64,000 nucleotides of DNA from contig JAJIZT010000001.1 of assembly GCA_029948415.1 (NCBI GenBank), positions 333,428 to 397,427 on the forward strand. The letters are read 5' to 3'. Shown here piece after piece: positions 1 through 64,000 of this stretch. The notes beneath the pieces are model-generated. The model had not been told where the DNA came from. It saw nothing but the letters and a program-made list of their open reading frames with translations, and ran no database searches. How positions within the stretch are numbered: the stretch's first letter is position 1; each line of letters opens with the position of its first letter. The stretch comes from Cenarchaeum symbiont of Oopsacas minuta. GTDB taxonomy: Archaea > Thermoproteota > Nitrososphaeria > Nitrososphaerales > Nitrosopumilaceae. The translations under genes and the position numbers were made by a program.

Positions 1-175
1 CTTCCACGGGGATAATATACAGAGACACAACGATTTTTTATTATACTCAAATCATGAACAAAATTATTAATCTTGTACCATTCACTTGGTGATATTTGAT
101 TGGTATTTATTTTCTTCAATATGTAGAATATTATGTCATAGTATAAAGAGCTATGGCAAACAACACGTATAAAAT

Positions 176-559
176 TTACAATGATACAAGCTTTACTGTA
201 TCCATTTTCTTGTTGATCAGAAAACCTCTAGTCACAGCTTCAATTTTTTTTGATTCTCCATCCAACAAGAATACTTCAACACACCTATCATCATCGATTT
301 TATTATGGAGATGTGTTTTAATCAAATCTTCATAATCATGTTTTATCCCTGCTACCTGATCATCAAATTCGTCTGCATGGACTACCGTAAGAAGTGCATT
401 TCTTTTACCTTTGACACTTTGTTTTTCTTTTTCTTCTTGAAGGAAATTCCGTATACTCGTTCTGATAATTTCAGATCGACCAGTAAATCCGAGTGCCGTT
501 TGAGCATGATCTAATTCTTTCATCATCGTGTCGTTTAATGAGATTGAAATGATTCCCAT
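176..559 (-). CDS. NikR-like metal-responsive ribbon-helix-helix repressor
   Basis: This is a 127-residue protein if translation starts at the second Met (559). An upstream in-frame ATG at 580 would add seven residues, but the strand ISISL normally sits right after the start. Residues 1-45 form a CopG/NikR ribbon-helix-helix DNA-binding domain and the rest resembles the ACT-like metal-binding NikR C-domain. H74, H83, H85 and C93 fall roughly where NikR binds nickel, but the gap between the last His and Cys is seven residues rather than the five of E. coli NikR. It is divergent from a Znu-type transporter, so it probably controls that operon from the AT-rich gap at 560-702. The metal (Ni, Zn, Mn or Co) cannot be told from the sequence. 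Confidence 0.8.
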   Translation of the reverse strand: MGIISISLNDTMMKELDHAQTALGFTGRSEIIRTSIRNFLQEEKEKQSVKGKRNALLTVVHADEFDDQVAGIKHDYEDLIKTHLHNKIDDDRCVEVFLLDGESKKIEAVTRGFLINKKMDTVKLVSL

Positions 560-702
560 GTTTAATGTGTTGTTAAACAATATATAAAATTATGTTAGAA
601 TTTAGTAATTAAAATATAATTAATTATTAAATTATATTAAAAATCATTAAATTGTATATGAATATTGTTAAGTTTATATGGTTTATTATTAAATTATAAT
701 TT

Positions 703-1617
703 ATGAACGTCTTGTTGTATGTTGGAGTTGGTGCAGTCATTGCGATCTTATTTTTTGCAGCATATTTTTGGACTGCCGATGAGATGCCACAACTGGAAAC
801 AAATAATGATAAAATAAGAATTTACGCTACATTTTTTCCATATTATGAATTTACAAAAAATATAGCTGGTGATAGAGCAGAGACTATGCAATTCATCTCT
901 TCAAATGCACAAACTCATGAATGGGAACCTAGTGCAAAAAAAATTCAAACATTGACAGAAATTGATATTTTTGTTTATAATGGTCTTGGAGCAGAATCAT
1001 ATGTAAATAAGATAATTGATTCTGATCAGTTTAATAATATTGAATTTATCAAAGCTACAGATGGAATTGATCTGATAAAAATAAATGATACAATTGATCC
1101 TCATATGTGGTTAGATCCAATACTTGTCAAAAAACAAGTAATAAACATCATGAATGGATTAATCAAAGTTGATCCAATAAATGCCCAGTATTATGAGAAA
1201 AATGCAATGATGTATAATATGAAATTAGATGCATTGGATCAAAAAATAATATCTACACTTTCGACATGCAATAAAAATAAGATAATCACATATCATAATG
1301 CATTTACTTATTTTGCTGATAGATATGAATTGGAGCTCTTTTCATTGGGTGGTCTAGAATCTGAAAATGAATTTTCATCTTTAAAAATGATTGAATTTAT
1401 TGAATATGCAAAAAATAATGACATTAGTGTAATATTTGCTGAAGAATTAGTTGATCCGAGATTAACTGAAATCATAGCTACAGAGATAAATGGTATGGTT
1501 TTGTTCTTTAACCCACTTGAAACCATATCCAATCAAGATGCTTCTAACGGTGTTACATTCATAGATAAAATGGAAGATAATTTAGCAGTATTAGAGAAGG
1601 CACTTGAATGTCAGTAA
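703..1617 (+). CDS. znuA: ZnuA/TroA-like metal ABC transporter substrate-binding protein
   Basis: This 304-residue protein has an N-terminal hydrophobic segment (residues 3-24) that should anchor it on the outer face of the membrane. It then carries the cluster A-1 (TroA) fold: YATFFPYYEFTKNIAG near residue 42, a His in the THEWEPS stretch, DPHMWLDP near residue 130, ITYHNAF near residue 195 and EELVDPRL near residue 247. These positions carry the usual His/His/His/Asp-type metal ligands. The His-rich loop of true zinc ZnuA is absent, so manganese is also possible. Its 3' end overlaps the ATPase gene by 10 bp, which points to a co-transcribed znuA-znuC-znuB unit. The divergent NikR-like gene is the likely regulator. 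Confidence 0.85.
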   Translation: MNVLLYVGVGAVIAILFFAAYFWTADEMPQLETNNDKIRIYATFFPYYEFTKNIAGDRAETMQFISSNAQTHEWEPSAKKIQTLTEIDIFVYNGLGAESYVNKIIDSDQFNNIEFIKATDGIDLIKINDTIDPHMWLDPILVKKQVINIMNGLIKVDPINAQYYEKNAMMYNMKLDALDQKIISTLSTCNKNKIITYHNAFTYFADRYELELFSLGGLESENEFSSLKMIEFIEYAKNNDISVIFAEELVDPRLTEIIATEINGMVLFFNPLETISNQDASNGVTFIDKMEDNLAVLEKALECQ

Positions 1618-2417
1618 ATTACGTACTAGACGTACAAAACCTCACTATTGGTTATCGCAATCATATTGCAGTGGATGATATCAGCTTTAATGTTGAAAAT
1701 GGAGATCTTTTAGGCATCGTCGGACCCAACGGTGCAGGGAAGACTACTCTCTTTCGGGCAATACTCGGATTACAGCAGTACCATATTGGAAAGATCAAAT
1801 TATTTGGATATGGTTCTAACGAATACGCTCCATTAATATCCATGATTGGATATGTGCCACAAAAAATTGTATTCGATAAGAATTTCCCTGCAACGGTATT
1901 TGATGTGGTTTCAATGGGTATTATTTCTGAAAATAAAATTGCAAAATGTGCACGTATGGTAAAAAAATTTGGATTTGAATGGAATCAAATTTACAATCTG
2001 ATCCACAAAGAAGAAGAAAAAATAGTAGAGGCGTTGAAAACAGTTGGAATGAATGCACTAAAAGATCGAAGAATAGGTGATCTATCTGGAGGAGAACTAC
2101 AACGAGTATTCATTGCAAAATCCCTGGTAAAAGATCCGCTCTTATTGATTCTAGACGAACCAGTTACCAGCGTTGATGTAGAATCTCAAACAAAATTTTA
2201 TAATGTCATAAAAAAAATAAATAATGAAAACAATGTTACCATAATATGGTCATCGCATGATCTTGATGCACTAGAAAAATATGCTACAAAAGTTGCATGT
2301 ATGAACTGTAAACTATTTTTTCACGATGAAAAGGAAAAATTCTTTTCTGATGAACAAGCTATGAAAAAATATACTGAATCTACCATGCAAATACATATGC
2401 ATGATCATATACACTAG
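1608..2417 (+). CDS. znuC: ZnuC-like metal ABC transporter ATPase
   Basis: This 269-residue cytoplasmic ATPase powers the metal importer. Walker A is GPNGAGKTTL (about residues 39-48), the ABC signature is LSGGELQRV (about 159-167) and Walker B is LLLILDEP (about 178-185), followed by the switch His in SSHDLD. The C-terminus ends in a short His/Met-rich tail (MQIHMHDHIH) that could sense or hold metal. The start overlaps znuA by 10 bp and the stop directly abuts the GTG start of the permease gene, so the three genes form one operon. Confidence 0.9.
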   Translation: MSVNYVLDVQNLTIGYRNHIAVDDISFNVENGDLLGIVGPNGAGKTTLFRAILGLQQYHIGKIKLFGYGSNEYAPLISMIGYVPQKIVFDKNFPATVFDVVSMGIISENKIAKCARMVKKFGFEWNQIYNLIHKEEEKIVEALKTVGMNALKDRRIGDLSGGELQRVFIAKSLVKDPLLLILDEPVTSVDVESQTKFYNVIKKINNENNVTIIWSSHDLDALEKYATKVACMNCKLFFHDEKEKFFSDEQAMKKYTESTMQIHMHDHIH

Positions 2418-3263
2418 GTGCATTCGTTGACACTTGAAATTCTCACCTATGGATTTATGCAAAAAGCTCTTGTTGCAGGAATTGCAACGGCAGTGGTTTG
2501 CTCTTTTATGGGAACATTTTTGGTCTTGAGGCGTTATGCACTTTTTGGCGATGGGATATCTCATGTAGCGTTTGGAGGTATTGCTGTAGGGTTATTTGTA
2601 GGAATATTTCCTATCTGGACTGCATTTCTAGTGTCAATTCTTGGCGGTCTTGGATTACAAAAACTACGTTCTAGTGCAAAAATATCTGGCGATGCCGCAG
2701 TCGTAGTTGTACTTACATCTGGTCTTGCAGTTGGAGTGATATTAACTAGTCTGTCTGGTGGTTTTTCAATTGATCTGTTTAGTTTTCTGTTTGGTAACAT
2801 TCTGCTTGTAGGTACAAAAGATGCTTTGATGATATCTGTAATTGCTGCGGCGATAACCACTGCTCTTATATTATTAAAAAAACAGTTTTTACATCTTACA
2901 TTTAACGAAGAGCAGGCAAAAATCGCTGGACTCAACGTTACTTTGTTAAATTATTTGTTTGTGGTTCTTGCTGCAATAACCGTAGTTGTATCCATGAGAT
3001 TGGTGGGCATTCTCTTGATCTCAGCATTGATCGTAATACCGAATATTTCTGCAATGATGTTTGGCAAGGGATTTAAAAAAACAGTTGGAATCTCTGTATC
3101 TATGTCCATATTCTCTGTAATATCTGGCATATTCGTTTCATACCAATTTGATCTAGCTCCGTCTGGAACTATTGTGATAATCGCTGTTGCACTATTACTT
3201 GCCACCATGATTTTTCGTTCGGCAGGTTTGATATCCAAAGTACCAGCAAAAGCGCACACATGA
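2418..3263 (+). CDS. znuB: ZnuB-like metal ABC transporter permease
   Basis: This is a 281-residue integral membrane permease of the ABC-3 family (ZnuB/MntB/TroB) with about eight hydrophobic segments. The conserved region GDGISHVAFGGIAVG lies near residue 45 and RLVGILLISALIVIPN near residue 194. The start is a GTG lying directly after the stop of the ATPase gene. The stop codon is unusual in context: its last two bases begin the 8-bp target duplication of an 81-bp MITE, so the element landed on the very end of the gene without changing the protein. Confidence 0.88.
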   Translation: MHSLTLEILTYGFMQKALVAGIATAVVCSFMGTFLVLRRYALFGDGISHVAFGGIAVGLFVGIFPIWTAFLVSILGGLGLQKLRSSAKISGDAAVVVVLTSGLAVGVILTSLSGGFSIDLFSFLFGNILLVGTKDALMISVIAAAITTALILLKKQFLHLTFNEEQAKIAGLNVTLLNYLFVVLAAITVVVSMRLVGILLISALIVIPNISAMMFGKGFKKTVGISVSMSIFSVISGIFVSYQFDLAPSGTIVIIAVALLLATMIFRSAGLISKVPAKAHT

Positions 3264-3269
3264 TTTATT

Positions 3270-3350
3270 GTATGAGGTCACGTCCCTGCCTATAATTATC
3301 AAGAAAGTTCTAGATTTACGCACAAAATTACAGAGTAGCTGACCTTGTAC
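3270..3350. mobile_element. 81-bp MITE, copy 1
   Basis: This is one of four copies of an 81-bp element that begins GTATGAGGTCA and ends, in perfect copies, with the reverse complement TGACCTCATAC. In this copy the right end reads TGACCTTGTAC. It is flanked by a perfect 8-bp direct repeat, GATTTATT, at 3262-3269 and 3351-3358. It has no coding capacity. The left duplication starts inside the znuB stop codon. Confidence 0.85.
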
Positions 3351-3439
3351 GATTTATTTTATAATGATGTAACAACGATATAGATTAACATTGTAAATTC
3401 ATAACAACATTTAAAATTAAAATAATAATTGCTGCATAT

Positions 3440-3865
3440 ATGAACTCAACTACAGTTATGACCATGGCAGCCATTGTAATAGGATTAGCAGCACTAGGAT
3501 TGATTTTATATGATGTTGATGAAGAATCTTCTGTACCAACCGTACGTGACATTTATCTTTTCAGTAAAGTTGATAAAAATATAGATGAAGAAAAATTTGG
3601 AATACCTCCTGATCAATTTTCTACTGAACAGATAATAGTCAACAAAGGTGATACAGTAAACGTACATTTCTATAATTTAGAACCAGTAGAAACTCAAGAG
3701 CATCACACGTTTACTATAAACGGTAAACCGTATAATGTTGATCTTGATATAAACGCAGGAGAAAGTGATATTGTTACATTTACTGCCACCAAAGATGGAA
3801 TTTTCAAATACGTATGTACGTATCATGAACCTACGATGGTAGGGAATTTGATAGTTTTAGGGTAA
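3440..3865 (+). CDS. Membrane-anchored cupredoxin (plastocyanin-like)
   Basis: This 141-residue protein has an N-terminal membrane segment (residues 6-24) that would place its single cupredoxin domain outside the cell. The type 1 copper ligands are visible: a His in EHHTF (H88 or H89), then C126, H129 and M133 in CTYHEPTM, the usual C-x2-H-x3-M layout. Thaumarchaeota carry many such small blue-copper proteins in place of cytochrome c, so it probably carries electrons in ammonia-oxidising respiration. That role is inferred from the lineage. It stands alone, between two MITE copies. Confidence 0.85.
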   Translation: MNSTTVMTMAAIVIGLAALGLILYDVDEESSVPTVRDIYLFSKVDKNIDEEKFGIPPDQFSTEQIIVNKGDTVNVHFYNLEPVETQEHHTFTINGKPYNVDLDINAGESDIVTFTATKDGIFKYVCTYHEPTMVGNLIVLG

Positions 3866-4294
3866 TAATTTTTACATATTTTACATCTTTTGATGAGCTC
3901 TGCCCATAGATGAGAAAATTCACTAATAATTCCAACACATTTACCTATAATCCTATCTAAATTAGCAGTATCAAATAGCACTCAAACCATCAAAATGCAT
4001 AAATCTAGATTTTTGAAAATAGTCAATGCTAGAGAGATTAATCCAACATTTGTTACGCCAAAGTTAGATCGTTGCTAATACTTGAAGATTATGACACGAC
4101 GAAAAAGCCCAATCCATCTTCTATATAGTAAACTTACATGCACTCGATGTATCAGATAGTCTTCTTTCCTTGGTGAAAATGTAGTATTTACGTTTATGAT
4201 ATATTGAAAAGTATGAGATCCCGTCCCTGTCTATAATTATCAAGAAAGTTCTACATTTATGCACAAAAATACGGAGTAGCTGACCTTATACAAT
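3866..4294. other. Gene-free interval holding a MITE copy
   Basis: No open frame here resembles a protein. The right part holds MITE copy 2. The stretch at about 4075-4110 (ACTTGAAGATTATGACACG and what follows) loosely resembles transposon-flank sequence near 10510 and may be decayed IS sequence, but the likeness is weak. Confidence 0.4.
4211..4291. mobile_element. 81-bp MITE, copy 2 (diverged)
   Basis: This copy has the same 81-bp length and the same core (ATAATTATCAAGAAAGTTCT) as copy 1, with several substitutions. The ends are GTATGAGATCC and TGACCTTATAC. No 8-bp flanking duplication is visible (ATTGAAAA against AATTTACA), which fits an older insertion. Confidence 0.8.
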
Positions 4295-5005
4295 TTACAA
4301 AACTTTATGCCTATTAGAAAAACAAAGATCTAAATTTTCATGTTTAACTCTAAATCCTGTTCCATGATCATGTGCTCTTCCATTGGCAAACCCAATTCTT
4401 ACATCTACATAGATTTTTCCATCTATCAATAATTTTATAAAATTATTAAAATCAAATCCACGCATGAGCCATGCTTCATTATAATGAAATTCTTCATTAG
4501 ATCCCGTTTTACGATGATCTGCTTTTACATATAATAAATATTGAGGATATTTTCTTTCAAACGATTCTTTCAAAGTTGTTTTTTCCCAATATGGGAATGT
4601 ACTGTACTTTCCATAATTTGGATGATCTAATTCTATCTTAGAATCATGTATATTTATTATAAAACTATCTTTGCCATTAAGCGTATTTCTTTTTGTAGCA
4701 TTGACTGTAGTATGTAATCTTTTTTTACCATCATCTCCCATTATTCCAAAATTATCAAGTAGGATATTATTAACACCACGTGGTTTTGGAGATTTTGTGA
4801 ATAACGATAGCATACTTGATGAATTTTTTCTCACAGATTTTAATTCAGTACTATCCCCATTTGAACCTGGAAAATTATTTTCTGGTATGCCTAGTAAATC
4901 TTCTAATGTCTTACCAACTCCAGTATTATTGGCTCTATGTGTTTTTACATATCCAAGGTTTTTTATTTTTTTTAATTCCTCTACTAGTTGTTCATACCTT
5001 TTCAT
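4295..5005 (-). CDS. MvaI/BcnI-like type II restriction endonuclease, copy 1
   Basis: This 236-residue protein resembles the MvaI/BcnI restriction enzyme family, which cuts CCWGG or CCSGG. The family pattern is an N-terminal recognition and helical part, then an E-x-K-like catalytic strand (TELKSV near residue 53) after an acidic loop, and a conserved THRANNTGVGKTLEDLLG block near residues 22-40. It lies 9 bp downstream of a methyltransferase gene on the same strand and the two form an R-M cassette. A close paralogue lies at 58689-59399. Cleavage specificity cannot be read from the sequence. Confidence 0.8.
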   Translation of the reverse strand: MKRYEQLVEELKKIKNLGYVKTHRANNTGVGKTLEDLLGIPENNFPGSNGDSTELKSVRKNSSSMLSLFTKSPKPRGVNNILLDNFGIMGDDGKKRLHTTVNATKRNTLNGKDSFIINIHDSKIELDHPNYGKYSTFPYWEKTTLKESFERKYPQYLLYVKADHRKTGSNEEFHYNEAWLMRGFDFNNFIKLLIDGKIYVDVRIGFANGRAHDHGTGFRVKHENLDLCFSNRHKVL

Positions 5006-5014
5006 GTAAAATCA

Positions 5015-6298
5015 TCAGTATCTCATCATAATGACACTTTCACGTGTCATTGTTTTACCTATATCATTTGTAATATTTTCTGGTGCATTTTTCGAGGGCA
5101 TTGATTTATTTGGTATACTTCTATAAATTATTTGTTCGACTTTAAATCCATATTTTTTACCTAATTCTACTAAAATCTGATCCGTCGGTATAACAATTCG
5201 TCTTACGGTTCGATTTGCAACTATAAAACCACAATGACTTTTATCGGGAATTAAATTTTTAGATATTTCATTCAAACATTTATCAAAATCATAAAAAAAA
5301 GAATATACATCTTTAGTTCTAACTGGTTTTTTGTTATTTAGTGTTAATTTTATATCATTTTTATGAACTTTATCAAGTGTTTTGTTTAACGTTTTAGAAC
5401 CAAGATCATCAAAAAACATTTTATGTTTTCCACCAAGTCCAATTTTATCCACAGACAGTACACGTTCTTTCGGAAGATCTAACCAAAGACTCGAAAAACG
5501 TGAAAATTGACCATACGCTACTGTTGTTTTATGATCTCCATATGGTGGAGATGAAACAACCAAGTGAGCTTTATCATCACATAATACGTCAGAATCTAAT
5601 TTTGAGAAATTTTTACTGATATCTCTAGAATCGCCACACAATACATGAGCTTTTGCACTTGGTTTTGAATTTACTAGATTATTCATCTTGACAATATTAT
5701 CTGTTACAATATTTTTGAATATATCAATAGTTTGTGGCTTGAATGTAGTTTGATCAGTAGGTAACATTCTATGAATTTTCCATGAACCATTACGTTGATA
5801 GCTTGATTTTCTGATTGTTAATGATAGACATATTTTAAAAAAATCCTTTACATCTTTATCCATGATCTTAAATACATGGTATTTTAGAATTGACAATATT
5901 CGTGCAGTATCATCTCCAAACCAATTTGCGATATCCATATCATCAGGTTGACATTCTAAATGATAGTTTCTATCTAAATGATCTCTAGCAGATTTAGATA
6001 ATAATCTATTCAATGTATTATTCATATTTTTAAATATTGGTGTAGTTTTAACTTTGGATAATAATACCGCAAATGGGTTTATGTCTATTCCTATGACTGT
6101 ATTTCCATGTAATATACTTTCCAACAATACGCTCCCAGACCCCATAAATGGATCAAAAACTACATCTGATTTATTGATGGCATATTTTGATATGATCCTT
6201 CTTGCAATCTCTGGATGTAATCGTGCAGGATACAAGTGTAAGGCATGAGTATATTTCCGTGTACTAACATCCAAAAATGTCCATTCAACTTTTTGCAT
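5015..6298 (-). CDS. DNA (cytosine-N4-type) methyltransferase of MvaI-like R-M, copy 1
   Basis: This is a 427-residue AdoMet-dependent methyltransferase. The AdoMet-binding motif DPFMGSGSVLLE lies near residue 55 and the catalytic motif SSPPYGDH near residue 255. SPPY is the form usual in N4-cytosine methylases, whereas N6-adenine enzymes more often have D/N-PPY/F. Its partner endonuclease gene follows 9 bp downstream, so it should protect host sites from that enzyme. A paralogue of similar length is at 59408-60691. The high similarity of the two cassettes implies duplication or repeated capture. Confidence 0.85.
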   Translation of the reverse strand: MQKVEWTFLDVSTRKYTHALHLYPARLHPEIARRIISKYAINKSDVVFDPFMGSGSVLLESILHGNTVIGIDINPFAVLLSKVKTTPIFKNMNNTLNRLLSKSARDHLDRNYHLECQPDDMDIANWFGDDTARILSILKYHVFKIMDKDVKDFFKICLSLTIRKSSYQRNGSWKIHRMLPTDQTTFKPQTIDIFKNIVTDNIVKMNNLVNSKPSAKAHVLCGDSRDISKNFSKLDSDVLCDDKAHLVVSSPPYGDHKTTVAYGQFSRFSSLWLDLPKERVLSVDKIGLGGKHKMFFDDLGSKTLNKTLDKVHKNDIKLTLNNKKPVRTKDVYSFFYDFDKCLNEISKNLIPDKSHCGFIVANRTVRRIVIPTDQILVELGKKYGFKVEQIIYRSIPNKSMPSKNAPENITNDIGKTMTRESVIMMRY

Positions 6299-6486
6299 AT
6301 TAATTGATTATTGTTAGACTATTTTTGACTTTTGTTTAAGAGCGATCATTTCATTAATATTTTTTAAAAAATTCTATGAAAAACATAACGATCAGATAAT
6401 AGATATTACACATATTGACAAAAAATCAATAGACCGATGTGTATTCTCTCATAAAGATGGATCAATTTTTGATGCATCATGGCCAC

Positions 6487-6698
6487 ATAACGAAAAGAGG
6501 TAGTAGGATGTTACGATAGGTTTTAGTAGAATCAATCCGCTCTCATGTGTTGAATGCACCAAAAAGCGATATTTTACAAAAGACTTGCAAAAAAAGAGAG
6601 GCAATTCCAAAGCCGCAGTTGTAGCTGCAGCAAAGACGCTAAACGTCATTTACTGGTTGCTAAAAAATGGGAGAGATTTTGAACAAAATTATAGTTAG
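6487..6698 (+). pseudogene. Decayed IS110-family transposase, C-terminal remnant
   Basis: Translated in mixed frames, this stretch gives KRGSRMLR, a stop, VLVESIRSHVLNAPKS, then LAKKR, a frame change, and AAKTLNVIYWLLKNGRDFEQ up to a final stop. This matches the C-terminal 70 or so residues of the intact IS110-family protein at 7716-8825 (KRGSRMMR..., MLRVIYWMLKESKEFE). One in-frame stop and at least one frameshift mark it as dead. The protein has diverged clearly from the intact copy, so it is a separate, older element. Confidence 0.75.
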
Positions 6699-6850
6699 AT
6701 GTACAACCGCGAGTAAATGTATGGAGATAATGCTCCGATGTCATAACTGCAGCAATCTCTAGCAAGTGGACGAAGACGGTTGTGGGAATAATGTCCCGAA
6801 TAGATGTATGTCTCTCTCACTTTTAATGGGAAAACTACATAGCGAACGCT
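6699..6850 (+). ncRNA. Candidate IS110 bridge-RNA-like region, decayed-element copy
   Basis: This region directly follows the transposase stop and aligns with the region 3' of the intact IS110 element (7560-7715, other strand). Shared blocks are CAACCGCG, the hairpin GGAG-loop-CTCC, ATAACTGC and GGTTGTG. A second hairpin is GGGA-loop-TCCC here and GAGG-loop-CCTC in the other copy, so the stem is kept while its bases change. CAACC and GGTTG could also pair at long range. This suggests a structured RNA; the function is inferred from known IS110/IS1111 bridge RNAs. Confidence 0.45.
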
Positions 6851-6871
6851 GTACAATAATACACAAAAAAG

Positions 6872-6952
6872 GTATGAGGTCACGTCCCTGCCTATAATTA
6901 TCAAGAAAGTTCTGCATTCACGCACAAAAATACAGAGTAGCTGACCTCATAC
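6872..6952. mobile_element. 81-bp MITE, copy 3
   Basis: This is the cleanest copy. The ends GTATGAGGTCA and TGACCTCATAC are perfect 11-bp inverted repeats. A perfect 8-bp flanking duplication, CAAAAAAG, lies at 6864-6871 and 6953-6960. Confidence 0.88.
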
Positions 6953-7004
6953 CAAAAAAGCACGGAATACTTGAAACATTGCACATAGATACATTCATGA
7001 TTTT

Positions 7005-7496
7005 TTATTCTAAATATTCATCGATGAATTTTTCTGTTAATTCTGAATTATATGGAGTGTTTGGTATGTGCAACTCATTTAAACGGCGCGATACTTGTTG
7101 CAATAAATTAGGATCTGCCATAGCCACCCATTTTATATCCCGTCGATTTAATTCACTTTTGTTTTGATCGGATAATTTGTCTGCCAAGAAAAAAGCTGCA
7201 TTTCTAGCCATGGCACCATCTGCACTCTCAGGATTACCTTTTCCCATAAGCTTCACCTCGCATCTAAAACAGTTCCCAATTTCATTTTCTAGAAAAAAAT
7301 CAGATTCTCTAGGATTATCTGAAGTATCTATACACGTATTTTTATAATATTTTGCATCCACTTTTAATATTTTACAAAGTGTTACGATTAGAGGTTTTTC
7401 TATATTTTTCCCCATCGTACTCCAAATTCCGCCGCGTAAGCCGGCACGCATAACAGCTATTGCGTTGATGACAATAAGCGTTTCATTTATAGTCAA
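7005..7496 (-). CDS. Restriction-endonuclease-like protein, probably N-terminally truncated
   Basis: This is a 163-residue frame with a PD-(D/E)xK-like core: an acidic residue in RESDFFLE near residue 65, then a CEVKLMGKGNPESAD strand near residues 79-93, where E-V-K would be catalytic. The KLMGKGNPESAD block recalls CfrBI-like restriction enzymes, which I name only from memory. No methyltransferase is adjacent. The frame begins right where the IS110 element region ends (about 7500), and the first residues look unconserved. The gene was probably cut by the insertion and is inactive, though a short functional protein cannot be excluded. Confidence 0.5.
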   Translation of the reverse strand: MTINETLIVINAIAVMRAGLRGGIWSTMGKNIEKPLIVTLCKILKVDAKYYKNTCIDTSDNPRESDFFLENEIGNCFRCEVKLMGKGNPESADGAMARNAAFFLADKLSDQNKSELNRRDIKWVAMADPNLLQQVSRRLNELHIPNTPYNSELTEKFIDEYLE

Positions 7497-7559
7497 TAGA
7501 CCTTATGCATATCCATGTGCTATCTTTATAAACAATTCTAGCATTTTTCGTTAATCCCG

Positions 7560-7715
7560 CATAGCTTTCGCTAGGTGTGTACTTTCCGTTTCTAAAGAAA
7601 AGGATAACTATCCATACGAGGTTTACCCTCACAACCTTTCTTCATCCAATCGTTAGATCATGCCGCAGTTATTGACCGGAGTTTAATCTCCAATGCACAA
7701 GACGCGGTTGCGAAT
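7560..7715 (-). ncRNA. Candidate IS110 bridge-RNA-like region, intact-element copy
   Basis: This non-coding stretch lies directly 3' of the IS110-family transposase on the same strand. It contains CAACCGCG, hairpin GGAG-ATTAAA-CTCC, ATAACTGC, GGTTGTG and hairpin GAGG-GTAAA-CCTC. The order and spacing match the decayed copy at 6699-6850 while the loops differ. Placement 3' of the recombinase is the arrangement known for the IS1111 subgroup. Transcription is not shown by the sequence. Confidence 0.5.
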
Positions 7716-8825
7716 CTAACTGTAATTGCTTTCAAACTCTTTACTCTCCTTTAACATCCAGTATATGACACGTAACATCTTTGATGCAGTTGCTACTGTG
7801 GCCTTACCCGTGCCTTTTTTTCTTGCGAGTCTTTTGTAAAACCGTGTGACATTGCTTTTTGGTGCACACCTTACATGTGTGCGGACTGCTTCACTCAAAA
7901 TCCACCTCATCATTCTACTGCCTCTTTTTGTTATCCTGCCATGCTTTACCATATCTGCAGAATTACGTACACTTGGAACCAAACCTGCATACGAACACAA
8001 ACGGTGAGAATCTGAAAATCTCCTCACATCATCAATCTCAGCTATAATTGCCAAAGCACTGTAATCACCAATTCCTGGAATTGTCTTTAGCAATTGGATC
8101 TGTTTATTAGATCTTGCAATTTGGTATATCCTTTTGTTTGTTTTTGCAATGAGTCTATCATACGAGTCTATCGCCTCTAGATGGTCATCAATTCTGTAAT
8201 CACCTATGAAATGAAGCGATTCGTTGTACTTTTGAGTAAATGTTGTACCTGCAATCTTTATCCCCTCTTGTAATAGGATTCCATGTATGGCATTTTTTTC
8301 ACTCGTTCTCATCTGTACACTCCAATGTCTATGTCGTACAAGGCGCCTCCATTCCACCACAATTTTTGTTGGAACATGGCACAGTGCAATATATCCGCCA
8401 CGGTAAAGGTCTGCAAGTATCATTGCGTCAATCTTGTCAGTTTTTTTCTTGGATGATGCAATTGCCTTTGTCTGGTATGGGTTCGAGAGAGATACATCCA
8501 GCTTTAGATCTTTTGTCATGAACGTAAACAAGCCATACCAAACAGATGAGGATTCCATGATACATTTTGCACTCTTTGGAACATTTTTTAAGAAAAACTT
8601 TTTCACCTCATCGTTGTCTCTATCGACTCTCTCGTTAAAGACAATTTTACCTTTTTTGTCCATCATTGCAACCTGAAGGAACTCCTTGTGGACGTCAATA
8701 CCAACGTACATGTAGGATCTGTCAAAATGCGGTAATGATTTTGTTTGTTTTTTAGTTTTGTAATGGCCAGATCTCTTTTTGTTCTTATTCTTACAACCTT
8801 CTAAAGTCCTAGTTTTTCTGTGCAC
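7716..8825 (-). CDS. IS110-family transposase (RNA-guided recombinase type)
   Basis: This 369-residue frame has two IS110 domains. The N-terminal RuvC-like DEDD domain begins MYVGIDVHKEFLQVA and continues with SLSNPYQTKAIASSKKKTDKIDA. The C-terminal Transposase_20 domain contains LLKTIPGIGDYSALAIIAEI and SYAGLVPSVRNSADMVKHG, where the catalytic Ser is expected. Most family members start at the MYVGIDVHK Met, which would put the start at 8711 and make the first 38 Lys/Arg-rich residues untranslated. The frame is intact, so the element may still move. IS110 elements lack terminal inverted repeats, so the ends are uncertain; the left end is probably near 7500. Confidence 0.88.
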   Translation of the reverse strand: MHRKTRTLEGCKNKNKKRSGHYKTKKQTKSLPHFDRSYMYVGIDVHKEFLQVAMMDKKGKIVFNERVDRDNDEVKKFFLKNVPKSAKCIMESSSVWYGLFTFMTKDLKLDVSLSNPYQTKAIASSKKKTDKIDAMILADLYRGGYIALCHVPTKIVVEWRRLVRHRHWSVQMRTSEKNAIHGILLQEGIKIAGTTFTQKYNESLHFIGDYRIDDHLEAIDSYDRLIAKTNKRIYQIARSNKQIQLLKTIPGIGDYSALAIIAEIDDVRRFSDSHRLCSYAGLVPSVRNSADMVKHGRITKRGSRMMRWILSEAVRTHVRCAPKSNVTRFYKRLARKKGTGKATVATASKMLRVIYWMLKESKEFESNYS

Positions 8826-8833
8826 ATATGGTT

Positions 8834-9021
8834 ATTGACAAAAAAATCAATTATGATGAAACGAAAGATCCAAGATCAAGTGTAATACACACATGGCATG
8901 TGTGATTCAGACAAGCGTATGATTCTCATTGACAAAAAAATCAATTATGATGAAACGAAAGATCCAAGATCAAGTGTAATACACACATGGCATGTGTGAT
9001 TCAGACAAGCGTATGATTCTC
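8834..9021. repeat. Perfect 94-bp tandem duplication
   Basis: Bases 8834-8927 and 8928-9021 look identical by eye (both begin ATTGACAAAAAAATC and end GTATGATTCTC). Each unit contains the near-perfect palindrome CACACATG-G-CATGTGTG. The second unit covers the start codon of the IS5-like fragment at 8992, and the first lies just upstream of the IS110 gene. It probably arose during an insertion or by replication slippage. Confidence 0.85.
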
Positions 9022-9404
9022 AAACTAGAAAAGAAAAATACCGAATTGAAAGCAGAAATTGAGAAATTTAAAGCAGAAAGTGAGCAATCTAAAGCAGAAT
9101 TGCATGATTACAAGAAAGGCAGATTGTCCAATGACACTGTGTTTGATCAGATAATTGATGATGACCAAAACCTTTACGCCACTACGGGATTAGAACGTAA
9201 CGAGTTTGAATGGATCCTTGTACGATTTGAAAATGCTGTTAAAAATTCACCAAATGCACCACGTTTCTCCGAATATGTCAACGAGTCAGGAAACACATGC
9301 ATTATCTCTGTAAGACGAGTCTTGTTTATTGCATTGTCTCGCAAACGCAACAACGAAAAGCAAGAAATATTTGCAGCATATGCTCGCATTGATGAGTACA
9401 GTTA
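8992..9404 (+). pseudogene. IS5/IS4-like transposase N-terminal fragment, interrupted by IS630
   Basis: This frame encodes a coiled-coil start (LEKKNTELKAEIEKFKAES) and then TGLERNEFEWILVRFENA, which resembles the helix-turn-helix start of DDE transposases of the IS5 group. It is broken at 9404 by an IS630 element. Beyond that element (10505-10560) the frame can be continued as YRILEDYRKTKRSIDLIH before a stop, consistent with an insertion inside the gene. The catalytic part is missing. A transposase fragment of similar type on the other strand (10636-10935) might be a separated piece, but the orientation differs. Confidence 0.6.
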
Positions 9405-10504
9405 TACCCCAAAGCATAAGTTCGTTTAAAAAATGCATAGCAACCTTTTTTGATCACCTCGTTTACAACAATTCATGCAAGTCAGTGATGAGGATCTCCT
9501 TCAGGCCTATAACAAATGCAAAGATATACGCATGATAGCACGATTGCATGCCATGTGTCTGATGCAGATACGTGGTCTGGACATGACAGAGACGGCAAAT
9601 TCTATGTTCCGAACGTACCAGTTTGTATACAAATGGCACGATCGATATCAAAAATACGGACTCAAAGGCCTGGAGGAAGGGTCCTGCTCCGGTCGTCCAC
9701 CTTTGGGTGCTCACACACCATGATGCAGATGGAAAAGACATTTACAGAAACAGGAAACCATGATACTTCCAAAGCAGGTACGCAAATATATTAAAAATAA
9801 AACTGGAATTACATACCATATTACACATGTTTACAGAATTATGCGTGGATGGAAACTAGAGGCAAAAGTTCCACAAAAAATACACGCCAGTGCCTACATT
9901 ATACGATGAATGTTATGCATGGTATAGGAGCATAACGCAGATAATTACGCACGAAATGTCAAAGAGGACAAAAATTTTTGTCCATGATGAGAGCATAGTC
10001 AACAGCGATGGAAAGATGATCAAAAAATACTGGTGCAACGAGGATGAGCGCTCCATCTATCGATGGAAGGGCGATCATCGAAGATTCATAGCATATGGAA
10101 TGATCTCAATTTCCGGCGAGCGATTCTTTAGATCGTATGATAAATTTGATGGTCAAACATTTCTACGATACGTAAAAGATGCAGTTGCAAAATACGGTCG
10201 CATAATGATAATCGTTGACAGAGCCAGTCAACACAGAACAAAAGATCTTGAAAGGTATGTGCAGGAAAACCAAGACAAAATTCGAATCGAATATCTTCCA
10301 AAAGCATTGCCACAACACAACATCATGGAGACAATCTGGTTTGTTGCCAAGCAGGCTATGGATCATTCAGAGTACTATCCACAACTAGAGGATAAGAGAA
10401 GTAATTTCAGGAAATATCTGAGAACAAAGAAACTAGCTAATAACGTTACTGATTATTTTAAACCAAAGATGGAGGATTTTTTAACGAACTTATGATCTGC
10501 GGTA
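9405..10504 (+). mobile_element. IS630-family insertion sequence, copy A
   Basis: The ends are imperfect inverted repeats of about 32 bp. The left reads TACCCCAAAGCATAAGTTCG and so on; the right, reverse-complemented, reads TACCGCAGATCATAAGTTCG and so on, both continuing into GTT and a run of A. The element is flanked by TA (9403-9404 and 10505-10506), the duplication typical of IS630/Tc1-mariner. It sits inside an IS5-like transposase gene. Confidence 0.75.
9475..10495 (+). pseudogene. IS630-family transposase, frameshifted (copy A)
   Basis: The N-terminal part (9475-9720) has the helix-turn-helix and the RYQKYGLKGLEEG...SGRPP linker typical of IS630. A TGA stop at 9721-9723 breaks the frame, which then continues in phase as PKQVRKYIKNKTGITYHI up to about 9890. 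A shift to another frame follows, giving the DDE domain (VHDES, IIVDRASQH, HNIMETIW) to 10495. One nonsense change and one frameshift make it a pseudogene. Confidence 0.8.
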
Positions 10505-10531
10505 TAGAATACTTGAAGACTACCGAAAGAC

Positions 10532-10585
10532 AAAAAGATCAATAGACCTTATACACATTCTCTCATAAAGCTAGATCAATTCTTG
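10532..10585. repeat. Dispersed repeat shared with 6421-6470
   Basis: About 50 bp here, with the shared blocks TCAATAGACC and ATTCTCTCATAAAG, recur at 6421-6470 with roughly 80% identity by eye. A shorter match, TCAATAGACCTTAT, is present near 7492. It is probably left over from related transposons; the function is unknown. Confidence 0.5.
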
Positions 10586-10635
10586 ACCCGATACTGTATG
10601 ATCAAAGCATGAGAGAATTCAAACAAATCAAAATG

Positions 10636-10935
10636 TCATAAATATGACAAAAACGGTAACATCATGCGCAGGCATGTTGCACAGAGATGTGCGACTTTTT
10701 GCGAACAGACTTGTTCCATCGGTTTGATATATTTGCGGTCATTGAACAGTATGTGCAGGTTTGTTAGCCTAGAGACGACTTGGATCTCTTTGTAAAACTC
10801 TTCTTTACTATCATCATGCACAGCACTCATCCTACGGAACCATTTTAGTCGGTTTATCGCATGTTCTATCCTTACACGTCTATGACTAATTTTTTTATTA
10901 TATTGTTTATCTGTCTCTGTCATCTCATCATGCAA
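10636..10935 (-). pseudogene. IS5-like DDE transposase C-terminal fragment
   Basis: This is a 99-residue frame containing KISHRRVRIEHAINRLKWFRR, the conserved C-terminal signature with the last catalytic Glu of IS5-group DDE transposases. The N-terminal DNA-binding and DD parts are missing upstream (10936-11238), where the island attachment site lies. The fragment was probably truncated by integration or deletion at that site. Confidence 0.65.
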
Positions 10936-10965
10936 ACATACAACAAAACTACTCGAACCCTAGAT

Positions 10966-10979
10966 AGCGGGTCTAGAGG
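10966..10979. other. Candidate attachment site (attL), copy of the tRNA-Lys 3' end
   Basis: The 14 bp AGCGGGTCTAGAGG are identical to 22787-22800, which spans the 3' end of tRNA-Lys plus three flanking bases. The likeness continues imperfectly into the next 10 bp (TTCTAGAACC against GATTCGAACC). A chance 14-mer match in 64 kb is improbable. It marks the far end of an 11.8-kb island whose integrase remnant sits beside the tRNA. The rest of 10936-11238 has no convincing gene; GGTTCTAG is repeated around 10978-11002. Confidence 0.65.
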
Positions 10980-11238
10980 TTCTAGAACCAATAATGGTTC
11001 TAGTCCGATTATTATCATAATTTTACTGCAAGACCGATCAGAACGTAAATGACGGTCAAAAGCTATTGGGGGAGCCTACTAATCCCCTATATTTTTTTAT
11101 TATATTTATAACCTCTGATTATTTTATTTCTCAAGTAAATTTTTCTCAAACTGATCATCTTTTTTCAAAATTCTAGTATGTATTAATCAATTAATAATAC
11201 AAGATCATGATTAAATATGAGAAGCATGTATAGATGTT

Positions 11239-11562
11239 ATGGATGAAAAGAAACCAAAAATAACACAAATACCAAATAGTGGATCGCATAATATTAGCAT
11301 AAAACCCCCTACGAATAATGTAATAATGATATTTGTAATTCAAGGTAAAAAAAATGAAGTTAAAGTTAATCTCAAAGACGAAATTAAAAAAGCGGTTTTT
11401 GAAGTATTTCAACGTAATAAAATTGAACGCAGGCTTGATAATTGGATGTTAAAAACTTGTGATGGCATTCAATTATTTTTTAACAAATCCTATAAAGTAC
11501 AAAATATAGTAAAAGCCGAAACACTTTTTCTGACCAAAGGTCCTGGTCGTGGTGGCCAATAG
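11239..11562 (+). CDS. Ubiquitin-like modifier (BilA-like, DUF2604-type)
   Basis: This 107-residue protein has a disordered N-terminus (about 25 residues) and then a predicted beta-grasp fold from VIMIFVIQGKKNEVKVNL to ETLFLTKG. It ends GPGRGGQ. A Gly-Gly pair one residue from the C-terminus is the hallmark of a conjugated ubiquitin-like protein that needs trimming, here of one Gln. It is followed by E2-like, JAMM peptidase and E1-like genes, each start overlapping the previous stop. This is the gene content of bacterial Bil (ISG15-like) antiphage operons, in which a ubiquitin-like protein is attached to phage tail parts. The function in an archaeon is inferred. Confidence 0.75.
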   Translation: MDEKKPKITQIPNSGSHNISIKPPTNNVIMIFVIQGKKNEVKVNLKDEIKKAVFEVFQRNKIERRLDNWMLKTCDGIQLFFNKSYKVQNIVKAETLFLTKGPGRGGQ

Positions 11563-12020
11563 TGGTTTTGGATGAAACTGTTGCTAGAACTAAATTTAAT
11601 ATTGCAAAATGTGAAATTAATGAACAATCAAATCAAGAAAATGATTGGCAATTGCGTATTGCAAACTTTCCAAATATTTTCATAGATATTTTTGCATTAG
11701 ATAATAATGTGTCTCTAACGTTATATCTAAACATGTCAAACTGGGATTTTCAACCCCCTAGTGCAACGTTATTGCATCCTACATTAAATCGATTATCAAA
11801 AAAAGAGGAAGTACCAGCAGAGCTAGAATTGGGTCATCCTCATATATTCCAAAACCCTCGGATATGGTTTTGCAGTCCAGGGTTTTTTGAATACCATCAA
11901 CATTATAAGCTGGATCGGTGGGAACTTATTCGTAATACTAGTGAGGGAACAATAACTTGGATAATTAATAGAGCAATTTCACTGATCGATCGTTCAAAAC
12001 TTTGCGGTTATAATGTTTGA
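11562..12020 (+). CDS. E2-like ubiquitin-conjugating protein (BilB-like)
   Basis: This 152-residue protein starts at a GTG that overlaps the last base of the ubiquitin-like gene. The conserved block RIWFCSPGFFEYHQHYKLDRW (residues 100-120, cysteine at 104, histidines at 112 and 114) matches the pattern of prokaryotic E2-family proteins. In these, the Cys carries the modifier and nearby His residues assist. The position between a Gly-Gly modifier gene and JAMM/E1 genes supports this assignment. It is expected to act in the cytoplasm. The sequence is too divergent from eukaryotic UBC proteins to name a substrate. Confidence 0.7.
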   Translation: MVLDETVARTKFNIAKCEINEQSNQENDWQLRIANFPNIFIDIFALDNNVSLTLYLNMSNWDFQPPSATLLHPTLNRLSKKEEVPAELELGHPHIFQNPRIWFCSPGFFEYHQHYKLDRWELIRNTSEGTITWIINRAISLIDRSKLCGYNV

Positions 12021-12480
12021 AAATATAATGAAAATGGTAATACCTAAATCAATAGTGTCAAAAACTTTTAATTTTTTACAGCGTCATGGAAAAGATGGAA
12101 AAGAAGCACATGCAGTACTAGCTGGGTTCAAAGAAAACCAAACATTCGTGATTACCCATGTATTATTTCCAAAACAAAATAATAGTACGTATACATATGA
12201 AGTTCTTGATGGGGAAGATCATAAAATAAATGTTGAAATGTACAAACTTGGTATCATTGCCATAGCACAAATACATACACATCCTGCAAACGCATATCAT
12301 AGTAGTATCGATGATGATGGCTCTGTATTGGTTCTTCCAGGATCATTTAGTATAGTAATACCTGATTACGGATATATTAACAAAATGGATATCAATAATT
12401 GGGCAGTTTATAGATACATCGATTTAAAATGGAAATGGATTTCAAATTATAAAAAAAAGAAGATGATTTGTATAAAATGA
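12013..12480 (+). CDS. JAMM/MPN-family isopeptidase (BilD-like)
   Basis: This is a 155-residue zinc metalloprotease of the JAB1/MPN/Mov34 family. The motif is complete: the upstream Glu E31 in KEAHAVL, then H88-T-H90, seven residues, S98 and D101 (IHTHPANAYHSSIDD). Such enzymes mature the modifier by removing residues after Gly-Gly and can remove it from targets; here the residue to be removed would be the final Gln of the 107-residue modifier. The gene overlaps the E2-like gene by 8 bp and the E1-like gene by 4 bp. Confidence 0.85.
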   Translation: MFENIMKMVIPKSIVSKTFNFLQRHGKDGKEAHAVLAGFKENQTFVITHVLFPKQNNSTYTYEVLDGEDHKINVEMYKLGIIAIAQIHTHPANAYHSSIDDDGSVLVLPGSFSIVIPDYGYINKMDINNWAVYRYIDLKWKWISNYKKKKMICIK

Positions 12481-13970
12481 CTATGCCGCCTAATCCTATA
12501 CAAGAAAAAAATATTGAAACATTATCAACAATAAATAATACTTTAAAACCAAAAAAAATTATTCAAAAAATTAATGATCTTAAAATACAAATTATATTTC
12601 CAAAAGAATTGATATCGAATAAAAATGCTGTCAACTGTTGTTATATGTTGTTGAACATATTGCCAAGATTTTTAAAAAATGTATCATACAACGGTCCTGA
12701 TATGATCATCAAAAAATTTCCAAAATCACATCACGAAAAAATATCTATTGATCAAATACAAAATCCCACATTAACTATTGTGTTGGGTACTAAGAAATAT
12801 GACAATGGTAAAAATATTCTTTATATCGGTTCCGCTGGTTGGAGTATTTATGCTTCTACTATTAAACCATGCCACTGGAGTTCTAGTTCAGATAACTCTC
12901 TATCTGCATTTTATCTGGCAGGTATAATTACAGGAGAAATATTCAAATATCTTTTGCCTAGCATACCAACTGATAAAATCCCATCGCATTTTGAATACGA
13001 TTTAATTACATACGGATCTGAATCTCAACCCGTACTTGAACCTCAAATTCCGAGTATGATTAATCTTGATAATTTTGCCATTGTTGGATGCGGTGCAATC
13101 GGACAAGCGTTTGCACTAGCATTACAATTTGCCACAAATATAACGGGCAAAATAATTTTAATTGATCCTGACAATGTAGATTTGTCCAATATTCAAAGAT
13201 ATGTCTATAGTTTTGTAGAGAATATCAATGAACCCAAAACCAATATTTTAGCAAAATTGTTATCAAAAGACAATCCTACTCTGAACCCAATACCAATAAC
13301 ATTATCATACGAATTAGTGAATATTACGGGAACGTCATTTAAAGAAGTTGTGACAGCAGTTGATAACATAGAAACTAGATTAAATGTACAAGCTGGATTG
13401 CCAAAAACTATATGGAATGCTTGGACAGATACATCAAATAATACTTTACGTTATGGTGTTGGTCATCATATAATGAATGGAAAGTATCAATGTCTTGCCT
13501 GTTCATATTATCCTAAAAGTAATAGTCCATCAGAATCAAAATTACATTCCATGATGACGGGAATTTCGGAAATCCGAATTAATCAAAATGCAAATGTAAA
13601 CGAAGAAGATATTATACAAATTGAAAAGCATACTAAAATAAAACAAGATAATCTACGACAACATATTGGTAAACCAATAGATATTCTGTTGCATGGACCA
13701 TGTGGCATGTATACATTGCCAATTAATGTTCCTCATGAACCAACACCAGCTCCACATACGCCTTTTTTGGCTGGTGTATTTCTTGCAACTCAAATCATCT
13801 TAAGCAGAATTGCATCACTTCCTGATAAATTCAAACTGTTAGAATCATCTGCCGAATTTAGTGCGTTACATATTCCAAATCAAGATTGTATTCTAAAACA
13901 TAAAAAAAATGAAAACTGTTTTTGTAATGATAATATTTATCGGAATGTATACGATAAAAAATGGAATTAA
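12477..13970 (+). CDS. E1-like ubiquitin-activating enzyme, ThiF family (BilC-like)
   Basis: This protein has 497 residues if translation starts at the ATG overlapping the JAMM stop (ATGA); an upstream TTG would add three. Residues 1-190 form an N-terminal extension of unknown fold, as in other operonic E1-like proteins. The ThiF/MoeB adenylation domain starts about residue 199 with FAIVGCGAIGQ (the ATP-binding loop), followed by LIDPDNVDLSNIQR, which contains the conserved Asp and Arg. A CLAC pair near residue 339 offers the likely thioester Cys or a zinc site, and a CFC lies near the C-terminus. It should activate the Gly-Gly modifier. It closes the four-gene operon. Confidence 0.8.
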   Translation: MTMPPNPIQEKNIETLSTINNTLKPKKIIQKINDLKIQIIFPKELISNKNAVNCCYMLLNILPRFLKNVSYNGPDMIIKKFPKSHHEKISIDQIQNPTLTIVLGTKKYDNGKNILYIGSAGWSIYASTIKPCHWSSSSDNSLSAFYLAGIITGEIFKYLLPSIPTDKIPSHFEYDLITYGSESQPVLEPQIPSMINLDNFAIVGCGAIGQAFALALQFATNITGKIILIDPDNVDLSNIQRYVYSFVENINEPKTNILAKLLSKDNPTLNPIPITLSYELVNITGTSFKEVVTAVDNIETRLNVQAGLPKTIWNAWTDTSNNTLRYGVGHHIMNGKYQCLACSYYPKSNSPSESKLHSMMTGISEIRINQNANVNEEDIIQIEKHTKIKQDNLRQHIGKPIDILLHGPCGMYTLPINVPHEPTPAPHTPFLAGVFLATQIILSRIASLPDKFKLLESSAEFSALHIPNQDCILKHKKNENCFCNDNIYRNVYDKKWN

Positions 13971-14059
13971 CTGGTAATGATATGTATGATATCTATGAAC
14001 ATACGTAAACTGGTTCATATTATAAAGTCTGCATAGTATTGATGTTCATATCATACGTC

Positions 14060-17000
14060 TCAGACATCATATTCTACGTTTTCATAATTAATTTTCGCTT
14101 GTTGCATGATTTTGGGCATCAACTTTTTAACATCCTCTGGAGGATAATCGAATTTAAACAATACGAGTGTCACATCTTCGCGAATTGCAGACTGTATATT
14201 GTCCTGATTTGTCCAGTCAATCGTTGTTTTCTTTTTTATACGTTGAGTGATCTCCATTGCAATTTGTTTTATTTTTGCATCATGTTCAACGTATGTTTTC
14301 CCCATGGATATGATATCAAAAAATGCAATTTCTTCATCCGTCAACTGTAGTTTTTCCTCCCGTAATGTCTCATTCATAATTTCTTTTCCGACTTGTTCAA
14401 ACTGTGGAAACAAGGTATCAAAGCTTTCAAATTTTCCGTGGTATTTTGAAAGTGTTTCTTCTATTCGATCTTGAAATGATTTTTGTTTTACCATGTTTCG
14501 TTTAAATCGTGATTTTATGGCATCATCCAACAGCTTGTAAGCTAGCTCCATTTTGAGATTTTCTTGTGGAATTTGTTTTATTTTTTCAATGTATTCCTTG
14601 TTTAGATCAACGCTCTTGTCGTCATATTTTATGTCGTATAGCCGAATATTATCATCAGCTGAAATGCTCTCTTCGACTAAATCCTGTATTGCAGACTCTT
14701 TCTCTGGTGAAATATACGTAATACCCACGATTGAGTTTATCATCATTCTACGCATCAGTTGAAAAAATCTCAGATCTCCCTCGATCTCTTGGCATGCAGG
14801 ATGCGGAGTGCATACGGCATACGCTTTTGTAAGTTCTACTACATTTTGAATGAATTTTTTTCTGACATTTACATCGTCTAAAATTTCCGTTATTGCATTA
14901 TCCAAATAAGATGCCTGTCTTCGTTCCTTGTATGTTTTATCAGAACCAATATCAACCGTAAAAAAACTCGTCAGCTCTAAATGTTTGTTTTTCATGTACA
15001 TGATAATCTCTTCGGTTGGGATCATTGCTCCTTTTATGTCCGAATCGTTGTACGAACGAAATGCCCGTTTTAGATCGTCTGTAATACCGATATAGTCTAT
15101 TATGATTCCCTTTGGTTTGTCCTTCCATATTCGATTGACTCTAGAGATTGCTTGTATTAGATTGTGATCCCTTAACGGTTTGTCCACATACATTGTATGT
15201 ACTATTGGAGCATCAAATCCCGTAAGATACATATCGCATACGATAAGCAGTCTCAAGTCATCTTTTTCATCTTTGAATTGTTTGATGAGATCATCAATTT
15301 CCTGTTTGCTTTTATAATGTCTAGATACCATCTGCTCGCGTGTCTTTTTCTCCTCTGATGTATTATCCATGATCCCCTGTGATGTACCAGAGATAATACA
15401 AGTGCATTTTGGAGCACCCGATATTTTTGATATAATGTCCGCATATCTTGCAGCTGCCAGCTTTGTACTAGCTGCAAGCATTGCCTTTCCTTTGAAGGTT
15501 TTGCTTTTTTTTACATAGTGATAAACTAGATCTTTTGCGATTACATTTAGCCTGTCTGGATCCTCTAGCATTGTACGAAGCTCAGACCATTTCTTGGAGA
15601 GATGATCTATTGCGTCAGAATCCAGATCTTTGGTAATTTTATCAAATTCACTACCAATCATCTTGTTTATCAAATGTAGGCGTACTAGCCTGCTTTGACA
15701 GACGATTTCTACGGTCGCATTATCTCTTACGGCATCGCTAATCTTGTATGATGAAAGGATATTACCGAATACCTGGGTGGTTGATTTGTCTTCTTTTTCT
15801 ATGGGCGTTCCAGTAAATCCTATTTTTAAGGCATTTGGGAGTGCTCTATGCAGATTTTGTGCTATTTTCTTGTATTGTGAACGATGTGCCTCATCAGCTA
15901 TAATGATAATGTTTCTTCGCTTGGAGATAATTGGATACATTTCCATTCCATCTCTTTCATTCTGAGTTTGTTGAAATTTTTGTATCGTCGTAAAGATTAT
16001 TTTTCCAGCAGGGGTGGATAGCTTTTCCCTCAAATCCATAATAGAGTCTGCTTCAAGTATGGCAGTTTTTGGTTTTGGATACGGAAACCCTGCGACATTG
16101 AAAAAATGGTTTAATTGTTCATCTAAATTCGTCCTATCTGTTATAATGACAAATGTGGGATTTTCAAATTCATTTATTTGTGATATTATATTTACGTAAA
16201 AAATCATGGTTAACGATTTTCCGCTACCAGTTGTATGCCAAATTACACCTATGCGGTTTTCGTCATTTTGTTTGAATACGTCGATGGTTTTCTCCACGGC
16301 TTTTTTCACACCAGTATACTGGTGCTGCATTGCTATTTTTTTGATGGTTTTTCTTCCGTCGGATTCATATTCTATATAATTTTGGATTATTTCAAGTAGC
16401 GATTTTTTATTCAGCATATGTTTCTGCATCAGATCTAACCTATTTACAATAGTTTTATCGGGATCTTCAGGATCGTTCCAGTCTGTAAATCTTTCAAATA
16501 ACGCAGTCATTGTTCCGTATTTTGCAAACGTTCGATCACTTATGATTAAAAATGTGTTATAATTAAAAATTTTTGGGATATATCTTTGATAGTTTGTGTT
16601 CCCTAGTTGATTATATGCGTCTATAATACTAACTGCAGGATTCGTAGGATCTTTATACTCTAGTAAAATCAATGGCAGGCCGTTGACAAATATAACGTGA
16701 TCTAGTCTTCTTTCTTTGTGCTGATTGACTACAAATTGTCTTATTACAGCAAAGTTGTTGTTTTGTGGATTTTTAAAATCAATCAATTGTATCACCGTAT
16801 GCACAGTTTTGCCATCTTGCTGATATGCCACTCTTACTCCAGCAAGCAACATGTTATGAAATTCTCTATTGTTTTCAATAGTGGTTGGATTTGAGAGTGA
16901 TTTTACCTTGTTTATTGCATGCTCATAAACTATCTCTGGCAAGTTGGGATTTAGATTATGGATTTTATTATTTAATCTAGAATCTAAAATTACATCATTG

Positions 17001-17119
17001 TATGAATCACGCTCAGAATGTACATCTTTACCATCAAATACCTCATAACCCAATTCTTTAAAGACTTTGTGAGCAGGCAATTCAACTAATTCTATTTCAT
17101 TTAATTCCGATGGCGTCAT
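14060..17119 (-). CDS. hsdR: Type I restriction enzyme R subunit (HsdR)
   Basis: This 1019-residue protein has a full-length HsdR layout. It has an N-terminal nuclease domain (residues 1-250, with LILLEYKDPTNP as the expected D/E-x-K strand). Next is a superfamily 2 helicase with Walker A HTTGSGKSLTM near residue 297, DEAHRSQ near 408 and AISRVNR near 715, and then a helical C-terminal region. It cuts unmodified DNA far from the recognition site after ATP-driven translocation, in complex with HsdM and HsdS. It is the last gene of hsdM-hsdS-hsdR and overlaps hsdS by 4 bp. Confidence 0.93.
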   Translation of the reverse strand: MTPSELNEIELVELPAHKVFKELGYEVFDGKDVHSERDSYNDVILDSRLNNKIHNLNPNLPEIVYEHAINKVKSLSNPTTIENNREFHNMLLAGVRVAYQQDGKTVHTVIQLIDFKNPQNNNFAVIRQFVVNQHKERRLDHVIFVNGLPLILLEYKDPTNPAVSIIDAYNQLGNTNYQRYIPKIFNYNTFLIISDRTFAKYGTMTALFERFTDWNDPEDPDKTIVNRLDLMQKHMLNKKSLLEIIQNYIEYESDGRKTIKKIAMQHQYTGVKKAVEKTIDVFKQNDENRIGVIWHTTGSGKSLTMIFYVNIISQINEFENPTFVIITDRTNLDEQLNHFFNVAGFPYPKPKTAILEADSIMDLREKLSTPAGKIIFTTIQKFQQTQNERDGMEMYPIISKRRNIIIIADEAHRSQYKKIAQNLHRALPNALKIGFTGTPIEKEDKSTTQVFGNILSSYKISDAVRDNATVEIVCQSRLVRLHLINKMIGSEFDKITKDLDSDAIDHLSKKWSELRTMLEDPDRLNVIAKDLVYHYVKKSKTFKGKAMLAASTKLAAARYADIISKISGAPKCTCIISGTSQGIMDNTSEEKKTREQMVSRHYKSKQEIDDLIKQFKDEKDDLRLLIVCDMYLTGFDAPIVHTMYVDKPLRDHNLIQAISRVNRIWKDKPKGIIIDYIGITDDLKRAFRSYNDSDIKGAMIPTEEIIMYMKNKHLELTSFFTVDIGSDKTYKERRQASYLDNAITEILDDVNVRKKFIQNVVELTKAYAVCTPHPACQEIEGDLRFFQLMRRMMINSIVGITYISPEKESAIQDLVEESISADDNIRLYDIKYDDKSVDLNKEYIEKIKQIPQENLKMELAYKLLDDAIKSRFKRNMVKQKSFQDRIEETLSKYHGKFESFDTLFPQFEQVGKEIMNETLREEKLQLTDEEIAFFDIISMGKTYVEHDAKIKQIAMEITQRIKKKTTIDWTNQDNIQSAIREDVTLVLFKFDYPPEDVKKLMPKIMQQAKINYENVEYDV

Positions 17120-18345
17120 ACTCTAATTTCTCCTGACATTAGTTTTGGTAGTAATGTATTACGAATAATAGTTAATGTCAATATATTATGTTTATTTACT
17201 TTAATTTTTTTTAAAAGAGAATCAGTAGTATTGTTAAATTTTGAAATTAAAATAATTGGTGGAACGATTATTTTATGATTTTTTACAATATTTTGGCTGA
17301 TGTTTTGTTGTGCGGTTCCACTTGCAATTTTTGAAAAATAATGTCTAGTAAAAAATATACTAAAAAATAAAAAATTGGTGCCGAATATAGTTTTAGGTAT
17401 TAATCCGGTACATGCTTGATTTGAACAACTCGGTTTTGTTAAAATGCCCAATCTACCTACCACAGGATGTGCATAAATTGCGATAAGGATTGTGCGTTCT
17501 GGCCATATGTGAGTAGAAGATTTTTCTAGGCCAAATTTTGTGATTTTCTCTTTTGATTTCATTAAAAAACTATCGCAAAGTTCTCCAGTTTTATACCACT
17601 CAATGGTTCCATTTTTCCAATAATCTGACTCATTTCTTTTTGGAGTGCCTCCATTTTGAATAGATGTACATAATTCTTCAAGATTTTTAATTTTCCATCC
17701 TTTTGGAATTTTTCCCAATTCTGAATATTCAAACTTAGTTATTCCATCAAAATCAACAAACCATGATTTGAATATAGCTTGTGCCATTTGTTCTAGTACT
17801 TTGTTTTGGTTTTGTAGATTTTCTATTTGTTGATCTAAATCATAGAAAATTTTTCCAATTTTTGTTTGTTGTAATAAAGTGAATAATTTAATATTAAGAG
17901 TGGATAAAATATTTTTTGGTAAACTGCCTCTCGAACTATGACTATCAGATAACTGACGTAACTCGTTATAACGTGATTTTAAATTATAAAAAAAAAATTT
18001 TGGCAATAATGTTGTATTGTTTGCTCGTAATACAATAACGGATTGATTTACATATGTGTTAATCAAACATAGTGAAACTTGCCCACGAGTATTACCTTGT
18101 CCTGCAGTTGCTACAACTACATCAAATTTTTGTGCAAGTCGAGTAGTAGAGTTTTTGACTCCCAGCATTGTAATTTTTCTTTCTGTATCCGTTATGAAGG
18201 TATTTCTTGTTTCACCAGAAGAAAGCCAGCATATATTTCCGTTCCAAAAATTTTTATTTTTTGTAGATGGTGTACCACCACTATAGATCTTACAAACTTC
18301 AGATAATTTTTTAATGTGTAAATCTGGAGTCATTTTATACTTCAA
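17116..18345 (-). CDS. hsdS: Type I R-M specificity subunit (HsdS)
   Basis: This 409-residue protein has two target-recognition domains, as usual. The first starts at KKLSEVCKIYSGGTPSTKN (about residue 12) and the second at IKNLEELCTSIQNGGTPKRN (about residue 218). Each is followed by a conserved helical spacer (LDQQIENLQNQNKVLEQMAQ near residue 170 and a related helix at the end). It sets the DNA sequence read by the complex; the two half-sites cannot be predicted by eye. It overlaps hsdM by 11 bp and hsdR by 4 bp. Its AT content is higher than that of its neighbours, which is common for HsdS acquired by exchange. Confidence 0.92.
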   Translation of the reverse strand: MKYKMTPDLHIKKLSEVCKIYSGGTPSTKNKNFWNGNICWLSSGETRNTFITDTERKITMLGVKNSTTRLAQKFDVVVATAGQGNTRGQVSLCLINTYVNQSVIVLRANNTTLLPKFFFYNLKSRYNELRQLSDSHSSRGSLPKNILSTLNIKLFTLLQQTKIGKIFYDLDQQIENLQNQNKVLEQMAQAIFKSWFVDFDGITKFEYSELGKIPKGWKIKNLEELCTSIQNGGTPKRNESDYWKNGTIEWYKTGELCDSFLMKSKEKITKFGLEKSSTHIWPERTILIAIYAHPVVGRLGILTKPSCSNQACTGLIPKTIFGTNFLFFSIFFTRHYFSKIASGTAQQNISQNIVKNHKIIVPPIILISKFNNTTDSLLKKIKVNKHNILTLTIIRNTLLPKLMSGEIRV

Positions 18346-19924
18346 AGTCCATCATATTTAATTCCTTACGAATTTCTTTATCAAGTTTTTTAGATTCATT
18401 TGAAAGTTTAACATATTCTTGTGTTAATCGTTTCATTTTATCTTGAAATACTTCTCCATCATCCTCAATTTCTTCAGTTCCAACATATCGACCGGGAGTA
18501 AGAACGAAATCATTTTTTCGTATATCTGAAATTGTGGCCATTTTACAATAACCTGTAGCATTTTTGTATTTTGGATATCCTTTTACCCCAATAAATGATC
18601 TATATGTTGCAGTAATTTTTTGTATTTGCGCTGCAGATAATTCGTTATGTGCTCTATCCACAGATGTGAATATTTTTCTTGCGTCAATAAACAATGTTTC
18701 ATTTATCCGTTTTCTAGTCTTACCGTCATTTTTGTTTTTTGTAATAAACCAAAGGCATGCTGGGATTGTCACAGTATAGAATAGATTTGTTGGTAGTGCT
18801 ATCATGCAGTCCACTATGTCATCCTCTACCATTTTCTGTCGTATTTTTCTTTCATTTCCGATTGCAGACATTGAACCATTTGCAAGTACTAGGCCAAGCT
18901 TGCCATCTTTCTCATTTAAATGATGTATCATATGAGACATGAATGCATAATTGCCTCCAGGTTTTCCACTACTTGGTGTACCATATTTTGCAAACCTCAC
19001 ATCATCCTTGATTTTTTCATGACCCCACTCACCCATGTTAAATGGTGGATTTGCCAGTATTCTATTGGCTTTTAATTTCTCATATGGGTGATCTAGTAAA
19101 CAATCTGCACACATGATATTTTTTGCTTCAATTCCTCTCATTGCTAAATTCATTTTACATATTCTCCAAATATCGCTTTGTGATTCTACTCCGTATACCG
19201 ATATTCCTTTGCCATTTTTGTTATTATGTGCTTGTAAAAATTTATGGCTTTGAACAAACATTCCACCAGAACCACAAGTTGGGTCATAAACGATTCCATG
19301 ATACGGCTCGATAATCTCTACTAGCAATCGGACTACTGATTCAGGTGTAAAAAATTCTCCACCTTTTTGACCTAGTTTTTTAGAAAAATTTCTCAGAAAA
19401 TATTCATAAATTCTACCAAAAAAATCTTTTGATATGTCATCTGATGGAATTCTATCAAATGTTTCAATTAGCTGTTGCAAATTGTCGTTTGGAATGTCTG
19501 AACCTGCAAATACTTTTGGTAATACATTTTCTAATTGAGGATTATCTTTTTCAATTTCTTGAATCATTTGATCAATGACAATAGCAAGATTTTTTTCACT
19601 AGATACTATTTTGGTTAAATCACTCCATTTATTGCCATTTTTTATGAAAAAAACGCCTTCTGATGCGTAAGAATCTTTTTGATTTAACACATAATTACGT
19701 TGTTTTTCGGTCTTGCAGTAGAATCGACTTTTTGGATTTTTTGTCTGTTTTTCTAGCTTGATTCTTCTTTGTTCATACCAATACGTTATAAATTTCAAAA
19801 ACAACAATCCCAAAGATATGTCCTTGTAAGAAGATGGTGCAACTTTACCTCTTAGTAATTCTGCCGTTTCCCATAGTTTATCTTCAAGAGTTTGGTTCTG
19901 ATTATTTGATTTTCTCTTTGACAT
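18335..19924 (-). CDS. hsdM: Type I R-M DNA methyltransferase subunit (HsdM)
   Basis: This is a 529-residue N6-adenine methyltransferase. Residues 8-150 form the HsdM N-terminal helical domain (LEDKLWETAELLRG). The AdoMet motif is DPTCGSGGMF near residue 212 and the catalytic NPPF lies near residue 290 (NPPFNMGEWG). The C-terminal coiled region should bind HsdS. As first gene of the operon it ensures methylation before restriction. All three subunits look full length, so the system is probably active. It lies inside the tRNA-Lys island. Confidence 0.93.
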   Translation of the reverse strand: MSKRKSNNQNQTLEDKLWETAELLRGKVAPSSYKDISLGLLFLKFITYWYEQRRIKLEKQTKNPKSRFYCKTEKQRNYVLNQKDSYASEGVFFIKNGNKWSDLTKIVSSEKNLAIVIDQMIQEIEKDNPQLENVLPKVFAGSDIPNDNLQQLIETFDRIPSDDISKDFFGRIYEYFLRNFSKKLGQKGGEFFTPESVVRLLVEIIEPYHGIVYDPTCGSGGMFVQSHKFLQAHNNKNGKGISVYGVESQSDIWRICKMNLAMRGIEAKNIMCADCLLDHPYEKLKANRILANPPFNMGEWGHEKIKDDVRFAKYGTPSSGKPGGNYAFMSHMIHHLNEKDGKLGLVLANGSMSAIGNERKIRQKMVEDDIVDCMIALPTNLFYTVTIPACLWFITKNKNDGKTRKRINETLFIDARKIFTSVDRAHNELSAAQIQKITATYRSFIGVKGYPKYKNATGYCKMATISDIRKNDFVLTPGRYVGTEEIEDDGEVFQDKMKRLTQEYVKLSNESKKLDKEIRKELNMMDFEV

Positions 19925-20062
19925 GATTTAGTTTGTGTATTATGCGCTTTATAATTTAGAACTTCTTTTTCTATATGCCACATTTTCTTAACCATACAAT
20001 GCGTTTGAATTCTACAAATATTCGTTCATTTGATATATATAATAACATGGTTTGATGCTGAT

Positions 20063-20962
20063 ATGGATGTTTTTACTAGATATAATAATAAATTATCCAA
20101 ATTTCAACATCAGCCTAATAATTTTGAAATAGACCTAGAAGATTTTTTAGAAAAAAATCCATCCATTTTGGAAGATAATCTCAAAATAATTGGAAGGCAA
20201 GTAAATGCCACACCACATGGAAAAATTGATTTGTTAGGATTAGATTCTCAGAATAATTTAGTCATAATAGAAATAAAAAAAAATACAGCAAAATATGATG
20301 CTGTAGCTCAAGCAATTAATTATCATCTATGGGCTTGTAAACTCAAGATCACTGATCTTATACATATTAAAGGTAAATCTAAATTAAAAATTCCAAAAAA
20401 ACTAACTGAAGACATTCGAAATACAATAGATGGCAAAGATGTAAATTTTAACGAATATCCTCGTTTGTATGTAGTTGCTGAACATCTACATGAAAATGCA
20501 ATAACTTATGCTGAGAAAATGAAAACAACTGATATTGACATAGATTGTGTAGAAATCAATTTTTATGATAATAAAAAAATAATTCTTGTTAATAAAATAT
20601 TCTCTACACCAACATTTTTTGATGATGATATATCAAAATACCATAATATCGACAAGTCGGTCTTAGATTTAGTAAATACAATAAAAAAATATGTCAATAA
20701 TTGGTCGGATGTTACTATACATCACACTAAAAATTATATTGCATTTAAACATAATAAACGGAATTTCTTAGCTTTGCATTTAAGGCAACATAAACTCATT
20801 GCTCACATTATCAAAAAAAATATAGATGATCCAAAAAAATTTCTAAAACCACATAATAAAAATAAATTTAATGGAAGAATATGGGAAATGCCTGTTGATA
20901 AAGCTAGTATGAAATATTTAAAAAATTTGATCAAACAAGCATATGAAAATATTCATAATTGA
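20063..20962 (+). CDS. NucS/DUF91-like PD-(D/E)xK nuclease-domain protein
   Basis: This protein has 299 residues from the ATG at 20063; a TTG 33 bp upstream is a weaker choice. Residues 20-130 resemble the nuclease domain of NucS/DUF91 proteins: LEDFLEKNPSILEDNLKII, then GKIDLLGLDSQNNLVIIEIKKN, which supplies the Asp and E-x-K catalytic residues. The C-terminal third (residues 200-299) resembles a DUF5655-type domain, often joined to such nucleases. It stands alone after a type I R-M operon in a defence island. A defence role is plausible but not shown, and a mismatch-repair-like role is the alternative. Confidence 0.65.
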   Translation: MDVFTRYNNKLSKFQHQPNNFEIDLEDFLEKNPSILEDNLKIIGRQVNATPHGKIDLLGLDSQNNLVIIEIKKNTAKYDAVAQAINYHLWACKLKITDLIHIKGKSKLKIPKKLTEDIRNTIDGKDVNFNEYPRLYVVAEHLHENAITYAEKMKTTDIDIDCVEINFYDNKKIILVNKIFSTPTFFDDDISKYHNIDKSVLDLVNTIKKYVNNWSDVTIHHTKNYIAFKHNKRNFLALHLRQHKLIAHIIKKNIDDPKKFLKPHNKNKFNGRIWEMPVDKASMKYLKNLIKQAYENIHN

Positions 20963-21036
20963 TACATTTAAAATCATATTTGAATAATAGATTTGCATAT
21001 ATTTTCGTTTTTCTTGTGTTATAATTCTTTTAAACT

Positions 21037-21315
21037 TTATTGAAGTTTAGTTATGTTATGCTTTATTTTTTCTCTTCTCTTAGCAAGATATGTGGAACTC
21101 TCTTTTTTCTCTAAAAATTTTACACAAGATAATAGACCCTCAATGTATCGTTTTGTCTGCTGGTCATACGTTTTATCCAGTTCATTGGCAGCCTTTAACA
21201 CATTGTCAACATTTACGTTCTTTAGATCATCTTTGCGACCTAGCAAAAACTGTTTTTTTCCAGCTAGAAAAAATACATATTCGTCACTACCTCTCTTTTT
21301 TATGTATATTCCCAT
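21037..21315 (-). CDS. Small conserved protein of the integrase module (orf92)
   Basis: I do not recognise the family of this 92-residue basic protein. The N-terminus (KKRGSDEYVFFLAGKKQFLLG) looks like a short beta-hairpin unit, followed by helices rich in Lys and Glu. It is divergent from the integrase gene. A fragment of a paralogue (KKYVDNILACAKYMDKKDG, then AYLAKRKAKM) lies beside the second integrase remnant at 58540-58674 in the same divergent arrangement, so the two genes travel together. A large palindrome covers its promoter and a related half-site covers its start codon, so it may be autoregulated and could be a control protein of the element. Confidence 0.6.
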   Translation of the reverse strand: MGIYIKKRGSDEYVFFLAGKKQFLLGRKDDLKNVNVDNVLKAANELDKTYDQQTKRYIEGLLSCVKFLEKKESSTYLAKRREKIKHNITKLQ

Positions 21316-21373
21316 GTTCTATGTATACATGGATATCATTAAATAAGGTATGTTCTATCTATACATAGAACAT
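21314..21373. promoter_or_regulatory. Twin operator-like repeats between orf92 and the integrase gene
   Basis: ATGTTCTATGTATACAT (21314-21330) is repeated with one change at 21350-21366, exactly 36 bp on. The second copy is extended into a perfect palindrome, ATGTTCTAT, six bases, ATAGAACAT (21350-21373). The first copy overlaps the start codon of orf92. The spacing and symmetry suggest binding sites for a dimeric regulator acting on both divergent genes. Confidence 0.55.
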
Positions 21374-21469
21374 GACTCAAATCAGCGATCATAATAAAGG
21401 TAAAATAACCCAATGGTGCCAACCTATAACCAATGAAGTCGCCACAAGGTTGACCGATGTGGGAAAAAT

Positions 21470-22757
21470 ATGCAAACGCCAGCCAACAATCAAACAAATA
21501 CAATGACCAAAAAAACAAAAAAATCAAGCATGCTAACCAATCCTGACATAAAACGTTGGTATGAGAATATGGCTAGGGGTAGTCGTGTAGGAGCTGAAAC
21601 ACGCCTTAGACGACTAGACAAATTCTGTCAAGTACATCAAATGACACCAATGCAGATAGCAGAACTTGGCATGAAAGACATCAAAACAATGACAGACCTG
21701 TTAGTGGATCACGTCTCCATAATGGAAGAAAAAAACTATTCTCCAGGATACATTGATGGCATAATAAAGGCAGTAAAATCATGGCTCAGACACTTTGACG
21801 TATACATTAAACGTAAGATCAAGGTCTCAAACTCTCATCTAAAGCCTACTCTAGAGAAAGAGCGAGTGCCAAACGCAGCTGAAATGACAGAAATATTCAA
21901 CATGGCATCACCAAGAGAGGCCGTTATGATGTCTCTGATTGCAAAATCTGGATTGCGTCCAGAAGTGCTAGGAAACGATAACGGAACCGACGGGCTAAAA
22001 ATGAAGGATCTTCCAGACGTAGCCATACAGGGAGGCGTTGCAATATGCACGCAAAGTCCAATGCGCATAGTGGTTAGAGCAGAGATCTCAAAGGCTAGAC
22101 ACCAATACTTTACCTTTGCAACATCTGCTGCAGAACGTTTGATACTCTCATATTTGAACGAGACTTTCAAATGGAGAACCGCTGCACGGAGAAACACCTG
22201 TAATATCAACAAATGTTGTCTCTGAAAAACGCAGAAATCCAAAAACTCAACACCGCAAATAAGCCGCAGAATCCGCAGTGTCTTTAGACCAAGATTCGCA
22301 TGGAGACCATACGTACTTTGACACGCAATTACTAATTGCAGAGTCAAAGGGTCTTATCGCACATGACTTGAGTCTTTATGGGTCACGTAGGAAGCATAGA
22401 AGCAACATATACTACAAACAAAAGCATACTGTCAGAAGAGCTTCTTAACGCCATGCGAAAATCATTTGCAAAAGCAGCCAAATATCTAGACATAGAAACA
22501 ATAAATGAAGACAAATCTGCAAAGACAAAAGAGCAGGCAATCTCACAGATTCAAATGGCAAAACCTGAACAGCTAGGAGCAATACTAGATGTACTTCAAA
22601 ATTTGAATGCTGGTAAAATACTCCTAGCCAATGCGTAGAATCTGTACAAGCCGAAGCCTTGATTACACAAGGATGGAAGTTTGTAGGCGTACTACCAAAC
22701 AACAAAGTCGTGCTTGAACAAAAACAGCGATCAGGCGATCTTGCATTAGATGAATGA
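21470..22757 (+). pseudogene. Tyrosine recombinase (integrase) pseudogene next to tRNA-Lys
   Basis: The first 730 bp encode a core-binding (SAM-like) domain and the start of a catalytic domain with the first active Arg in KSGLRPEVLG. The frame is then lost near 22170. Other frames continue the protein (GEPLHGETPVISTN, then AESKGLIAHD), and an open piece at 22378-22638 holds MGHVGSIEATYTTNK with the catalytic Tyr. A last frame change leads to GWKFVGVLPNNKVVLEQK and a stop at 22757. The expected box II Arg is lost. The gene's 3' end faces the 3' end of tRNA-Lys, the usual layout for an element integrated in a tRNA. It is probably dead, so the island is fixed. Confidence 0.8.
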
Positions 22758-22786
22758 AAATAGTCTAGTATCCGAACCAATATTGG

Positions 22787-22800
22787 AGCGGGTCTAGAGG
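22787..22800. other. Candidate attachment site (attR) at the tRNA-Lys 3' end
   Basis: The 14 bp AGCGGGTCTAGAGG here cover three flanking bases and the last bases of tRNA-Lys, and recur exactly at 10966-10979. Together they bracket the 11.8-kb island with the Bil-like operon, hsdMSR, the NucS-like gene, orf92 and the integrase remnant. Confidence 0.65.
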
Positions 22801-22862
22801 GATTCGAACCCTCGACAGCCGGATTAAAAGTCCGGTGCGCTACCTGGCTGCGCTATAGACCC
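22789..22862 (-). tRNA. tRNA-Lys (anticodon TTT)
   Basis: Read on the minus strand, the acceptor GGGTCTA pairs with TAGACCC, the anticodon stem-loop is CCGGA-CTTTTAA-TCCGG and the T-arm is GAGGG-TTCGAAT-CCCTC. There is no intron and no encoded CCA. Its 3' end served as integration site for the island to the left. Confidence 0.95.
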
Positions 22863-22958
22863 TTATGCACACATCATTTGGCACATAATTTAGTCTTTAT
22901 AGATGACGTGCATTAATTCCGTAATGCTTTAATCGGACATACTGTAAAACGTGAAATA

Positions 22959-23036
22959 GCCCTTGTAGTATAGCCAGGTCTAGAATTCGGCCCTGTCACG
23001 GCTGAGACGCGTGTTCAAATCCCGCCGAGGGCGCCA
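22959..23036 (+). tRNA. tRNA-Asp (anticodon GTC), CCA encoded
   Basis: The acceptor GCCCTTG pairs with CGAGGGC. The anticodon loop CTGTCAC carries GTC. The T-loop is TTCAAAT. The discriminator is G and CCA is encoded at 23034-23036. No intron is seen. Confidence 0.92.
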
Positions 23037-23048
23037 TTCTTTTTGTAT

Positions 23049-23858
23049 CTAGATTATATCTTTGATAACTTCATCTAGAACTTTTCTACTACTCGCTGCC
23101 ACAAACGACAACCTAGATGTATATTCAAGATCAGAATCAAGCGGTTTCAACTCTTCATCAAGTATGATTCCTCCTGCCTCTTTTACAATCAAATACCCTG
23201 CTGCAATATCTTGTATGCGTATACTACCGCGTAAATCAACAAGTGCATCCATCAAACCTTTGGAAAAGAGTGCCATCTCTAGTGCATTTGCTCCAAAGTG
23301 TCGTAGGTGATTATAGCTCTCCAACAAAGGTTGTAACCTCTGCACCAACTCTGCGCTAGCACCAGAAATATTTAGCCCTACAATACTATACAATGGCTCA
23401 TCTGAATACACGTGCATAGGTGAATCATTGAGAAATGCTCCTTGTCCACTTGACGCCCAATAGGAATCTCCATTGGAGAGATCTCGTACGATTCCAGCCT
23501 TGACTGTAGAGAGTTTATTTTCTGTAGCGTATGCTAGAGAGCAGCAAAAAAATGGTACGCCACGAACCGCATTCGTCGAGCCATCTATTGCATCCATTAT
23601 GAGAAAACCCCCAGGTTCTCCATCAATTTCAATTCTACCACACTCTTCTCCAAGTATGGTACAACCAAAACCTTTTTCTTTTACAAGATCAATTACGGCC
23701 TTTTCGGCCACAATGTCAATATTTCTAGATACATCGCCACCTGCACCAACACCAAAGTCTCCTCCTGCCTCATCGGTGCCGGCCATACCTTTTACTGCCT
23801 TGTACACACGATCGGATGCATCTTTGAGAAGATCTATTGGTTCCATAAATGATCTCAC
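23049..23858 (-). CDS. Inositol monophosphatase-family protein (archaeal IMPase/FBPase type)
   Basis: This 269-residue protein belongs to the Li-sensitive, Mg-dependent phosphatase family. The metal-binding motifs are ILGEECG near residue 65 and MDAIDGSTNAVRG near residues 87-99, with a second Asp site in RIQDIAAGYLIVKEAGG near residue 220. In archaea this family often acts on both inositol-1-phosphate and fructose-1,6-bisphosphate. Thaumarchaeota could use it in gluconeogenesis or lipid and osmolyte synthesis, but the substrate cannot be decided here. It is convergent with nothing on its 3' side except tRNA-Asp, and divergent from the next gene. Confidence 0.88.
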   Translation of the reverse strand: MRSFMEPIDLLKDASDRVYKAVKGMAGTDEAGGDFGVGAGGDVSRNIDIVAEKAVIDLVKEKGFGCTILGEECGRIEIDGEPGGFLIMDAIDGSTNAVRGVPFFCCSLAYATENKLSTVKAGIVRDLSNGDSYWASSGQGAFLNDSPMHVYSDEPLYSIVGLNISGASAELVQRLQPLLESYNHLRHFGANALEMALFSKGLMDALVDLRGSIRIQDIAAGYLIVKEAGGIILDEELKPLDSDLEYTSRLSFVAASSRKVLDEVIKDII

Positions 23859-23922
23859 AAACGCATCAATTTAAGTCAAATTTTGTCTAAACCATTAATA
23901 ATAAAACACACATTGTCCGTAT

Positions 23923-25044
23923 ATGAGTGGCAAGGATTCGTCCCTAGTAAGCAAAGAGGCACTCTTGGGAACAAAACCAGGCAAACAGATAATCAAACAA
24001 GGGATCTTTAAATCCAAAGGATACCGCATGTTTTCTAAATACAAGCTAGAAGCAGAAACTGAATTACCAAATCTTGCAAAAAGATTCACAGATGAAATGT
24101 ATGCCAAGATCAAAGCAGATGATACACCAATAGAGACACTAAAGGCGTTTGTAGCCGAGACCAGAGAACCAGAGATGGATCTACAACCCTCAAAGATAGA
24201 CAAAGTCAAAACCAATCTAAGCGATATACAAGTGCTAGGCGATCGTGTAATGCGCATTTTGGATTCAAATTTTGTAAAGATGACATACCCCGTATTCAAC
24301 GCACTATACGATGCAGCAGCTGCATACGATGGCCGTGACTCTACGCTCAGAGAAGATATGGTCGAGGGGCACATACTAGCAATAGATCTTAGTGAACCAA
24401 TGGATCGCATAGTGGACAAGGATGAAGATTTAGAGTATCTTGATGATTATAGGTTGATGAATCCGTACATTTTGCAGATTGCTAGAAAAAAAATAAAACG
24501 TGGTGGCCAAAAAGTATTACGTGAATTTGAAGAAGGGTTTGCACAAGCTAGAATCGGACAGGATGTGGACACTATATTAAAATCAAAACCAGATAAAATA
24601 ACAAAAGAAGAGATGATCGAATCATACAAAAAATATCGTTCTGTAATGGGTACGGCAGGAAGAAACATGGCACTTGCAAAAAATCCACTCGGAGAGATTT
24701 TTTATTCTGGAATGGCACACGCAGCAGAAGGTGTAGGATGCGGAAACGAGATGGAGGATTCTCTAAAACATGGATTTATCAAAGTGCCTTCGTGGCCACT
24801 ATATTATTCATTGTCTGCTCAAAACATAGAGAAAGGATTTCAATTGACAATGGCAAAAAGTGATCTATATCTAAATGAGGCACGACTTGCAATAGATGCG
24901 ATGCCAAAAAATTTTACGCATACTGATTTTTTGAATTTCCTCTTTCTCTCCGTAGAGCACTATAATAGATACTGGTACAATCGTATCACAAAGATGTCGC
25001 CTTGGAAAAAATTTGAATCAAATTTACCAGTGAATCTCAAATGA
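23923..25044 (+). CDS. Conserved-looking protein of unknown function upstream of rfcL
   Basis: This is a 373-residue soluble, mostly helical protein rich in charged residues. I do not recognise its family. Its stop overlaps the rfcL start by 4 bp (ATGA), so the two are translationally coupled, which suggests a role linked to replication. I considered a DNA primase large subunit, but the four Cys needed for its iron-sulfur cluster are absent (only GVGCGNE near residue 268 is seen). There are no membrane segments and no nucleotide-binding motif. It is probably a thaumarchaeal-specific protein. Confidence 0.6.
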   Translation: MSGKDSSLVSKEALLGTKPGKQIIKQGIFKSKGYRMFSKYKLEAETELPNLAKRFTDEMYAKIKADDTPIETLKAFVAETREPEMDLQPSKIDKVKTNLSDIQVLGDRVMRILDSNFVKMTYPVFNALYDAAAAYDGRDSTLREDMVEGHILAIDLSEPMDRIVDKDEDLEYLDDYRLMNPYILQIARKKIKRGGQKVLREFEEGFAQARIGQDVDTILKSKPDKITKEEMIESYKKYRSVMGTAGRNMALAKNPLGEIFYSGMAHAAEGVGCGNEMEDSLKHGFIKVPSWPLYYSLSAQNIEKGFQLTMAKSDLYLNEARLAIDAMPKNFTHTDFLNFLFLSVEHYNRYWYNRITKMSPWKKFESNLPVNLK

Positions 25045-26201
25045 TGTGGTCTGAAAAATACAGACCAGTAGAGATTGCGCATATGGTGGGAAATGAAGAA
25101 GCACGAGCATCACTTGTAGACTGGTTTTCAAAGTGGAAAAAAGGGATAAAACCAGTCCTATTGACAGGTCCACCAGGCATAGGTAAAACGACGGCTGCAG
25201 CACTAGCTGGTAGATCATTTGGATATGACATTATAGAGCTAAACGCTAGTGATATGAGAAACAAGGCAGGAATAAATGAGACGCTCAAGCCAGTACTTGG
25301 AAACCTGACTGTACGAGGAATTCCAATGATATTCGTAGATGAAGTAGATGGCATACACGGTCGTAGCAACTTTGGTGGGGCAGAAGCGTTACTCAAGATA
25401 CTAAAAGAGCCAACTGTTCCGATGGTGCTTGCAGCAAACTCTGCATCTAGTACAAAGATGAAGAGCATTGCAAAGGCTTGCAAAGTGATAGAGTTTCTAC
25501 CACTCTCACCGAGACTTTTGAGAACATATTTGAGAAATATTTTGAAAATAGAAGATGTAAAACTTGGTTTGGAAAGTGAGATGCACACTCTCTCTACATC
25601 ACGAGGTGATGTGCGTTCGATGCTAAATACCGCACAAGCACTTGCTGGAGGATTTTTACCAAATACGGAAAAATCATTTGGAACACTTGATATAGAATTT
25701 GGTATTGAATCTTTTTTCAAATCAAAGACAAAACAAGATGCACGTCATGTACTGAATGCAATGAGAATGGATCCATATGAAAAAATATCTGCATTTTATT
25801 CGAGCATCATAACAAGTGGTGTAAAACCTATACAGATGGCACGTATGATGGATGTGCTCTCTCGAGCTGACATATTATACGGTCGCATAATGAGCACACA
25901 ACAGTGGAGACTATTACGTTATCTAGATGGAATATTGTTGGATTTATTTGAACCAAATCTGAATATAAAATATAAACAATATAATTTGCCATGGCCACTG
26001 CTTAACAGGATACGATGGGAGAGTAGGTCATTTGCAAAGATAAACGCTGAACTTGGAGCTAGAGCTCACGTCTCAAAGAGTTCGATAGCTTTAATCTTTT
26101 TACCCTATCTTATGGCATGCATAAAAAATGGTTTTCTTGATCTACAGCTGTATGAAGAAGGCTCTACTGAAGCTCTGCAAAAAGAGATGAGCAAAGTATG
26201 A
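25041..26201 (+). CDS. rfcL: Replication factor C large subunit
   Basis: This is a 386-residue AAA+ clamp-loader subunit. Walker A is GPPGIGKTT (residues 43-51), Walker B is IFVDEVDGI (about 98-106) and sensor 1 is VLAANSAS (about 131-138). The C-terminal region (residues 220-386) is the RFC collar domain. It loads the PCNA sliding clamp at primer-template junctions together with RFC small subunits encoded elsewhere. It is shorter than many euryarchaeal RfcL proteins because it lacks the long charged C-terminal tail with a PCNA-binding box. It overlaps both neighbours by 4 bp. Confidence 0.93.
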   Translation: MMWSEKYRPVEIAHMVGNEEARASLVDWFSKWKKGIKPVLLTGPPGIGKTTAAALAGRSFGYDIIELNASDMRNKAGINETLKPVLGNLTVRGIPMIFVDEVDGIHGRSNFGGAEALLKILKEPTVPMVLAANSASSTKMKSIAKACKVIEFLPLSPRLLRTYLRNILKIEDVKLGLESEMHTLSTSRGDVRSMLNTAQALAGGFLPNTEKSFGTLDIEFGIESFFKSKTKQDARHVLNAMRMDPYEKISAFYSSIITSGVKPIQMARMMDVLSRADILYGRIMSTQQWRLLRYLDGILLDLFEPNLNIKYKQYNLPWPLLNRIRWESRSFAKINAELGARAHVSKSSIALIFLPYLMACIKNGFLDLQLYEEGSTEALQKEMSKV

Positions 26202-26515
26202 GCTGGGTACGAATAAACATGAAATTTCCAGGCAAATGTCTAGTATGCAACCAGACTATTGCAGCAGGTCAGGTAGGATTTTGGGCGCAAGGTATCGGAG
26301 TAAAACACGAGGATTGTGCACAGATTGTAGATATGAAATGTATGGTGTGCAAAGGCTCTGCTGGATGCTCTTCTTGCGAATTTATGGACTCGTGTAATCC
26401 GCAGCTAGTCTCACAGACATGCATATGTGCCAAATGTTCAAACTCTGATGATCCCCTTTTATCATACCTAAACCAAGCAGCAAAAGAGTATCCTGCACTA
26501 AATCTTAAAATCTAA
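26198..26515 (+). CDS. Small Cys-rich (zinc-ribbon-like) protein
   Basis: This 105-residue protein overlaps the rfcL stop by 4 bp. It has 13 Cys, many in C-x2-C pairs: CLVC (residues 14-17), HEDC, CMVC, CSSC and CICAKC. The first pair with the following H-x2-C resembles a short zinc finger, as in proteins that inspect DNA or nucleoprotein. No catalytic motif is seen and I do not know the family. Co-transcription with rfcL suggests a link to replication or repair, but that is only context. Confidence 0.6.
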   Translation: MSWVRINMKFPGKCLVCNQTIAAGQVGFWAQGIGVKHEDCAQIVDMKCMVCKGSAGCSSCEFMDSCNPQLVSQTCICAKCSNSDDPLLSYLNQAAKEYPALNLKI

Positions 26516-26534
26516 CCAATATTGTATCTCTGTA

Positions 26535-26948
26535 TTGGAAGATAAAAAATCAAAAGCAGAGAAAACCTCCGAGAATGTGGCAGAGGAGAAAAAAACAGAT
26601 TCTATAGCTGACAAATCTGTAGAGACTGTAGAAGTAAAACCAAAAGAGTATACGCCAGAGGAGATTGAATCAATTGCAAACAAAGTTGAAACTCCAGCAG
26701 ATCAAACTCCTTTATATGATCCAAAGTTTATACTCTCAAAAGAATTTGCTGGTACATCAAACTATGAACACGGTATAGGGACCATAATTAGTGAACTGCA
26801 AAAAACAATTGATTCTGAACAAGATCCAATCCATCTAGAGAGAGCAAAAGAAGAGATGCGTAAACTAGATACTCTGTATGAAAATTTTTACATTGGCATG
26901 AATGTATTTAGAACTGCCAAAGGTGGCAGAGACAAACTACGTGTTTAG
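26535..26948 (+). CDS. Acidic protein of unknown function
   Basis: This is a 137-residue frame starting at TTG (no ATG is available upstream of the conserved-looking part). Residues 1-55 are low-complexity Lys/Glu and look disordered. Residues 60-137 (YDPKFILSKEFAGTSNYEHGIGT, then helices) look like a folded helical domain. It lies 19 bp after the Cys-rich gene and is probably the last gene of the rfcL operon. No function can be assigned. Confidence 0.5.
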   Translation: MEDKKSKAEKTSENVAEEKKTDSIADKSVETVEVKPKEYTPEEIESIANKVETPADQTPLYDPKFILSKEFAGTSNYEHGIGTIISELQKTIDSEQDPIHLERAKEEMRKLDTLYENFYIGMNVFRTAKGGRDKLRV

Positions 26949-27321
26949 ATTTTTTTGATTATTGTTATATCGATGATGTAAAAAAAGAACTACTAAAGAT
27001 ATGTGGTAAATATCGTATTTACATCTAGAATTAGTTCAACGTTTTAATAAATGCAAAATTTTTCATTTTAAAGAATTTACAGATTAATTCTATATAGTTT
27101 ATCATCATGATCTACAAATTTCAACCTTTTATCATATTTAGAATAGAGCCTCTTTTATGCAGCTAGTTGGATGAATGCATTCTTATCAGATCTCAGCCAA
27201 GTTCATGTAAATTTGGTTGTAATTGACTCGAATTTTGTCTAGCATGTATCTGACTCAAACATATCGTGATAAATTGTACAAATAATTATATTCAAACACA
27301 TTAACGTCTAGATAACACATT
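26949..27321. other. Gene-free interval upstream of the carboxylase operon
   Basis: This is 373 bp of AT-rich sequence with no credible frame. It must hold the terminator of the rfcL operon and the promoter of pccB. I see no repeat, tRNA or clear hairpin in it. Confidence 0.5.
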
Positions 27322-28866
27322 ATGTCTACTGACAAGATCGACGATTATTCGAAGAGGGTAAGAACCACCCTACAAGGTGGTGGACAGGATAGAATCGATG
27401 CACAGCATGAAAAAGGCAAACTCACAGCACGGGAGAGAATTGGCATACTAGTAGACGAAGGTTCTTTTGTAGAGCTTGATGCAATGGCAACTCATCATTA
27501 CCACGAATTTGATATGCAGAAAAAGATCTATCTTGGTGATGGCGTAGTTGGAGGATATGGCATGATTGCTGGAAGACAAGTTTACATTTATGCATACGAC
27601 TTTACAATTCTTGGTGGAACACTCAGCCAAATGGGTGCAAAAAAAATTACAAAATTAATGGATCATGCATTAAAGAACGGATGCCCCATCATAGGAATAA
27701 TGGATTCGGGCGGTGCTCGTATACAAGAAGGAATAATGAGCCTTGATGGATTTGCAGATATTTTTTATCACAATCAGCAATCATCTGGTGTGATACCACA
27801 GATAACTGCAAGTATTGGTCCATCTGCAGGTGGCTCTGTGTATTCTCCAGCAATGACTGACTTTGTAATAATGGTTGAAAAATCTGCCACAATGTTTGTT
27901 ACAGGACCTGACGTAGTAAAGACTGTACTAGGAGAAGAGATTACAGCTGAAGATCTTGGAGGTGCAGCAGCACACGGCAAGAGTGGCGTTGCACATTTTG
28001 TAGCCAAAAACGAATACGAATGCATGGATCACATACGCAAACTAGTTACATTTTTACCACAAAATAATACAGAAAAACCTCCCACTCTAAAACCATCTGA
28101 CAGTCCAGATAGAACAGACTCTAACCTTATCGATATCATCCCAAAAGATCCAAAACAACCATACGATATGGCCGAGATTATAAAATCCATCGTGGATGAT
28201 GGCAATTTTCTAGAAGTCCATAAATTATTTGCCGAGAACATTTTAGTTGGCTTTGCCCGCTTTAACGGTAGAGCAGTTGGCATTGTGGCAAACCAACCGA
28301 TGCATCTTGCTGGAGCACTAGATATCAGCTCTTCAAACAAGGCTGCTAGATTTATAAGATTTTGTGACGCATTTAATGTACCTCTAGTCACGTTGGTGGA
28401 CACTCCAGGATATATGCCTGGCTCAAACCAAGAGAGTAACGGCATAATCAGGCATGGTAGCAAACTACTTTTTGCATATTGTGAGGCAACGGTACCAAAA
28501 ATTACACTTGTAATAGGCAAAGCATATGGAGGCGCATATATTGCAATGGGGAGCAAAAATCTGAGAACCGACATAAATTATGCATGGCCAACTGCTAGAT
28601 GCGCCGTGTTGGGGGCAGAAGCGGCTATAAAAATTATAAATAGAAAAGAACTAAAAAACTCCAAAGATCCACAATCGCTGAAAAAACAGCTAGAAGATAA
28701 CTTTTCTGAAAAATTCGACAATCCATATGTTGCAGCCTCTCATGGAACAGTCGATGCTGTAATCGATCCAGCACAGACGCGCCCAATGATAACCAAAGCT
28801 CTTGAAATGTTGGCAAACAAAAGGGAAAAAACTCTACCACGTAAACATGGGAACATAAACTTGTGA
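27322..28866 (+). CDS. pccB: Acetyl-CoA/propionyl-CoA carboxylase, carboxyltransferase subunit
   Basis: This 514-residue protein is a biotin-dependent acyl-CoA carboxyltransferase with the two crotonase-like halves. The N-half has GGGQDRIDAQHEKGKLTARER and the GGSVYSPAMTDF loop; the C-half has DTPGYMPGSNQE and GKAYGGAYIAMGS. In thaumarchaea one bifunctional acetyl/propionyl-CoA carboxylase feeds the 3-hydroxypropionate/4-hydroxybutyrate CO2-fixation cycle. The gene is followed at 3 bp by biotin carboxylase and then the biotin carrier, so the whole enzyme is encoded in one operon. Confidence 0.93.
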   Translation: MSTDKIDDYSKRVRTTLQGGGQDRIDAQHEKGKLTARERIGILVDEGSFVELDAMATHHYHEFDMQKKIYLGDGVVGGYGMIAGRQVYIYAYDFTILGGTLSQMGAKKITKLMDHALKNGCPIIGIMDSGGARIQEGIMSLDGFADIFYHNQQSSGVIPQITASIGPSAGGSVYSPAMTDFVIMVEKSATMFVTGPDVVKTVLGEEITAEDLGGAAAHGKSGVAHFVAKNEYECMDHIRKLVTFLPQNNTEKPPTLKPSDSPDRTDSNLIDIIPKDPKQPYDMAEIIKSIVDDGNFLEVHKLFAENILVGFARFNGRAVGIVANQPMHLAGALDISSSNKAARFIRFCDAFNVPLVTLVDTPGYMPGSNQESNGIIRHGSKLLFAYCEATVPKITLVIGKAYGGAYIAMGSKNLRTDINYAWPTARCAVLGAEAAIKIINRKELKNSKDPQSLKKQLEDNFSEKFDNPYVAASHGTVDAVIDPAQTRPMITKALEMLANKREKTLPRKHGNINL

Positions 28867-28869
28867 TGT

Positions 28870-30357
28870 ATGATGATTGAAAAAGTACTCATTGCAAATC
28901 GAGGAGAAATTGCACTCAGAGTAATTCATACGTGCAAAGCTCTTGGAATTCCAACGGTTGCAGTATATTCAGATGAAGATAAAAATTCACTTCATGTAAA
29001 ATATGCAACAGAAGCTTATTGGATAGGAGAAGGATCTCCTGCAAAGAGCTATCTAAACCAAGAAAAGATAATCGAAGCTGTTACAAAGTCTGGTGCAGAT
29101 TCAATACACCCTGGATACGGATTTTTATCTGAAAACTTTACATTCTCTCAACTGTGTGATAAAAACAAGATAAAATTCATAGGTCCACCATCAAAATCAA
29201 TACAACTCTGTGGTGACAAGATGCGTTGCAAGGCAGTAATGTCCGATGCAGGAGTTCCAACTGTACCGGGTAGTTCTGATCTTGTAAAAGATGCAGATGA
29301 GGCGATACAAATAGCCAAAGAGATAGGATATCCTATTCTTTTAAAATCTGTATACGGTGGAGGCGGACGAGGAATACGCCTTGTAAACAATGATGATCAG
29401 CTACGAGAAAACTATGATGCTGCAACTGGTGAGTCAATGGCAGCATTTGGAAAATCTGCAATCTTGGTAGAAAAATATCTTGAAAAAATACGTCACATCG
29501 AGTATCAAATTGCACGTGATTCTCATGGAAATAGCGTGCACATATTCGAACGAGAATGCTCCATACAGCGTCGTAACCAAAAATTAATCGAGATGACTCC
29601 ATCACCTGTTGTAGATGAGGAGATTCGTCAGAGAGTTGGAGCGCTTGCTGTAAAAGCTGCCAATGCTGTAGAATATGAAAATCTTGGAACTGCAGAATTC
29701 CTACGACTAGATGATGGAACATTTTACTTTATCGAGATAAACGCAAGGCTACAAGTAGAACATCCAATCACCGAGCTTGTCTCTGGATTGGATCTTGTAA
29801 AACTGCAGATTGATATTGCAAATGGTGAAGAGCTACCATTTAAACAAAAAGATCTAAAGATGAATGGTTTTGCTATAGAATGTAGAATAAATGCCGAAGA
29901 TACATTTGCAAACTTTGCACCTTCTACGGGTCTTGTACCAAACGTTACTGTGCCAGCAGGTCCTGGAGTGAGGTGTGATACCTATCTGTATCCGGGATGC
30001 ACTGTATCTTCGTTTTATGATTCGCTCATGGCAAAGCTCTGTACATGGGGGCAGACATTTGATGAGACACGTCTGCGTATGATTGCAGCATTGAGCGATT
30101 TTTACGTAGAAGGTGTTGATACTTCAATACCATTGTACAAGACAATTTTAAAAACAAAAGAATTTTGCAACGGTGACCTCTCTACTGACTTTTTAAAACG
30201 ATATGATATTTTAAAGCGTCTAGAGATGGATATGTCTACCGACAGGTTGGACAAGATGGAGGCAGCTTTGGCAGCTGCGGCAATGCATTCAGAATTTCTT
30301 AAAGGCACAACAAAATCTCGCGAGTCTGATTCTGATATGTGGAGAATGGGATTATAA
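28870..30357 (+). CDS. accC: Acetyl-CoA/propionyl-CoA carboxylase, biotin carboxylase subunit
   Basis: This 495-residue ATP-grasp enzyme carboxylates biotin using bicarbonate and ATP. Seen in order: KVLIANRGEIALRVI at the N-terminus, the Gly-rich ATP loop YGGGGRGIRLV near residue 162, HIFERECSIQRRNQK near 228, FIEINARLQVEHPITE near 291 and the C-terminal biotin carboxylase domain. It starts with two ATG codons, so the exact start may be one codon later. Its stop (TAATG) overlaps the start of the carrier gene. Confidence 0.93.
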   Translation: MMIEKVLIANRGEIALRVIHTCKALGIPTVAVYSDEDKNSLHVKYATEAYWIGEGSPAKSYLNQEKIIEAVTKSGADSIHPGYGFLSENFTFSQLCDKNKIKFIGPPSKSIQLCGDKMRCKAVMSDAGVPTVPGSSDLVKDADEAIQIAKEIGYPILLKSVYGGGGRGIRLVNNDDQLRENYDAATGESMAAFGKSAILVEKYLEKIRHIEYQIARDSHGNSVHIFERECSIQRRNQKLIEMTPSPVVDEEIRQRVGALAVKAANAVEYENLGTAEFLRLDDGTFYFIEINARLQVEHPITELVSGLDLVKLQIDIANGEELPFKQKDLKMNGFAIECRINAEDTFANFAPSTGLVPNVTVPAGPGVRCDTYLYPGCTVSSFYDSLMAKLCTWGQTFDETRLRMIAALSDFYVEGVDTSIPLYKTILKTKEFCNGDLSTDFLKRYDILKRLEMDMSTDRLDKMEAALAAAAMHSEFLKGTTKSRESDSDMWRMGL

Positions 30358-30869
30358 TGGAATATCGAATTAAAGATATAGAAAAAGCGTTCAACTGTAC
30401 AATAATTGGTCACACATCTGATGGTGGTTATGAGATAGACATTGATGGTAAAAAATCCAATCTGCAGATATTATCTACAACTTCACATGGAATGGAGTTT
30501 GTACTAGATGGAGAATATCATAGCGTAAAATATCTGGTAGCGTCAACTTCAACAATGGACATGATCGTAGATGGTGTTCCAATATCACTAGACATGCATA
30601 CAACTCTAGATGAAATTGTATTCAAAAACTCTGGCGGTGCAGGTAAGGCAGTATCTGATATATTGTTATTTAGCAAGATACCTGGTAAAATAATTACAGT
30701 AACAGTAAGTGTGGGAGATACAGTTAATGTAGACGATACCATATGTACGCTAGAATCAATGAAGATGCAAATTTCAGTAAAGGCACACCGTGCAGGAACT
30801 ATAAAATCACTAAAGACTGAGATTGGTGCAAGCATTGCAAAAGGCGATCTAATAGCTGAGATAGAATAA
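30357..30869 (+). CDS. accB: Biotin carboxyl carrier protein
   Basis: This is a 170-residue carrier subunit starting at the ATG that overlaps the accC stop. An upstream ATG at 30339 would lie inside accC. The C-terminal biotinyl domain begins about residue 100. The biotin attachment Lys is K136 in LESMKMQ, the usual E-(A/S)-M-K-M motif. The N-terminal half probably docks it on the other subunits. It completes the carboxylase operon. Confidence 0.9.
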   Translation: MEYRIKDIEKAFNCTIIGHTSDGGYEIDIDGKKSNLQILSTTSHGMEFVLDGEYHSVKYLVASTSTMDMIVDGVPISLDMHTTLDEIVFKNSGGAGKAVSDILLFSKIPGKIITVTVSVGDTVNVDDTICTLESMKMQISVKAHRAGTIKSLKTEIGASIAKGDLIAEIE

Positions 30870-30908
30870 ATGTCATTTTATATCACGATTCATAAATAAA
30901 TGCAGTTT

Positions 30909-30989
30909 GTATGAAGTCACGTCCCTGCCTATAATTATCAAGAAAGTTCTGTATTTACGCACAAAAACGCAGAGTAGCTGACCTCATAC
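30909..30989. mobile_element. 81-bp MITE, copy 4, upstream of the cas operon
   Basis: The ends are GTATGAAGTCA and TGACCTCATAC, and the perfect 8-bp duplication TGCAGTTT lies at 30901-30908 and 30990-30997. It lies between accB and cas3, 130 bp before the cas3 start. It might affect read-through from the carboxylase operon or cas expression, though nothing in the sequence proves this. Confidence 0.88.
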
Positions 30990-31119
30990 TGCAGTTTTTA
31001 AAGTATTTCAACTAACAACGAGTATGATAGATTGCAGTCATTTTTGTATATTATGATAATTATCGTTTATTATATCGAAATTTATAACATTTTAATAATT
31101 AACTATAATACACATAATT

Positions 31120-33405
31120 ATGTATTATGCTCACACTGGCATCCCAAATGACAAACAAACATGGCAAAAACTCTCTGAACATTTGAATAATGTTGCAAAT
31201 GATGCATCGATATATGCAGAAAAATTTGGTTATGGTAAGATAGCATATGTAATTGGAATTTTACATGACATTGGAAAATATTCTGATTCGTTTCAAAGAA
31301 AATTAGATGGTGTATCTCAACGCGTAGATCATTCTACAGCAGGAGCACAGCTTGCTAATGAAAAATATCCTCCATTAAATTTTATTATCTCTCATTGCAT
31401 TGCTGGCCATCATGGAGGTTTGCTTGATACATTTAATTCAGAAGGTGGTTCTGGATTATGTGATAGATTATCTAAAAAGATCGATGATTATAGCAGTTAT
31501 CGTGATGAGCTATCGTTACCTGATAATGATTTGTGTCCAAATAATTTTGCCCCTATGTTAGTTGATCCACCTTTTTCTTTTAGAATTGGTGTCTTGATTA
31601 GAATGTTATATTCATGTCTCATTGACGCAGATTGGGAAGATGCTAGCAAATACAATGATAAGATAACTAACAATAAAGAAAATAATATTGATGTATCATA
31701 CAGACTTGATTTACATACAATCAAAACCAAGTTATTTACATATATTAAAAAAATTGAATCTGATGCGCGATTAAATGAACAACGTGAAAATAATATAAAG
31801 ATACTCGATTTACGTGCAAAAATACTACAATCTTGTAAACACGCTGCAAAAGAAAGACAAGGTGTATTTACTTTGACAGTTCCTACAGGTGGAGGAAAAA
31901 CTTTGTCATCATTAGCATTTGCATTAGAACATGCATTAAAACATAATATGGATAGAATAATATATGTAGTTCCATTTACAAGTGTAACCGAACAGATAGC
32001 AGAAGTATTTCGTAAAGCTATTGGAGATGATTCCATACTTGAACATCATAGTGCATTTGATAATAGCAACATGTCGGATATTGGATTAAATAAATTAAAG
32101 ATTGCTTGGGATAAATGGAATTATCCTATTGTTGTTACAACTACCGTGCAATTTTTTGAGTCGTTGTTTTCAAATAAACCTAGAAAATGTCGTAAATTAC
32201 ACAATATTGCAAATAGCGTAATAATACTAGATGAAGCTCAGAGTATACCACTTGAAGTGCTTCGTCCGTGTGTTGCCATGCTTGACACACTATCAAAATA
32301 TTTTAACACTACGATAGTTTTGTGTACTGCAACACAACCTACTCTTAACAAATCTGATGGATTTGAAGGTGGATTTGACGATGTATATGAAATAGCATCT
32401 AATCCATCTAAAATGGCGATAGATATGCAGAGAACTAGAATAATAAATCTTGGTACAATAACAGATAATGATCTTGCTGGACGACTTGTTGGGCGTAAAG
32501 AATTTTTTGATTATGATAAAGATAACATGAAACATGTACTGAATAACCACAAACAAGTTTTATGTATAGTTAATACACGAAAACATGCAAAAGATCTGTA
32601 CGAACATATTGATGCAGATCATAATACATATCATTTAAGTGCATTAATGTGTCCAAAACACAGATCAACAAAATTGAAAGAGATTAAATGTGCATTAAAA
32701 TCGAATAAAAAATGTATTGTTATTAGTACTTCTCTGATCGAAGCTGGTGTAGATGTTGATTTTGGTGCAGTATATCGTGAAATTAATGGACTTGAATCAA
32801 TTGCACAGGCTGCAGGTAGATGTAATAGGGAAGGATTGCACAACATATCGAATGTTTATATTTTTAATTCTAGTTCTTTATCACCATCCATACAATTACG
32901 CGCATCTGCGTGCATGAGTATAATGGATAAATTTAAAAATCCTTTATCCCCAAAAGCTATGTTAGAATATTTTAAGAAAATATATTGGACAAATATAGTG
33001 GGAGATAGTGACGGTTTAGATAAAAAAAACATTATGAAATTATGTTTCTCAGGATGTGACAATATGGAATTTGGATTCATGTCTATGGCACACAAGTTTA
33101 AACTTATGAATGATGTAACAAAATCAATCATAATACGATATGACGAGCATGCAAATTTTTTAATAGAAGAATTAAAAAAGAAACAAAAACTTGGCGATAT
33201 CACCAAACGGCTTCAACCATATATTGTACAAGTATACAAAAATGATTTTATACGCCTTGAATCTGCAGGTGCTATATCTAAAGTGGCTGAAGAAAAATTT
33301 GATGATCAATTTTGGGTATTAGATAATCAAATATATGATTTTGATACATTTGGTCTTAAATTAGTTGACCCGGCATACCGTGATGTAGAGGATAATATAA
33401 TATGA
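31120..33405 (+). CDS. cas3: CRISPR-associated helicase-nuclease Cas3 (HD + DExH)
   Basis: This is a 761-residue effector nuclease. The HD domain occupies the first 230 residues, with H49-D50 in ILHDIGKYS and a later AGHHGG. The SF2 helicase follows, with Walker A VPTGGGKTLSS near residue 251, the DEAQ box in ILDEAQS near 371, and motif VI AQAAGRCNREG near 566. It is recruited by the Cascade complex to nick and degrade invader DNA in the 3'-5' direction. It is the first gene of the operon and overlaps the next by 4 bp, so the seven activities are probably made from one transcript. Confidence 0.95.
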   Translation: MYYAHTGIPNDKQTWQKLSEHLNNVANDASIYAEKFGYGKIAYVIGILHDIGKYSDSFQRKLDGVSQRVDHSTAGAQLANEKYPPLNFIISHCIAGHHGGLLDTFNSEGGSGLCDRLSKKIDDYSSYRDELSLPDNDLCPNNFAPMLVDPPFSFRIGVLIRMLYSCLIDADWEDASKYNDKITNNKENNIDVSYRLDLHTIKTKLFTYIKKIESDARLNEQRENNIKILDLRAKILQSCKHAAKERQGVFTLTVPTGGGKTLSSLAFALEHALKHNMDRIIYVVPFTSVTEQIAEVFRKAIGDDSILEHHSAFDNSNMSDIGLNKLKIAWDKWNYPIVVTTTVQFFESLFSNKPRKCRKLHNIANSVIILDEAQSIPLEVLRPCVAMLDTLSKYFNTTIVLCTATQPTLNKSDGFEGGFDDVYEIASNPSKMAIDMQRTRIINLGTITDNDLAGRLVGRKEFFDYDKDNMKHVLNNHKQVLCIVNTRKHAKDLYEHIDADHNTYHLSALMCPKHRSTKLKEIKCALKSNKKCIVISTSLIEAGVDVDFGAVYREINGLESIAQAAGRCNREGLHNISNVYIFNSSSLSPSIQLRASACMSIMDKFKNPLSPKAMLEYFKKIYWTNIVGDSDGLDKKNIMKLCFSGCDNMEFGFMSMAHKFKLMNDVTKSIIIRYDEHANFLIEELKKKQKLGDITKRLQPYIVQVYKNDFIRLESAGAISKVAEEKFDDQFWVLDNQIYDFDTFGLKLVDPAYRDVEDNII

Positions 33406-35873
33406 AATCAAATGTGAGATTAAAGGTATGGGGTGATTGGGCATGCTTTACTCGTCCTGAAATGAAAGTAGAACGTGTAAGCTATGAAATAATGACACCA
33501 TCAGCTGCAAGAGGAATTTTAGAAGCGATATATTGGAAACCCCAAATGCATTGGATTATTGACAAAATATATGTCATAAATGACATTAATTTTATTAATA
33601 TTGGAAGAAACGAAGTATCACAAAAAGCAAGTTCTAATTCTGTAATAATTATAGAAAACAAAAGACAACAACGTGCATCTAGAATTCTTAAGAATGTTGT
33701 ATATGTAATTGATGCCCATATCGAAACAAATGATCCATCTGAAATTATAACTAAACATGTTGAAATATTTGAAAGACGTGCTAGAAAAGGTCAATGTTTT
33801 CAACAACCATATCTTGGATGTAGAGAATTTCCTGCCTCGTTTGAATTATTAGATAAAAATCATTCAATAAATAATACTATAGATATGACCGCAGATTTAG
33901 GATTAATGCTTCATGATATTGATCATACAGATAAAATGAAACCATATTTTTTTAATGCCAAGCTTGAAAAAGGTATAATGAATATTCCGTTATGGAAATA
34001 TCGCAAGAAAAATTCTACTCCCATTGAAAATACCGGACATACTGTAAAAATGTCAGTGTTAAACGCGTTGTATGATTATTACAAGTTGATGGAAAATACT
34101 GCTGATATGCCGCCACCAGGATATGCTTATGAAGGTGTTTCATTTATAATTGAAATAACAAAGAATGGTAAATTAGATCAAATTTATAATATTAGTGATG
34201 ACAAAAATAAATCTGAATTTATGATGATCCCAACCTTAAAAAGATCACGTAACCTGAAATCAAAATTCTTATCTGATAACATAGCGTATGTATTTGGAAT
34301 TCCCGCTGATCGTGTTGCAGCTGAAAAACATCGTTTATTTGTAGAACTCCATAAATCTTTACTCAAAGATGCAAAACATACAGCATTAAAAGCATTCAAA
34401 TTATTCCTTGATTCATTTGAACCAATTGATTTGTATAATGCATGTAAAAAATCACACATAGAAAAAAAAGAATTTATTGATAATACTAGCAATATTGTTT
34501 TTAAAATAAAAGACGGTGATGATCTTTTACATAATTTATCGGAGGCTAAAAAAATATGGTCAACTTATACACTTGATGAAAACAGCATAATGAAAAATGA
34601 CGCAACATGTTTAATTACAGGAACTCGAGGAATAGTGGCTAGATTACATCCACCAATAAAAGGTGTAGCTGGTGCACTTCCTACTGGTTCTAATATTATT
34701 TCATTTAATAATGATTCATTCGAATCATACGGAATGAAACAAGGAGAAAATTCATCAATATCTCCATTTGCAGCACATGCATATGTTACTGCTGTAAATC
34801 ATATCATACGTAATAATAAAATGGTTATGGGGGATGTTACAATGTTATATTGGTCATATTCAACTGGCTCATTTCAACATAAACTATTAGAAATGATCGG
34901 GCATACACCATCAGAAAATAATAAAAATACTGAACCTAACATGCAACAAAACAAAGAACTAAAAAAACTATTATTACAAACAAAAAGAGGCATTTTTCCA
35001 GAGAAAGAAATACGTAAAATCATGAAAAATAATGATGAAATATCATACAAGACTCCATGCTATATTTTGGGATTTAAACAAAATCGTGCTAGATTATTTG
35101 TTTCATTTTGGTTACCACTGACATTAAAAAAGCTCTTTGAAGCAGTAAAACAACATAATGAAGATCTACGTTTAGAACCTATTCCACAAGACTGGATAGA
35201 TAGAGCCATGCCAATTAACTACTTGTTGAAACTAGCATTAACTTCAAGTAAAAGTAAGGAAAATATTCATTCTACTATGACAGCTTCTGTTATACGTGCT
35301 ATTTTTAATGGAAGTCGTTATCCATATTCATTGTTATATATGATACTTGCTAGAATACGTGCAGATCATAACATATCATGGGTTAGAACATTGTTTATAC
35401 GTGCATACATTGTAAGGTATGAAAGATTTAAAACAGCTAATATAACTAAACATGGTAGTGATTATATGATGGCATTGGATGAATCAGAAGTTAATTCTGG
35501 ATATAGACTTGGCAGGCTCTTTGCCGTATTAGAAAAAATACAAAAGGATGCAATAAATCCTGGTGCCAACATAACAGTAAAATATTTTGCATCAGCATCA
35601 TCTACTCCATCACGAACTTTTCCGACACTTATCCGTACTGCCCACTATCACATGTCCACACTTGCAAAAAATGAAGCAAAAAAAGGTATTGTGATATGGC
35701 TGGATAAAATGCTAAACGAAATAATTAGTGGACTTGATACTAGCATGCCAAAGACATTAAATATAGTAGATCAAGGGAGATTTGCTATAGGATATTATCA
35801 TCAAAAACATAGTTTTTACATAAAAAAAGATACATCTAAATCAATAAATAACAGCCAGCTAGACGATGAATAA
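33402..35873 (+). CDS. cas5-cas8c: Natural Cas5c-Cas8c fusion (type I-C Cascade subunit)
   Basis: This is a single 823-codon frame holding two type I-C proteins. Residues 1-205 are Cas5c/Cas5d: VRLKVWGDWACFTRPEMK at the start, GILEAIYWKP with Y44, TKHVEIFERR with K118-H119, and GQCFQQPYLGCREF. Y44, K118 and H119 line up with the Tyr, Lys and His (Y46, K116, H117) of the Bacillus halodurans Cas5d RNase. From about residue 217 (MSVLNALYDYYKLM) the protein is Cas8c/Csd1, ending with SVIRAIFNGSRYPYSLLY and YRLGRLFAVLEKIQ. Separate genes are the rule in I-C. No stop or frameshift lies between the halves. The Met at 217 could in principle allow a separate Cas8c, and an internal Cas11c start is also possible near residue 689. 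Confidence 0.92.
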   Translation: MKSNVRLKVWGDWACFTRPEMKVERVSYEIMTPSAARGILEAIYWKPQMHWIIDKIYVINDINFINIGRNEVSQKASSNSVIIIENKRQQRASRILKNVVYVIDAHIETNDPSEIITKHVEIFERRARKGQCFQQPYLGCREFPASFELLDKNHSINNTIDMTADLGLMLHDIDHTDKMKPYFFNAKLEKGIMNIPLWKYRKKNSTPIENTGHTVKMSVLNALYDYYKLMENTADMPPPGYAYEGVSFIIEITKNGKLDQIYNISDDKNKSEFMMIPTLKRSRNLKSKFLSDNIAYVFGIPADRVAAEKHRLFVELHKSLLKDAKHTALKAFKLFLDSFEPIDLYNACKKSHIEKKEFIDNTSNIVFKIKDGDDLLHNLSEAKKIWSTYTLDENSIMKNDATCLITGTRGIVARLHPPIKGVAGALPTGSNIISFNNDSFESYGMKQGENSSISPFAAHAYVTAVNHIIRNNKMVMGDVTMLYWSYSTGSFQHKLLEMIGHTPSENNKNTEPNMQQNKELKKLLLQTKRGIFPEKEIRKIMKNNDEISYKTPCYILGFKQNRARLFVSFWLPLTLKKLFEAVKQHNEDLRLEPIPQDWIDRAMPINYLLKLALTSSKSKENIHSTMTASVIRAIFNGSRYPYSLLYMILARIRADHNISWVRTLFIRAYIVRYERFKTANITKHGSDYMMALDESEVNSGYRLGRLFAVLEKIQKDAINPGANITVKYFASASSTPSRTFPTLIRTAHYHMSTLAKNEAKKGIVIWLDKMLNEIISGLDTSMPKTLNIVDQGRFAIGYYHQKHSFYIKKDTSKSINNSQLDDE
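35466..35873 (+). CDS. Possible internal Cas11c start within the fusion gene
   Basis: In type I-C the small subunit Cas11c is translated from inside cas8c. Two consecutive in-frame ATG codons (35466 and 35469, residues 689-690 of the fusion) would give a 134- or 135-residue product covering YRLGRLFAVLEKIQKDA and the C-terminal helices, close to the known Cas11c size. Only a weak GGTAGTG-like ribosome site precedes them. Another in-frame Met at residue 626 follows a TAAGGA but would give a longer product. Confidence 0.35.
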   Translation: MMALDESEVNSGYRLGRLFAVLEKIQKDAINPGANITVKYFASASSTPSRTFPTLIRTAHYHMSTLAKNEAKKGIVIWLDKMLNEIISGLDTSMPKTLNIVDQGRFAIGYYHQKHSFYIKKDTSKSINNSQLDDE

Positions 35874-36766
35874 TGGCGGTAAACCCTATACCAAATAGAT
35901 ATGATTTAGTATATTTGTTTGATGTATCAGATGGTAATCCAAATGGTGATCCTGATGCAGGAAATATGCCTAGGATGGATCCAGAAGATAATATGGGTCT
36001 TACCTCTGATGTTTCAATAAAACGTAAAATCAGAAACTATGTTCAAATGGCAAAAAAAGAAAGCGATGGATATCAAATTTATGTGAAAGAAAAAGCTGTA
36101 CTAAATAAATTAAACGAACAAGCAAGAGAAAAATTGCTTGGGAAAGAAAAACCAGACGATTTAAAAAAACTTCCTAAAGATGAAGACAAAGCAAAAAACT
36201 TGGTGTCCTATATGTGCTCTAAATATTATGATATACGAACATTTGGTGCTGTAATGAGTACTGGAGTAAATTGTGGTCAAGTGCGTGGACCTGTTCAATT
36301 TTCATTTGCCCGTAGCATAGATCCAATATTACCAATGGAGATAACAATAACACGTATGGCTGTTACTAAAAAAGAAGATGCCGAAAAAGGGCAGACTATG
36401 GGTAAAAAACACATAGTCACTTATGCTCTATATAGAGCTCATGCACATATATCAGCTAATCTCGCAGACCAGTCTGGTTTTTCAGAAGATGATCTACATC
36501 TTTTGTGGAATGCCTTACTTGGCATGCATGATCATGATCATTCTGCCACACGGGGTGAGATGGGACCTCGTGGTCTTGTCATATTCAAACATGATAGTGC
36601 CATTGGAAATGCTCCTGCTAGACAGTTACTTGAAAGAATAAAAATTAAAAAAGTAGAAGGTGGTGCCCCACGTAGTTATGAAGATTATAGAAAAAATATT
36701 GTCATAGATGAATCAAATATGCCTGATGGTGTTAAAATTGACATCAAACTAGATCCTAGAACATGA
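35873..36766 (+). CDS. cas7: Type I-C Cascade backbone protein Cas7 (Csd2)
   Basis: This 297-residue protein belongs to the Csd2/Cas7c family. It starts NRYDLVYLFDVSDGNPNGDPDAGNMPR, typical of the family, with DVSIKRKIRNYV next and GVNCGQVRGPVQFSFARSIDPI in the middle. Several copies coat the crRNA spacer in the Cascade complex. It overlaps the fusion gene by 1 bp and cas4 by 4 bp. Confidence 0.93.
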   Translation: MAVNPIPNRYDLVYLFDVSDGNPNGDPDAGNMPRMDPEDNMGLTSDVSIKRKIRNYVQMAKKESDGYQIYVKEKAVLNKLNEQAREKLLGKEKPDDLKKLPKDEDKAKNLVSYMCSKYYDIRTFGAVMSTGVNCGQVRGPVQFSFARSIDPILPMEITITRMAVTKKEDAEKGQTMGKKHIVTYALYRAHAHISANLADQSGFSEDDLHLLWNALLGMHDHDHSATRGEMGPRGLVIFKHDSAIGNAPARQLLERIKIKKVEGGAPRSYEDYRKNIVIDESNMPDGVKIDIKLDPRT

Positions 36767-37398
36767 TTACTAAATCTGAACTTGATCTACTCCCAATCTC
36801 TGGACTACAGCATTTTGTATTCTGTCCACGTCAATTTGCTCTCATACACATTGAACAAATTTGGATTGATAACGTTTTAACTGCGGAAGGGCGACAATTG
36901 CATAAAAAAGCTCATGAATTAGGCACTAAAATAGTGGGTCGTGATATGAAAATAGTTAGAGGTATGCCACTACGATCAATGCAGATTGGTTTGACTGGAA
37001 TCGCAGATATTGTTGAATTTTTTAGGACTAAAGATGGTTGGATTCCTTTTCCTATAGAGTATAAACGTGGTAAACCAAAATCACACCGTGCAGATGAAAT
37101 ACAACTATGTGCTCAAGCTATATGTCTTGAAGAAATGATTGGACACAAGGTTCCTGTAGGTGCTATATATTATAACAAAAATAAATCTCGTCACAAGGTA
37201 GTTTTTGATGATAATTTACGATCTCTAACTAGTGATGCATCACGTTCTATGCATAATCTTTTTGATTCAAGAATTACTCCATCTCCAATATATGGAAAAT
37301 ATTGTGAATCATGTTCCATCTTACATCAATGTATGCCAAAACAGATTGAACGAAAAAAAAATATTAAAAATTGGATATCCGAATATGTGAAATCATGA
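36763..37398 (+). CDS. cas4: CRISPR adaptation nuclease Cas4
   Basis: This 211-residue RecB-like nuclease has an iron-sulfur cluster. The first cluster Cys is in HFVFCPRQFAL, the PD-(D/E)xK core includes GIADIVEF and PIEYKRGKPK, and the last three Cys are in YCESCSILHQCMPK. Cas4 trims prespacers and helps select those with the right PAM, together with Cas1-Cas2. It overlaps both neighbours by 4 bp. Confidence 0.93.
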   Translation: MITKSELDLLPISGLQHFVFCPRQFALIHIEQIWIDNVLTAEGRQLHKKAHELGTKIVGRDMKIVRGMPLRSMQIGLTGIADIVEFFRTKDGWIPFPIEYKRGKPKSHRADEIQLCAQAICLEEMIGHKVPVGAIYYNKNKSRHKVVFDDNLRSLTSDASRSMHNLFDSRITPSPIYGKYCESCSILHQCMPKQIERKKNIKNWISEYVKS

Positions 37399-38435
37399 CA
37401 CAAATACAAAATACACTATATGTGACAACACATGGTTCATACCTGAGTAAAGATGGTGAAAATATACTAGTAAAGTCTGAAGGCAATATTGTCATGAGAG
37501 TTCCTGTACATGTGCTAGATGGTATAGTATGTATTGGTCGAATTATGATTAGTCCAGCACTCATGGGTCATTGTATGAAACATGGGTTGTCTATATCGTT
37601 TTTGACTGAAAATGGATATTTTTTAGGAAGAGTGGTAGGATCTGTTTCTGGAAATGTATTACTACGACGCGAACAGTATAGACATGCAGATGATCCGATC
37701 AAAAGTTTCAATATTGCAAAAAATATAGTAATTGGAAAAATACTCAACCAGCGTACTGTATTAGATAGAGCGTTAAGAGATTATAATGATGTAATGCATA
37801 TAAATGATAGAGACTCATTATGTGCAACTAAAATACACTTTACACAGGCAGTACAGCATATACAAAATGAAAATAATATTGATGTATTACGTGGGATAGA
37901 AGGCGAATCGGCAAAAAAATATTTCGGGCAATTTAATACACTTATCAGAACTAACAATGAAGAATTTCGTTTTATAGGTAGAAGTCGACGACCTCCATTG
38001 GATCGAATAAACTCTATGATGTCATTTGTTTATACATTGTTAACACATGATATACGTTCAGCATTAGAATCTGTTGGTCTTGATCCGACAGTAGGATTTT
38101 TGCATACTGATAGACCTGGAAGATTAGGATTGGCCTTGGATATTCTAGAAGAATTTAGGCCATGGTTTTGTGATCGATTAGTAATATCACTCATAAATCG
38201 TAAGCAAATACATGTGGATGATTTTATAATCATGCCTGATGGTGCATGTATGATGACTGCAGCTGGAAGGAAAATACTGATCATGGCATATCAAAAAAGA
38301 AAACGAGATCCTATTAAACACGGATTCTTGGATGAAAAATCATTTGTTGGAATAATGTGGCATTTGCAGGCTAAATTATTAGCACGTTATTTGAGGAAAG
38401 ATTTAGATGAATATCCTCCATTTCTATGGAGATGA
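37395..38435 (+). CDS. cas1: CRISPR integrase Cas1 (I-C type)
   Basis: This protein has 346 residues from the ATG that overlaps the cas4 stop (ATGA). An earlier ATG at 37371 would overlap cas4 by 28 bp and is less likely. The family layout is clear: N-terminal beta domain (TLYVTTHGSYLSKDGEN), then a helical domain with IEGESAKKYFGQFN (catalytic Glu), GFLHTDRPGRLGLALDILEEF (catalytic His) and the Asp in the following helix. It inserts new spacers at the leader end of the array. Confidence 0.94.
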   Translation: MTQIQNTLYVTTHGSYLSKDGENILVKSEGNIVMRVPVHVLDGIVCIGRIMISPALMGHCMKHGLSISFLTENGYFLGRVVGSVSGNVLLRREQYRHADDPIKSFNIAKNIVIGKILNQRTVLDRALRDYNDVMHINDRDSLCATKIHFTQAVQHIQNENNIDVLRGIEGESAKKYFGQFNTLIRTNNEEFRFIGRSRRPPLDRINSMMSFVYTLLTHDIRSALESVGLDPTVGFLHTDRPGRLGLALDILEEFRPWFCDRLVISLINRKQIHVDDFIIMPDGACMMTAAGRKILIMAYQKRKRDPIKHGFLDEKSFVGIMWHLQAKLLARYLRKDLDEYPPFLWR

Positions 38436-38439
38436 TTGT

Positions 38440-38730
38440 ATGATAGTCGTAGTAAGTTATGATGTGAGAACGAGTAGCCCTGAGGGTAGAACAAGGTTAC
38501 GCCGTTTAGCAAAAACATGCCAAGATTATGGTCAACGTGTACAACTATCTGTATTTGAAATATCTCTAAGCTCTACTGATTGGGTTTACGTTAAAGATCG
38601 TATATTAAATGAAATGAATAAAAATGAAGATAGTGTGAGATTTTATTATTTGGGAAATAATGCCAAAGGGCATATTGAACATATTGGAAAAAAACCAAGT
38701 ATTGACTATGATGGCGCCTTGATTGTTTAA
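38440..38730 (+). CDS. cas2: CRISPR adaptation protein Cas2
   Basis: This protein has 96 residues from the ATG at 38440, four bases after cas1. An earlier ATG at 38407 lies within cas1 and would add an unconserved 11 residues. It starts MIVVVSYDVRTSS and contains RTRLRRLAKTCQDYGQRVQLSVFE, the standard Cas2 ferredoxin-like fold. It forms the central dimer of the Cas1-Cas2 integration complex. It is the last gene before the leader and array. Confidence 0.94.
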   Translation: MIVVVSYDVRTSSPEGRTRLRRLAKTCQDYGQRVQLSVFEISLSSTDWVYVKDRILNEMNKNEDSVRFYYLGNNAKGHIEHIGKKPSIDYDGALIV

Positions 38731-38991
38731 ATGCGAACAATATGCATTCACATCACAAAGACGATGTTCGCACACTTGATATATATATAAAATTCAGCCG
38801 AAAGCATAAAATTAGTGATAATGTCCAATTATATCAAAAAACGACAACATATTCGCAAAAAATCAACATGATATATGTTAATGCATTATAATCTATAAAT
38901 TGTTTATAAATTTAACAAAAAAATAAGATTTTTTCTAGATGTTTTAGTAAATTAATAAATATTACATATTATAGTGTAAAGTAATAATAGA
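38731..38991 (+). promoter_or_regulatory. CRISPR leader with inverted repeat and TATA-like box
   Basis: This is 261 bp of AT-rich sequence between cas2 and the first repeat, with no frame. TGCGAACA (38732-38739) and TGTTCGCA (38765-38772) form an 8-bp inverted repeat just after the cas2 stop and may end the cas transcript or bind a protein. TTTATAAA (38903-38910) is a plausible archaeal TATA box for the pre-crRNA. The position next to cas2, and the more mutated repeat at the opposite end, agree with transcription rightwards. Confidence 0.65.
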
Positions 38992-41900
38992 GACACAACG
39001 TCCTCTTCGGAGGACGAGGATTGAAACAAAAAAATCTTGGTCAATTGGCGAGAGGTATGCGGGACACAACGTCCTCTTCGGAGGACGAGGATTGAAACTT
39101 GAGATACGAGATGAGATAAGAGCCACAAGCAAGACACAACGTCCTCTTCGGAGGACGAGGATTGAAACTGTAAAATTATATGTCTCACGGGCATGTTGTG
39201 ATAGACACAACGTCCTCTTCGGAGGACGAGGATTGAAACTTACAACCCAGTCGCCCTCTCGATCATATTGGGCTGACACAACGTCCTCTTCGGAGGACGA
39301 GGATTGAAACATGGCGTCACACTCATGGTGTCGCGGATATGTGAGACACAACGTCCTCTTCGGAGGACGAGGATTGAAACATCAACATGATGATAAATTA
39401 AAGGCAATTATCAAAGACACAACGTCCTCTTCGGAGGACGAGGATTGAAACACGGTGCAGTTTTAGTCATACTTGGATCACTCGTACGACACAACGTCCT
39501 CTTCGGAGGACGAGGATTGAAACATAAAACTGCCTTGAACAATCTCTCAACACTTGCTGACACAACGTCCTCTTCGGAGGACGAGGATTGAAACGAGGGC
39601 GGCGCCGATTAACGAGGATTAAACTGCACGACACAACGTCCTCTTCGGAGGACGAGGATTGAAACTATCTCCTTGTGGCGCGACTATCACCACTGTGCTG
39701 TAGACACAACGTCCTCTTCGGAGGACGAGGATTGAAACCTGTTTGCCCATGCATTAGATGGACGGATTGTGGAGACACAACGTCCTCTTCGGAGGACGAG
39801 GATTGAAACAACTACGAAATTGTGAGGGCTTACGGGGCATTATGACACAACGTCCTCTTCGGAGGACGAGGATTGAAACACAAATTTAAAAAATGTAAAC
39901 ATACACATGACATCAGACACAACGTCCTCTTCGGAGGACGAGGATTGAAACTTGCCTGCATGTTGTATTTTTGCGATCATTTTTAGGTGACACAACGTCC
40001 TCTTCGGAGGACGAGGATTGAAACGCTATGTTTGCTTTTCTTACTTTGTTCCAAGCCATGACACAACGTCCTCTTCGGAGGACGAGGATTGAAACCAGTT
40101 GTACACGCACTCACGTCGTAATGCATCCATGACACAACGTCCTCTTCGGAGGACGAGGATTGAAACTATATATTAAAGTATGAGAATACCCATGCCAAAG
40201 ACACAACGTCCTCTTCGGAGGACGAGGATTGAAACTTCTATCAATCACTTACAAGAGGTGTATATGTTGACACAACGTCCTCTTCGGAGGACGAGGATTG
40301 AAACAGAAGGCGGAAGTATGAATGCTAGATTGACTATAAAGGACACAACGTCCTCTTCGGAGGACGAGGATTGAAACACTTTGAAAAAAAATTAAATGTT
40401 TACCATGCCACGCACGACACAACGTCCTCTTCGGAGGACGAGGATTGAAACTCTCCCAAAATACGCACTCAAGTACTTGGACAAGACACAACGTCCTCTT
40501 CGGAGGACGAGGATTGAAACACTTGAAAAAAAATTAAATGTTTACCATGCCACGCAAGACACAACGTCCTCTTCGGAGGACGAGGATTGAAACTCTCCCA
40601 AAATACGCACTCAAGTACTTGACAAATAGACACAACGTCCTCTTCGGAGGACGAGGATTGAAACTTGTTAGCGCCCATGCGTCTGCACCAAATCTATTAG
40701 ACACAACGTCCTCTTCGGAGGACGAGGATTGAAACTTGTTAGCGCCCATGCGTCTGCACCAAATCTATTAGACACAACGTCCTCTTCGGAGGACGAGGAT
40801 TGAAACGTCTCTGATCTGCTCTTGCAGCATATGGTCGCCAGGACACAACGTCCTCTTCGGAGGACGAGGATTGAAACGTCTCTGATCTGCTCTTGCAGCA
40901 TATGGTCGCCAGGACACAACGTCCTCTTCGGAGGACGAGGATTGAAACGCTGTCAACACTTGTTATACCAAGACTTTCAAGCGACACAACGTCCTCTTCG
41001 GAGGACGAGGATTGAAACAGATCAGGTGTGCCTAATGACGAGATCGACGATCGACACAACGTCCTCTTCGGAGGACGAGGATTGAAACTATATTTTTGTC
41101 ATCGTCTAAATCTACATCTGCAGACACAACGTCCTCTTCGGAGGACGAGGATTGAAACGTTTTGGATGGAGTTTCTGATGCTTCTTGTCTCACGGTGGAC
41201 ACAACGTCCTCTTCGGAGGACGAGGATTGAAACAAATCCATCTGAAATTTGCTAAAATTAGCATAATTGACACAACGTCCTCTTCGGAGGACGAGGATTG
41301 AAACAAATCCATCTGAAATTTGCTAAAATTAGCATAATTGACACAACGTCCTCTTCGGAGGACGAGGATTGAAACTCGTGTATATCAACATGGCGACATA
41401 GAGCGAAATCGACACAACGTCCTCTTCGGAGGACGAGGATTGAAACCCGTTTGTCATAACAGGAGATGGGGATACAAGAGAGACACAACGTCCTCTTCGG
41501 AGGACGAGGATTGAAACGACTAAACTGAATAATGTTATGCGTGGACTGAGACGGACACAACGTCCTCTTCGGAGGACGAGGATTGAAACCCACATTAGGC
41601 TCATCATCTTTAAAGAGATCAAATGACACAACGTCCTCTTCGGAGGACGAGGATTGAAACATTATCTGGGTTTGCGATATTATGGTATAGGTAACTGACA
41701 CAACGTCCTCTTCGGAGGACGAGGATTGAAACCCAGCGGTAAAGACTATCTCGTAACAAATTAATCGACACAACGTCCTCTTCGGAGGACGAGGATTGAA
41801 ACGTATCACGCTCTACACAATCATGACAGTATATTTTAGACACAACGTCCTCTTCGGAGGACGAGGATTGAAACGGAATTGGTCCAGTGTAACCTTTACC

Positions 41901-44719
41901 GTATAACAGATTGACACAACGTCCTCTTCGGAGGACGAGGATTGAAACCACAACGCTAAACCACCCATCTCCAGATACTGACAGACACAACGTCCTCTTC
42001 GGAGGACGAGGATTGAAACAGTTGCTATTGATGGAATACGGCTTGAGTTTGCGGACACAACGTCCTCTTCGGAGGACGAGGATTGAAACTCTAGCACAGA
42101 TCAATTAGCGAATTCGCCAGAAACGACACAACGTCCTCTTCGGAGGACGAGGATTGAAACGATACCACGCTCTATACCCATCTGTATCATGCCTCCAGAC
42201 ACAACGTCCTCTTCGGAGGACGAGGATTGAAACATCGTCATCACGAGTTATGATTATATTATGACTGAGACACAACGTCCTCTTCGGAGGACGAGGATTG
42301 AAACGTATCTATCAAAAAGGCATATGGTATATCGGATAAAGACACAACGTCCTCTTCGGAGGACGAGGATTGAAACTGTATAGTGCGTATAGTACTGCAC
42401 TCCCACCTATTGACACAACGTCCTCTTCGGAGGACGAGGATTGAAACTACGTACAAAAATGAAGGGCTTGAGATTAACGATAGACACAACGTCCTCTTCG
42501 GAGGACGAGGATTGAAACAGATATTGCGTTGTTTCAACACTCATGGATTACCAGACACAACGTCCTCTTCGGAGGACGAGGATTGAAACAGGTGCAAGGC
42601 GCCAAATCCTCTCGCAATATCCCAGACACAACGTCCTCTTCGGAGGACGAGGATTGAAACTTTGGGGGTTTTGTTGCTAAGTCGTATGTCGTTATTTACA
42701 CAACGTCCTCTTCGGAGGACGAGGATTGAAACTGTGGCAAGCTACATCAGCGGTAATGATACACTTAGACACAACGTCCTCTTCGGAGGACGAGGATTGA
42801 AACTTGATCGGTCATGTCATCTATTTGATATGTCATAGCAGACACAACGTCCTCTTCGGAGGACGAGGATTGAAACGCACCACCATACCCAGTACTGCCG
42901 TTAACGCAGGAGACACAACGTCCTCTTCGGAGGACGAGGATTGAAACAATCAATCGGCTTTAGCGGCGTATTCGGCACGAACGACACAACGTCCTCTTCG
43001 GAGGACGAGGATTGAAACGGCTGATGTGCGCTCACGTTTTGTTATTGCGTCGTGACACAACGTCCTCTTCGGAGGACGAGGATTGAAACAGGGATTTGAC
43101 CAAAGAAGAAGTAGAAGCCATACACGACACAACGTCCTCTTCGGAGGACGAGGATTGAAACAGTAGCGCACCTGCTGCCGCACCAAGAAATACAAGACAC
43201 AACGTCCTCTTCGGAGGACGAGGATTGAAACTAAATCTAAAACTTAATGACATCAGAACCAACAAGACACAACGTCCTCTTCGGAGGACGAGGATTGAAA
43301 CTAAATCTAAAACTTAATGACATCAGAACCAACAAGACACAACGTCCTCTTCGGAGGACGAGGATTGAAACCTTGTATAGACTTTGTACCAATTACTTTA
43401 ATCGCGACACAACGTCCTCTTCGGAGGACGAGGATTGAAACTTATGTCACGCATTATTGTTGCCATATCTGACCTTGACACAACGTCCTCTTCGGAGGAC
43501 GAGGATTGAAACTGAGAGCCCGCTATGCGAAACGTGCAACAAAGGACACAACGTCCTCTTCGGAGGACGAGGATTGAAACTCTTGTGTCATGGGTACTAA
43601 TTTGGGCGTTTTATCGACACAACGTCCTCTTCGGAGGACGAGGATTGAAACAGCCGAATCGCAAAAATGACTCGACGCAAACAATGGACACAACGTCCTC
43701 TTCGGAGGACGAGGATTGAAACTGGTTCCGATTTTTTGCATCACGCATGATCTTGTGGACACAACGTCCTCTTCGGAGGACGAGGATTGAAACTGCTATT
43801 GTGCAGTTATCTTTTCTGACCGATCCGTGACACAACGTCCTCTTCGGAGGACGAGGATTGAAACAGGGATTTGACCAAAGAAGAAGTAGAAGCCATACAC
43901 GACACAACGTCCTCTTCGGAGGACGAGGATTGAAACTCCATGTGGTGTTGTCAGATGGACTATGCGCGCATGGACACAACGTCCTCTTCGGAGGACGAGG
44001 ATTGAAACGCGTCAACGTAAGATTTTGGACATGTGTCATCAGGACACAACGTCCTCTTCGGAGGACGAGGATTGAAACTCCAAAGGGCGCAAAATCTGCT
44101 GAAGAGGCTGCAAGACACAACGTCCTCTTCGGAGGACGAGGATTGAAACTCTTGTGTCATCTCGGTTAGTTTAGGGGTTTTGTCGACACAACGTCCTCTT
44201 CGGAGGACGAGGATTGAAACAAGCATTAGAGGAGGTACTCCTCTAATGGGCCAAGACACAACGTCCTCTTCGGAGGACGAGGATTGAAACGTCAAGGGAC
44301 TGACGTACCCCCATTACGACACCGTGACACAACGTCCTCTTCGGAGGACGAGGATTGAAACCTTGTCAGCCATTTAGTATGCAAGGGTTGAGGACCGGAC
44401 ACAACGTCCTCTTCGGAGGACGAGGATTGAAACAATAAGCTTAATGATGTTCTAACAAATATCATAAAGACACAACGTCCTCTTCGGAGGACGAGGATTG
44501 AAACTCAGCGTGCCAAGTCCTCTACTCGCTCTTGCTGCACGACACAACGTCCTCTTCGGAGGACGAGGATTGAAACAAAAACAAATCCGAGGATCTAATC
44601 GGCGGTACTGGACACAACGTCCTCTTCGGAGGACAAGGATTGAAACGCCATGTAGAGACGGTGTGCAAATCTGTTGATTAGACGACACAACGTCCTCTTC
44701 GGAGGACGAGGATTGAAAC
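38992..44719 (+). CRISPR. Type I-C CRISPR array, 81 repeats and 80 spacers
   Basis: The 36-bp repeat starts GACACAACGTCCTC, has the loop TTCG and ends GAGGACGAGGATTGAAAC. It contains a 7-bp stem, CGTCCTC/GAGGACG, closed on a UUCG tetraloop, and leaves an 11-nt 3' part (AGGATTGAAAC) after the stem, matching the 11-nt crRNA handle made by Cas5d in type I-C. I counted 81 repeats and 80 spacers of 32-39 bp (mostly 34-36). Nearly all repeats are identical. Repeat 53 (42697) starts with T, and repeat 80 (44611) has G to A in the stem. Several spacers are duplicated or related (see findings). Transcription is read as rightward from the leader. Confidence 0.97.
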
Positions 44720-44742
44720 ATGAAATATTTACTAAATAAAAT

Positions 44743-45222
44743 CTAGTTTGATTTTAAAAATTCTTTAATCTCTGCATAATTTGGTTCTTTTAATGGATCT
44801 TCTGATACCCATTTGTATCCAATTTTGCCGTTTTTGGTTATGATGAATATTGAACGCTTTGCTGCATTATAGTCTTTAACATGAAGCAGGTGTGGCATTA
44901 AAACATCATAGTCTTTTATCGTGGAGCTAGTATAATCGCCAAGAATTGGAAATGTGAGATTGTTCTTTTCTGCAAATGCCTTGTTTGCAAACGGTCCATC
45001 ATTACTTATTGCAACAACTTTTGCATCCAAACCCTCAAGCTCGCTACTCGAATCACGAAATGAACACAGTTCAGTCTCACATACTGGAGAGCTGGCAGCG
45101 ACAAAAAATGCAATCACGACATTTTTTCCAGCAAACTCTTCTAATTTACGCATCTTTAGTTCAGTATCGACTAGCTCAAAATTCGGTGCCATATCTCCTA
45201 TATTGACCATGTATGTTTTCAT
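44743..45222 (-). CDS. Peroxiredoxin (AhpC/TSA, BCP-like)
   Basis: This is a 159-residue thiol peroxidase. The active-site region is AASSPVCETELCSFRD, with peroxidatic C48 and a second Cys C53 five residues on, the BCP/PrxQ arrangement. It has a full thioredoxin fold, from MAPNFELVD to IKEFLKSN. It reduces hydrogen or organic peroxides in the cytoplasm, valuable to an aerobic ammonia oxidiser. A later Met (residue 5) is an alternative start. It stands alone, ending 23 bp from the last CRISPR repeat. Confidence 0.9.
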   Translation of the reverse strand: MKTYMVNIGDMAPNFELVDTELKMRKLEEFAGKNVVIAFFVAASSPVCETELCSFRDSSSELEGLDAKVVAISNDGPFANKAFAEKNNLTFPILGDYTSSTIKDYDVLMPHLLHVKDYNAAKRSIFIITKNGKIGYKWVSEDPLKEPNYAEIKEFLKSN

Positions 45223-45326
45223 ACATGTGGCAATATTAAGACTACACTTACTCTATATCCAATACTAATCTGATCGCAAAAAATAGGTATAGGTTTTTAT
45301 ATATAATTGGACGATTTTTAGCTGAT

Positions 45327-45701
45327 TTGGTGGGCGAAATTGCCGGCAGTTATAGTACAGTCGTACTCATGTTTGGTTTTGCTGTTGTTGCAACCGCTCC
45401 AGCATTACTCATATCTAGAATGATCGCACCTAGAACTGGTGGCAATCCTGTAAAATTTCTTCCAATGGAGTGTGGTCAGGTGCCCTCTGGAGCAGGCCGA
45501 ACTCATTTTATGATGCAATATTACGCGTACATACTCATGTTTGTCATATTTGATGTTATGGCTATATTCTTGTACGCATGGGGCGGCGCTGTCTTGAATC
45601 TCCCAAAGGCTGCAACTCTACCAATCTTGGCATTTCTTGCCATAATGTTTGCGGCAATGTCGTTTGCATTGTACCAATCAAAGAGGAGAAACATTTGGTG
45701 A
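45327..45701 (+). CDS. nuoA: NADH dehydrogenase-like complex I subunit A
   Basis: This 124-residue membrane subunit starts at a TTG (45327), or at the GTG directly after it; no ATG is suitably placed. It has three membrane helices, with the conserved loop FLPMECGQVPSGAGRTHF between helices 1 and 2, as in NuoA/ND3, where the acidic and Cys-containing loop lies near the quinone site. It is the first gene of an 11-gene operon, nuoABCDHIJKMLN. Confidence 0.9.
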   Translation: MVGEIAGSYSTVVLMFGFAVVATAPALLISRMIAPRTGGNPVKFLPMECGQVPSGAGRTHFMMQYYAYILMFVIFDVMAIFLYAWGGAVLNLPKAATLPILAFLAIMFAAMSFALYQSKRRNIW

Positions 45702-45705
45702 TTCC

Positions 45706-46233
45706 ATGTTAAAAGAACTTGTAACTCCACATGCGGCAAATGTCTTTGTAGGCAAGCTAGGAGAAATTTTGGAAAAGGCAGTGGATAAACCATTAGGATA
45801 TGCACTAAGTTGGGGCAGAATGTGGTCATTGTGGCCTGTGCATATCGAGACTGCATGTTGTAGCGTAGAATTTGGTGCCGCGTCAGGTCCAAAGTACGAC
45901 GTTGAACGATTTGGAATCATAGAAGCTTTTGGTTCATTGAGACAGTGCGACCTAGTCGTAGTACAAGGTACGATCACAAGAAAGATGGCTCCAAGGTTGC
46001 GTCTTGTATATGATCAGATGCCAGAGCCAAAGTACGTCATAGCAATGGGTGCATGCGCCATTACAGGTGGACTGTATTTTGATTCGTATAATGTGTTGCC
46101 TGGAATAGATGGAATTTTACCAGTAGATGTGTATGTTCCAGGATGTCCTCCGAGACCTGAGACACTGATACAAGGATGTATGCTATTACAGGAAAAGATC
46201 AAGCGCATAAAACAGGGTAATAGGTCAATATAG
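45706..46233 (+). CDS. nuoB: Complex I subunit B, [4Fe-4S] cluster N2 carrier
   Basis: This protein has 175 residues from the ATG at 45706, 4 bp after nuoA. HIETACCSVEFGAA contains the tandem Cys of cluster N2, and GACAITGG plus YVPGCPPRPE contain the other ligands. It passes electrons to quinone at the interface with NuoD. All four cluster Cys are present. Confidence 0.94.
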   Translation: MLKELVTPHAANVFVGKLGEILEKAVDKPLGYALSWGRMWSLWPVHIETACCSVEFGAASGPKYDVERFGIIEAFGSLRQCDLVVVQGTITRKMAPRLRLVYDQMPEPKYVIAMGACAITGGLYFDSYNVLPGIDGILPVDVYVPGCPPRPETLIQGCMLLQEKIKRIKQGNRSI

Positions 46234-46235
46234 CA

Positions 46236-46778
46236 ATGAGCGAACAGATGCCAGAGAAGAAAGAGACATCTATAGAATCTACAATGCCAAAGTTTGAAAA
46301 AGATGTGGCCGATTTGGTAACAAAAAAATTCCCATCCAACGTGGAGATTTTATCCATACAACCAAAAAGAATACAACTATCTACCAAAAGCGAGAATATT
46401 ATAGAGGTTGCTCAGTTTATACGCGATGAGTTAGGTTTTGACCACGCAGAATCTGTCACTGGACTAGATCATCCAGATGAGGGGCAGATAGAGCTAGTCT
46501 ACCACCTTGGCTCATATACGGATGAATCGCTTGCATCACAGGTTCTCTCTATATCCACAAGGGTTCCTCGCGAAGAGATTCCAAATCCAGGTAACGATTC
46601 AACAAAGATCGCCAGTCTCCGTGAGGTATTTTACAGCGTAGAGTTTCATGAACGTGAATGCTTTGAGATGCTTGGTATATACTTTGAAGGTCACCCGGAC
46701 AACCGTAGACTACTTTTACCCGAAGACTGGGCAGATCTACCACCTCTGAGGCGGGACTTTAAGATAAAGGGACGATAA
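46236..46778 (+). CDS. nuoC: Complex I subunit C
   Basis: This 180-residue peripheral-arm subunit is of the 30-kDa family. The conserved EVFYSVEFHERECFEMLGIYFEGHPD and PEDWADLPPLRRDF blocks lie in the C-terminal third. The first 30 residues are a charged extension. It supports the NuoB-NuoD core. The start is 3 bp after nuoB, and nuoD follows 3 bp after. Confidence 0.92.
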   Translation: MSEQMPEKKETSIESTMPKFEKDVADLVTKKFPSNVEILSIQPKRIQLSTKSENIIEVAQFIRDELGFDHAESVTGLDHPDEGQIELVYHLGSYTDESLASQVLSISTRVPREEIPNPGNDSTKIASLREVFYSVEFHERECFEMLGIYFEGHPDNRRLLLPEDWADLPPLRRDFKIKGR

Positions 46779-46781
46779 TGG

Positions 46782-47915
46782 ATGAGTAAACAACTACCGT
46801 CTGGAATGACATTGGATAAAGTAGACGACAATATAATGACACTCAATGTGGGTCCACAACACCCAGGTTCTGGTCACATGAGGCTCATCGTAAAGATAGA
46901 TGGTGACTATATCACAAGCTGTGACCCCGATCCAGGATACGTCCACCGAGGAGAAGAAAAAATGGCAGAGTACCGCAACTATATCACAAACATACCTCAT
47001 CTAGAGAGACCAGTAATACATGACTCTTGCAATGTTTTGTATCCATACTGTCTTGCTACAGAAGAACTTTTGGGAATCGAGGTACCAGAGCGCGCAAAAT
47101 ATGTACGTGTTATTGCATCAGAGCTTAATCGTTGTGTATACACTACATACTGGCTTGCTATCTATGGAATATTTCTTGGACACTCTACGATGTTTATGTG
47201 GCCTACAGGAGATCGAGAACTACTAATAGACTTACTTGAAAAACTCACTGGCGCTCGCGTAACTCATGCATATTTTGTGCCAGGTGGAGTGCGCAACGAT
47301 CTACCTCCAGGATTTGAAGATGCATGCCTTCGTCAGGTAGATTATTTTGAAAAACGTATAAAAGAATATGCTGCAATCTTTTATGACAACCCTATACTCA
47401 TATCTAGAACAGAAAAGACCGGCATTCTCTCAAGACAGGATGCAATACGCCTTGGAACCACTGGCTCTGTATTGCGTGCAAGCGGTGTAGACTATGATCT
47501 ACGTAAAAAAGAACCATACGACGTGTACGAAGAGATTGACTTTGAGACACACTCACTAAAGGCAGGAGACTCTTATGCACGCTCAAAGGTGCCGTGGTTA
47601 GATATGCTGGAGAGTTGTCGTATAATCCGTGACGCACTAGCAAAGATGCCAAAGTCTGGATCTGTGAGAACAAAGCTAAAACCAAATCCAAAGGGCATAG
47701 TGGGACACTCTTATCGCAGAGTAGAATCAGGTCGAGGCTCGCTTGGATGTCATATCGTCTCAGATGGCAAGGTAGAACCGTATCGAGTAAAGCTGAGTGT
47801 GGGTTCATTTAGGAATCTCATATGTATACCATATCTGCTAAAGGGTGAGAAATTAGGAAACATGCCAGCTGTATACTGGAGCCTAAATTATTGGCCTGTG
47901 GAGGCTGACCGATAA
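46782..47915 (+). CDS. nuoD: Complex I subunit D (49-kDa-like)
   Basis: This 377-residue subunit shapes the quinone pocket. NVGPQHPGSGHMRLIV near the N-terminus holds the conserved His, and YPYCLATEELLG and YRVKLSVGSFRNL also match the family. As in complex I, and unlike [NiFe] hydrogenases, the Cys ligands for nickel are missing, so it is a quinone-reducing type. The stop overlaps the nuoH start by 1 bp. Confidence 0.93.
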   Translation: MSKQLPSGMTLDKVDDNIMTLNVGPQHPGSGHMRLIVKIDGDYITSCDPDPGYVHRGEEKMAEYRNYITNIPHLERPVIHDSCNVLYPYCLATEELLGIEVPERAKYVRVIASELNRCVYTTYWLAIYGIFLGHSTMFMWPTGDRELLIDLLEKLTGARVTHAYFVPGGVRNDLPPGFEDACLRQVDYFEKRIKEYAAIFYDNPILISRTEKTGILSRQDAIRLGTTGSVLRASGVDYDLRKKEPYDVYEEIDFETHSLKAGDSYARSKVPWLDMLESCRIIRDALAKMPKSGSVRTKLKPNPKGIVGHSYRRVESGRGSLGCHIVSDGKVEPYRVKLSVGSFRNLICIPYLLKGEKLGNMPAVYWSLNYWPVEADR

Positions 47916-49213
47916 TGTCTACAATTGCACCAAAGTTCAGACTAGGATATTTCATAAAGTCGATAATGGACAACGCGTTTTGGGTGCTAGTATTGGTTAC
48001 ATTGGCTGGAATACCAATCATACAGATTGTACTCTTTTACATCAAACTTCCAATCGTGGATGGATCATTGGTAAATCCATTCCTTGCCTTGACGCTTTTA
48101 GCCCACCCTGAGATCGCTCTACCGTTATTCAAGACTCTACTGTATACTGACTTTTTCAGAGTGTTGGTATTTCCTGGTTTTGGATTTGCAGCTCTTGTGG
48201 CAGCTGGAACGATATTTGCAGAACGCAAGATACTTGCAAAGCTACAACTCCGCGTAGGGCCATTCTACTGTGGCAAGGTGGAGGGAATACTACAACTGAT
48301 GGCAGATGGATTAAAACTGGTCTCAAAGGAGATCATCATTCCTGCAAAAGCAGACAAGCCGATATTTGTAGCAGCTCCTCTGTTGTTCATTGGAGCAGCA
48401 GCAGCATTCATCGCATTCATACCTGCAGCACCAGGATGGGTTGTTGCCGACGTGGACATGGGATTGATTGCAATATTTGCAGTTATAGGATTCTTTCCAA
48501 TCATCACTGTACTCTCTGCATGGTCATCAAATAGCAAATTCCCATTCATCGGAGGCATACGAGCACTATACCAGATGGTCTCATTTGAGATTCCACTAAT
48601 ACTCTCATGTCTAGGAGTGGTCATATTGACTGGCACACTAAACCTATCTGAGATTGTAGAGAGTCAGTCATTTTTACCGTGGATTATATTCATGCCCATA
48701 GGTGCAATCGTATTTTTCATATGTGCACTAGCTGAGCTTGAACGTATACCATTTGATCTACCAGAGGCTGAGAGCGAGATTGTTGCCGGATGGCTGACAG
48801 AGTTCTCTGGTATGATGTACGGACTAGTACAGCTGGGCTCTTATTTGAAATTATACGCATTTGCAGCACTCTTTGTGATATTGTTTCTAGGTGGATGGAA
48901 TGGCCCATCATTTTGGCCTCCACTTGATTCACAGCTCATAAACGATGGAATAACCATGGGACCTATACGCACGGCGCTTCCTGGTCTACCGATATTCTCG
49001 ATGGAATTCTTTAGTGCTGTTGGATGGTTTGTATTAAAGACAGTCGGAGTGATCTTTTTTATACTGCTACCAAGGGGAGTCTTTCCACGCATCCGTATAG
49101 ATATGTTATTACAAATAGGGTGGTACAAGCTGATTGGGATGGCATTTGTAAACATCTTTATCGCACTCGCGCTCGTATATGCAGGCGTAATAGGTCCGGA
49201 GGGAATATTCTAG
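47915..49213 (+). CDS. nuoH: Complex I subunit H (ND1-like)
   Basis: This 432-residue membrane subunit links the peripheral and membrane arms. It has about eight to nine helices, with ERKILAKLQLRVGP, QLMADGLKLVSKE, ELERIPFDLPEAESEIVAG and PRIRIDMLLQIGW, all family signatures. It is longer than bacterial NuoH (about 325 residues), mainly through an N-terminal part of about 80 residues carrying an extra hydrophobic stretch and a longer loop before the C-terminus. Confidence 0.93.
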   Translation: MSTIAPKFRLGYFIKSIMDNAFWVLVLVTLAGIPIIQIVLFYIKLPIVDGSLVNPFLALTLLAHPEIALPLFKTLLYTDFFRVLVFPGFGFAALVAAGTIFAERKILAKLQLRVGPFYCGKVEGILQLMADGLKLVSKEIIIPAKADKPIFVAAPLLFIGAAAAFIAFIPAAPGWVVADVDMGLIAIFAVIGFFPIITVLSAWSSNSKFPFIGGIRALYQMVSFEIPLILSCLGVVILTGTLNLSEIVESQSFLPWIIFMPIGAIVFFICALAELERIPFDLPEAESEIVAGWLTEFSGMMYGLVQLGSYLKLYAFAALFVILFLGGWNGPSFWPPLDSQLINDGITMGPIRTALPGLPIFSMEFFSAVGWFVLKTVGVIFFILLPRGVFPRIRIDMLLQIGWYKLIGMAFVNIFIALALVYAGVIGPEGIF

Positions 49214-49214
49214 C

Positions 49215-49712
49215 ATGGGTACTGCAACTGGAATCATACGTGCGCTAAACTCTGGAGTAAAACATTTGGCTGTAAAACGTTTCACTTTGAAATATCCTGA
49301 AGAAAAGCTAAAGTTTGTTGGAGATGGATACCAGTACGATCCTATCACGGGAGTGGGCATCGCTGGACTAAAGGGACGCCATATGCTCTTTCACGATCAC
49401 TGTACTGGATGTCAGCTCTGTTCTATAGCCTGCGAGGGAGTTGCTGAAGCTATTGCAATGGTCAAAGTTCCAGAAGATTGGAAGCAGAACAAAAAGGCGA
49501 TAATGCCACAGATAGATTATGGCAAATGTGTCTTTTGTGGACTCTGCGTTGACGCATGTCCATTTTACGCCTTGTACATGACAAACGATTACGAGCTATC
49601 CTCTTTTACAAAAGAAGGACTCATCTATACGCCATCACAGCTGCAGGTAAAACCAAACGTGGCACAAGATTCAGAGATCATCATAGATGAGAGAGGCGCA
49701 ACTCATGGCTGA
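49215..49712 (+). CDS. nuoI: Complex I subunit I, 2x[4Fe-4S] ferredoxin-like
   Basis: This 165-residue protein has two cluster motifs, CTGCQLCSIACEG and CVFCGLCVDACPF. The second has the usual closing CP; the first ends CEG where bacterial NuoI has CP. It carries electrons from the donor site to NuoB. Since nuoEFG are missing from the operon, reduced ferredoxin rather than NADH may feed here, as proposed for archaeal complex I. It overlaps nuoJ by 8 bp. Confidence 0.93.
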   Translation: MGTATGIIRALNSGVKHLAVKRFTLKYPEEKLKFVGDGYQYDPITGVGIAGLKGRHMLFHDHCTGCQLCSIACEGVAEAIAMVKVPEDWKQNKKAIMPQIDYGKCVFCGLCVDACPFYALYMTNDYELSSFTKEGLIYTPSQLQVKPNVAQDSEIIIDERGATHG

Positions 49713-50217
49713 TGCAGTATTCCTTGCAATCTCTGTACTCACGGTCGGCTCTGCAATCGCCGCCCTAGAACTACGCTCGCTCATATACGGCTCTGTCGCC
49801 TTGATGGGAACTCTTGTTGGAGTAGCCGGATTCTTTCTTTTACTAGATGCACCATTTGTGGCACTCTTTCAGATTGCAGTATATGTGGGATCTATTGCTG
49901 TACTGATACTCTTTACTGTAATGCTTGTGCGGCGTGAGCTCATCTTTGTAAAGATAGAAGATCCACGAAGAAGATACATCGGTTTAGGACTCTTGCTAGT
50001 ATTCATGACTGCGATCGGTGGCATCATCGTAGATTCTGGAGTACGACAGATTACAACCGATGAACCACCAGTAGACTTTACTTCTATAGGTGAGGACTTT
50101 TTGATACATTATTGGCCTGCACTAATTGCTATGGCTCTAATACTTGCCGCATCAGTTACTGCTGCATTGGTACTTGCAAGAAGAGAAGAGGAGATCTCAA
50201 ATGGCAGAACTGATTGA
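49705..50217 (+). CDS. nuoJ: Complex I subunit J (ND6-like)
   Basis: This protein has 170 residues from the ATG at 49705 (MADAVFLAISVL); the ATG at 49687 lies deeper in nuoI and is less likely. It has five membrane helices, with YGSVALMGTLVGVAGFFLLLD and QIAVYVGSIAVLILFTVML as conserved parts. It takes part in coupling quinone reduction to ion pumping. It overlaps nuoI by 8 bp and nuoK by 17 bp. Confidence 0.9.
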   Translation: MADAVFLAISVLTVGSAIAALELRSLIYGSVALMGTLVGVAGFFLLLDAPFVALFQIAVYVGSIAVLILFTVMLVRRELIFVKIEDPRRRYIGLGLLLVFMTAIGGIIVDSGVRQITTDEPPVDFTSIGEDFLIHYWPALIAMALILAASVTAALVLARREEEISNGRTD

Positions 50218-50503
50218 CTTTTCCCTCGTCTCTGTAGCATTACTTGCTATCGGAATATATGGCCTAGCCGTAAAACGTAACGCAATACGTATGCTCTTTG
50301 CAATAGAGATTGTCATAAATGCAGCAAATCTCAATTTGGTGGCCTTTGCAAGATTCATTCCAGATAGCGGTGGACAGACTTTGGCGCTATTTTCAATAGC
50401 AATCGCTGCAGCAGAGGTTGCAGTCGGACTCTCGCTTATAATCGTGGCATATCGAATATACAAAAATATCGACGTGGCCGAGTTTAGGAGTTTGAAGGGT
50501 TAG
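50201..50503 (+). CDS. nuoK: Complex I subunit K (ND4L-like)
   Basis: This protein has 100 residues from the ATG at 50201, the standard NuoK length. A start 57 bp upstream would overlap nuoJ further. It has three helices. The two conserved membrane Glu residues of the proton path are seen in MLFAIEIVINAANL and in AAAEVAVGLSLI. Confidence 0.92.
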   Translation: MAELIDFSLVSVALLAIGIYGLAVKRNAIRMLFAIEIVINAANLNLVAFARFIPDSGGQTLALFSIAIAAAEVAVGLSLIIVAYRIYKNIDVAEFRSLKG

Positions 50504-50504
50504 C

Positions 50505-52061
50505 ATGGAATATACTCTTTTGCAGGCTGTATTTCTGCCTCTACTTTTATCGCCGGTGGCGTATATACTAGGAAAGAGATGGGGCATCTCTGCTGCAATG
50601 TGGTTTACGTTTGGACTGTTACTCTATTGCACTGTTTTGATAATCACAGCATCACTTCAAGGTGGATACGAGGAGCGTTATCCATGGACAGAGTTATTTG
50701 GTGAGTTTGGATTTGTTCTAGATGGATTAGCTTCTCCATTTGCGATTCTCATATACGTGATGAGCACCATACTAGCAGTATACTCTAAACCATACATGGT
50801 GCACAAATTCAAAGAAAAGTATGCCCAACTGTACAACTCAAACCAAAACTCTGATGGAACAGAGACTGTTGTGGCTGGAATAGAGAGTGAAAAATTTGTA
50901 AACTCTCAATCTGGAACATACTATGCACTATTTTTGGTATTTGCGATGGGAATGCTTGGAACTATTCTCTCTACAAATCTGATAGAATTTTATATCTTTT
51001 TTGAGGTAATGCTCATACCTGGTTTCTTTCTAGTAGCATTTTGGGGTGATGGGGCACGACGCAAGATATCACTCATGTTTTTGTTTTGGACTCATGTGGG
51101 AGCAGTCGTACTCTTGCTGGGATTTTTGGCAATCGGTCTATCTTTGGGCAGTTTTGACTATATAGATATTGCATCTGCAGAGCTGACAGGGGATATTATG
51201 TTATTTGCCGCAGTGGCCATATTGATTGGTCTTGGGGTAAAACTTGCTGCATTTATGTTCCACGTGTGGCTCCCATGGGTGCACGGTGCAGCTCCAACTC
51301 CGATAAGTGCATTGCTATCTCCTGTTATGATAGGTATTGGCGCATACGGAATATTCAGACTCGTAATAGAGTTTATGCCAATCCAGTATGAACAGCTTGC
51401 CATATGGTTGCATGTTTGGGGACTTGTCACCATGATATACGGTGGTGCCATGGCATTGATGCAAGATGATATCAAGCGACTCTTTGCATATTCGAGCATC
51501 AGCCAGATGGGATATCTCTTGTTTGGAATCGGCTCTTACTCTGCAACAGGTCTTGCAGGTGCAGAGATGATGTATGTTACACATGCTTTGGGTAAGGGAT
51601 TGCTATTCATGACTGCAGGAATTCTAATCGTAAATGTGGGAACTCGTAGCCTCTCAAAACTTGGTGGACTTGCAGGCAAGATGCCAATAACGGCAGTATG
51701 TGCTGTTATCGGAGCCATGACGATAATGGGAGTGCCTCCAACTAGTGGATTTATGGGCGAATGGATCGTCTTTTATGGTGCACTAGAGACTGCAATCGAA
51801 GAGGGCTCAACACTCCGCATGGTAACATTTGGACTTGGTATGCTAGCAACAGCTTTGACAATGGCGTACATGTTGTGGATGTTAAAGCGCGTCTTTTTTG
51901 GCAAGCTTCCAGAGAATCTCTCACATGCAAAAGATGGTAGTTGGTATATGCTTGTCCCAATGATGATACTAGCTGGATTTACAATTGTACTAGGTATCTA
52001 CCCTGACATCTTTTTGGAAGGAATTACTGGATATATGAACGGCGTATTGGGAGGTGCCTAG
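50505..52061 (+). CDS. nuoM: Complex I subunit M (ND4-like antiporter)
   Basis: This 518-residue protein has about 14 helices of the Mrp-antiporter-like fold. The helix-5 Glu is in IFFEVMLIPGFFLVAFWG. The Lys helices include AAFMFHVWLPWVHGAAPTP and the region DDIKRLFAYSSISQMGY. The sequence before helix 5, with a long hydrophilic loop (residues 100-140), is unusual. The gene stops exactly where nuoL starts. The order M then L is the reverse of the bacterial nuoLMN order. Confidence 0.92.
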   Translation: MEYTLLQAVFLPLLLSPVAYILGKRWGISAAMWFTFGLLLYCTVLIITASLQGGYEERYPWTELFGEFGFVLDGLASPFAILIYVMSTILAVYSKPYMVHKFKEKYAQLYNSNQNSDGTETVVAGIESEKFVNSQSGTYYALFLVFAMGMLGTILSTNLIEFYIFFEVMLIPGFFLVAFWGDGARRKISLMFLFWTHVGAVVLLLGFLAIGLSLGSFDYIDIASAELTGDIMLFAAVAILIGLGVKLAAFMFHVWLPWVHGAAPTPISALLSPVMIGIGAYGIFRLVIEFMPIQYEQLAIWLHVWGLVTMIYGGAMALMQDDIKRLFAYSSISQMGYLLFGIGSYSATGLAGAEMMYVTHALGKGLLFMTAGILIVNVGTRSLSKLGGLAGKMPITAVCAVIGAMTIMGVPPTSGFMGEWIVFYGALETAIEEGSTLRMVTFGLGMLATALTMAYMLWMLKRVFFGKLPENLSHAKDGSWYMLVPMMILAGFTIVLGIYPDIFLEGITGYMNGVLGGA

Positions 52062-54134
52062 ATGGATCTAACAAGTATCTCGTTTGGATATGAATCTGCA
52101 GCAGCTTGGCTTGTATGGATACTGCCGTTTGCAGCAGCACTGATAATACCTGCAATCGCAAAAGGTTCAAAGACTGCCATCGGATACACTGCAGTCGCAT
52201 TTGCCCTAATGAGTGCACTCTCTGCAGCATACCTATTACCTGGAGCACTAGATGCAAACGAGGTTCACAACCAAGTAAGCTGGATTGACTCACTAGGTCT
52301 AAAGGCAGGAGTACTAGCAGATCCAATAGCTGTCATAATGGCAAATGTGGTAGCTTGGATATCTTTCCTCATTATGATATACAGTACTGGATACATGAAG
52401 GGCGACAAGGATCTAACTAGATTTTGGTTTTGGATGATGTTCTTTGTGGGCTCGATGCAGCTGATCGTACTATCTGATAACCTCTTACAAGTATTCTTTG
52501 GATGGGAAGGCGTAGGTCTTGCATCATATGCTCTGATTAGTTTTTGGTATCGGGACAAAAAAAAGGATCATGTTGGAACAGAGGGTAAAACTGTACTTGG
52601 CATACTAGATTATTACTCTCCCACACACGCGGGCATGAAGGCGTTCATCATGACAAAGATAGGTGATATCATGATGCTGGCAGGAATGTTTCTCATATTT
52701 GCGTTTGCTGGCACGTTTGGATTCAAAGAGCTGTTAAATGATACTACATGGGCAACCTCGATGGCAGCACAGGGTCTATTGGTACCTGCAGCCGTACTTC
52801 TCTTTGGTGGCGCAGTAGGCAAATCTGCACAATTTCCACTCAACGAATGGCTATTAGAGGCTATGACAGGTCCAACTGCTGTATCTGCACTGATTCATGC
52901 TGCAACGATGGTAAAGGCTGGCGTCTTTCTAGTTGCCCGTATAGGTCCACTCTTCTTTGCACTAGGGGCTGCTGGAATACTAGCTGATCAATTCTTTGAG
53001 ATCATTGCATGGGTTGGCGCCATCACGGCATTGCTACTTGCAACACAAGGAATGGTAAGCAAAGAGATCAAAAAAGTACTTGCATATTCTACTGGATCAC
53101 AGATAGGATACATGATGATGGCTTTGGGCATAGCCGGACTCTCGCACCAGTTTGTTGATGGATTTACGGCAGGATTTTATCATCTGATATCACATGCAAT
53201 GTTCAAGGCATCTTTGTTTATGGCCGCCGGTTCACTGATTCACATCGTGGGCTCACGATTTATGACCGACATGGGAGGGTTACGTAAACATTTGAAAAAG
53301 ACATATGCGTTCATGTGGGCTGCTGGTCTTGGACTTATGGGTGCGCCGTTTATCACTACAGGATTTTGGAGCAAAGATGCGATATTTGCAGCAGTATTTG
53401 AATCAGGAAACGAATGGGCAGCGCCTTTGTTCATTATAGCCGTAGTAACAGCAGTGATCACAGCATTTTATACAACAAGAATGATCGGTCTTGTATTCTT
53501 TGGATCCAAAAGCGCACATGTTGAAAAACTAGAGAGAGAGCACCATCTACATGATGCACCACTCTCCATGTGGGCACCATATGGAATACTAGCCGTATTG
53601 ACGATCGGAATTGGAATCATCGGACTCTCCGTCGAAGGAGGATTGCACCATTTATTTGATGAATATCTAGGACATACCTTTGGTATACATTCAGAGCATG
53701 TAAAAGATGCATCTTTATCTATACTGCCAGGATTCCTCTCTGGTCTGAATCCGATTGCACTTGGCGCATCGCTTGTGGCATTTGCGGTGGGAATCGGACT
53801 TGGATACATCTTTTACATTGGACGGTTTGTGAGTCCAGCAAGATTCGTAAACAGTAACATCTTTTTTTATGCAATACACAAATTCCTGCTAAATCGTTGG
53901 TACCTCAACGCTGGAATATACTGGTGCTTTGTCATTGCACCACTTTGGTTAGCACGTGCTATCTTTAGATACTTTGAAAAGACTGTCATAGATTACGGAA
54001 TGAACATGGGTATGCAAAAGGCGGTAGGTTGGAGCGCCAAAGTCGTACAAGGAACACAGACTGGTGTTGCACAATCGTATCTATTCGTATTTGGAGCGGG
54101 GATCCTATTTTTGGCCCTGATACTATTGATCTAG
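52062..54134 (+). CDS. nuoL: Complex I subunit L (ND5-like antiporter)
   Basis: This is the largest subunit of the membrane arm, 690 residues with about 16 helices. VFFGWEGVGLASYALISFWYRDK and FPLNEWLLEAMTGPTAVSALIH are typical for NuoL. The C-terminal region (residues 580-690) includes the amphipathic lateral helix that runs along NuoM and NuoN. It pumps protons or sodium. Confidence 0.93.
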   Translation: MDLTSISFGYESAAAWLVWILPFAAALIIPAIAKGSKTAIGYTAVAFALMSALSAAYLLPGALDANEVHNQVSWIDSLGLKAGVLADPIAVIMANVVAWISFLIMIYSTGYMKGDKDLTRFWFWMMFFVGSMQLIVLSDNLLQVFFGWEGVGLASYALISFWYRDKKKDHVGTEGKTVLGILDYYSPTHAGMKAFIMTKIGDIMMLAGMFLIFAFAGTFGFKELLNDTTWATSMAAQGLLVPAAVLLFGGAVGKSAQFPLNEWLLEAMTGPTAVSALIHAATMVKAGVFLVARIGPLFFALGAAGILADQFFEIIAWVGAITALLLATQGMVSKEIKKVLAYSTGSQIGYMMMALGIAGLSHQFVDGFTAGFYHLISHAMFKASLFMAAGSLIHIVGSRFMTDMGGLRKHLKKTYAFMWAAGLGLMGAPFITTGFWSKDAIFAAVFESGNEWAAPLFIIAVVTAVITAFYTTRMIGLVFFGSKSAHVEKLEREHHLHDAPLSMWAPYGILAVLTIGIGIIGLSVEGGLHHLFDEYLGHTFGIHSEHVKDASLSILPGFLSGLNPIALGASLVAFAVGIGLGYIFYIGRFVSPARFVNSNIFFYAIHKFLLNRWYLNAGIYWCFVIAPLWLARAIFRYFEKTVIDYGMNMGMQKAVGWSAKVVQGTQTGVAQSYLFVFGAGILFLALILLI

Positions 54135-54144
54135 GTGTTATGAT

Positions 54145-55623
54145 ATGATTGAGCTATATTCAACTCCAATGATACTAGTGGCAATTCTTGGAACTATAGG
54201 TGTCCTGTTACCTGTGATCAGCATTGCACGTGGTGAGCGTGGCTCAAACCCGTTTTACGGAATAATTGCACTAGGTGCCCTTGCGCTATCGATTGCGTAT
54301 GTAGGATATCGTCTGATAACAGATTCGATACAACCTGCTGCACTCTTTTCAAACGAGGTACTATCCGATGACATGTTTGGAGCTTTCTTTGCCATAGCGA
54401 TGTTAATAGTGGCTGCAATGACCACGGTAGGTTCTTTCAACTATATGCGTAAACATGGCCACCATGCAGTCTATTACTCACTCATACTATTATCGGCAGT
54501 CGGTATGGTACTTGTAGCATACTCTACTGATCTTGTAATGCTCTTTGTAGCTTGGGAGCTGATGAGTATACCAACGTACGCACTAGCTGCCTTTGCAAAG
54601 CGTGATCCATCTTCAAATGAAGCAGCGATAAAATACTTTTTGTTTGGTGCTCTAGCATCGGCGATAATTGTATATGCAATATCTCTAGCATACGGAATTA
54701 CTGGCTCTACAAACATAGCAGAGGTAATACAAGGATTCTCAAACTTAGACTCTGCAATGCTCCCACTTGGACTGTTATCTGTGGGATTGTTTATAGCTGG
54801 ATTTGGATTCAAGATGGGTCTAGTACCATTTCATATGTGGCTTCCAGATACGTACGAGGGTGCCCCAACTCCAATAACTGCATTGTTGGCAGCTGGAACC
54901 AAAAAGGCAGGATTTGCAGCAACATTACGTGTAGTCGTTATGGGTGCAGTCGCATTGAGCATCGACTGGACACTTGCACTTGGAATCGTGGCCGTAATGA
55001 CTATGACGGTTGGAAATATTGCTGCCATTATGCAGAAAAATCTCTCTAGAATGCTTGCATATTCTAGCATAGGGCACGCTGGATACATTCTGATCGGACT
55101 TGCAGTAGCACCATTCTCTCCTACTGGTTTGAGTGGCTCGATGTTACACATAATGAATCATGCCGTAATGAAGGGGGCTGCATTCATTGCCATAGCTGGC
55201 ATAATAGCAGCATTGGCCACCTCACACCTTGACAAACTAAAGGGTCTTGGAAGGCGTATGCCTATAACCTCAATAGGTCTTGTAATATCGCTTTTAGCAT
55301 TGGCAGGCGTGCCTCCTTTGAACGGATTTTGGTCGAAATTAATGCTCTTTGGTGGGGCAATAGATGCAGGAGCCGTGGCTCCATGGGCTCCATGGCTTGC
55401 AATTGCAGGCGTGTTAAATAGTGCTCTCTCACTTGCGTACTATGGCTGGATTATACGTAAAATGTACTTTGAAGGAGAGACTGAAAAACGCATATCTGAG
55501 CCAAAATCAATTGTGGCAGTAATGATATTCTCGGTAATATTCATGGTAGGCTTTGGCGTCTATCCTGATCCCCTTTTACAGTTTGCACAGAGTGCGGCTC
55601 CAATAATGGGTCTTATGCCTTGA
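54145..55623 (+). CDS. nuoN: Complex I subunit N (ND2-like antiporter)
   Basis: This is a 492-residue membrane subunit of about 14 helices. LFVAWELMSIPTYALAAF holds the conserved helix-5 Glu, FKMGLVPFHMWLPDTYEGAP the central Lys and His, and NLSRMLAYSSIGHAGY the last Lys region. It starts 10 bp after nuoL and is the last gene of the operon. Its 3' end overlaps the convergent prenyl synthase gene by 11 bp. Confidence 0.93.
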   Translation: MIELYSTPMILVAILGTIGVLLPVISIARGERGSNPFYGIIALGALALSIAYVGYRLITDSIQPAALFSNEVLSDDMFGAFFAIAMLIVAAMTTVGSFNYMRKHGHHAVYYSLILLSAVGMVLVAYSTDLVMLFVAWELMSIPTYALAAFAKRDPSSNEAAIKYFLFGALASAIIVYAISLAYGITGSTNIAEVIQGFSNLDSAMLPLGLLSVGLFIAGFGFKMGLVPFHMWLPDTYEGAPTPITALLAAGTKKAGFAATLRVVVMGAVALSIDWTLALGIVAVMTMTVGNIAAIMQKNLSRMLAYSSIGHAGYILIGLAVAPFSPTGLSGSMLHIMNHAVMKGAAFIAIAGIIAALATSHLDKLKGLGRRMPITSIGLVISLLALAGVPPLNGFWSKLMLFGGAIDAGAVAPWAPWLAIAGVLNSALSLAYYGWIIRKMYFEGETEKRISEPKSIVAVMIFSVIFMVGFGVYPDPLLQFAQSAAPIMGLMP

Positions 55624-56476
55624 ACATTGTAAATTCTACTAGTGTATCTAGCTTTGCCCTTGCGTGAGACTCTGGCATATTTGCTAGAGCAGAGCGTGCA
55701 TTTGAGGAATAATTTTTCAACAATTCTTCCATTTTATCAAAGACGTCTCTTGGATCCTTTGATTTTTTTATCAACATGTTGAATATCTTATCTTCATTCT
55801 TCCAATCTAAAAGATCATCGCGTATCTGATATGCAATACCGATATTTTTACCAAATGATGTCAGCGCAGTTACTTGTACATCAGTACCTCCTGAAATTAT
55901 AGCTCCTATCTTTGCAGCTGCCTTGAAAGCTGCAGCAGTTTTGTATTCTATAACTTTAAGATAATCATCAAATGTAACATCTTGTCCTCCCTCTAGTCTT
56001 TCTTCCATGGCTTCTCCTTCACTCATCTGCATCGCTGCCATGGCGAGATCTTTTGTTATACGTGGATTGTCAAGACGTGATGCTATGTTTAGTATGACTC
56101 CCAACATAAAATCCCCAGTAAGCATGCTCTTGTTGTGACCAAATTTTATGTGAAAGGGATCCTTTAACCTACGCTTTTTTTCATCATCAACAATATCATC
56201 ATGTATTACAGATTCTGTATGCAAAAATTCAATTGCACACGCTGCCGCATACACGTTTTCATCTACACTTCCGTCATCTCCTCCAACGCTCTCTGCAGCA
56301 AGTGCTAGTATAATGGGGCGAATACGCTTGCCGTCAGCTATGGCATATTTTAGCGGATCTAAAAACTCTGAACCTGAATACAGATTCAGCTCATCTTCTA
56401 ATGCCTTGTCTATGCGTTCTATGTGGGTACCATACGATTCTAAGAGTGGATTTATTCCAAGGTTTTTTCTATCCAT
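55613..56476 (-). CDS. Isoprenyl diphosphate synthase (GGPP/FPP synthase type)
   Basis: This 287-residue trans-prenyltransferase is all helical. The first aspartate-rich motif is HDDIVDDEKKRR (residues 92-103) and the second is IRDDLLDW (near residue 226). DGKRIRPIIL near residue 48 binds isopentenyl diphosphate. It makes the C15-C20 (or longer) chains needed for archaeal ether lipids. Product length depends on residues before the first motif; the small and mixed residues there (FLHTESVI) do not allow a firm call. It overlaps nuoN convergently by 11 bp. Confidence 0.9.
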   Translation of the reverse strand: MDRKNLGINPLLESYGTHIERIDKALEDELNLYSGSEFLDPLKYAIADGKRIRPIILALAAESVGGDDGSVDENVYAAACAIEFLHTESVIHDDIVDDEKKRRLKDPFHIKFGHNKSMLTGDFMLGVILNIASRLDNPRITKDLAMAAMQMSEGEAMEERLEGGQDVTFDDYLKVIEYKTAAAFKAAAKIGAIISGGTDVQVTALTSFGKNIGIAYQIRDDLLDWKNEDKIFNMLIKKSKDPRDVFDKMEELLKNYSSNARSALANMPESHARAKLDTLVEFTMFKA

Positions 56477-56513
56477 ACGCTAACTTTATCAACCAAAAAT
56501 ACTAATTAAGTCT

Positions 56514-56609
56514 TGGTGCTCCAGTCGGGATTTTCATCTTTTTGGAGTTTGAACCCGAGATCACTGCCTTGAAAGGGCAGTATGCTTGACCGGTCTACAC
56601 CACTGGAGC
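56514..56609 (-). tRNA. tRNA-Glu (anticodon TTC) with T-loop intron, CCA encoded
   Basis: On the minus strand the acceptor GCTCCAG pairs with CTGGAGC, followed by A and an encoded CCA. The anticodon arm is CTGCC-CTTTCAA-GGCAG. The T-arm reads TCGGG-TTCAAA, then a 17-nt insert, then T-CCCGA. Removing 56531-56547 restores a normal 7-nt T-loop. Thaumarchaeal and crenarchaeal tRNAs are known to have such non-canonical introns, cut by the splicing endonuclease. The exact boundary may shift by a base or more because of repeated T and A. Confidence 0.9.
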
Positions 56610-56685
56610 CCGATCAGGATGAGCAAGACGTCTTTAAAACAATTTGTAACAAAGATTTTTTTATTGGCTTTTTGATGTATTATGT

Positions 56686-57333
56686 ATGAGAATATCTGAA
56701 AGAATTGACGCACTAATACAAGAGCACAGTCTCTTAAAACACCCGTTTTATCAGGCTTGGTCTGATGGCAAATTAGAGATGGATTCACTTGCTGGATATT
56801 CTAAAGAATACTATCAACTGGTAAAGGCTGTTCCAGAGTTTATGGATCCTCTCATCAAACTAGCTCCAGAGGAGTTTAAAGCCGAATTGATGACAAATCG
56901 AACCGAGGAATCTGAGCACATTGAACTATGGGAAAAGTTTGCTAGCTCTATCGGAGTTGAAAAATCACAATTACTAGCATATTCTGGCAGCGAAAAGACA
57001 CGTAGAGCAGTATCTCGACTTGCTGTATTGATGGGCACAATTGGAGTAGGAGCTGCGGCAATGTATGCATTTGAAAAAGAGATCCCAGAGATTAGTCGTA
57101 TTAAACTAGAGGGCTTGCAGGAATTCTATGGTATAAACTCTGATGATGCAACTAGATACTTTAAACTTCACATGGAGTCTGATATACGCCATGCAGCATC
57201 ATGGAGATACATAATTGACAACGCTACAGACTCTAATGACGATCTTTACAATGCTGCTGTAAAATCTGTATGGGCGCAAAACCTTTTGCTTGATACATGT
57301 TTTGAACAATACTGTCGTAATACAAATCTCTAA
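56686..57333 (+). CDS. TenA/PqqC-like haem-oxygenase-fold protein (CADD-like)
   Basis: This is a 215-residue all-helical protein of the haem-oxygenase-like superfamily. Likely metal ligands are seen: EESEHIELW (Glu and His near residue 75), YAFEKEIPE (Glu near 125) and ESDIRHAASW (Asp and His near 165). This diiron ligand set resembles CADD-type proteins, which make para-aminobenzoate, rather than TenA thiaminases, which lack the metal. The role here, possibly folate- or methanopterin-type cofactor synthesis, is inferred. It is a single gene with no operon partner. Confidence 0.7.
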   Translation: MRISERIDALIQEHSLLKHPFYQAWSDGKLEMDSLAGYSKEYYQLVKAVPEFMDPLIKLAPEEFKAELMTNRTEESEHIELWEKFASSIGVEKSQLLAYSGSEKTRRAVSRLAVLMGTIGVGAAAMYAFEKEIPEISRIKLEGLQEFYGINSDDATRYFKLHMESDIRHAASWRYIIDNATDSNDDLYNAAVKSVWAQNLLLDTCFEQYCRNTNL

Positions 57334-57367
57334 TACTTTATATCCTAACTAGTGTCTGTTTTGTTTA

Positions 57368-57441
57368 GGGCCCGTAACTCAGCTTGGTAGAGTAACCGAC
57401 TCATAATCGGTGAGCCAAGGGATCGAAGCCCTTCGGGCCCA
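57368..57441 (+). tRNA. tRNA with CAT anticodon (Met elongator or Ile2)
   Basis: The acceptor GGGCCCG pairs with CGGGCCC, the anticodon loop is CTCATAA and the T-loop is ATCGAAG. CCA is not encoded. The GGGCCCG acceptor is compatible with either tRNA-Met or the agmatidine-modified tRNA-Ile, which cannot be told apart here. Its 3' end faces a decayed integrase gene. Confidence 0.85.
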
Positions 57442-57494
57442 TTATGAATTAATAATGAGTTCTATTTGCTACACGTCTATGCAGCAGAGTTGTA

Positions 57495-58537
57495 CTAGAT
57501 AACGGGTTGTTTTTTTGAAACTATGACCCTGCCGTTTGGCAGTATTCCAACAAACGCCCAACCAGAGTTTAACATCTTTTCGGCATTTTCTGAATCAGTT
57601 ACGCGCTGACTATGGCATCTTACCGACCTTGAGTCTCTCAAGTGCTTTTAGTATCACCCTGACTTGTTCAGGCGTTGCGTTTTGTATTGCCATCTATGCT
57701 GTTTCTTTTTGCATCGTCTCTTGGTTTTCAGTGTATGTTTCAAGATCCAAATATTCCTCAGATCTCTTGAATGATTTGCGTATTGCTTCAAGTAGTTTTT
57801 CTGGAAGCATGTTTTTGTTTGTCGTGTATGTTGCCTCCATGTTGCCCCTGATGTCCCATGAAAAAGACTCTAAAGTCATGTGCAATGGTACCTTTTGATT
57901 CTGCAATTAACTGTGTGTCAAAGTATGCTCTCAAAACGTATGGTCTCCAAGAAAATCTTGGTCTAAATGTATCCCTTACTCTCTTTGTTATTCCAGGTGT
58001 AGTCATGTATGGTTTGCCAAAATTGTTATCCCTATCTGTTGTCTGTCTGCGAGGGTGCAACTATTGGAGCATCCCCGTGCAGTGATTCCCCCTTTGCGAG
58101 CCTGTTGTTCAGGTATGATATTATTCTAGATGTAGCGTTTTTTGTTGCATATGTAAAGTATTGGCATCTGATCTTTGATAGCTCTGCTCTGATAATTATC
58201 CTCATGGGATAACTTGTGCACTTTGTCTTGCCCTGTTGTATTATGATGTCAGGTAGATCTTTCATTCTCAGTCCGTCAGTTCCATTGTGATTTCATAAAA
58301 CTTCTGGGCGCAGGCCTGATTTTACCATGAGTGATATTATGACTCCAGTACGCATATCTACAGTGTTGAAAATCTCTGACATTTCCTGCTCGTTTGGAAC
58401 TCTCTCGTTTACGAGGGTTGGTTTTATGTGGATATTTGAGATTCTAATTCTACGCTGTACTTGTACATTAAAGTGCCTCAGCCATGATTTTGCAGCCTTT
58501 ATCTGGCCTATCACATAGCTTGGAGCATATTTTTATC
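57495..58537 (-). pseudogene. Second tyrosine recombinase pseudogene, at the CAT tRNA
   Basis: Pieces in several frames match the integrase at 21470-22757. They include KAAKSWLRHFNVQVQRR, SGLRPEVL, then MKDLPDIIIQQGKTK, AHDFRVFFMGHQG, EATYTTNKNMLPEKLLEA with the catalytic Tyr, and GWAFVGILPNGRV before the stop at 57495. At least three frame changes are needed. The N-terminal 95 or so residues are missing and the sequence runs straight into the orf92 fragment at 58540, which shows a deletion. The 3' end of the gene faces the 3' end of the tRNA at 57441, as for the first copy. Confidence 0.75.
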
Positions 58538-58539
58538 TT

Positions 58540-58674
58540 CCATCTGATGTGAGTCTGAAAAAATATGTGGATAACATTTTGGCATGTGCAAAATATATGG
58601 ATAAAAAAGATGGAAATGCATATCTTGCCAAAAGAAAGGCAAAGATGATTGACAGTATATCAAAAATCAAATAG
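58540..58674 (+). pseudogene. orf92 paralogue, C-terminal fragment
   Basis: Read rightwards this gives VSLKKYVDNILACAKYMDKK, then AYLAKRKAKMIDSISKIK and a stop. It matches the last 40 residues of the 92-residue protein at 21037-21315 (KRYIEGLLSCVKFLEKK, then AYLAKRREKI with Thr-Tyr in place of Ala-Tyr). The N-terminal half is lost in the same deletion that removed the integrase start. Confidence 0.65.
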
Positions 58675-58688
58675 GATATTGTTGTTGC

Positions 58689-59399
58689 CTATAAAACTCT
58701 CTTTCTATCAGAAAAACACCGATCTAAATTTTCATGTCCAACTCTAAATACTGTACCATGATCGTGTGCCCTACCATTCGCAAATCCAATTCTCACATCC
58801 ACAAAGATTTTGCCATCGATTAGCAGTTTTACAAAATTATCAAAATCAAATCCGCGCATAAGCCACGCTTCATTATAGTGAAATTCTTTATTGGATCCTA
58901 ACCCTCTATGATCTGCTTTCACATACAGCAAATATTTCGGATATTTTTTTTCAAATGATTTTTTTAAAACTGTTTTTTCCCAATATGGCATCTGTGAATA
59001 TTTTCCATGCTTTGCATGATTTAATTCAATTCTTGAATCTTGTATATGTATTATAAAAGCATCCTTGCCATCTAGAGTATTTCTTTTTTGAGCATTTACT
59101 GTGGTGTGTAATCTTTTTTTGCCGTCATCCCTAATTATACCGAAATCATCCAATAATATACTGTTAGAACCAAATGGTTCTGGAGATTTTGTGAATAAAG
59201 ACAACATGCCACCTGAATTTCTTCTTATTGATTTTAATTCCGTATGGTCTCCGTTTGGACCTGGAAAATTATTTTCTTCTATGCCTAGTAAATCTTCTAA
59301 TGTTTTACCAATTCCTGTGTCATTAGCCCTATGTGTTTTTATATATCCACGTTCTTTTATTTTTTCTAGTTCTTTTATTAATTGTTCATATCTTTTCAT
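58689..59399 (-). CDS. MvaI/BcnI-like type II restriction endonuclease, copy 2
   Basis: This is a 236-residue paralogue of the endonuclease at 4295-5005, roughly 80% identical by eye over its full length, with the same THRANDTGIGKTLEDLLG block and the E-x-K-like TELKSI strand. The start is set at the Met homologous to copy 1; in-frame starts at 59408 or 59411 are possible. All conserved blocks are intact, so it may be active. It follows its methyltransferase and lies next to an integrase module, which hints that the cassette was brought in by that element. Confidence 0.8.
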   Translation of the reverse strand: MKRYEQLIKELEKIKERGYIKTHRANDTGIGKTLEDLLGIEENNFPGPNGDHTELKSIRRNSGGMLSLFTKSPEPFGSNSILLDDFGIIRDDGKKRLHTTVNAQKRNTLDGKDAFIIHIQDSRIELNHAKHGKYSQMPYWEKTVLKKSFEKKYPKYLLYVKADHRGLGSNKEFHYNEAWLMRGFDFDNFVKLLIDGKIFVDVRIGFANGRAHDHGTVFRVGHENLDRCFSDRKRVL

Positions 59400-59407
59400 A
59401 GGGATCA

Positions 59408-60691
59408 TCAATACTTCATCATAATGATACTCTCACGCGTCATTGTTTCCCCTGTTTCATTTGTGATATTTTCTGGCGCATTTTTTGTAGGCATTGACTT
59501 ATTTGGTATGTTTCTATAGAGTATCTGCTCAACTTTGAATCCGTATTTTTTACCCAATTCTATGAGTATTTGGTCTGTCGGTACTCTTACACGTCTTACA
59601 GTACGATTTGCAACTATAAACCCGCAATGACTCTTTCTTGGCACTAGATTTTCAGATATTTCTTTTAAACATTCGTCAAAATCATAAAAGAAAGAGTATA
59701 CGTCTTTGGTTCTAACCGGTTTTTTATTACTTGGTGTCAATTTTACATCGTTTTTCTGTACTTTGTCCAGTGTTCTGTTCAAGGTCTCAGAACCCAAATC
59801 ATCAAATAACAATCTGGGTCTACCCCCAAGTCCAATTTTATCTACTGATAATGCCTGTTCTTTTGGAAGATCTAACCAGAGGCTTGAAAAACGCGAAAAT
59901 TGGCCATATGCTACCGTGGTTTTATGATCACCATACGGAGGAGATGACACTACAAGATTAACCTTATCATTGCATAATACATCTGAATCTATTTTTGAAA
60001 AATTTTCATCAATATTTCTAGAATCTCCGCATAATGTGTAAGCTTTTGCTGAAGGGTCTAGAATTGCTAAATTATGCATTTTTGTAATATTGGCTTCTAC
60101 AATATTTTTAAATATATCAATAGTTTGTGGTTTGAATTGAATTTGGTCCATAGGTCGCATCCTATGAATCTTCCATGCATTATTACGTTGATAACTTGAT
60201 TTTCTAATTGTCAAAGAAAGACATATTTTAAAAAAATCACGAACATCTTTGTCCGTGATCTTGAATGCATGATATTTTAAAATCGACAGTATTTGTGCAG
60301 TATCTTTTTTGAACCAATTAGATATGTCCATATCAACAGGTTGACATTCTAAATGATAATTTTTTTCTAGATAATCCCTAGCTGATTTGGTTAATATTTT
60401 ATTTAGATGCTGATTCATATTTTTGAATATTGGGGTAGTCTTGACTTTGGACAACAATACGGCAAATGGGTTAATGTCTATCCCTATGGATGTGTTCCCA
60501 TGTAGCATACTTTCCAATAACACTCCTCCTGACCCCATGAATGGATCAAAAATCACATCAGATTTATTGGTGACATATTTGGATATGATCCGTCTTGCGA
60601 TCTCTGGATGTAATCGTGCAGGATACAGATGTAATGCATGGGTATATTTTCTTGTACTTACATCTAAAAATGTCCATTCTGTCTTTTGCAT
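59408..60691 (-). CDS. DNA (cytosine-N4-type) methyltransferase of MvaI-like R-M, copy 2
   Basis: This protein has 427 residues from the Met that matches the copy 1 start (60691); five more residues are possible upstream. The AdoMet motif is DPFMGSGGVLLE and the catalytic motif is SSPPYGDH, the SPPY form typical of N4-cytosine enzymes. It is nearly colinear with the gene at 5015-6298. Two intact but diverged copies in one genome would give either overlapping protection or two different specificities. Confidence 0.85.
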   Translation of the reverse strand: MQKTEWTFLDVSTRKYTHALHLYPARLHPEIARRIISKYVTNKSDVIFDPFMGSGGVLLESMLHGNTSIGIDINPFAVLLSKVKTTPIFKNMNQHLNKILTKSARDYLEKNYHLECQPVDMDISNWFKKDTAQILSILKYHAFKITDKDVRDFFKICLSLTIRKSSYQRNNAWKIHRMRPMDQIQFKPQTIDIFKNIVEANITKMHNLAILDPSAKAYTLCGDSRNIDENFSKIDSDVLCNDKVNLVVSSPPYGDHKTTVAYGQFSRFSSLWLDLPKEQALSVDKIGLGGRPRLLFDDLGSETLNRTLDKVQKNDVKLTPSNKKPVRTKDVYSFFYDFDECLKEISENLVPRKSHCGFIVANRTVRRVRVPTDQILIELGKKYGFKVEQILYRNIPNKSMPTKNAPENITNETGETMTRESIIMMKY

Positions 60692-60706
60692 GTATATCTG
60701 TGCCAA

Positions 60707-60901
60707 TGGTGCTATTTTTTACTTTACGTTAATTGCGATCATTATGGCAACATTCCGATATTCTTAAAACTGATTTCTATGTAATATGATATAACTTGGT
60801 ATTTTCGTAACTATCTAGAGTTTTGAAGTAATCTGACCATTTGATCCAATATTTTTCATCATTACATTTTTGGATCAGGTGTATAATACAAAAAATCGTT
60901 C
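60707..60901. other. Short gene-free stretch
   Basis: This is 195 bp of AT-rich sequence between the methyltransferase start and the IS66 fragment. It should hold the promoter of the second R-M operon. No other structure is seen. Confidence 0.4.
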
Positions 60902-61283
60902 ATGAATAATGAAAAAATAGACCACATTTGTCCTAGGTCTGAGAATCTAGAGAAAGAACTTGCATTATCACACAAGGAAATTGCATTATTACGCAAGGAA
61001 AACAAACAAGGAGAAACGATACAACAGACAAAAAATGAGAATGAAGAATTAAAAATCACGATAAATGCTCTTACAGCAAAGAATATTCGTGCAAAACCCA
61101 ACAAACCAGATTCAGTTATAAAAAGAAAACACTCTAAACATGCAAGAACCAGCAGAAAACGACCAGTTCACATTGATAACAAAACCGAGGTGGATCAAAA
61201 ATCATGTCATGTCTGCGGAAACAAACTATCCAAAATTGTGCACAAATACACACGTATAGTAGAAGATATTATTCCAGCACAGG
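60902..61283 (+). pseudogene. IS66-family transposase N-terminal fragment
   Basis: This is a 127-residue piece with a coiled coil (ENLEKELALSHKEIALLRKEN), a basic linker and the IS66 zinc-finger-like region IDNKTEVDQKSCHVCGNKLS, then IVEDIIPAQ. IS66 transposases go on for 300 more residues. This one is cut at 61284 by an IS630 element. A stretch after that element (about 62380-62520) gives GVFADTHYVMV and similar broken pieces that could be the decayed continuation. Confidence 0.7.
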
Positions 61284-61285
61284 TA

Positions 61286-62352
61286 TAGTATGGAGCATAA
61301 GTCTTTTGGAATTCACATTAACCGCAAAGTTTTTTGATCGGTACATTCTCAATCATGTATGGACAATCTAAGTAAACAACTCAAAGACGCCCATAGGAAA
61401 GAAAGAGAACCAAACATACGTGACAGAATCGTTGCAGTACAAATGGTTCATGTAAACAATATGAACATAGGAGAAGTCGCAGCTGGTTTATTTCGAACTC
61501 CAGAATGGGTCAATCAATGGATAGAACGTTTTGATGAAAAAGGCATTGATGGTCTACGAGATCTGCCACGTAGTGGCAGACCTCCATTAATTAAAGCTCA
61601 TAAACTAGATAAAATAATCAGTGATGCAATAGATAATACAAGTATAACTCCAAAGATTATGAAGAAAGTCATTTTTAAGAAAGCAAAAATTAATTTCCAT
61701 ATAACATATGTTAGAAAACTCTTACACAAATACGGCATGACTCCAAAAACTCCACAAAGAGTTCACATCAATGCTGCAAACGATTCCATGTGTTATAATT
61801 GGCAGAATAATCTCAAACGTGATCTTTCAGGCACAAAATTTGAAGATTTTACTGTTATAGAAGAAGATGAATCAATATTCGTATACGATTCAATTACAGG
61901 TAAAAAATACTGGACTGTGGATATACCTCCAGTTGTAAAATGGACTGGCATGCACAGCAAAGTCATAGTGTATGGTGCAGTAACTGAAGATGGAAGACAA
62001 TTGTTCAAAACTTATCATAGATTTGATAGTGAATCAACTGTGGATTATTTGAAATTGCTTGAAAAAAAATTTGGCAAGATATTTGTTATTTTGGATAGAG
62101 CCCCACAGCATCGTTCTCGAATGGTGAAAGAATATCTTAGAGATCATAAAGATACTGTAATATCTTCCACGTGCAACTCCACGCATGAATGCTGTAGAAG
62201 AATGTTGGCGTCAGGGTAAATACGCAGTTGCAGTATCTGAAACATCTAAAATTATGAAATATCACATTTCCGAATATTATCGTACTGTGAGATTCAAGAA
62301 TGATTATTTGTACAGTAAGCCTAGAATCCCAAAAGACTTTTGATCCACACTA
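61286..62352 (+). mobile_element. IS630-family insertion sequence, copy B
   Basis: The ends are imperfect inverted repeats of about 29 bp. The left starts TAGTATGGAGC and contains AAGTCTTTTGG; the right, reverse-complemented, starts TAGTGTGGATC and contains AAGTCTTTTGG. It is flanked by TA at 61284-61285 and 62353-62354. It is inserted in an IS66-like transposase gene. Confidence 0.8.
61359..62343 (+). pseudogene. IS630-family transposase, one frameshift (copy B)
   Basis: The helix-turn-helix and the linker LPRSGRPPL are followed by the DDE domain: VIEEDES, FVILDRAPQH and, after a single frame change near 62170, PRMNAVEECW with the last Glu, continuing to KPRIPKDF and a stop at 62343. Only one shift separates it from a full protein of about 325 residues. 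It is therefore recently broken, or made by frameshifting, though no clear slippery run is seen at the junction. Confidence 0.8.
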
Positions 62353-62354
62353 TA

Positions 62355-62639
62355 CTTGAAATAAATAAAAAATGTTGTAGGGGATTAGTGTGCTCCACAA
62401 TAGCCTTTCATCGGTGTTTTTGCAGATACTCATTACGTTATGGTAGCGCAACCCTTTGGACCAATTATAATATTGCGTAAAACACATTGTGAATTTTAAT
62501 TTATCATGATCTCTGTTTGTTGAGTCAAATCATAAATATTGTCAATTACAATAATCTATCACACAACTTGATTTTTTATGCCTATTAAATTTGAAAAATA
62601 AATTATTCAAAAATGTACATCAACAAATTTGTAAAATTC
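62355..62639. other. Gene-free interval, possibly decayed IS66 sequence
   Basis: No open frame is convincing. Short stretches around 62390-62510 recall a decayed IS66 transposase in changing frames. The remainder is AT-rich and lies at the 3' end of the last gene. Confidence 0.35.
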
Positions 62640-64000
62640 TCAAATACGTTTTTCTTTATAAAGTAATTCAAACACAGAGACAACATTTTCAAAATTAGTA
62701 CTTGTTGGTTCTGCCTTTGCAAATTCTATTAAACTGCATGTACCTAGTGCTTTAGATATATTCATAAAGTTTTTAGCGGTAAATTCTAGATGATTTAGCA
62801 ATTCTTTATTTGTAATCTCTTTGTTCAATCCTAACTGATAACTTGTGAGTAATCTTATTGCACGTCCACCATCTGCAAACGCATCTTTATAGTTTTTTTG
62901 AACAAAATCATTCTTTGCATGAGCCATTAATTGTCTAGCTGTCTCTCTATAATCGAATGGTTTATCATCGATAATGCCAACTTTTGCATTTTTTCCATAT
63001 CTTCTATACATCAAATAAGCAATTATTCCAACTATGATCCAAAGTGGTACAATCCACCACAAGAAATCAAACGGAGAATCAGAGCGCGTTAGAACCACGT
63101 CTTCTAACTCTTCGTCATTAAAATCTCCTGTAATGGTTGCAGTTACATTTGTTTCTGGGTTTTCATATTGAACAGCAACCTGTGATCTCTGTTCCATCTT
63201 TGATTCTTCTAATTCTTGATCTATATTCTCACCTTCCTGCCCCTGATCTTCCAAATTCGAGCCTTGTTCTGATAAACTATTTTGTACATCAAATTCAGTA
63301 TCAGTTTCTACAAACCCTTCATCAAGCAATTCTTGACTTAATTCTTGGAATGATTCACTAGATCGAAGATCCTCATTCATACTCTCTTGTGAAGATTGCG
63401 TCTGTTTTTTGAGATCTATAATCTCTCCATTCTCCATCCTACCTTCTAAACTTCCCCATTGACCATCTTGGTTTTGATAGTTTAAACTGAAATTTCCTGT
63501 ATTATTAGATTCGGCATTCAAAATAGATTCTGTTAATTGATAATCTTCATTTTGTAACTCTTGATTTAATCTCTCTAGATCTTTATTTTGAAACAACTCG
63601 TCTTGAAATTGTTGTTCTACCTGTCGACCTTTATCTAATTCATCTTGAAATCTTTGTTGTAATGCACCACTATCTTGAGGAATTTGATTATTTTGTAATC
63701 TTGATGATAATTCTTGTGAGAGCGGGTCTCTTGCTTGCTGACTTTGCTGTTGCTGACTTTGCTGTTGCTGACTTTGCTGTTGCTGACTTTGCTGTTGCTG
63801 ACTTTGTTGATTTCTACCTTGATTTTGTTGTTGTGAGCCTTGATTTTGTTGTTGTGAGCCTTGATTTGGATCATTTTTCTGTGATTCATCTGCAATAATG
63901 TGAACTGTAAAATTATGTTCTAAAATATTTTCCACTGTTTCAAAATAAGTGACATGCAACATAGTTTGTAGTGTGACAGGAATTTGCTGTAGGCCAAATT
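62640..64000 (-). CDS. Membrane protein with Gln-rich repeats and DUF4129-like tail (partial)
   Basis: The open frame runs past the right edge of the window, so the N-terminus is missing. After a short region (TLQTMLHVTYFETVENILE) comes a Ser/Gln tract made of five SQQQQ-like repeats (63731-63800). A Gln/Glu-rich segment of about 130 residues follows, then one membrane helix (FLWWIVPLWIIVGIIAYLMY) and a cytoplasmic tail (FDYRETARQLMAHAKNDFVQ) of the DUF4129 type. Such proteins often accompany MoxR ATPase and transglutaminase-like genes. The long low-complexity part should be extracytoplasmic. The function is not known. Confidence 0.65.
   Translation of the reverse strand, partial: FGLQQIPVTLQTMLHVTYFETVENILEHNFTVHIIADESQKNDPNQGSQQQNQGSQQQNQGRNQQSQQQQSQQQQSQQQQSQQQQSQQARDPLSQELSSRLQNNQIPQDSGALQQRFQDELDKGRQVEQQFQDELFQNKDLERLNQELQNEDYQLTESILNAESNNTGNFSLNYQNQDGQWGSLEGRMENGEIIDLKKQTQSSQESMNEDLRSSESFQELSQELLDEGFVETDTEFDVQNSLSEQGSNLEDQGQEGENIDQELEESKMEQRSQVAVQYENPETNVTATITGDFNDEELEDVVLTRSDSPFDFLWWIVPLWIIVGIIAYLMYRRYGKNAKVGIIDDKPFDYRETARQLMAHAKNDFVQKNYKDAFADGGRAIRLLTSYQLGLNKEITNKELLNHLEFTAKNFMNISKALGTCSLIEFAKAEPTSTNFENVVSVFELLYKEKRI

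Follow-up and report, generated by a model that had tools for sequence, protein, structure and literature searches.

A single reading frame for Cas5c and Cas8c in a complete type I-C CRISPR-Cas operon of a thaumarchaeal genome

Type I-C Cascade and described Cas8-Cas5 fusions

The type I-C Cascade has the composition Cas7(7)Cas8c(1)Cas5c(1)small subunit(2)crRNA(1) (PMC7684278). According to the same source, Cas5c, Cas7 and crRNA are stable together without Cas8c, and Cas8c and the small subunits are thought to be the last to be added. A Cas8-Cas5 fusion in type I-C itself is already published, described for an incomplete system without Cas3 (PMC10910872, Science 2023). Moreover, I-F3 systems carry cas8/cas5 fusions, which a one-base change splits in Shewanella (PMC12452197), and Tn6677 of V. 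cholerae features a fused Cas8/5 (PMC10188703); both sources support the I-F3 parallel drawn in an earlier note on this DNA. Concerning thaumarchaeal CRISPR, type I-B is named in PMC6563490, the relevant passages of PMC6697440 and PMC9289680 name no subtype, and a search of the open-access literature found no report of type I-C in Nitrosopumilus.

Operon, array and insertion site

The window, i.e., the whole analysed stretch of 64,000 nucleotides, contains a type I-C locus in which cas5c and cas8c form one gene. Its features are as follows.

30870..44742, no strand: whole insertion, between accB (ends 30869) and a peroxiredoxin gene (44743-45222, reverse strand)
31120..33405, forward strand: cas3 (HD nuclease and helicase), 761 aa; profile matches; ATGA overlap with the fusion gene
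33402..35873, forward strand: cas5c-cas8c fused gene, 823 aa; reading frame with NCBIfam, Pfam and PADLOC matches
35873..36766, forward strand: cas7c; profile match
36763..37398, forward strand: cas4; profile match
37371..38435, forward strand: cas1c; profile match, exact start uncertain
38407..38730, forward strand: cas2; profile match, exact start uncertain
38992..44719, forward strand: CRISPR array; 81 repeats (36 nt each, 79 of them identical) with 80 spacers, of which 75 are distinct

The open reading frames together with the profile matches confirm the previously claimed order of type I-C, cas3-cas5/8-cas7-cas4-cas1-cas2. The signature protein of this subtype, Cas8c/Csd1, is present (TIGR01863, PF09709), and Cas5c appears to take the place of Cas6, as indicated by its match to TIGR01876 and the kept residues K118/H119; none of the six operon proteins scanned matched Cas6. 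The customary separation of Cas5c and Cas8c into two proteins is absent from the window. As this trait is no formal criterion, the system stays within I-C.

The array repeat folds into a hairpin capped by UUCG, with a 3' tail of 11 nt. Hairpin repeats of that kind are the substrate cut by Cas5c. Five spacers occur twice, namely the adjacent pairs 24/25, 26/27, 32/33 and 60/61 as well as 58/69, with duplicated spacer units at 40629-40770, 40771-40912, 41198-41339 and others, which suggests unit duplication within the array. Protospacers were found neither in contig C1 of this assembly outside the array region, nor in a related genome (G003), nor in 50,697 phage records. The PAM of type I-C is TTC; no PAM emerged for this locus.

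The host gene names accB, peroxiredoxin and nuo were assigned from the sequences, the nuo genes lying beyond the peroxiredoxin gene. In four of five relatives (G003, G053, G045, G096), accB and the peroxiredoxin gene are direct neighbours, with 11-25 nt between their aligned ends; for the fifth (G366), the compared stretch yielded neither the peroxiredoxin gene nor the nuo genes. The I-C locus is thus a clean insertion in a chromosome of conserved gene order, and the thaumarchaeal placement proposed earlier agrees with the thaumarchaeal synteny of the flanking chromosome. A mix-up of contigs was considered as well and is ruled out because the flanks hold this conserved order. The genome yielded one archaeal 16S rRNA match and one Cas1 match, the latter being cas1c of the window. 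In a Cas8c tree, bacterial rows surround the window, whose long isolated branch has no supported neighbours and lies apart from the two Methanobacteriota rows, a position which makes a bacterial donor of the locus likely. The G+C content at third codon positions amounts to 0.17-0.21 in the measured cas genes (31120-38435) versus 0.27-0.34 in three neighbouring host genes.

The fused frame and its relatives

The positions 33402-35873 form one frame of 823 codons without internal stop, which is subdivided as follows.

33402..33998, forward strand: Cas5c domain, residues 1-199; by family a putative pre-crRNA endonuclease
33990..34049, forward strand: linker of 20 residues between Pro196 and Met217; model pLDDT below 50 at residues 203-213
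34025..34047, forward strand: stops in both other frames, TGA at 34025-34027 and TAA at 34045-34047
34050..35873, forward strand: Cas8c domain, residues 217-823, beginning at the native Cas8c Met
35466..35873, forward strand: probable Cas11c, internally initiated at ATG ATG (residues 689/690); aligned start codons and match to solved Cas11c chains

NCBIfam places Cas5c (TIGR01876) at residues 7-199 with 179.3 bits (cut-off 85) and Cas8c (TIGR01863) at residues 220-812, covering profile positions 1-587 of 588 with 419.4 bits (cut-off 218.65). The Cas8c half additionally reaches 458.8 bits with PF09709, and the Pfam and PADLOC domain calls accord with NCBIfam. Judged by these scores, both domain matches are far beyond chance, and the claim of a full Cas5c and a full Cas8c in a single frame is borne out. 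The same frame is found at positions 366829-369297 of contig C1 (G000), which belongs to the same assembly as the window and hence gives no independent confirmation. K118 and H119 of the Cas5c half, which we take to be the equivalent of the catalytic Lys/His pair of B. halodurans Cas5d, are present, the Lys being shared by 87 and the His by 82 of 88 relatives. A structure model, from which alignment A3 was left out as it had placed Cas8 rows on the Cas5 half, supports both folds, and each half matches solved I-C chains; no solved chain spanning both halves was among the structure matches listed. Furthermore, the Cas8c half is more diverged than the Cas5c half predicts (mean residual -4.8, the lowest of 81 loci, with one other locus, L038, near at -4.7), which may point to fast or relaxed evolution.

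At the joint, the codon of Pro196 occupies 33987-33989; that of Met217, the counterpart of the native Cas8c start in the alignment, begins at 34050. In relation to the usual cas5c/cas8c layout, this stretch is 34 nt longer, and due to the 34 extra nucleotides the two genes fall in one frame. In 64 of the 88 relatives, Cas5c stops exactly 9 residues past the Pro of a GxxxxP motif; the remaining ones stop 4-8 residues (14) or 23-24 residues (2) past it or yielded no such motif (8). Since each of the other two frames runs into a stop shortly before Met217, one indel between about 33990 and 34025-34045 would make or break the fusion. The longest single-base run in the junction is AAAAA.

The 88 relatives consist of the best 80 of 590 genome-contig candidates plus 8 plasmid loci. 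None of them showed a fused cas5c-cas8c at the junction, which agrees with the earlier statement that I-C normally employs two proteins and sets an upper limit of about 3.4% for the frequency of a natural fusion. Instead, the end of cas5c and the beginning of cas8c share 4 nt (ATGA) in 81 of the 88 loci, with cas8c in another frame; one of the other seven (L003) is counted there through the start rule alone, its annotated start likewise overlapping by 4. A wider sampling of four phyla gave matches in 212 of 1,249 genomes (74/317, 31/319, 25/314 and 82/299), among them at least the four centre genomes, which also belong to the 88, with some matches being distant and not all of these genomes featuring both genes. 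No stop-free fusion was present among the matches listed for these 212 genomes. Likewise, inspection of 16 loci with long frames or same-frame matches revealed no stop-free frame through both genes: 15 had Cas5 and Cas8 matches, each time with an intervening stop or different frames, and the sixteenth (L273) was without Cas8 match. Several of these loci have both genes in one frame, with nothing but a stop codon plus a few bases in between. In L258 and L259, one stop codon directly before the ATG parts the two same-frame genes, which are one step from fusion. Fusion by a single change is therefore within easy reach for several relatives, yet none was seen.

Among viral contigs, ten loci were checked, nine with both matches and one (L237) with just the C-terminal end of Cas8; none was fused. 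In L237 (4-740), this Cas8c C-terminal, Cas11-like piece directly follows Cas5c, so that the bulk of cas8c seems to be absent. At another locus (L260, 2061-4499), cas5c contains an in-frame stop and cas8c spreads over two frames, an appearance that would fit a decaying effector or a misassembly. A scan of genome contigs and viral contigs with the full-length fusion protein found no relative. This genome alone has a Cas5c-Cas8c match among 250 genomes of its family, which should be the Nitrosopumilaceae (131 being at least 90% complete), and it is likewise the only one of 398 in the phylum sample.

The position of the Cas11c start, a feature that the earlier note does not mention, is conserved: each of the 82 aligned loci, made up of 81 relatives plus the window, has a start codon at this place, whereas the median for the remaining columns is 18 of 82. 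In the window taken by itself, a start codon would turn up in a stretch like this with a probability of 0.22, and the evidence for the Cas11c start therefore lies in the family pattern. A Shine-Dalgarno-like stretch precedes this start in 69 of the 82 loci and not in the window. Cas11c would probably still be produced from the internal start within the fused gene.

Rival readings, proposed assembly and comparison with known systems

The data are best explained by a natural, lineage-specific Cas5c-Cas8c fusion in an otherwise normal, horizontally acquired I-C system, to which we assign a probability of roughly 0.62. Its single occurrence in one genome speaks against it, as do the stops of the other two frames and the retained native Cas8c Met, which would be expected of two separate genes, the broken genes of this assembly, the unusual divergence of the Cas8c half and the lack of a Shine-Dalgarno-like stretch before the Cas11c start. 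Several of these points lend some weight to a sequencing or assembly indel, by which cas5c would in truth end at TGA 34025-34027 or TAA 34045-34047 and cas8c begin separately at ATG 34050: stops in both other frames stand right before the native Met, the fusion is absent from the 88 relatives, and the assembly does hold frame-broken conserved genes. When reading frames from the related genome G003, filtered for overlap, were compared with contig C1, 6 of 459 genes (426 kb) showed a frame change (reverse control, 3 of 458). This number is a lower bound, as an earlier, smaller pass had shown extra changes, with two in o68 (the final count takes one) and three in o222 (absent from the final count). 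The count of 10 "internal stops" from that pass was set aside, most of them stemming from antisense reading frames used as queries or lying outside real genes. The broken genes lie at about 287596, 328569 (presumably argH) and 564150-579410 of the contig, four of the six being near the 16S rRNA region. Even at a density of 6 to 10 breaks in 426 kb, however, the chance of one within the decisive 36-56 nt is roughly 0.0005-0.0013. Moreover, four of the six breaks cluster at C1:564-580 kb, none of the 21 window genes compared (19.8 kb) is broken, the longest run at the junction is AAAAA, and separate genes would need an unusual gap of 2 or 22 nt in place of the prevailing ATGA overlap. An indel error is accordingly regarded as the main rival, if an improbable one.

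Comparably unlikely, if slightly less so, is a real fused frame in which initiation at Met217 additionally, or for the most part, yields a separate Cas8c. Met217 is situated exactly at the native Cas8c start, and the Cas11c of I-C systems is normally produced by internal initiation (PMC7684278), its start position being conserved in the aligned loci. Nevertheless, no Shine-Dalgarno-like stretch lies upstream of 34050, although the same is true for cas3, cas7, cas4 and cas1, and reinitiation past the cas5c stop, the likely route at ATGA overlaps, is gone in the fusion. Far less probable is a decaying effector which kept adaptation and lost interference, with the fusion as its mark. The divergence of Cas8c beyond that expected from Cas5c and the absence of protospacers in the sequences searched would fit such a decay. 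Nevertheless, the cas frames are of full length, the Cas5c Lys/His pair and the near-uniform repeats are retained, and absent protospacers are expected, archaeal viruses being poorly sampled.

If the natural fusion holds, one long Cas5c-Cas8c polypeptide would be made and function. Its Cas5c half would cut at the hairpin base of each repeat in the pre-crRNA and remain on the 5' handle, with the flexible linker holding the PAM-reading, Cas3-recruiting Cas8c half to Cas5c; Cas7 and the internally started Cas11c would be the remaining parts of the complex. The likely gain concerns Cas8c, which in standard I-C arrives late and is lost along with the small subunits: here it would come in the same chain, turning its addition into an intramolecular step. 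The earlier note had regarded the fusion as a source of 1:1 stoichiometry. This part is dropped, as the I-C Cascade contains a single Cas5c and a single Cas8c anyway (PMC7684278) and the fusion would leave the stoichiometry unchanged. With due caution, we lean towards an I-C system that is complete and capable of interference and whose Cascade cap consists of one chain of Cas5c, tether and Cas8c, with Cas11c from inside the same gene, so that one gene would supply three subunits and Cas8c would be permanent in the crRNA-bound core. A real fusion of this kind would mean that nature has tried out the covalent union of Cas5c and Cas8c within a full I-C system that includes Cas3. The arrangement could yield I-C tools of fewer parts and makes it testable whether late arrival or loss of Cas8c is limiting for the I-C Cascade.

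Compared with the Tn7-like transposon-associated I-F3 systems, the window shares the joining of the large subunit and Cas5 in one chain. The I-F3 systems, however, belong to another subtype and are nuclease-deficient and transposition-linked, whereas the window has a full cas3 and effector proteins that match I-C models, not Cas8f, Cas7f or Cas6f of the I-F type; no Tns/TniQ protein is among the six operon proteins. The published I-C fusion comprises the same two subunits in the same subtype. That system is apparently without Cas3 and a proposed DNA binder, and its fusion is named Cas8-Cas5, so that its order may be the reverse (PMC10910872), whereas the window has Cas5c first and carries cas3 together with adaptation genes. 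The type I-C (Dvulg) Cascade of Desulfovibrio vulgaris (7KHA, 8DEX, 8DEJ) resembles the window in cas gene order (plasmid pDVUL01), in a Cas11c inside Cas8c and in the folds of both halves; its cas5c and cas8c are two genes with an ATGA overlap, in contrast to the one frame and longer linker described here. Taken together, what appears peculiar to this locus, as far as the compared sequences and the cited literature indicate, is that a complete operon with Cas3, a Cas5c-first order, this host group and the retained position of the Cas11c start occur together.
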